A stretch of DNA of 21,902 bases from a virus. The position numbers were made by a program, and so were the translations under genes. Within the stretch, counting starts at the first letter, position 1, and each line of letters opens with the position of its first letter. Below, in pieces: positions 1-21,902 of the stretch. The notes under the pieces are model-generated. The model worked only from the letters and a program-made list of their open reading frames with translations, had not been told where the DNA came from and made no database searches. The stretch is taken from the IMG/VR virus record IMGVR_UViG_3300046010_006947, positions 1-21,902 of that record; one strand, written 5' to 3'.

Positions 1-21
1 AATGTATAATATGAGATAATT

Positions 22-249
22 ATGATTGAAAGTACAGTATTTATGGTCAAAAATATGTTTAAAGATGTTAAGCAATATTTTGACAAAGAAGATCTAGAAC
101 GTTTTGAAAACGACCTTAAGAACTTAGAGGAGTTGTTTGAGGAGCAGATGAAACAAGCGTATTTCCAAGGTCACAACGATCGTTGGCACGTAAATAGGTC
201 GGATATTCCACAAGCATTTAATGATTATTTTAACACTTATAAATTATGA
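22..249 (+). CDS. Hypothetical small early phage protein
   Basis: I do not recognise this 75-residue protein. It is acidic and probably mostly helical, with a charged Asp/Glu/Lys-rich middle (about residues 15-45) that could form a coiled coil, followed by a segment rich in aromatic residues (AYFQGHNDRWH). The ATG follows an AT-rich stretch without a clear ribosome binding site, as is usual in Bacteroidetes. Its stop overlaps the ATG of the next gene, so it is the first visible member of a tightly packed early operon. A function cannot be assigned from sequence. Confidence 0.75.
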   Translation: MIESTVFMVKNMFKDVKQYFDKEDLERFENDLKNLEELFEEQMKQAYFQGHNDRWHVNRSDIPQAFNDYFNTYKL

Positions 250-500
250 AACAACTAGATTTAATGTATCAAATTATCCTATTATCTCAAGTAACCCTTG
301 AGAAATTAGAGGACTTAGAAGATAACAACCTTTTCAAAAAGAACAACAAAGAACTATTTGAAAAGTTCTATGAAGTGATTACGGATTTAGCTGAGAATAG
401 TACGGATAAATTAACCGACCAGCAAATAAAATCATTCCAATATAACACGGATCGAATGAGAAAATTAGTTGATAAAATAAATATTAAAAGTGTATTATGA
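246..500 (+). CDS. Hypothetical small helical protein
   Basis: An 84-residue, Leu/Lys/Glu-rich protein that looks helical throughout. No catalytic or metal-binding motif is visible and there are no cysteines. It overlaps the previous gene and the next by four bases each (ATGA), which suggests translational coupling. Function unknown; the position among early accessory genes fits a host-takeover or regulatory role, but this is only inferred from context. Confidence 0.75.
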   Translation: MKQLDLMYQIILLSQVTLEKLEDLEDNNLFKKNNKELFEKFYEVITDLAENSTDKLTDQQIKSFQYNTDRMRKLVDKINIKSVL

Positions 501-925
501 AAGATAAAATGACAGTAAAAGTAGGGGATGAGGTTAAGTGTATTAAGCAATATGTTTACACAGCGGGACACCCTAATAGCGGACGAAATGCATTAATCGT
601 TGGAGCGCTTTATAAAGTATATGACACTAGCTGGTCTATGAGTACATTCTCAATCGTAGATAATTTCGGAAATAAACTCTGGTTTAACACTGAAAATGAT
701 CACTTCGAAATGGAGAAAAAAGATGCTATCGTTGAAAGTGTAGTTGCAAAGTATTTACAACGTTCTAAACTAGGGATAGGTAAATACGGGACTACCTTAC
801 AAGATAACAATACCGATAATTTTTTAATACACCTACAGGAGGAGCTAATGGATGCATCTCTTTACATTGAAAAGTTGTTGAGTCAATTAAGAAAAGGAGA
901 AGAAATAGGAGGTTTTTTAGGATGA
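497..925 (+). CDS. Phage protein with SH3-like N-terminus and MazG-like C-terminal helices
   Basis: This 142-residue protein has two parts. Residues 1-72 look like a small beta-barrel: GDEVKCI, a Gly/Tyr-rich turn and FSIVDNFGNKLWF resemble short SH3-like domains of phage proteins. Residues 78-128 contain KYGTTLQ and HLQEELMDASLYIEKL, a pattern found in phage proteins related to MazG-type nucleotide pyrophosphohydrolases, in which EE..D side chains on helices bind magnesium. A role in removing or shaping the nucleotide pool is therefore possible but not shown; the full ExxE..ExxD set of MazG is not obvious. The start overlaps the upstream stop (ATGA) and the stop overlaps the next ATG. Confidence 0.8.
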   Translation: MKDKMTVKVGDEVKCIKQYVYTAGHPNSGRNALIVGALYKVYDTSWSMSTFSIVDNFGNKLWFNTENDHFEMEKKDAIVESVVAKYLQRSKLGIGKYGTTLQDNNTDNFLIHLQEELMDASLYIEKLLSQLRKGEEIGGFLG

Positions 926-1080
926 AAATAACGACAAAGAAAATTATTCGAGAACTTAAAAAAAAAGGTTGGCATAATGCAAATGGTGAATGGAATGAAA
1001 TCGATATCGATTTAATTAAAGCGGTTAGAGATATAATTGACGAAATTTTAAAACAACATAAAAACATTAGTATAAAATGA
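922..1080 (+). CDS. Hypothetical 52-residue protein
   Basis: An open frame of 52 codons that exactly fills the space between two overlapping neighbours: its ATG overlaps the upstream stop (ATGA at 922-925) and its TGA overlaps the downstream ATG. It is basic at the N-terminus (KKIIRELKKKGW) and helical after residue 24. The perfect fit into the operon is the main reason to call it real. Function unknown. Confidence 0.65.
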   Translation: MKITTKKIIRELKKKGWHNANGEWNEIDIDLIKAVRDIIDEILKQHKNISIK

Positions 1081-1334
1081 TGAAACGCAAATGCTTCTCC
1101 TGTCAGGTAGAAAAACCACTATCTGACTTCACCCCCTCAAAAAGAAAGTATCAAGTAAAAAAGTATCTTAACCATATGATCAATTGCGACGAATGTATAT
1201 TGGATAAGACTAAAAGGCAAAAAGGTACGGTTTGGTTTAATTTCGATATAAACAAATTCGAGGTATTTAACTTTGAAACTGAAGAGGAAATCCTTTTGTT
1301 TTTTGATGATAAACTTTCAAAATTTAAGAAATGA
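1077..1334 (+). CDS. Small zinc-ribbon-like protein
   Basis: An 85-residue protein (ATG ATG gives two possible starts, 1077 or 1080) with paired cysteines CFSC at residues 6-9 and CDEC near residues 37-40. Two CxxC pairs about 28 residues apart are typical of a small zinc finger. The segment after the first pair, KPLSDF, is a feature of phage zinc-finger proteins related to the N-terminus of some HNH endonucleases, but no HNH core follows; the C-terminal half is acidic and rich in Phe. Probable nucleic-acid-binding or protein-binding accessory protein; function unknown. Confidence 0.7.
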   Translation: MMKRKCFSCQVEKPLSDFTPSKRKYQVKKYLNHMINCDECILDKTKRQKGTVWFNFDINKFEVFNFETEEEILLFFDDKLSKFKK

Positions 1335-1525
1335 GAAAAATAGATAAAGCTCCGATACCTTACACGTGTCCCGCTATAGATGAAGCAATAGAAATAATAC
1401 AACATTGTGAGATCCCTGAGTATGACCGCATTTTAGTCCTAGATCTACTAGAAGAACTAAGGGAAGACAACGCTAAACTACGTGAATGTTTAAACGATAT
1501 TCTGGACAATTGGAAAAAAATGTAA
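1331..1525 (+). CDS. Hypothetical coiled-coil small protein
   Basis: A 64-residue protein overlapping the previous gene by ATGA. Residues 30-63 (LDLLEELREDN...LRECLNDIL) show heptad spacing of leucines and look like a short coiled coil; residues 8-28 contain a Cys-Pro followed by a short helix. Small proteins of this type are common in Bacteroidetes phage early regions, without known function. It is the last gene before the promoter at 1566. Confidence 0.65.
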   Translation: MRKIDKAPIPYTCPAIDEAIEIIQHCEIPEYDRILVLDLLEELREDNAKLRECLNDILDNWKKM

Positions 1526-1538
1526 AATATTTCTATAA

Positions 1539-1573
1539 AAAGTAACCTATATTAAATATAAGTGTTATATTTG
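1539..1573 (+). promoter_or_regulatory. Bacteroidetes-type promoter for the exported-protein operon
   Basis: A TATATTTG -7 box at 1566-1573 lies 19 bases after AAAGTAAC (1539-1546). The same upstream octamer, with the same 19-base spacing and a similar TATATTAAA in between, occurs at the promoter at 5730, which suggests a shared regulatory element. Transcription would start near 1580 and read into the small gene at 1596. Confidence 0.65.
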
Positions 1574-1595
1574 TCTATAATTAAAAACGAAAAAG

Positions 1596-1739
1596 ATGAA
1601 AAAATTATTTAAAATAAACGGAGAAATAATCGAAACAAAAATGTTTAAAACATTAAAAGCGGCTGAAAATTTTATTTCAAAAAAAGAAAATAGACAAATG
1701 ATATATTTCAGATCCTATGAATATTATGTTACAATTTAA
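1596..1739 (+). CDS. Hypothetical 47-residue protein
   Basis: An open frame of 47 codons that starts about 23 bases after the -7 box, in an A-rich context typical of Bacteroidetes starts (AAAAAGATG). The protein is basic, with an N-terminal beta-like segment (KLFKINGEI), a helix with KAAENFISKK and an aromatic C-terminus (YFRSYEYYV). No known motif. It precedes the exported proteins in the same likely transcript. Confidence 0.55.
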   Translation: MKKLFKINGEIIETKMFKTLKAAENFISKKENRQMIYFRSYEYYVTI

Positions 1740-1757
1740 AATTTAATAAATCAAGGG

Positions 1758-1776
1758 GTGCGACTTGGTAACGCAC
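1758..1776 (+). promoter_or_regulatory. Small hairpin in the leader of the exported-protein gene
   Basis: GTGCG (1758-1762) pairs with CGCAC (1772-1776) around a 9-base loop, inside an otherwise A/T-only spacer just before the ATG at 1794. It lacks a T-run, so it is not a terminator. It may stabilise or control the message. Confidence 0.4.
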
Positions 1777-1793
1777 ATTTAAAATTTAAGAAA

Positions 1794-2243
1794 ATGAAAA
1801 AAATGATTTTAACAGTTGCGACAATCTTAACCGTAGGATTAGTAAACGCACAATGGACGAAAAAAACAGTTAATAATGGTTTAGATGAACCCTACAAAAT
1901 TTGCTATACAGCGACAAATAACGGGGCTTTTTTAAAACTTGAAGGAGATGCTTCAGAGATTGCTTTTTACGTAGCTGGGGGTTATTATTGCGAAGATTCC
2001 CCACTAGTAGATATATCTTTTTTAGTAAATAACCAATGGAAAAGACACTCTTTGTGGGGCAATACAACAAGTGATAATAAAGCTGTTTTCTTTACTATGA
2101 ATTTAGAGAATGAGCCGTTTTTTAAAGACTTTTTGAACGCAACTAGTGTAAAACTTAGAGTTAATGAGACTTATTGCACTTCTGAAATTTACCAATTCAA
2201 TATGACAGGAAGTACTTCAGCATTTAACTTTTTAAATAAATAA
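1794..2243 (+). CDS. Exported phage protein with Sec signal peptide
   Basis: The ATG at 1794 gives a clear type I signal peptide: Lys-Lys, a hydrophobic core ILTVATILTVGLV and the ending NAQ, typical of Flavobacteriia. A longer frame begins at a GTG at 1758, but that would lie in the hairpin and bury the signal. The mature protein is about 130 residues with three cysteines (in YKICY, YYCED and TYCTS), many aromatic residues and predicted beta structure. I do not recognise a family. It lies two bases before a lipoprotein gene. Phage-encoded envelope proteins often block superinfection or alter the surface of the infected cell; that role is inferred from context only. Confidence 0.75.
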   Translation: MKKMILTVATILTVGLVNAQWTKKTVNNGLDEPYKICYTATNNGAFLKLEGDASEIAFYVAGGYYCEDSPLVDISFLVNNQWKRHSLWGNTTSDNKAVFFTMNLENEPFFKDFLNATSVKLRVNETYCTSEIYQFNMTGSTSAFNFLNK

Positions 2244-2244
2244 G

Positions 2245-2463
2245 ATGAAAAAATTAATTTTAGTATTAGGATTAGCTACTTTATTTAGTTGTAATAAATT
2301 GGTGAAAGAAACAGAATGTAAAATAGAAATTCAAAAATTAAACAATGGTGTATGGATTGACTCATTAACTTATTATAACAATACAAATAATAAATCTTAC
2401 GATTGGAAGATTAAAGGGGATCAAAGAGAAAGATGCACTTGTACATATATTAAATTTAAATAA
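2245..2463 (+). CDS. Small phage lipoprotein
   Basis: A 72-residue protein with a lipoprotein signal: KK, a hydrophobic core LILVLGLATL and the lipobox LFSC with the lipid-bearing Cys16. After Cys comes NKLVKETE, without the acidic surface-export signal usual in Flavobacteriia, so it may stay on the periplasmic side. The mature chain is only about 57 residues and has further cysteines at ETEC and near the end (RCTC). It follows the exported protein by one base and is surely co-transcribed. Short phage lipoproteins such as T5 Llp are known to block receptors; this is a plausible but unproven analogy. Confidence 0.75.
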   Translation: MKKLILVLGLATLFSCNKLVKETECKIEIQKLNNGVWIDSLTYYNNTNNKSYDWKIKGDQRERCTCTYIKFK

Positions 2464-2464
2464 T

Positions 2465-2734
2465 ATGGAAACTTGGAAACATTTAGAAGGTCAATATTCA
2501 ATCTCTAATTTTGGTCGAATACGCAACGATGAAAGAGGCACGTTTTTAAAACCATTCTTGAAAGGAAAACACTCCGCTAGGGTTAGACTAACATTAGAGA
2601 ATGCAAGTAGGTTTAAAACGATCTATATAGCAAGTGAGGTAGTAAGAAAGTTTATTACACCTGAATTTAAAAAGGTAGTAAGGAAAGATAAAAATATTTT
2701 TAACAATCACGTGGATAATTTGATTGTATATTAA
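2465..2734 (+). CDS. NUMOD4-type protein with degenerate HNH motif
   Basis: Residues 1-24 (METWKHLEGQYSISNFGRIR) match the NUMOD4 DNA-binding motif found at the start of many phage HNH homing endonucleases. The following part has the expected outline (a VA..F helix, then the HNH loop, NN..DNL and a final Tyr), but where active members read NHxDG this protein reads RKDKN, so the catalytic histidine is missing. At 89 residues it is also shorter than most such enzymes. It is probably inactive as a nuclease, either decaying or kept as a DNA-binding protein. It follows the lipoprotein gene by one base. Confidence 0.7.
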   Translation: METWKHLEGQYSISNFGRIRNDERGTFLKPFLKGKHSARVRLTLENASRFKTIYIASEVVRKFITPEFKKVVRKDKNIFNNHVDNLIVY

Positions 2735-2753
2735 AATAAAAAGGTTATATTTG
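2724..2753 (+). promoter_or_regulatory. Promoter of the structured leader RNA
   Basis: TTG at 2724-2726, a 19-base spacer and TATATTTG at 2746-2753 fit the Bacteroidetes housekeeping promoter. It overlaps the end of the NUMOD4 gene. The start point should fall near 2758-2761, immediately before the first pairing segment of the leader RNA. Confidence 0.7.
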
Positions 2754-2759
2754 TACTAT

Positions 2760-2853
2760 CGAAGCGTAGGAAACTCCGAAAAAAATTTATTAAACAACAG
2801 AAAAGCTAACTGATAAAGGTATTCCTACGCACCTTTTGAAGTTGGCTTTTTCA
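2760..2853 (+). ncRNA. Putative pseudoknotted leader or small RNA
   Basis: The 5' segment GCGTAGGAA (2764-2772) is perfectly complementary to TTCCTACGC (2822-2830). The second segment sits exactly in the terminal loop of another hairpin: AAAAGCTAAC (2801-2810) pairs with GTTGGCTTTT (2841-2850; one T-G pair), then a 4/4 internal loop, then AAAGGT (2815-2820) with ACCTTT (2831-2836). The pairings cross, giving a pseudoknot. The outer stem ends in TTTTT (2847-2851), like an intrinsic terminator. This could be a free RNA of about 90 nt or an attenuator controlling the replication genes. No open frame explains the region. I do not recognise an Rfam family. Confidence 0.6.
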
Positions 2854-2874
2854 TTTACTAAAAAAATTATTATT

Positions 2875-3075
2875 ATGAGTAAATTTTATTATGTTGATGA
2901 TTTAGAATTAAACATCAAATTAGAAGAGGTTGTAAGTTTTCAACTTATAGATTATTCTCCTTCTGAGTTTAGAAAATCTGTTAAAACAACTTTAATAGTT
3001 GTAAAGCCTAAAAGTGTTTATCGATGCGATAAAAAACACTATAACAACCTTGTTGAATTATTAAATAAAAAGTAA
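2875..3075 (+). CDS. Hypothetical 66-residue protein
   Basis: The ATG at 2875 follows the leader RNA and opens a 66-residue protein (MSKFYYVDDLELNIKLEE...). An upstream in-frame TTG at 2836 lies inside the RNA structure and is rejected. The protein looks like a small alpha/beta fold with a basic middle and a C-terminal helix (HYNNLVELLNKK). No motif recognised. Its stop overlaps the start of the replication initiator, so the two are translationally linked. Confidence 0.65.
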   Translation: MSKFYYVDDLELNIKLEEVVSFQLIDYSPSEFRKSVKTTLIVVKPKSVYRCDKKHYNNLVELLNKK

Positions 3076-3794
3076 TGAACGTGGGCTGGATTAAACTCAA
3101 TAGAGATATTGTAAAGCATTGGATTTTTAAAGATGAGTGGAAGTTCAAATGCTGGATAGATTTGCTTGTATTGGCTAATTATTCTGAAAATAAAGTTGAG
3201 ATCAAAGGCGTTTTACTTAACTGTAAAAGGGGTGAATTATTGTATAGTTTAGAGTCACTTTCTAACCGCTGGGGAGGTAATAAATCTAAGGTAAGACGTT
3301 TTCTAAAGTTGCTCGAAAGTGATTCAATGATTGAACTAAAATCGGAACAGGTAACGACACGTATAACTATTTGTAATTACGAGAGTTATCAAGGTGAACG
3401 AAACGCAGATGAAACGCAAACGAAACACAAACGAAACGCAGATGAAACGCAAACGACACCAATTAAAGAAAGTAAAGAAGAAAAAGAAAAAAATAATACT
3501 ATGCCTTCGCTTGATGAGTTTGTAAAATATGCTTTGGAAAAGAAACCAAGTATTGATATTGAAAAGGTGAAATTTAAATATGAAGCGTGGAGGTTAAATG
3601 ATTGGCAAGTTCAAAGAAATAATAAACTACAACCAATTTTAAACTGGAAATCAACTTTAAATAATACTATTCCACATTTAGATGAAACAAAATATCAAGG
3701 AACAAGTATAGAATCAATTCAGAATAAACCTAATTTAAGTTTTGAAGAAAGAGCAGAACTTGAATGGCAAAAAATGATAAGCAATGGTAAATAA
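3075..3794 (+). CDS. Phage replication initiator (winged-helix, DnaD-like organisation)
   Basis: A 239-residue protein with the layout of phage replication initiators. Residues 1-105 start with GWIKLNRDIVKHWIF and contain RGELLYSLESLSNRWGGNKSKVRRFLKLLE, a winged-helix DNA-binding domain common in DnaD-like phage replisome organisers. Residues 107-140 are a charged, repetitive linker (NADETQT occurs twice, 11 residues apart). Residues 143-205 form a helical domain with W..WKSTLNNTIPHL, likely the contact for the helicase. The next gene is the primase-helicase and starts inside the last codons of this one, which supports the role. The DNA encoding the linker holds iterons and is the probable origin, as in lambda O. 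Confidence 0.8.
   Translation: MNVGWIKLNRDIVKHWIFKDEWKFKCWIDLLVLANYSENKVEIKGVLLNCKRGELLYSLESLSNRWGGNKSKVRRFLKLLESDSMIELKSEQVTTRITICNYESYQGERNADETQTKHKRNADETQTTPIKESKEEKEKNNTMPSLDEFVKYALEKKPSIDIEKVKFKYEAWRLNDWQVQRNNKLQPILNWKSTLNNTIPHLDETKYQGTSIESIQNKPNLSFEERAELEWQKMISNGK
3390..3500 (+). other. Putative phage replication origin inside the initiator gene
   Basis: The iterons are followed at once by a purine-rich, very A-rich stretch (about 3461-3498) that would melt easily. Iterons plus an adjacent A-rich segment within the initiator coding sequence is the arrangement of lambda ori in gene O. The assignment is an inference from this architecture. Confidence 0.55.
3401..3455 (+). repeat. Five tandem 11-bp iterons
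   Basis: AAACGCA (once AAACACA) begins at 3401, 3412, 3423, 3434 and 3445, exactly 11 bp apart, with spacers alternating between GATG and AACG. Because 11 is not a multiple of three, the same DNA word is read in all three frames, so the repeat is conserved as DNA rather than protein. An 11-bp spacing places all copies on roughly one face of the helix, as for initiator-binding iterons. Confidence 0.8.
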
Positions 3795-5562
3795 TTTTTT
3801 AGAAATAGGAATACAACCAAAAGGAAACAGATTAGAGCAAAAAGTAACTTGCCTTAATTGTGTTAAGGTAGGCAAAACAAACATAAAAGATACTTGCCTT
3901 TCAATAAACCTAGATAGCGGATTGTATAATTGTCATAAATGTGGCTGGAGCGGATGTGTGAAACCAAAAGATTTTAAACCTATGTATGTAAAACCAACAA
4001 AACAAAACTTTACTAAACTTTCAGATAAAGCACTAGAATTATTTACTCAAAGGGGAATATCTCAAAGAGTAGTAATGGAAAACAAAATAGCAATGTCAAA
4101 AGATGGGCAAAGCGTAATATTCCCCTATTTGAGAAATGGTGAATTGATAAACTACAAACAAAGATTTTTAGATAAAAAAGATTTTAGACAGGGCAAAGAT
4201 GCTGAACCTATAATGTTTAACTATGATCGTTGCAATGGTCAAAAAGAAATCATTATTTGTGAGGGTGAGTTTGATTGTATGGCTTTTGAGGAAGCTGGCT
4301 TTACAAATGTAACTTCAGTAAATCAAGGTGCGCCAAATGAGAATGACAAAAACATTGATAAGAAATTAGAATGTATTACTACTTGTTATGAAATGTTTGA
4401 TAATGCTGAAAAAATATATTTAGCAACAGACAATGATGCGAATGGTAGAAGATTGAAAGATGAGTTGATAAGAAGATTAGGAGCGGAAAGATGCTTTTCA
4501 GTTGATTTAAGCGATTGTAAAGATGCGAATGAGTATTTGATTAAGTATAACAAATTAAGTTTACTAGAAGTCATTAAAAACGCAAAAGAAATACCTATTG
4601 ATGGAATCTTTACAGCAGAAAACGAAAAGTTATTAATGTTAGATAGTTTTCGTAATGGTAAAAAAAGAGGTCAAACAACACACTGGGAAGATATTGATAA
4701 GGCGTGGACTTGGAGAACAGGTGAGGTTACTATTTGGACTGGTTACCAAAATGAAGGTAAATCTTTATTTTTACAAAGTTTATGTTTACTTCGTGCTTTT
4801 CATGATAGTGAGAAATTCGCTTTCTTTTCTCCTGAGAATATTCCAATAGGTGACTTTTTTGATGATATGATAGAAACTTTTGTAGGCAAGTCAACAGACC
4901 CACATTACAAACATAATCAAATGGGTGAAAGTGAATATTTACAAAGCATTGATTTTATATCTGAACACTTCTTTTTAATTTATCCATCAAAAGATTTTGA
5001 GTTTGAAACTATTTTAGACAAAGCGAAATACTTGGTAAGGAAAAAAGGAATTAGACACTTGATAATAGATCCTTACAATACAGTTGAACATAAAATGAAA
5101 ATGGGTGAACGTGAGGATTTATATATTTCAAGATTTATGAGTGAATTAAAACGCTTTGCTTTACAAAATGATATAGGTATTCATTTAGTTGCTCACCAAT
5201 TAACACCACAAAAAGACCCTAATGGAAGGTATGTAAGACCAGATTTAAACAGGATTAAAGGCGGAGGTACGTTTTCAGATAAAGCAGATAATGTAAATTT
5301 TGTTTGGCGACCAAATAGAGCATTAGATTTTTCAGATACTGAAGTTGTTTTTGGTTCTCAAAAGATTAAAAAGCAAAAGTTAACAGGAACGCCACAGGAT
5401 ATAATCAATATTAATTTTTTAAGAAAAACAAATAGATATTATATTGGTGGCAAAAGTCCATTTGACGAGATTGATTGGATATTAAATCGAGTTAAGGAAG
5501 CAAAACAAGAAGAAATATCATTTAGTTTAACACCTAACACAAATTTTGATGCACCATTTTGA
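3784..5562 (+). CDS. Bifunctional DNA primase-helicase (T7 gp4-like)
   Basis: A 592-residue replication enzyme with three parts. Residues 20-60 form a zinc finger (C23, C26, C50, C53; CHKCGWSG) for template reading. Residues 153-250 are a Toprim primase core: CEGEFD at 159-164 holds the catalytic Glu160, and ATDNDANG (214-221) the metal-binding Asp pair. Residues about 300-560 are a DnaB/RecA-type helicase: Walker A GYQNEGKS (320-327), Walker B HLIIDP with Asp429, then LVAHQ (468-472) and a KGGGTFSDKADN segment typical of DnaB-like helicases. The enzyme would unwind DNA and lay primers at the phage fork. Its gene starts within the end of the initiator gene, giving a classic replication pair. 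Confidence 0.92.
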   Translation: MVNNFLEIGIQPKGNRLEQKVTCLNCVKVGKTNIKDTCLSINLDSGLYNCHKCGWSGCVKPKDFKPMYVKPTKQNFTKLSDKALELFTQRGISQRVVMENKIAMSKDGQSVIFPYLRNGELINYKQRFLDKKDFRQGKDAEPIMFNYDRCNGQKEIIICEGEFDCMAFEEAGFTNVTSVNQGAPNENDKNIDKKLECITTCYEMFDNAEKIYLATDNDANGRRLKDELIRRLGAERCFSVDLSDCKDANEYLIKYNKLSLLEVIKNAKEIPIDGIFTAENEKLLMLDSFRNGKKRGQTTHWEDIDKAWTWRTGEVTIWTGYQNEGKSLFLQSLCLLRAFHDSEKFAFFSPENIPIGDFFDDMIETFVGKSTDPHYKHNQMGESEYLQSIDFISEHFFLIYPSKDFEFETILDKAKYLVRKKGIRHLIIDPYNTVEHKMKMGEREDLYISRFMSELKRFALQNDIGIHLVAHQLTPQKDPNGRYVRPDLNRIKGGGTFSDKADNVNFVWRPNRALDFSDTEVVFGSQKIKKQKLTGTPQDIININFLRKTNRYYIGGKSPFDEIDWILNRVKEAKQEEISFSLTPNTNFDAPF

Positions 5563-5719
5563 TGAACAACTAGTGAAAATGTATCACTCTAAATTAATAG
5601 AGAATGAAAGCCTTAAAAAAGAAAACAAAGAGTTAATTAATTTAAGGGGAAATTTAGAAAAACAGATACACTATTTAGAGAATGAAATAAAAAAGTTACA
5701 AGAAAGTAACTTATATTAA
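5549..5719 (+). CDS. Small coiled-coil protein
   Basis: An ATG at 5549, inside the last codons of the helicase gene, opens a 56-residue frame that runs to a TAA at 5717. From residue 15 on the sequence has heptad leucines and charged pairs (LIENESLKKENKELINLRG...LEKQIHYLENEIKKLQ), a strong parallel coiled-coil pattern. A shorter version could start at ATG 5579. Such tiny coiled-coil proteins may be helicase accessory factors or regulators; function unknown. The end of the gene overlaps the upstream element of the promoter at 5730. Confidence 0.6.
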   Translation: MHHFDEQLVKMYHSKLIENESLKKENKELINLRGNLEKQIHYLENEIKKLQESNLY

Positions 5720-5737
5720 AAAATAAAGTTATATTTG
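5703..5737 (+). promoter_or_regulatory. Promoter of the methyltransferase operon
   Basis: TATATTTG at 5730-5737 preceded, after 19 bases, by AAAGTAAC (5703-5710). It closely resembles the promoter at 1566. A four-codon frame (ATG at 5760, MITS, stop) lies in the leader before the GTG start at 5787. Confidence 0.65.
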
Positions 5738-5786
5738 TAGAAATTTAAAACTAAAAGTTATGATAACAAGTTAAATTAAAGACAAC

Positions 5787-6041
5787 GTGACTTATTTACT
5801 AAGAAACTTCCCTGAGACACGAGACTGTGATTTAAAATTAACAGCGAGATACTGGGCTAAATTTGATAATTGTAGTGATTTTATTAGTCAATTATACAAC
5901 GGTCATTTAACACACTTTGAAAGCATAAGAAGAATGAGACAAAAATTGCAAATGGACAATGAAGAGTTAAGAGGGTTAAGGTATAAGACCAGAAAAAACA
6001 AGTTGGAAAAAGAAGTGAGAGAATTAATTAAAAATGATTAA
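5787..6041 (+). CDS. Hypothetical basic phage protein
   Basis: An 84-residue protein with a GTG start; an in-frame stop at 5772-5774 leaves no upstream ATG. The N-terminal part (LLRNFPETRDCDLKLTARYW) is followed by SIRRMRQKLQMDNEELRGLRYKTRK and a basic helical tail. Proteins with this outline (two helices, RRMRQKLQ, then ELRG.RY) are widespread in Bacteroidetes phages, usually near methyltransferase or recombination genes, without assigned function. The basic middle suggests nucleic acid binding. It overlaps the possible early start of the methyltransferase (ATG at 6034). Confidence 0.7.
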   Translation: MTYLLRNFPETRDCDLKLTARYWAKFDNCSDFISQLYNGHLTHFESIRRMRQKLQMDNEELRGLRYKTRKNKLEKEVRELIKND

Positions 6042-6042
6042 G

Positions 6043-6519
6043 ATGAATGTAGTAAGCCTTTTTAATGGAATGAACACTGGTCGACAAGCACTCGAAAATG
6101 TCGGGATAAAAGTGAATAAATACTATTCAAGCGAAATAAAGCCTTATGCAATAGAATTAACACAACATCATTTCCCCGACACTATACAGGTTGGTGATGT
6201 AACTAAATGGAAGGAATGGGATATTGATTGGAAAAGTATTGATTTAGTATTAAGTGGATCACCTTGTCAAGATTTAAGCGCAGCTGGTAAACGTGCGGGT
6301 ATTCACGGAAAGAAATCATCTTTGTTTTTTACTTTTGTTGATATTTTGAATCATTGTAAATCACTTAATCCAAACGTGTTATTTCTACAGGAAAACGTAG
6401 GTTCAGCGAGTAAATTAGATGTAGGCATTATGAGTCGAGCATTAGGGTATTCATCAACTAAAACACCAATTTGTCCTGATTGTGGTGGTACTGATTGTTT
6501 AGAAATAATCGAAGAATAA
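6043..6519 (+). CDS. DNA cytosine-5 methyltransferase, N-terminal part (split gene)
   Basis: This part carries the cofactor and catalytic motifs of C5 cytosine methyltransferases: motif I VSLFNGMNTGRQAL for S-adenosylmethionine, motif IV SGSPCQDLS with the catalytic Cys, and motif VI QENVGS. The SPC.DLS form resembles Dnmt3-like phage enzymes. The frame ends soon after, in a cysteine cluster CPDCGGTDC that looks like half a zinc ribbon. The rest of the enzyme (motifs VIII-X) lies at 7171-7860 in the same reading frame, beyond an inserted HNH gene. Start: ATG 6043 begins directly at motif I; ATG 6034 would add three residues. Two-chain C5 methyltransferases such as M.AquI are known, so activity by reassembly is possible. 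Confidence 0.88.
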   Translation: MNVVSLFNGMNTGRQALENVGIKVNKYYSSEIKPYAIELTQHHFPDTIQVGDVTKWKEWDIDWKSIDLVLSGSPCQDLSAAGKRAGIHGKKSSLFFTFVDILNHCKSLNPNVLFLQENVGSASKLDVGIMSRALGYSSTKTPICPDCGGTDCLEIIEE

Positions 6520-6521
6520 AC

Positions 6522-6551
6522 TTGCACCTGTAAGAATAAACTGTATATTTG
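6522..6551 (+). promoter_or_regulatory. Promoter of the inserted HNH endonuclease
   Basis: TTG (6522-6524), 19 bases, TATATTTG (6544-6551): a complete Bacteroidetes promoter that ends 12 bases before the HNH start codon. It lies wholly inside the insert, so the endonuclease brings its own expression signal and also drives the second half of the methyltransferase. Confidence 0.75.
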
Positions 6552-6563
6552 TAAAAAAAAGTT

Positions 6564-7181
6564 ATGATAGTAAATGATAAAATATTTGTCACATTAGGTA
6601 CTGCAAATATAGAGTTTTACAAGAATAAAGGTTATGAAATACCTTATAATAAAGATAAAAGAGGTCGCTTAAGAGTAACTAAAGAAATTCCAATAGAAGT
6701 AAGCGTTTACGACCTTCCTATAAAATCAAACGAAAAAATACTTGTAAAATGTGAGGATTGTAATAAAGAAAGAAGTATATCTGCACATACATTATTTGGA
6801 AGAAAAAGTAGTCAATTTTTAAAAAATGGGGAAACTCCTTGTAGTGATTGTGCTAATAAAAGAATGAGCGGTATAAATAGCCCAAGTTATATACATGGAA
6901 GCACATTATTTCCTATGTATAGAAATAACGCAAGGAAAAGAAATATAGAATTTAAATTAACTTCAGAAGAATTTATAAAAATATGTCCAAGCAATTGTTA
7001 TTACTGCGGAAATAAAAGTAATGGAGTTGATCGAAAATATAGTAATATAGGATATACAAAAGATAATTGTCTTCCTTGTTGTTCAAAATGTAACTTTATT
7101 AAAAATACAACACCATTTAATGAATTTGTAGATACAATAAAAAAAATGTATAATAAATTAAAAGAACAAAATGAAATATAA
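6564..7181 (+). CDS. Free-standing HNH homing endonuclease
   Basis: A 205-residue protein. The N-terminal half holds a zinc-binding region (CEDC near residue 63 and CSDC near 93, separated by a basic stretch), probably for DNA binding. The C-terminal half has the HNH core of the type seen in mobile phage endonucleases: YYCG, then GVDRK, GYTKDNCLPCCSKCNFIKN (roughly residues 141-175). It occupies 618 of the 651 bases that separate the two methyltransferase fragments, has its own promoter and is in another frame. This fits a homing gene that has invaded a conserved gene. Its stop overlaps the ATG of the C-terminal methyltransferase fragment by 11 bases, so translation is probably coupled. Confidence 0.88.
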   Translation: MIVNDKIFVTLGTANIEFYKNKGYEIPYNKDKRGRLRVTKEIPIEVSVYDLPIKSNEKILVKCEDCNKERSISAHTLFGRKSSQFLKNGETPCSDCANKRMSGINSPSYIHGSTLFPMYRNNARKRNIEFKLTSEEFIKICPSNCYYCGNKSNGVDRKYSNIGYTKDNCLPCCSKCNFIKNTTPFNEFVDTIKKMYNKLKEQNEI

Positions 7182-7860
7182 ATGTAAAAACACTGGGAAA
7201 ATAATTGAAGTTGAAACTTGTAAAGGATTATATCCTTGTAATATAAATAGTTCACTTTTAACAGCCCAACTAAGAAACAGATATTATTGGAGTAACATAA
7301 GAACTAAACAAGATGGGATGTTTGGAGATTTAGTTACAGATATACCACAACCGAAAGACAGAGGAATAATGTTTAAGGATATTTTAACAAGTGGCACAAC
7401 TAAAAGAAATAAATCAAATTGTTTAACAGAAGGATTGATAGAAAAAGTAGGTAGACACAAAGTAAAAGACTTTAATAATTGGCAAAAAATGTTATTGAAA
7501 AGACCTTCTTCAATGGTGATTTTAGTATATGAAAATAATGAATTAAGAGTTAAAACAAATACTAATAAAGGTTATGATGTAGTTACTGAAAATGATTGTT
7601 TAGATTTATCTTTTCCTACAAGCACAACCAGAAGAGGAAGAGTAACGAAAGGAAAATCACCTTGTTTAATGCAATCAAATAATAATTTATATGCATATAC
7701 AGGTGAGTATGTAAGATTGGTAAACAAAATAGAGATGTGCCGTTTACAAGGTTTTCCTGATAATTATTGTGATATATTGAGTGATAGGAAAGCAGGAAGT
7801 TTATTAGGTGATGGTTGGACACTTCCAGTAATTGAACATATATTTAGTTTTATTAAATGA
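7171..7860 (+). CDS. DNA cytosine-5 methyltransferase, C-terminal part (split gene)
   Basis: A 229-residue chain with the remaining motifs of the enzyme begun at 6043. Residues 1-25 (YKCKNTGKIIEVETC...YPC) look like the second half of a zinc ribbon. INSSLLTAQLRNRYYWSNI is motif VIII, followed by a target-recognition region (about residues 45-190), and then RLQGFPDNY and GDGWTLPVIEHI, motifs IX/X. It lacks the cofactor site and catalytic Cys and so cannot act alone. It is in the same frame as the N-terminal part (start-to-start distance 1137 bases), and the new ATG overlaps the HNH stop. Whether the two halves assemble is unknown; the intact motifs suggest selection or a recent split. Confidence 0.86.
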   Translation: MKYKCKNTGKIIEVETCKGLYPCNINSSLLTAQLRNRYYWSNIRTKQDGMFGDLVTDIPQPKDRGIMFKDILTSGTTKRNKSNCLTEGLIEKVGRHKVKDFNNWQKMLLKRPSSMVILVYENNELRVKTNTNKGYDVVTENDCLDLSFPTSTTRRGRVTKGKSPCLMQSNNNLYAYTGEYVRLVNKIEMCRLQGFPDNYCDILSDRKAGSLLGDGWTLPVIEHIFSFIK

Positions 7861-8060
7861 TTAAGAAAATACACCTACTTTTTAACCGCTTAGATGAACT
7901 ATTTGAACTTCCAAAAGGTACAAGTAAGATTGCTATAAAAGAACGCTTACAAATAGAAAGTATAAGCAAATTAGAACATGAAGATTTAAGTTACTTACTT
8001 CGTTATTTAGATAACATTTTACTAGAACATAATATTGATATTGATGAACAAAAAATTTAA
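7857..8060 (+). CDS. Hypothetical small acidic helical protein
   Basis: A 67-residue protein that overlaps the methyltransferase stop (ATGA). It appears all-helical, with leucines spaced as in a helical bundle and an acidic C-terminus (IDIDEQKI). No recognised motif. Its end overlaps the next small gene. Confidence 0.6.
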   Translation: MIKKIHLLFNRLDELFELPKGTSKIAIKERLQIESISKLEHEDLSYLLRYLDNILLEHNIDIDEQKI

Positions 8061-8205
8061 AAAGCAATTAAAAGAAAGTATGGTTGTAAGCATTCATAAA
8101 TTTGAAGAAACAATTACAGCAATACCAACTAGAATAATAACCAAAGAAGAAAGAGATATTATGATTTTATTGATTAATAATTTACCTTGTGATGAACACA
8201 AATAG
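8044..8205 (+). CDS. Hypothetical 53-residue protein
   Basis: An open frame of 53 codons that bridges the gap between its neighbours, overlapping each by about 15 bases. The N-terminus is basic (MNKKFKKQLKES); the rest is mixed, with TRIITKEERDIMILLINNLP near the end. The fit between overlapping genes and lack of other explanation for the gap support it. Function unknown. Confidence 0.55.
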   Translation: MNKKFKKQLKESMVVSIHKFEETITAIPTRIITKEERDIMILLINNLPCDEHK

Positions 8206-8752
8206 AAACATAAAACAAAAGAAGTGTAAGTATTGTGAAACTCTTTTTTATCCTATAAAGACAACTGCAACTGTATGCACGTGGGAATGTGCCAACTTAC
8301 TCGCAAAGGAAAAAAGCGAAAAGAAGAAAGCAAAGGAGTGGAATGTTAGAAAAAAGGAATTGAAAGAAGGTTTAATGAGTTTACAAGATTGGATTAAGAT
8401 TGCACAAACACACGTTAACACCTACATTAATTTAAGAGATAAAAATAAACCTTGCATAAGTTGTTTTAAACCTATTAGAGGACGTGTAAATGCATCTCAT
8501 TACTTTAATGCTAATAACCATTGGAACGTTAGATTTAATGAAGATAATATTCACAGTAGTTGCATTACTTGTAACCAGTACTTATCTGGCAACCTAATTA
8601 ATTACAGAATAGGTTTAATTGAAAGGATAGGTTTAGATCGTTTAGAACATTTAGAAAGTATAGCAAATGAAACTAGAAAATTTACTATTCCAGAGGTTAA
8701 AGAGATCATTGAAACGTACAAAGAGAAAGTTAAAATATTAAAAAATTCTTAA
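8192..8752 (+). CDS. ninG: NinG-family recombination protein
   Basis: A 186-residue protein with the features of lambda NinG (Rap), which assists phage recombination by acting on branched DNA. Residues 12-33 are a zinc finger (C12, C15, C29, C33), followed by a very basic helix (KSEKKKAKEWNVRKKELKEG). Residues 86-140 contain CISC, a His at 103 in the ASHYFNA segment, RFNEDNIHSSCITCN and SGN..NY, the conserved block of the family. ATG 8192 is preferred over an adjacent GTG at 8189. It precedes the ERF annealing protein, and NinG, ERF and SSB together form a phage recombination set. Confidence 0.88.
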   Translation: MNTNRNIKQKKCKYCETLFYPIKTTATVCTWECANLLAKEKSEKKKAKEWNVRKKELKEGLMSLQDWIKIAQTHVNTYINLRDKNKPCISCFKPIRGRVNASHYFNANNHWNVRFNEDNIHSSCITCNQYLSGNLINYRIGLIERIGLDRLEHLESIANETRKFTIPEVKEIIETYKEKVKILKNS

Positions 8753-8756
8753 AAAG

Positions 8757-8798
8757 ATAACTTTTATTTGTTAGATAAGTTATTTATTATTATATTTG
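8757..8798 (+). promoter_or_regulatory. Promoter with overlapping inverted repeat before the ERF gene
   Basis: TTTG (8767-8770), 20 bases and TATATTTG (8791-8798) form a good Bacteroidetes promoter. ATAACTT (8757-8763) and AAGTTAT (8777-8783) are exact inverted repeats that flank the -33 element, a placement that fits an operator for a dimeric repressor. The 70-base gap between genes holds nothing else. Confidence 0.6.
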
Positions 8799-8822
8799 AA
8801 AATAATTTAAAAATAAAGAAAG

Positions 8823-9338
8823 ATGAAAATTTACTCTAAACTACTGAATGCAAAAAAAAGCATTGGTAAAGTTCACAAGAACGCAAAGAACCCACACTTT
8901 AAGAATTCATACGCCGACGTGAACAGCTTAATTGAGACGGTTGAGCCTATCTTACTAGAAAATGGTTTACTATTGTTACAACCAGTTTTAAACGGTAAAG
9001 TAATTACTAGAATAGTTGACGTTGAAACAGGTGAAAATGTAGAATCTATTATGGAGTTGCCAACTTTGACAAATCCACAACAAATGGGTAGCGCAATTAC
9101 TTATTATAGAAGATACACTTTACAAAGTCTTTTAAGTTTACAAGCGGACGACGACGACGGTAATGCAGCTAGTAAGCCACAACCAAAAGCAAAGCCAACA
9201 CTAAACGATAAAGGTTTTTCACAAGCGCTTGAAAGAATTATTAATGGTGAAGTTGAAATAGTAGCGAAGTTGAAAGAAACTTTCACACTTACACCATCTC
9301 AAGAGTTAGAATTAAACGAAGTATTAAATGGAAACTAA
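8823..9338 (+). CDS. erf: ERF-family single-strand annealing protein
   Basis: A 171-residue recombinase of the ERF family. Residues 22-50 (KNPHFKNSYADVNSLIETVEP...NGL) and the signature NPQQMGSAITYYRRYTLQSLL at 84-104, followed by an Asp cluster DDDDGN (109-114), are diagnostic. ERF proteins form rings that anneal complementary single strands and promote phage genome circularisation and recombination. The C-terminal 55 residues form a Lys/Pro linker and a short acidic tail, which is usually the contact for SSB or other partners. It has its own promoter and an A-rich start region. An SSB gene lies at 11930, NinG just upstream. Confidence 0.92.
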   Translation: MKIYSKLLNAKKSIGKVHKNAKNPHFKNSYADVNSLIETVEPILLENGLLLLQPVLNGKVITRIVDVETGENVESIMELPTLTNPQQMGSAITYYRRYTLQSLLSLQADDDDGNAASKPQPKAKPTLNDKGFSQALERIINGEVEIVAKLKETFTLTPSQELELNEVLNGN

Positions 9339-9417
9339 TTATGATATCGACTATGAAAGATACGAATATGAATGGTACAACTACCAAGGATATGGATGTG
9401 ACAAGCCTAATAACTAG
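9328..9417 (+). CDS. Possible 29-residue Tyr-rich small protein
   Basis: The ATG at 9328 overlaps the end of the ERF gene and opens 29 codons with a striking composition: seven tyrosines alternating with acidic residues (DYERYEYEWYNYQGYG). Coupled starts of this kind are used throughout the window. The competing frame with ATG 9341 covers the same DNA. Short length makes this uncertain. Confidence 0.35.
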   Translation: METNYDIDYERYEYEWYNYQGYGCDKPNN

Positions 9418-9427
9418 ATATATTAAT

Positions 9428-9586
9428 ATGCTTAAAGAAGAAGAATCTAAAACTATTCCGACCAAAGGAGTGATATCAATGTTAGAATCTGTACTAGATG
9501 ACGTTGTATTTAAAACACAATACAACAAAAGAAATACAGAGTTAGAATGTTTAATTAATAATTTGAAAGAACATGGAGTCAGATAA
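9428..9586 (+). CDS. Hypothetical small helical protein
   Basis: I place the start at ATG 9428, giving 52 residues (MLKEEESKTIPTKGVI...). The frame is open upstream to ATG 9341, but the added segment is Thr/Met-rich and overlaps the small Tyr-rich frame. The protein is helical and charged, without a known motif; its end overlaps the next start by 14 bases. Confidence 0.5.
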   Translation: MLKEEESKTIPTKGVISMLESVLDDVVFKTQYNKRNTELECLINNLKEHGVR

Positions 9587-9803
9587 AGAAATGTTAAGGA
9601 GACGTAATTACATAGAAGCCCTTGGAGATAATTATACCGACAAACCAGTTTACGTAATGCTATTTGAAAATGGCGAATGTATAGATCAATTAGAGGAAAG
9701 GTTTGAAAGTAAATACAGAGCTTTAGAATGGTTAAAGGCAAACAAGGTTTTGCAGGCTGGTCAACAATGGGCGCTAGGAAATATTAATAATGAATGGTTA
9801 TGA
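9573..9803 (+). CDS. Hypothetical 76-residue protein
   Basis: A small protein with a beta-like segment KPVYVMLFENGECIDQL followed by a helix RFESKYRALEWLKANK. The pattern suggests a compact alpha/beta fold, but no family is recognised. Its stop overlaps the ATG of the RlpA-like gene (ATGA at 9800-9803), so expression is probably coupled. Confidence 0.65.
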   Translation: MESDKEMLRRRNYIEALGDNYTDKPVYVMLFENGECIDQLEERFESKYRALEWLKANKVLQAGQQWALGNINNEWL

Positions 9804-10129
9804 AAGTAATAATAATAGTAATGTGTTTCTTTTGTCTTACTTCATTCTACGAAGCTACCTACTACGGTGGTAGCTTTCACGGAAACTATACTAAAAGTGG
9901 CGAAATATTCGATAAGAATAAATTAACTGCAGCGTCAAATAAACTACCTTTGGGAGCTTTAATTAAGGTGACAAACAAAGACAACGGAAAGAGTGTAATA
10001 GTTAAGATCAACGACACAGGCGCAATGCCAGAAAATGTGATAGATTTAAGTGAGAAAGCATTCAAGAAAATTGCTGATCTAAAAACAGGCAGAATAAAAA
10101 TCAAAGTAAATATAATAAGATGGAAATAA
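9800..10129 (+). CDS. Exported RlpA-like double-psi beta-barrel protein
   Basis: The ATGA overlap at 9800 gives a 109-residue protein with a short signal peptide (residues 1-17, VIIIVMCFFCLTSF). The rest is one RlpA-like barrel: ATYYGGSFHGNYTKSGEIFD, LTAASNKLPLGALIKVTN, VKINDTG and IDLSEKAFK follow the family order. RlpA proteins bind, and some cut, septal peptidoglycan. The Asp residues at 38 and 72 are kept, but the His usually found in TAAH is Ser46, so lytic activity is doubtful. There is no SPOR domain. Lying among recombination genes, it may alter the host wall or division rather than act as a late endolysin. A frame start at 9794 is possible. Confidence 0.82.
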   Translation: MKVIIIVMCFFCLTSFYEATYYGGSFHGNYTKSGEIFDKNKLTAASNKLPLGALIKVTNKDNGKSVIVKINDTGAMPENVIDLSEKAFKKIADLKTGRIKIKVNIIRWK

Positions 10130-10488
10130 GAGAGCTACAAAGACGTGTCCACAGGAACGCAATCGACAAAGGTTTTTGGGATAAACCGCACAACTTTGGT
10201 AATGATTTAATGTTAATCGTATCTGAGCTAGGTGAATGTATAGAGGCACATAGATGCGGAGATTTCTGCGATATGGAGGCTTACAACGAGTTAATGACAA
10301 ATGAAACGTACGACTTTGAAACGTGCTTTAAACGTGAAATAAAAGATACAATGGAAGATGAGTTAGCAGATGCTTTGATTAGGATATTAGACACTGCAGC
10401 TGGTTATTCCATAGATCTTCAAAAACACGTAGAATTAAAAATGCTATACAATGAGAAAAGAGAACGCCTTCACGGAAAAAAGTACTAA
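10120..10488 (+). CDS. MazG-like nucleotide pyrophosphohydrolase
   Basis: A 122-residue all-helical protein with the MazG metal-binding pattern: SELGECIEA (Glu36, Glu39, Glu42) and, about 40 residues later, EDELADALIRILD (Glu81, Asp84), with KGFWD before and the C-terminal K..YN..R...HGKKY typical of the family. MazG enzymes hydrolyse nucleoside triphosphates to monophosphates; phage versions are thought to adjust the nucleotide pool or the host stringent response. The start overlaps the RlpA-like gene by 10 bases. Confidence 0.85.
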   Translation: MEIRELQRRVHRNAIDKGFWDKPHNFGNDLMLIVSELGECIEAHRCGDFCDMEAYNELMTNETYDFETCFKREIKDTMEDELADALIRILDTAAGYSIDLQKHVELKMLYNEKRERLHGKKY

Positions 10489-10600
10489 GTTCTCAAAAAG
10501 AGAATTAAGGATTAAGAGAGCGAAGTTAAGACACTCAAGGTGTCACTTTAGATTAGAAATAAACAAATCAAAAAACAACGAAAACGAAGATGGAAACTAG
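10451..10600 (+). CDS. Possible small highly basic protein
   Basis: An ATG within the end of the MazG gene opens 49 codons that bridge to the next gene, overlapping both (38 and 11 bases). The protein is strongly basic in its middle (KFSKRELRIKRAKLRHSRCHFR) with an Asn/Glu tail, as expected for a nucleic-acid-binding peptide. The gap of about 100 bases would otherwise be empty. No family recognised. Confidence 0.5.
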   Translation: MRKENAFTEKSTKFSKRELRIKRAKLRHSRCHFRLEINKSKNNENEDGN

Positions 10601-10784
10601 AGAAAAAGAATTGAAAGATTTAATTGATAAGTTAAGAGCAGAACTTACAGGCAACCTACTAGAAGATTGTGAGGTGCAAGCTGAAATATATGAGTTAAAA
10701 AAAGAAATTGCAAAAGAGCAAGGAATAACGATTGAACAATATGAAGATAACGATCAAGAGGAATGTGAATATTGCTCAGGTTAA
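10590..10784 (+). CDS. Hypothetical coiled-coil protein with C-terminal CxxC
   Basis: A 64-residue acidic protein. Residues 3-42 show heptad spacing (LKDLIDKLRAEL...AEIYELKKEIAKEQ), and the end carries CEYCSG, a possible metal-binding or redox pair. It starts in the A-rich end of the previous frame. It ends the operon just before the promoter at 10795. Function unknown. Confidence 0.6.
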   Translation: METREKELKDLIDKLRAELTGNLLEDCEVQAEIYELKKEIAKEQGITIEQYEDNDQEECEYCSG

Positions 10785-10802
10785 AAATAATTTGTATATT
10801 TG
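10772..10802 (+). promoter_or_regulatory. Promoter of the second structured leader
   Basis: TTG at 10772-10774, 20 bases and TATATTTG at 10795-10802. The promoter overlaps the end of the previous gene. The start would be near 10807-10810, inside the first pairing segment of the leader. Confidence 0.65.
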
Positions 10803-10803
10803 T

Positions 10804-10880
10804 AAACGAGGATAGGAAGGATTGATCCCCTTTTGAAAGACGAAGTGTTTACGTTTTCCTCGTTTCATTTTAAACACGCT
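10804..10880 (+). ncRNA. Second structured leader with crossing helices
   Basis: AAACGAGGA (10804-10812) is an exact inverted repeat of TCCTCGTTT (10857-10865). GTGTTTA (10845-10851), before the second arm, pairs with TAAACAC (10871-10877), after it. The pairings cross, so the 5' end would pair with the loop of a downstream hairpin, the same layout as the leader at 2760 but with no sequence identity apart from the promoter. If transcription starts at about 10808, six bases of the first helix remain (CGAGGA with TCCTCG). It has no T-run, so a leader rather than a terminated RNA is more likely. Confidence 0.45.
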
Positions 10881-10897
10881 AATTTAAACACAAAAAA

Positions 10898-10939
10898 ATG
10901 CAAGAAGAAATCTGGAAAAATTACGATTTATGGACTTAA
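10898..10939 (+). other. 13-codon leader frame or gene remnant
   Basis: A well-placed ATG after an A-run opens MQEEIWKNYDLWT and stops; its end overlaps the ATG at 10930. The first seven residues resemble the usual start of NUMOD4/HNH endonucleases (EEIWK). It may be the surviving start of a gene replaced by the downstream insertion, or a leader that couples translation to the next gene. Confidence 0.35.
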
Positions 10940-11196
10940 AACTTCATTCAAACGACAAAATTAGATTAATAACTGGAAGTAGTAAAAATAACTTCATTGA
11001 TTGCTCAGCAGAATATCAAGAGATGGCTTTAACTGTTTCTTTTTTATGCTCACAAACATATATGGAAATAAGAAGAAAAAACAATCAAGTAAAGACTTTT
11101 TATTTTGAAAGTAAAAGACATAAAAAAGAATTTGAGTTTGGATATTGGGAAGATGCAGAAGTTATTTTTGCGTTTAACGAGGTCGTTCACAAGTAA
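10930..11196 (+). CDS. Hypothetical 88-residue protein, possible cassette gene
   Basis: An unrecognised protein that looks mainly beta-structured (KIRLITGSS, ALTVSFLCS, VKTFYFESK, EFEFGYWEDAEVIFAF). Two cysteines, no motif. Its stop lies nine bases before the large attC-like palindrome at 11206, the spacing expected for an integron cassette gene and its recombination site. It has no promoter of its own apart from the leader upstream. Relatives, if any, would be expected in chromosomal integrons or scattered Bacteroidetes genomes. Confidence 0.65.
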   Translation: MDLKLHSNDKIRLITGSSKNNFIDCSAEYQEMALTVSFLCSQTYMEIRRKNNQVKTFYFESKRHKKEFEFGYWEDAEVIFAFNEVVHK

Positions 11197-11205
11197 TTTT
11201 TATTG

Positions 11206-11338
11206 CTTATAACGGCTGACGCTATACGAAGGCAGGGGTTAAGATGCACTCCCTTTCAGCCTTGCACAAATGATAAATAGATGCACACCGCTTGTATTAG
11301 CAGTAAAGCCCCTGCTTTTGTATAGCGTATGTTATAAG
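11206..11338 (+). repeat. attC-like imperfect palindrome (133 bp)
   Basis: Three paired blocks in nested order: CTTATAAC (11206-11213) with GTTATAAG (11331-11338); CGCTATAC (11220-11227) with GTATAGCG (11320-11327); GCAGGGG (11232-11238) with CCCCTGC (11309-11315). The first two are separated by unpaired spacers of 6 and 3 bases, the next by 4 and 4. This is the R box, unpaired spacer, L box and variable stem layout of integron attC sites, including the outer AAC/GTT triplets. The box does not follow GTTRRRY fully (GTTATAA). The 160-base gap contains no other feature. Confidence 0.6.
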
Positions 11339-11740
11339 GCGTTTATTTTTACAATTATGTTAGTAAATATTTCAAAATTAAAAAAAAGTAAAGTTTTTGA
11401 AAATGAGAAGATAAAAATATCATTTTCGACAGGAGAAGTTAGTGATGCACTTTCTGTTTATATTAAAGATGAGAACGGTAAAAATCACCATATTTTATGG
11501 GAGATTTCACCTGATAGATGCCATCAAAACTTTGACAAATCCAATGAGAAAATCAGAGCATTTGTTAAAGATAAAATTGATGAATGGGTAAATGAAGAAG
11601 AAGAATCGGAAAGGTTAAGAAATGAAGCTATTAAAAACAGAAAGCATCGGGAAGAAAACGAGTTGCGTAAATTGACGGACTCTTTTTAAATGCCCTATAA
11701 CAAAGAAATAAGCAATCGTTTTAATGTTGCTTATGGAATG
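11332..11740 (+). mobile_element. Putative integron-like gene cassette
   Basis: If recombination occurs between G and TT of the right-hand box, as in known integrons, the mobile unit runs from 11332 to 11740: a short leader, the 110-residue gene and its own site. The gene at 10930 with the site at 11206 could be a preceding cassette whose left border I cannot define. No integron integrase is present in the window. Confidence 0.45.
11357..11689 (+). CDS. Hypothetical 110-residue protein in an attC-flanked cassette
   Basis: The ATG at 11357 lies 18 bases after the right end of the first palindrome and is preferred; the longer frame from 11270 runs through the palindrome. The N-terminal half has beta-strand character (KIKISFSTGEVSDALSVYIKDENGKNHHILWEIS), the C-terminal half is a charged helix (KIDEWVNEEEESERLRNEAIKNRKHREENELRK). 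I do not recognise a family. The stop lies just before a second attC-like site, so gene plus site form one unit of about 400 bp without a promoter, as in integron cassettes. Many such cassettes carry toxin-antitoxin or defence genes; nothing seen here shows either. Confidence 0.65.
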   Translation: MLVNISKLKKSKVFENEKIKISFSTGEVSDALSVYIKDENGKNHHILWEISPDRCHQNFDKSNEKIRAFVKDKIDEWVNEEEESERLRNEAIKNRKHREENELRKLTDSF

Positions 11741-11747
11741 TTATGAG
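11695..11747 (+). repeat. Second attC-like palindrome (about 50 bp)
   Basis: TATAAC (11696-11701) pairs with GTTATG (11740-11745; one T-G pair), and ATAAGCAA (11708-11715) pairs exactly with TTGCTTAT (11727-11734). Unpaired spacers of 6 and 5 bases separate the boxes and an 11-base loop closes the structure. The organisation copies the site at 11206 in shorter form, with the same TATAAC outer box and 6-base left spacer. Confidence 0.55.
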
Positions 11748-11783
11748 TAGTAAAAAAAAAGTAATTAATTAATAAAAACAAAA

Positions 11784-11927
11784 ATGGACGAAAATTTAGA
11801 AAAACATTTCGAAGTGTGTTTAAAATATGCAAATCAAATGATATGTAAAGATGAGAAAATTGAACCAGAAACGGTAATACTTATTTTGTCATCACTTAAG
11901 GAAATAATTAAATTAAATGATAAATAA
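11784..11927 (+). CDS. Hypothetical 47-residue protein
   Basis: A 47-codon frame in an A-rich start context, two bases before the SSB gene. The product is helical and acidic with two cysteines (EVCLKYANQMICKDE) and a hydrophobic segment VILILSSLKEII. No known motif. It is the first gene after the attC-like region and probably shares a transcript with SSB. Confidence 0.55.
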   Translation: MDENLEKHFEVCLKYANQMICKDEKIEPETVILILSSLKEIIKLNDK

Positions 11928-11929
11928 AT

Positions 11930-12304
11930 ATGAGTACAGAAGTAAAAGGAACGATTAAAGAAATCAGACCAACACAAGTAGTAAGTGAGAAATATAAAAA
12001 AAGAGAATTTGTATTAACCACAGAGGATAAATATCCACAAGATGTACTATTTCAATTGTCACAAGACAACTGTGATCTAGCGAACATTTTTAAACCAGGC
12101 GATAAAATAGTACTTGCATATAATCTAAGAGGTAGAGAATGGGTAAATCCACAAGGCGAAACAAAATATTTCAATACTTTAGAAGTGTGGAAAATGAATT
12201 ACCAAGATGAAACGATTAAACCAACCAAAGCAACAGGGATAGTTAAAAACTTTCAAGAGGATATGATTAACACAATGACTCAAGAAGAAGATTTACCGTT
12301 CTAG
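11930..12304 (+). CDS. Single-stranded DNA-binding protein (DUF3127-type OB fold)
   Basis: A 124-residue protein with an OB-fold layout: VKGTIKEIRPTQVV, KKREFVLTTEDKYPQDVLFQL, FKPGDKIVLAYNLRGREW and the closing strand KYFNTLEVWKMN match the Bacteroidetes-wide DUF3127 family, regarded as SSB-like. The tail ends EEDLPF, the acidic tip with terminal Phe by which SSBs recruit partner proteins. It would coat single strands made by the helicase at 3784 and feed the ERF annealing protein at 8823. Confidence 0.85.
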   Translation: MSTEVKGTIKEIRPTQVVSEKYKKREFVLTTEDKYPQDVLFQLSQDNCDLANIFKPGDKIVLAYNLRGREWVNPQGETKYFNTLEVWKMNYQDETIKPTKATGIVKNFQEDMINTMTQEEDLPF

Positions 12305-12305
12305 T

Positions 12306-12485
12306 ATGATCTATAAAATTGAAACATACGACAATCAAGTATATATTATTGAAAGTAATAATGATATAGAAACAATGACTCAAACTTTAGAATGTACAGA
12401 ATGGCATATATTTTTTATGTTAGAGGGTGGTAGAATAAGTATAAGATATACAGATATAAGGAGAATAACTTTACTTAAAAAATAA
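12306..12485 (+). CDS. Hypothetical 59-residue protein
   Basis: A 59-codon frame beginning one base after the SSB stop. The protein is beta-rich (IYKIETYDNQVYIIES, WHIFFMLEGGRISIRYTDIRRITLL), possibly a small barrel. No motif recognised. Its end overlaps the upstream part of the promoter at 12491, a habit seen at several promoters here. Confidence 0.6.
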   Translation: MIYKIETYDNQVYIIESNNDIETMTQTLECTEWHIFFMLEGGRISIRYTDIRRITLLKK

Positions 12486-12490
12486 ATTAC

Positions 12491-12535
12491 TATATTTGTA
12501 AGAGGGTAGTCGGCTTAACGTAGCGTTGCCCTTTT
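12491..12535 (+). promoter_or_regulatory. Late-region promoter with leader hairpin
   Basis: TATATTTG at 12491-12498 is followed at once by a hairpin: 12500-12509 pairs with 12526-12535 (10 pairs including G-T), with a small inner GCT/AGC stem. This is the last recognisable promoter before the packaging and tail genes, which follow without gaps, so it probably drives much of the late operon. The hairpin may protect the 5' end of the message. Confidence 0.5.
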
Positions 12536-12549
12536 CTAATTTAATCAAT

Positions 12550-12780
12550 ATGACAAATATCATCATAAGTCTTTTCATAGCCTTCATAATTCACCAAGAA
12601 TTAAACTTTGGGTATTATGTAAGAAAATGGACAGGGACTAGAATAAGTAAACCAATTAAAGTATTAGACTGCTTTCCGTGTTTTAGTTTCTGGATTGCAG
12701 CAATAATAAGTTTATACACTCAAGACTACCTAACACCGTTAGCAGTCTTTTTAATAATTAAGTTTTATGATAATAAGTAA
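12550..12780 (+). CDS. Small membrane protein with CxPC motif, possible holin
   Basis: ATG 12550 gives 76 residues (a TTG at 12526 lies in the leader hairpin). There are up to three short hydrophobic segments, about 3-14, 45-56 and 61-72, and the motif DCFPCFSFW at 40-48 at the entry of the second. Small membrane proteins with a Cys-Pro-Cys-x-x-Phe-Trp element are frequent in Bacteroidetes phages just before terminase. Holin activity is possible from size and hydrophobicity but unproven. It overlaps the next gene by 14 bases. Confidence 0.65.
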   Translation: MTNIIISLFIAFIIHQELNFGYYVRKWTGTRISKPIKVLDCFPCFSFWIAAIISLYTQDYLTPLAVFLIIKFYDNK

Positions 12781-13045
12781 AGAAGCATACGAGTCTTTTT
12801 TAAAGGTAAAAGACTTAATCGATAAGCCACAAATCAAATATACTAACGAACAATTCTTATTGCTTTCAGAAGTATATGCAGAGATAACAAAGAAGCCACT
12901 TACAAAAGGTTGTGCAGGTTGTCTTGAAACAGGTTTGAAGATTTTAAATAATTGGATGAATCTATTTGAAGATGCTACTAGATTAGCATACGAAACTCAG
13001 GAAGTAATTAAGAAAGTAAGGAAGCCACGTAAACCAAAAGCATAA
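12767..13045 (+). CDS. Hypothetical protein before terminase
   Basis: A 92-residue helical protein with GCAGC at residues 48-52 and a basic C-terminal tail (KKVRKPRKPKA). Proteins of this size and position, with a CxxC in the middle of helices, occur in many Bacteroidetes phages upstream of terminase. They may bind DNA or help packaging, but no function is established as far as I know. Confidence 0.65.
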   Translation: MIISKEAYESFLKVKDLIDKPQIKYTNEQFLLLSEVYAEITKKPLTKGCAGCLETGLKILNNWMNLFEDATRLAYETQEVIKKVRKPRKPKA

Positions 13046-13050
13046 TTATT

Positions 13051-13458
13051 ATGAATGCTAAATCTGATGAATTTATAATACTATTAGAACAAAGAGCTGA
13101 TATGTATATTAGTGAATGTTTGGCTAATACAAAAGAAGTTGTATCAGGTAGCGGAAAAGTAATAGAAGTTAGAGATAGGCACATACCAACAATAGACTAC
13201 TTTTTGAATATTTGGCTACCATTATTGAAGATGGACACAATAGCGAGAAAAACATATTACGAATGGATGAAGTCAAATGACGAGCTTAAAAGTAACACTA
13301 TAAAAAGTATAGACGCTAAATTTAAGGCACTTGCAACCGATATAGTAGCGAATGAGGGTAAAGGTATATTCTACGCTAAGAACCGTTTAGGTATGCACGA
13401 CAAGCAACAAATAGAGCAAACAATAATCGAGAAGTTTGATTTCGATGTCAACGATTAA
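13051..13458 (+). CDS. Terminase small subunit-like protein
   Basis: A 135-residue helical protein next to the large terminase, overlapping it by 14 bases. Residues 50-85 (DYFLNIWLPLLKMDTIARKTYYEWMKSNDELK) resemble a helix-turn-helix that would bind the packaging site, and the C-terminal GIFYAKNRLGMHDKQQIEQ is typical of small terminase subunits of Bacteroidetes phages. Small terminases recognise phage DNA and deliver it to the motor. The position and sequence outline both support the call. Confidence 0.8.
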   Translation: MNAKSDEFIILLEQRADMYISECLANTKEVVSGSGKVIEVRDRHIPTIDYFLNIWLPLLKMDTIARKTYYEWMKSNDELKSNTIKSIDAKFKALATDIVANEGKGIFYAKNRLGMHDKQQIEQTIIEKFDFDVND

Positions 13459-14641
13459 GGGCTATAAACCACATTCAAAACAAAAAGAAATACATAACTC
13501 TATAATCAACGAGGGTTATAAATATTATATCCTAAATATAGGGCGCCAATTTGGTAAAACAATGTTAGGTATAAACCAGATGCTATATTGGGCTATCAAT
13601 CACAAAGGGTGTAATATTGCGTGGGTTACACCTATCTACAAGCAATCAAAGAAAGTATTTGATGAAATGGAAAAGGTCACTAAATCAAGTGGCCTATTCG
13701 AGTATAATAGAAGTGACTTAACGATAAGCGGGTTTAATTCTCAGATACAATTCTTTTCTGGTGAACGTCCCGACAATATTCGAGGTAATACATTCGATTA
13801 TTTGATAGTAGATGAGATGGCTTTCACACGTCCAGAGTTATGGAGTGAGGTATTAAGTGCAACGGTCCTAGTTAAGGGAAAGAAAGTAATATTTATATCA
13901 ACTCCAAAAGGTAAGAACCACTTTTATCAACTATCACTACAGCCTAATTACGATAATCGTTACAAGTACTTTCATTATTCGAGTTACGACAATCCTATGA
14001 TTGATGCTGAAGATTTAGAAGAACGTAAAAGAAGTTTACCTAAACATATCTTTGAGCAGGAATATCTAGCAAAGTTTATCGACAACGCTAGTGGACTATT
14101 TAAAAATGTAGATAGTTGCATAATTAAGACCGCTGAACGCACTCAAAAACTATTTGGTGGTTTAGATATAGGTAGAGCGGATGATTACACTGTACTCACT
14201 ATTTTAAACAAGAACTATCAAATGGTTTACGTTCAAAGATGGCGACAACAGGAATGGTCAAAGATAATTGATGAGGTTGCTACAAAGATTCGAGAATACA
14301 ACGCTGAGATATTTGTCGAGGTGAATAACCAGGGGGATGTATTTTTTGAGATGCTACAGAATAAAGTATACAACAACGTACAGCCTTATGTAACCACAAC
14401 GGCAACTAAACCAATAATGATTGAAGATTTAGCAGTACACTTTGAGAATAAGGATATCGGAATACTAAACGAGAATTGGCTAGTAGATGAATTAAACGCT
14501 TTTACTTATATTTACAACGAAAAAACTAGAAGAGTGCAATATGGCGCACCACAAGGAATACACGATGATGGTGTGATGTCGTTAGCTCTGGCAGTACAAT
14601 CAATAAAAAAGAATCAATATGGCTATTTTGAAGTATATTAA
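13445..14641 (+). CDS. terL: Terminase large subunit
   Basis: A 398-residue packaging motor. ATPase domain: Walker A GRQFGKT (33-39), Walker B YLIVDEMA with Asp123 and Glu124, and the coupling motif STP (152-154). Nuclease domain (RNase H-like): acidic residues in GLDIGRADD (Asp241), FVEVNNQGD (Glu292) and HDDGVMSLAL (Asp375). It translocates DNA into the head and cuts it. ATG 13445 is preferred over a TTG at 13436. At just under 400 residues it is a short but complete member. The start overlaps the small subunit, the end overlaps the next gene by 23 bases. Confidence 0.93.
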   Translation: MSTIKGYKPHSKQKEIHNSIINEGYKYYILNIGRQFGKTMLGINQMLYWAINHKGCNIAWVTPIYKQSKKVFDEMEKVTKSSGLFEYNRSDLTISGFNSQIQFFSGERPDNIRGNTFDYLIVDEMAFTRPELWSEVLSATVLVKGKKVIFISTPKGKNHFYQLSLQPNYDNRYKYFHYSSYDNPMIDAEDLEERKRSLPKHIFEQEYLAKFIDNASGLFKNVDSCIIKTAERTQKLFGGLDIGRADDYTVLTILNKNYQMVYVQRWRQQEWSKIIDEVATKIREYNAEIFVEVNNQGDVFFEMLQNKVYNNVQPYVTTTATKPIMIEDLAVHFENKDIGILNENWLVDELNAFTYIYNEKTRRVQYGAPQGIHDDGVMSLALAVQSIKKNQYGYFEVY

Positions 14642-15224
14642 CATAAAAGCACCTAAAACATTAAATGACTTAAGGATTAAACATCTTAAGGCTTTGACAA
14701 ATGAGAAGTATCAAAAGGCAATGGATTTAGGTACAATCATCGAGTTCATATGTTTAATAACAGGGGCTAAAAGAAGCGATTTAAACAAAGTTAATATATC
14801 TGAGTTACGAAAGATTCACGAACACTGTATAGGGTTGTTTAAAGACTTCCAATTAACTAAACCAAAAGAAGAGATTACAATCTTAAATAAAGAATATGTA
14901 CTTGTCGATCCTTCAAAGATTGGTATAGGGTGGCACATTGATATTAGCAACTCAGATTTACAAAATGATCCTAGTAGGCTTGCTAGTTTAATGTATATCG
15001 AAAAGGGTACTGTTTATGGTGAACTTGATGAGAATTTAAATATGAAGTATTCAAATCAAGAACGAGCGAAACTCTTTGAGGACCACTTGCCACTTCCCGA
15101 CTATCTTAACTTAGTTAGTTTTTTTTTGCGACAATCAATCGAATTAATGAGCAGTTATACGGAAAACAAGAAAATAAGGATAAACCTGATAAGGGCAGTG
15201 AGAGGTTTGTTTGGGAAAAACTAA
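14619..15224 (+). CDS. Tail assembly chaperone (zero-frame product)
   Basis: A 201-residue, mainly helical protein starting within the terminase gene. The N-terminal part (KAPKTLNDLRIKHLKALTNEKYQKAMDLGTIIEFI) and the following helical region resemble tail assembly chaperones of Bacteroidetes phages, proteins that hold the tape measure protein soluble while the tail tube forms. A run of nine T at 15119-15127 near residue 168 allows a -1 shift into a second frame (see the next entry), which is the well-known hallmark of this gene class (lambda G and GT). The family assignment rests on this feature and context more than on motifs. Confidence 0.6.
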   Translation: MAILKYINIKAPKTLNDLRIKHLKALTNEKYQKAMDLGTIIEFICLITGAKRSDLNKVNISELRKIHEHCIGLFKDFQLTKPKEEITILNKEYVLVDPSKIGIGWHIDISNSDLQNDPSRLASLMYIEKGTVYGELDENLNMKYSNQERAKLFEDHLPLPDYLNLVSFFLRQSIELMSSYTENKKIRINLIRAVRGLFGKN

Positions 15225-15364
15225 TCCACTATCTAAGTAAGGAATATAATCAAACGTGGGAGCAAATCGTTAAATGGAATATATTTACCTTCAATCATAG
15301 ACTTAAATTTATTAACTTTACCAAAGAACAAGAAATAAAAACCATACAACGTGAGCGACGCTGA
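14619..15364 (+). CDS. Frameshifted tail assembly chaperone (G-T type fusion)
   Basis: A -1 shift on the T-run at 15119-15127 would give a protein of about 248 residues: the first ~168 of the chaperone plus ~80 from the -1 frame. That frame opens exactly at the T-run (TAG at 15116-15118 before it) and stays open to TGA at 15362, covering the 126-base gap and overlapping the next start at 15351. Its sequence is protein-like: FVWEKLIHYLSKEYNQTWEQ and KWNIFTFNHRLKFINF have the W..L...L and aromatic pattern of T-domain extensions. Confidence 0.65.
15119..15127 (+). other. Slippery T9 run (programmed frameshift site)
   Basis: Nine consecutive T read as AGT TTT TTT TTG in the zero frame contain T TTT TTT, a heptamer that allows both tRNAs to re-pair after a -1 slip. 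A run this long can also cause polymerase slippage. No clear downstream stem-loop was seen. Confidence 0.6.
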
Positions 15365-15905
15365 TATAATTAATAGTTTGAATTTTGGGAGGTCTGAGGA
15401 TATATTGAAAAATACGTCTGACAATCCTATGACTGAATTACTATTAAAGCTTACAAACGAATTAATAGCAGATTGGCGTAAACAATTAATCAATGATAAA
15501 TCATACGCAACAGGGGATTTAGCTCAATCCTTAAGACCTGCAACAATCAAACCTGATTTAATCGAAACAGCTGGCGCACCACATTGGAAGTATATAAACT
15601 ACGGTGTAAATGGTATTAAAGTTAATCGAGGCGCACCAACTCACGGCAAAGCCCCAAAAGGTAACCTATCATTTTACGATGCTATTTATAAGTGGATAGG
15701 GGATAAAGGTATTGTTCCTAAAGAAAAAGATCTAACACGTGAACAATTAGCAGGAATGATAGTTAACAGTGTACGAATGAATGGTATTGAAGCGACACAC
15801 TTCTTTGATAAAGTTTTAACAGAGCAACGAGTAGATGAGATGAGTAAAAGAGTTTCAGACCTAGTAAGTCAAGCGATAAGAATAGTAATTAAAAAACCTA
15901 AATAA
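15351..15905 (+). CDS. Tail completion protein (HK97 gp10-like)
   Basis: A 184-residue protein with a GTG start at 15351, inside the end of the frameshifted chaperone. Residues 52-120 (SYATGDLAQSLRPA...WKYINYGVNGIKVNRGAPTHGKAPKG, then SFYDAIYKWIGDKGI) match the layout of HK97 gp10 or head-tail/tail completion proteins, which have a [Y]xxYGxxG segment followed by a helix and a late FFDKVL. These proteins cap the tail end for joining to the head. Moderate confidence, based on pattern and neighbourhood. Confidence 0.6.
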   Translation: MSDADIINSLNFGRSEDILKNTSDNPMTELLLKLTNELIADWRKQLINDKSYATGDLAQSLRPATIKPDLIETAGAPHWKYINYGVNGIKVNRGAPTHGKAPKGNLSFYDAIYKWIGDKGIVPKEKDLTREQLAGMIVNSVRMNGIEATHFFDKVLTEQRVDEMSKRVSDLVSQAIRIVIKKPK

Positions 15906-17155
15906 TGGCAATAACCATAACACAAGAGCCGAGTTATCTGACACCGAGTGACAACCCTATTGTCTTTGAATTTAAACAGTTAGATGACGTTAGTGGTGAT
16001 CCTAAATATAAAGTTTCATTTGTCGTAGAAGTATATGCAGGTGGTATAATCGGCACGTTTGAAGAATTTCCAGAGGTAGAGTCTGGAGGTTACTTCTATG
16101 GAAAGATTAATTTAAGCGACAAAGTTAGAGCTTATGTAAGTAATCACTCAGCAAGTCAAAGTGTTTACGATACTTACAAGGGTTGGTATGATCCTAGCAA
16201 TTATGTAGAGGTGTACGTGACTGTTTACGAGAAATACACGTTAGTCGCAACCGATGACCCTGTAGTAGATACAGGAAGCGCAGTTGTGAGTAGTAGTATT
16301 TACGCTTTCAAAGGATCTCTAAATCGTAATGAGTTTAAGAACTGGGATTACAACCTATACAAGATAGGGGATAATGAAAGCTACTTCTTAACAGATAGAG
16401 CGTCGATAGTTAGTGGTTCAATTAGAAGATATTCTGCAAGTACAAAGAAATCCGATACAACAATATTAAGTTGGTTTGAAGGATTCGGCGCTAACTATAC
16501 AGTAAGAGTTGTTTTTAATAATTCTAGTGGCGGTACAATCACTTCTTTAACAATTACTATACCAACGTCACAACAAGGTGAAATAGGAGCGTATAGGCTT
16601 AATATGGACGAATTGCTAGATAGAGGAGATATAATACAATCTACATACGATAATTGCGCTAGTGTTGAGTTTTATCTAAGTGATGCATTCGGTGCAAGTA
16701 CTAAATCTGCTAGGTATACAGTAACATTTACAGATGTATGTTTTGATAAGGGTTCAAATTTACTTTGGTTAAATAAATTTGGAAGTTACGACAATTTCAG
16801 ATTCACATATAACTCCAGATTCAAAGCGAAGATTGAAAGTAAATCATTTTCTAAAAGACAGGGTGAATGGGTAGGTACTACTTATAACGTGAACAATAAC
16901 ACGTTTGGAAAGATTGATTACCTTAAGACTATCACAAAGCAATTAGAACTATCTTCTGACTGGTTAGATGAGACAACACAAAATTGGTTAGTACAATTAT
17001 ATGAAAGTCCTTTGATTTATCTTAATGAGGCTACAGAAGTTGAAAACGTGGTTATAACAGATTCAAGTTATCAAGTAAAACAATTAGAACACGATGAGTT
17101 GTTTAATGAAGTTATCAATATTGAGTTCACAGATTATAAATCAATTTCGCTATGA
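15905..17155 (+). CDS. Tail structural protein (probable tail-tip or distal tail protein)
   Basis: A 416-residue beta-rich protein whose ATG overlaps the previous stop (TAATG). It begins AITITQEPSYLTPSDNPIVFEF, a start common in structural proteins of Bacteroidetes tailed phages, and ends with a region (TKQLELSSDWLDETTQNWLVQLYESP, then VVITDSSYQVK) found in the same proteins. No enzymatic motif is visible. Together with the next gene, to which it is coupled by ATGA, it likely forms the tail tip or baseplate. The exact role cannot be read from sequence. Confidence 0.65.
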   Translation: MAITITQEPSYLTPSDNPIVFEFKQLDDVSGDPKYKVSFVVEVYAGGIIGTFEEFPEVESGGYFYGKINLSDKVRAYVSNHSASQSVYDTYKGWYDPSNYVEVYVTVYEKYTLVATDDPVVDTGSAVVSSSIYAFKGSLNRNEFKNWDYNLYKIGDNESYFLTDRASIVSGSIRRYSASTKKSDTTILSWFEGFGANYTVRVVFNNSSGGTITSLTITIPTSQQGEIGAYRLNMDELLDRGDIIQSTYDNCASVEFYLSDAFGASTKSARYTVTFTDVCFDKGSNLLWLNKFGSYDNFRFTYNSRFKAKIESKSFSKRQGEWVGTTYNVNNNTFGKIDYLKTITKQLELSSDWLDETTQNWLVQLYESPLIYLNEATEVENVVITDSSYQVKQLEHDELFNEVINIEFTDYKSISL

Positions 17156-19350
17156 ATAGTAGGCTAGTAGTAAATGGGTACGAGTTAGACCTTTCAGATA
17201 ATATTGCAGTACCTTTAAATCTTTCAATTACCGATATTAAAGAGCCAGAGAAACGCAAACGTTCGTTCTCAAAGACTTTAACACTTGAAGGTACGAGTAA
17301 TAATATGGCTTTCTTCATCGGTGCATATGCTTTAGATGTTAGGCTAGTAGATAGTAGTAATATTCAATTTACACCTAATTTACGTTATGATTGTGAGTTC
17401 TTTAAAAATGATTTAAGAATATTCAAAGGTAAATTCAAGTTAAACGAGGTTAAGATAAACAACGGTAACTATACATTCGATTGCAACCTAATTAGTGACG
17501 CTGTAGATATCTTTGCTAAGCTTAAGGATAAGAAGTTGAACGAGTTGGATTGGAGCGAATACGATCACGCATTAACGACTACTAACGTGCTAAATAGTTG
17601 GTATACTTCGGTTAAAAAGAATGGCGTAGATACAGCGAATTTTGGCTCAGATGGTCAAGGATTTCAACCGCAATCATTCGGTTATATCTATCCTATTGTA
17701 GATTACGGCTATGCTAAACCTAATAATGCTACTTGTTCATTTAGAACAAATCAATTATATCCTTTCATTTACGTGAAAGAAGCCCTTAAAAAAGCTTTAG
17801 ATTATGCTTTAATCGATACGAATATAGAAGTAGATTATACTACTAACTTCTTTGATAATGCTAATATGCAGAAGTTGATTTACGGCTTTGGAGGTGGTGA
17901 GCAAGTAAAGATAAACGACACGCAAATTGCGAGGTTAAGAGTTAACACAATTGGTAATTCTGACAATGTTGTTAAGCCGACAACATATAGAGGTAATAAT
18001 AATTATTCCTACGTAGAGATTTATAATCCTTTAAATCCGAGTATATACAACGAGACAACGGTTGTTAGTGATATTAATGGCTTTGATTCTAATGGTGGTT
18101 TTAGAGTTTATTCATCTGGTGATTACAAACTAAGGTTTCAAGGTGAGATAAAAATTAAAACAAACGCCACGAGTGTATATGGAGTTAGCGGAAATATTAC
18201 TTTAGGCTTTAAGATTAACGGCGTGTATTTCCAAATAACACAAATACCTCATATTATTTCAAACACATATAAATTCTATACGTTTGATGAAGAAGTGCCA
18301 TTGAATGGGTTTAAAGCTGGAGATGTGTTAATACTTGATTTTAAATTAACAAGTGGTTTCGGTACAGCAACAGCCAATCCAAATGTGCAATGGGAATGGG
18401 TATCTTTAAATACTGATCTAACAAGTGCAGGAGGAATATTAACAGATGGGTCAACAGTGTCTTTATCTACAGCTCTTCCAGATATTAAATGCTCTGACTT
18501 TTTGAAAGGGATAATGAACTTGTTTTACGCCTATATGTCAGACCCGATTTATGATCCTGTTACAAATAAGTCAACAATTTACATTGATTCATTCGTTAAT
18601 TATTACGAAGATCAATCTATTTACGACAATTGGACTGATTTAGTTGATGATTCAAAGGATATCACAATACAATCTAATTCACTTGTTGAGGGGAATAATT
18701 ATACTTACAGATTTTCAGAGGAAAAAGATAAATTTAATAATCAATATAAAGATATAACAGGATCTAATTACGGCGAAAAACAAATCAATGTTGATACGTG
18801 GTTAAATGGAGAGGTAAAGATTGAGTTACCATTCGCTACCTTACCACCTATTAAGGCAACAGGAAAACAAACTATCTATCCTATATGTGTAACAGATGAG
18901 GAGAAACCTTATAAAGGTAAAGGAATGCTTATGTTTTACAATGGTTTGAGAGCAGGAGATATAACACTATTTAATTGTGCTGATGATACGAATGTTTATT
19001 GGTCAGAATATCCATTCACACACCACATAAGATACCAAAACAACGCTAGTAATATACCATTATTTGATTTGCATTTCAGCCCTAGGGAAATCGAATTTGA
19101 TGGATTAAGGAATGTGCCTAATTTGAATACATTTGAAGTGTATCATAAGAAATTCTTAAATGAAATTACATCTATTGATTCTAAATTAGTAACTTTATAC
19201 TTGAAACTTACCTACAAAGATATTAACGAGTTGGACTTTGCAAAACTAAAATTAATTGACGGCGTGTTATACCGATTGAACACTATCAAAGATTTTGATT
19301 CAGATGCTTATGGTACTACGGAGGTAGAACTAATTAAATTTTTAGGATAA
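17152..19350 (+). CDS. Large tail-tip or baseplate hub protein
   Basis: A 732-residue structural protein. The N-terminus (LVVNGYELDLSDN...RKRSFSKTLTLEGTSNN) and the segment DCEFFKNDLRIFKGKFKLNEVKI are typical of long tail-associated proteins of flavobacterial phages; the middle contains many beta strands and Gly/Asn/Thr-rich loops, as in fibre or hub proteins. No glycosidase or peptidase signature was seen. It may hold the receptor-binding parts coded by the next genes. The gene starts inside the previous stop and its own stop overlaps the next ATG. Confidence 0.65.
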   Translation: MNSRLVVNGYELDLSDNIAVPLNLSITDIKEPEKRKRSFSKTLTLEGTSNNMAFFIGAYALDVRLVDSSNIQFTPNLRYDCEFFKNDLRIFKGKFKLNEVKINNGNYTFDCNLISDAVDIFAKLKDKKLNELDWSEYDHALTTTNVLNSWYTSVKKNGVDTANFGSDGQGFQPQSFGYIYPIVDYGYAKPNNATCSFRTNQLYPFIYVKEALKKALDYALIDTNIEVDYTTNFFDNANMQKLIYGFGGGEQVKINDTQIARLRVNTIGNSDNVVKPTTYRGNNNYSYVEIYNPLNPSIYNETTVVSDINGFDSNGGFRVYSSGDYKLRFQGEIKIKTNATSVYGVSGNITLGFKINGVYFQITQIPHIISNTYKFYTFDEEVPLNGFKAGDVLILDFKLTSGFGTATANPNVQWEWVSLNTDLTSAGGILTDGSTVSLSTALPDIKCSDFLKGIMNLFYAYMSDPIYDPVTNKSTIYIDSFVNYYEDQSIYDNWTDLVDDSKDITIQSNSLVEGNNYTYRFSEEKDKFNNQYKDITGSNYGEKQINVDTWLNGEVKIELPFATLPPIKATGKQTIYPICVTDEEKPYKGKGMLMFYNGLRAGDITLFNCADDTNVYWSEYPFTHHIRYQNNASNIPLFDLHFSPREIEFDGLRNVPNLNTFEVYHKKFLNEITSIDSKLVTLYLKLTYKDINELDFAKLKLIDGVLYRLNTIKDFDSDAYGTTEVELIKFLG

Positions 19351-19913
19351 TGGCTATTGTAAACGTAAAACAATTTGAGGACTATATATTACAGGCTGAA
19401 ATTATAGATGGTACATATACATGGAATGGTTCGGCTGGTTACACGTTGATAGGTTCTAACGATATCGATACAGGTGAATTTAATTCTCAATTAATAAGTG
19501 CATCACAAGGAGCTAGTGGTTCAGCAAATGACATTTGCCTTAATCATATTAGTGGCGGGTTTAATGACTGGTATTTGCCCTCGAATAAAGAGTTAAGAGC
19601 GGTATATGAAAAAGGAATATTAAACACTTCTTTGTATTATTGGAGTTCTACGGAGTACGATACTAATAATGCTTATTTTCTAATTGGTAATGATGGGACT
19701 TTTACCGATAGTTTAAAAACGGAAAGTTTTATTGCTGTAGCAGTCAGGAAAGAATATACAACAAGCTATGTAACTATTGAAAGAATGAACGTACAATCAA
19801 AAAACGCCGCTATATTAAGAGGTGGTGAAAACAACGCTGACGAGGACGTTTATAAAATGTTAGGAGGTGTAAATGGAATAAGTAAAAATTCAAATATATT
19901 GAGCAATGAGTGA
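19350..19913 (+). CDS. Tail protein with DUF1566 (Lcl-type) domain
   Basis: A 187-residue protein. Residues about 62-135 contain the DUF1566 signature: a Cys-containing helix (ANDICLNH), DWYLPSNKELRAVYE, YYWSSTEY, and a final AVAVRKEY. This domain has a C-type-lectin-like outline and occurs in adhesins and phage tail proteins, where it may contact the host surface. The first 60 residues probably attach to the tail, and the last 50 are Asn/Gly-rich. It stands between the hub and a fibre gene, which fits receptor binding. The stop overlaps the next start. Confidence 0.72.
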   Translation: MAIVNVKQFEDYILQAEIIDGTYTWNGSAGYTLIGSNDIDTGEFNSQLISASQGASGSANDICLNHISGGFNDWYLPSNKELRAVYEKGILNTSLYYWSSTEYDTNNAYFLIGNDGTFTDSLKTESFIAVAVRKEYTTSYVTIERMNVQSKNAAILRGGENNADEDVYKMLGGVNGISKNSNILSNE

Positions 19914-20937
19914 TGAAACAAGAAGAATAATTATTAAGAAGGGGGCTGGAACTCCGACAATTCCAACGAGTAACGACCATAGAGATGGGTCATGGATAGC
20001 AACTGATTTATATATCGGTGAGTTTTATATGGACACTGTAACAGGTAGTATTTATACACGTACATTAAGTGGTATAGAAGAAATTATTTATGATGTTGCA
20101 AACTTTGAATTATTGAGTAATAAAGCAACTAATTTCAGTGTAATTAACAATACTAAATACCCAACAACTCAAGCAGTAGAAAACCAAATTGATGCTAAAT
20201 TATTAGCTGAAAACTACTGGATTGTAGGAAGTGCGGAAATTGCACGAGGTTATAGAGCTCAACATAATTCAACAACTGTATTATCTGAGAATATTGCAGT
20301 GGGAACATTACAAGGAACGGCAACGGCTGTGGCTATATCAAACACTTCTATACAAACTAAAAAAACAAGATTGAAAATAGGAGTATCGACACCTGCATTA
20401 AATGGTATTTGTGGTTATAGATCAACAAGTGCATTCAATATTATTGGTACAGGGTGGAAAATGGCGGTGGCATTTGGTGTAAGTGATACAGGATTCAACA
20501 CTGGAGCAAGACAATTTTATGGAATGACGGCTTCAACTGCTTCGCTAGGATTATCTTCTACTGTTACTGTTGAAAGCTTGTTAAATATTATCGGTATTGG
20601 ATCAGATGCAACGGATACTAATTTACAAATATTCCACAATGATGGAAGTGGTACAGCCACAAAAATAGATTTAGGATCTAACTTCCCTGCAAACAGAACT
20701 TCTGGAGCGTTAGCAACTGATTTTTTTGTGTTTGAAATGTACAATCCTTTTGATTCTATGAATGTATATTACAAAGTTACGTCTTTAGAAAACAACGTGA
20801 CAGTTGAGGGTACAATCACAACAAATTTACCAAGTGATACAACGCCTATAACCATCCAAGCTTGCAGGACGTCTGGAAGTTCATCAAATGCCTGTTCATT
20901 TGATATTAGTCAATTAACTTTAAATTGTTTGTCATGA
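19906..20937 (+). CDS. Tail fibre or receptor-binding protein
   Basis: A 343-residue protein. The N-terminal part (DGSWIATDLYIGEFYMDTVTGSIYTRT) is an anchoring segment, followed by LSNKATNFSVINNTKYPTTQAVENQIDAKL, a linker that recurs in Bacteroidetes tail fibres. From about residue 105 the protein is rich in Ser, Thr and Gly and looks like a beta-sandwich or lectin head, ending with CSFDISQLTLNCLS. The four or more cysteines in the head are unusual for a cytoplasmically made fibre. Likely role: recognition of the host surface. Confidence 0.7.
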   Translation: MSDETRRIIIKKGAGTPTIPTSNDHRDGSWIATDLYIGEFYMDTVTGSIYTRTLSGIEEIIYDVANFELLSNKATNFSVINNTKYPTTQAVENQIDAKLLAENYWIVGSAEIARGYRAQHNSTTVLSENIAVGTLQGTATAVAISNTSIQTKKTRLKIGVSTPALNGICGYRSTSAFNIIGTGWKMAVAFGVSDTGFNTGARQFYGMTASTASLGLSSTVTVESLLNIIGIGSDATDTNLQIFHNDGSGTATKIDLGSNFPANRTSGALATDFFVFEMYNPFDSMNVYYKVTSLENNVTVEGTITTNLPSDTTPITIQACRTSGSSSNACSFDISQLTLNCLS

Positions 20938-21092
20938 TAGAAGTAATACAAGAAGTAAGGGGTGCTTATACCTATGTTGAAAGTAGTTATTCAAATATTA
21001 TCAAAGTTGGCAATGAAGTTTTAAATGCTGACGTTTCAACAGAAATTACAAACCAAGAAACAATTATAAACGATTATATAGCTTCATTATAA
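20934..21092 (+). CDS. Hypothetical 52-residue protein before the tape measure gene
   Basis: A 52-codon frame joined to its neighbours by ATGA on the left and TAATG on the right, leaving no gap. The product is acidic with alternating polar and hydrophobic residues (VRGAYTYVESSYSNIIKVGNEVL) and may form a small beta-helical unit, such as a fibre tip or capping piece. Function unknown; the perfect fit makes it very likely real. Confidence 0.65.
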   Translation: MIEVIQEVRGAYTYVESSYSNIIKVGNEVLNADVSTEITNQETIINDYIASL

Positions 21093-21902
21093 TGGCACAA
21101 GAAGAAATTATTTTTAAGGTAGGAGTTGACACGGGAGATAGTGTCCAAGATGTAAACAAGGTAGGGGATGCAATTGAGAATGTAGGTAAGGACGCAAAGA
21201 AAACAGATGGCTCGTTTGTAAACCTTAGAAAAGAATTAAAAAACCTTACCGTACAATTACAGAATCTAGACCCTGCATCAAAAGAATTTGAAACAGTTGC
21301 AAAACGTGCTGGTCAAATTAAAGAACAAATGCGAGGCGTTGCTGATGCTATCAATGACGCTGATCCTGAAAAGTTTGGAGGTAAATTCCAACGTACAGCG
21401 GAGGGAATTGCAGGTGCTTTCTCAGCAGTAACAGGCGCACAAGCTTTATTTGGTCAACAATCTGAAGAAATAGAAAAGCAAATGTTAAAAGTTCAGGGAG
21501 CTATTGCTTTAACACAAGGTATTAGTGCTATGAAAGAGTTGCGTAATGATGCCACTGAGTTAGCTGGTTCGATAAAAAACAAAGTTGTAACAGCGTTTCA
21601 ATCCTTAAATGCTAGTCAAATAGCAAATGCACAAGCGACAGGTACAATGACTACTTTACAAAAGGCTTATAATGTAGTTATAGGGACTTCAACGGGTGCT
21701 TTAAAGGGGTTTAAATTGGCTTTAGCGAGTACGGGAATAGGTGCTTTGATACTTGCTTTAGGGTATTTAATTACAAATTTTGATAAATTAAAAGGTTCTT
21801 TGAGTGCTAGTTTAACAAGTGCTAAAAAGTTTGAAACCTCCACAACACAACAAGGTGAAGCGGCTAGATACGCCTCAGATAATTTTGCTGAATATGAACG
21901 TA
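21092..21902 (+). CDS. Tail tape measure protein, N-terminal part (cut by window end)
   Basis: The frame starts at 21092 and is still open after 270 codons at the window end. Residues 1-35 (IIFKVGVDTGDSVQDVNKVGDAIENVGKDAKKTDG) and the following helical region (LRKELKNLTVQLQNLDPASKEFETVAKRAGQIKEQM) are typical of tape measure proteins of Bacteroidetes phages, as is the Ala/Gly-rich helix with FSAVTGAQALFG and a hydrophobic segment at about 208-228. The protein sets tail length and is held by the chaperone coded at 14619. Its place after the fibre genes is unusual. Confidence 0.85.
   Translation, partial: MAQEEIIFKVGVDTGDSVQDVNKVGDAIENVGKDAKKTDGSFVNLRKELKNLTVQLQNLDPASKEFETVAKRAGQIKEQMRGVADAINDADPEKFGGKFQRTAEGIAGAFSAVTGAQALFGQQSEEIEKQMLKVQGAIALTQGISAMKELRNDATELAGSIKNKVVTAFQSLNASQIANAQATGTMTTLQKAYNVVIGTSTGALKGFKLALASTGIGALILALGYLITNFDKLKGSLSASLTSAKKFETSTTQQGEAARYASDNFAEYER

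Follow-up and report, generated by a model that had tools for sequence, protein, structure and literature searches.

An HNH endonuclease cassette divides a C5 cytosine methyltransferase gene in a Bacteroidota-type phage

In the phage DNA analysed here, the conserved motifs of a C5 cytosine DNA methyltransferase are distributed over two open reading frames with an endonuclease gene between them, which raises the question of how the gene came to be divided and whether its two products still constitute an enzyme. The analysed stretch, referred to hereafter as the window, comprises all 21,902 nucleotides of the virus record IMGVR_UViG_3300046010_006947 and encodes a primase-helicase, NinG, Erf and a terminase. 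The phage is of the Bacteroidota type, and its promoter boxes of the sequence TATATTTG are of this type too. The region contains the following open reading frames, with 651 bases separating the end of the first from the start of the last:

6034-6519, + strand, first half of the methyltransferase, 161 amino acids, with a start at either 6034 or 6043
6564-7181, + strand, HNH or endonuclease VII-like protein, 205 amino acids, in a frame different from that of the methyltransferase
7171-7860, + strand, second half of the methyltransferase, 229 amino acids, in the frame of the first half

The first half matches positions 1-116 of the profile PF00145 at 4.5e-22 and the second half positions 149-321 at 5.9e-8, the two being complementary portions of this profile and also of TIGR00675 dcm. 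The C5 motifs I, IV (PC), VI (ENV), VIII (QxRxR) and X are all found across the two halves, and the activity predicted for the product of the split gene is that of a C5 cytosine DNA methyltransferase.

The exact extent of the insert emerged from an alignment with uninterrupted homologues, which an earlier note on this DNA had proposed as a way to locate the junction. The N-terminal part shares 74-98% amino acid identity with intact homologues up to residue 138, where the similarity stops precisely. In intact genes this residue directly joins residue 19 of the second half (with a gap of -3) in a clean junction at which no methyltransferase residues are lost, and the homology in the window thus stops at 6447 and restarts at 7225. 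As a consequence of this continuity, the insert measures 780 bp, including the last 23 codons of the first-half frame and the first 18 codons of the second. The occurrence of a Gly codon on both sides makes its border ambiguous by about 3 nt. The length of the insert is a multiple of three, it holds a single HNH/endonuclease VII-like gene and its GC content is similar to that of the neighbouring sequence. The open reading frames, their shared frame and the 651-base spacing described in the earlier note are retained in this assignment, whereas its borders at 6519 and 7171 are not: they had been set at the stop codon of the first half and the start codon of the second, so that the insert-encoded tails (23 and 18 codons) were missed. 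The revised features are:

6034..6447, + strand, N-terminal exon of the methyltransferase, residues 1-138, with motifs I-VI (FNGMNTG, GSPCQD, ENV)
6448..7224, + strand, complete inserted cassette, 780 bp with inclusion of the Gly codon that occurs twice (6445-6447 or 7225-7227)
6448..6519, + strand, C-terminal tail that the insert adds to the first half, YSSTKTPICPDCGGTDCLEIIEE followed by the stop TAA, not present in 242 contiguous homologues
6544..6551, + strand, TATATTTG, the -7 box of a promoter of the Bacteroidota type, located 12 nt upstream of the HNH start
7171..7181, + strand, overlap of 11 nt between the HNH stop (7179-7181) and the second-half start
7171..7224, + strand, N-terminal tail that the insert adds to the second half, MKYKCKNTGKIIEVETCK, which brings the start codon and is not present in intact homologues
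7225..7860, + strand, C-terminal exon of the methyltransferase, residues 19-229 of its reading frame (PF00145, 5.9e-8), with the motif VII strand, motif VIII (QLRNRYYW), the target recognition domain and motifs IX-X (GDGWTLPVIEHIF)

Searches of IMG/VR, conducted twice with the halves, identified about 155 distinct loci, and 80 further loci, many of them on the same contigs, were added later when a more distantly related allele served as the query. Wherever both halves could be placed, the gene is contiguous at the junction (242 of 242 related loci, with 141 distinct 300-nt junctions). None of these loci carries an ancestral split at the same place; such a split in HNH-less homologues would, according to the earlier note, have contradicted its proposal of a single gene that was later interrupted. 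The closest comparison is offered by the locus L089, an empty site with matching flanks (98.8% in the upstream gene, 86.6% in the downstream gene and 98.8% in Erf) and an intact methyltransferase, whose sequence we regard as showing directly the pre-insertion state. Public bacterial genomes contain only seven methyltransferase relatives, and in the six of them whose alignment to both halves reaches the vicinity of the junction, no large insertion was found at this site. The insert was detected in the window alone, on one metagenomic contig, although records very near the window may escape the searches, so that close carriers are possible. An IMG/VR search for further copies with the HNH sequence gave two relatives only, at 29-38%, and another with an HNH alignment gave 57 loci, the best at 42% and none a close copy of the insert. 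It is thus almost certain that an HNH cassette entered an ancestrally intact methyltransferase gene, as had been proposed and as is supported by the contiguous loci and the empty site.

This cassette supplies the stop codon of the first half, the start codon of the second half and a promoter of the phage type. Seven + strand copies of TATATTTG are found in the window (at 1566, 2746, 5730, 6544, 8791, 10795 and 12491), all in gaps ahead of gene starts; the intergenic sequence that harbours all seven accounts for 9% of the total, where 0.12 copies would be expected (P = 5e-8). The element is probably the main promoter box of the phage, and its copy at 6544-6551 agrees with the earlier claim that the HNH gene has its own promoter, with an inexact two-box consensus in which CTTG replaces TTTG. 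The first three sites (1566, 2746 and 5730) have the upstream stretch TATATTAAA in common. At the 3' end of the HNH gene, the start of the second half at 7171 precedes the HNH stop at 7179-7181, and this already described overlap of 11 nt suggests a translational coupling of the two genes. A search for a structured leader masking the HNH start revealed nothing special (z-score +0.72).

The HNH protein matches the endonuclease VII family phrog_1035 at 1.2e-16. In an alignment of nine HNH sequences the residues C63, C66, C96, C145, C148, D156, R157, N168, C172, C176 and N177 are invariant, and the zinc-binding CxxC pairs and the D..N active-site residues of HNH/endonuclease VII-like proteins are retained. 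The family includes members borne by introns and others where no intron was found. Three relatives, from the crAss-like phages cr50_1 and cr53_1 and one IMG/VR contig, are surrounded by group I introns, with matches at E values of 2e-4 to 4e-6 that are all below the gathering score of the family. The intron of cr50_1 interrupts a Sak4-like ATPase gene and the one of cr53_1 sits between two DNA polymerase pieces; in public records the pieces in both regions (L180 2127-3878 and L184 1103-3915) are annotated as separate genes. The HNH genes of these two phages thus resemble that of the window in their protein family and in their location inside genes of phage DNA metabolism, but they are located in group I introns and the one in the window is not. 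The same Rfam search that detects the introns of the three relatives, which thereby serve as positive controls, detected no RNA family in the insert, with no intron match at E values up to 10. We thus reject a group I intron (RF00028 core), in agreement with the earlier statement that there would be no room for one. In the relatives, the HNH reading frames run at their 3' end into the intron core, and the HNH protein of the window has no such C-terminal extension. An intron ancestry of the latter was likewise not adopted, as the tree is unresolved and places the window on a long branch. Elsewhere in the window, an 89-residue open reading frame (2465-2734) containing NUMOD4 (PF07463, 3.2e-8) is similar to phage HNH endonucleases and has no Pfam HNH match, and it is probably a remnant of a second homing endonuclease.

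The cut was located in the fold with the help of a confident AlphaFold model computed for the intact enzyme of L089 (pLDDT 86, pTM 0.87), which resembles DNMT3A/3B (Foldseek E about 1e-19, sequence E 5.6e-24). Residue 138 is part of the loop that joins helix 127-137 to strand 142-145, so that, besides strands of the catalytic domain, both the recognition domain and the helix of motif X would come from the second half. In the model, the cut falls within the catalytic domain and precedes motif VIII. Like the window, M.AquI and M.EcoHK31I form a C5 methyltransferase from two polypeptides, but their large chain contains motifs I-VIII (PMC3404938), whereas the cut described here precedes motif VIII and harbours a nuclease gene. 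M.AquI is cut after motif VIII, as are M.SssI and M.HhaI in their best artificially split versions, and in the known working splits of C5 methyltransferases the C-fragment starts after this motif, with a sharp optimum there in M.SssI (PMC3404938). Two-chain assembly works in M.AquI and in artificially split C5 methyltransferases (PMC3404938); a cut at residue 138, unlike one after motif VIII in the variable region, would demand a tighter reassembly.

Neither half visibly shows the decay that the earlier note had named as speaking against a two-subunit enzyme. An alignment with 104 intact proteins has 144 columns with a conservation of 95% or more, and the window deviates in none of the 93 such columns of the first half and in 3 of the 51 of the second. 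These deviations (V139L, R143N and D155N) are all at most 17 residues away from the insert, two of them (R143N and D155N) are also present in the uninterrupted L160 allele, and as many or more deviations are found in 13 of the 104 intact proteins. Compared to L089, the first half has a dN of 0.036 and a dS of 0.49 (dN/dS about 0.07) with no amino acid unique to the window, and the dN/dS of the second half relative to its nearest relatives is 0.08-0.28. Most of this divergence, and with it most of the conservation, dates from before the insertion.

The tails encoded by the insert are rich in cysteine, with three in the 23 residues of YSSTKTPICPDCGGTDCLEIIEE and two in the 18 residues of MKYKCKNTGKIIEVETCK. 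Five cysteines per 41 residues is unusual compared to the other reading frames of the window (P 2e-4; 14 of 4104 windows) and compared to composition-matched random DNA (0.002). The first tail contains the motif CPDC and the second CKNT, with a Thr where the fourth Cys would be expected. Once joined, the tails match the zinc-ribbon models Zn_ribbon_8 (0.008) and Zn_ribbon_IS1595 (0.016) weakly, both under the curated cut-offs. They also align without gaps to phage primase ribbons, in a match that is biased because its search pattern was drawn from the tail itself. No CxxC is found near the junction of intact homologues, a degenerate pattern detected no tail copies elsewhere in IMG/VR, and a locus search with the tails and flanking exons returned primase ribbons and uninterrupted methyltransferases only. 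A search of the contigs of 20 relatives, run without a positive control, also detected no copies. That the tails form a shared zinc site clamping the halves together is a tentative suggestion from these sequences, which we consider rather unlikely to hold.

On balance we favour, with some reservation, a scenario in which the HNH cassette has turned the methyltransferase into a gene in pieces, as happened to nrdA of phage Aeh1 through mobE. A free-standing HNH cassette of about 780 bp would have inserted into an intact phage C5 methyltransferase gene, presumably by homing. Its own promoter would drive the nuclease, the first half would have gained a stop, and translation of the second half would begin at a newly acquired start that is coupled to the end of the nuclease gene. 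The resulting polypeptides, each with a short insert-encoded tail at the cut, would most likely come together as a single active methyltransferase of two chains, to which the first half would contribute the AdoMet site and the catalytic Cys, whereas the second would complete the sheet with the strands of motifs VII and VIII and add the helix of motif X as well as the recognition domain. The Cys-rich tails may conceivably assist through a shared zinc site. By residing in the gene, the cassette would destroy its own target, and mixed infections could let it invade uninterrupted genes, as is general for homing nucleases. For the reassembly of the halves into an active enzyme, we judge the chances to be slightly better than even.

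Several alternatives have to be weighed against this scenario. Restoration of a single methyltransferase chain by a group I intron or a (split) intein might be considered, as three phage HNH relatives reside in such introns, but it is the least probable explanation: beside the negative Rfam search and the missing read-through into an intron core, the insert offers only about 160 bases outside the HNH reading frame. Intein junctions need a Cys or Ser as first residue and an Asn before Cys, Ser or Thr. The junctions found here (G138/Y139 and K18/G19) do not conform, the tails of 23 and 18 residues are too short and no Pfam intein family is matched. A joining of unrelated DNA into the gene during metagenome assembly would be compatible with an insert found on one contig only, in searches that records very near the window may escape. 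It is scarcely more credible, given that the junctions are in frame and on the same strand with exact placement of stop and start, and that the insert shares its TATATTTG box with six other intergenic sites and its GC content with its neighbours. An entry in two steps, with an in-frame zinc ribbon of about 41 codons preceding an HNH gene that later invaded it, would account for two tails that both continue the frame of the methyltransferase and, read together, resemble a ribbon; we regard it as improbable, since intact homologues are devoid of CxxC near the junction and none of the 141 distinct junctions carries an insert.

The alternative of greatest weight, which is less probable than the favoured scenario yet has to be taken seriously, holds that the HNH insertion inactivated the methyltransferase and that the halves are a recent pseudogene before decay. 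A stop or frameshift disrupts the related copies in L033/L091, L036 and L160, where the enzyme thus looks dispensable, and these three broken alleles, together with the cut inside the catalytic domain, speak against reassembly; the single occurrence of the insert would also be consistent with a recent event. Against inactivation speak the open halves with undamaged motifs, the coupling of the second-half start to the HNH stop, the short tail and own stop of the first half, and the sustained activity of similar precedents.

The closest precedent for the split described here is Aeh1, where a free-standing HNH gene likewise splits a coding sequence with both halves kept and neither intron nor intein involved, and where the split NrdA is a fully active enzyme (PMC2988022). 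According to the title of Crona et al. 2011, as given in the reference list of PMC3267527, the Aeh1 NrdA fragments assemble via domains derived from the mobile element. The locus in the window corresponds to such genes in pieces in that the gene is contiguous in relatives and its interruption consists of an endonuclease gene, with neither intron nor intein. It differs from nrdA in its target, a C5 methyltransferase, in its Bacteroidota-type phage, in its Cys-rich tails and in that the function of its product is putative. A homing-type endonuclease accompanies a split phage enzyme gene also in T4 (mobA, topoisomerase gene 60-39) and Aeromonas phage 25 (gene 43), where the targets are different and the endonuclease of phage 25 is of the seg (GIY-YIG) type (PMC2988022). 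The window adds a precise empty-site comparison to the known split-gene cases; new is not the kind of event but the enzyme class that was targeted, the cut in the catalytic domain instead of between domains and the Cys-rich tails. To our knowledge, there are few cases, such as Aeh1 nrdA and T4 gene 60, where a free-standing homing endonuclease broke a gene whose product survived. Fractured genes with split inteins, in which a free-standing homing endonuclease gene breaks a gene in two, were reportedly described by Dassa and colleagues in 2009; the window shares the break by an endonuclease gene but contains no intein halves.

The novel part of the two-chain scenario would be the zinc clamp. 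It is doubtful, though conceivable, that the cassette ends carry two halves of a zinc ribbon, that each product receives one and that metal binding clamps the enzyme even with its catalytic domain cut. If true, the mobile element would itself mend, without any splicing, the gene that it breaks: a selfish gene paying for its damage without intron or intein, and a natural small pair of zinc tags for split enzymes.

A further observation concerns the recognition domain, which is mosaic in the region 7540-7710 of the window. About 54 residues are common to the window and the related locus L002 and missing in L089, and their absence from what is otherwise the same locus suggests an exchange of specificity.
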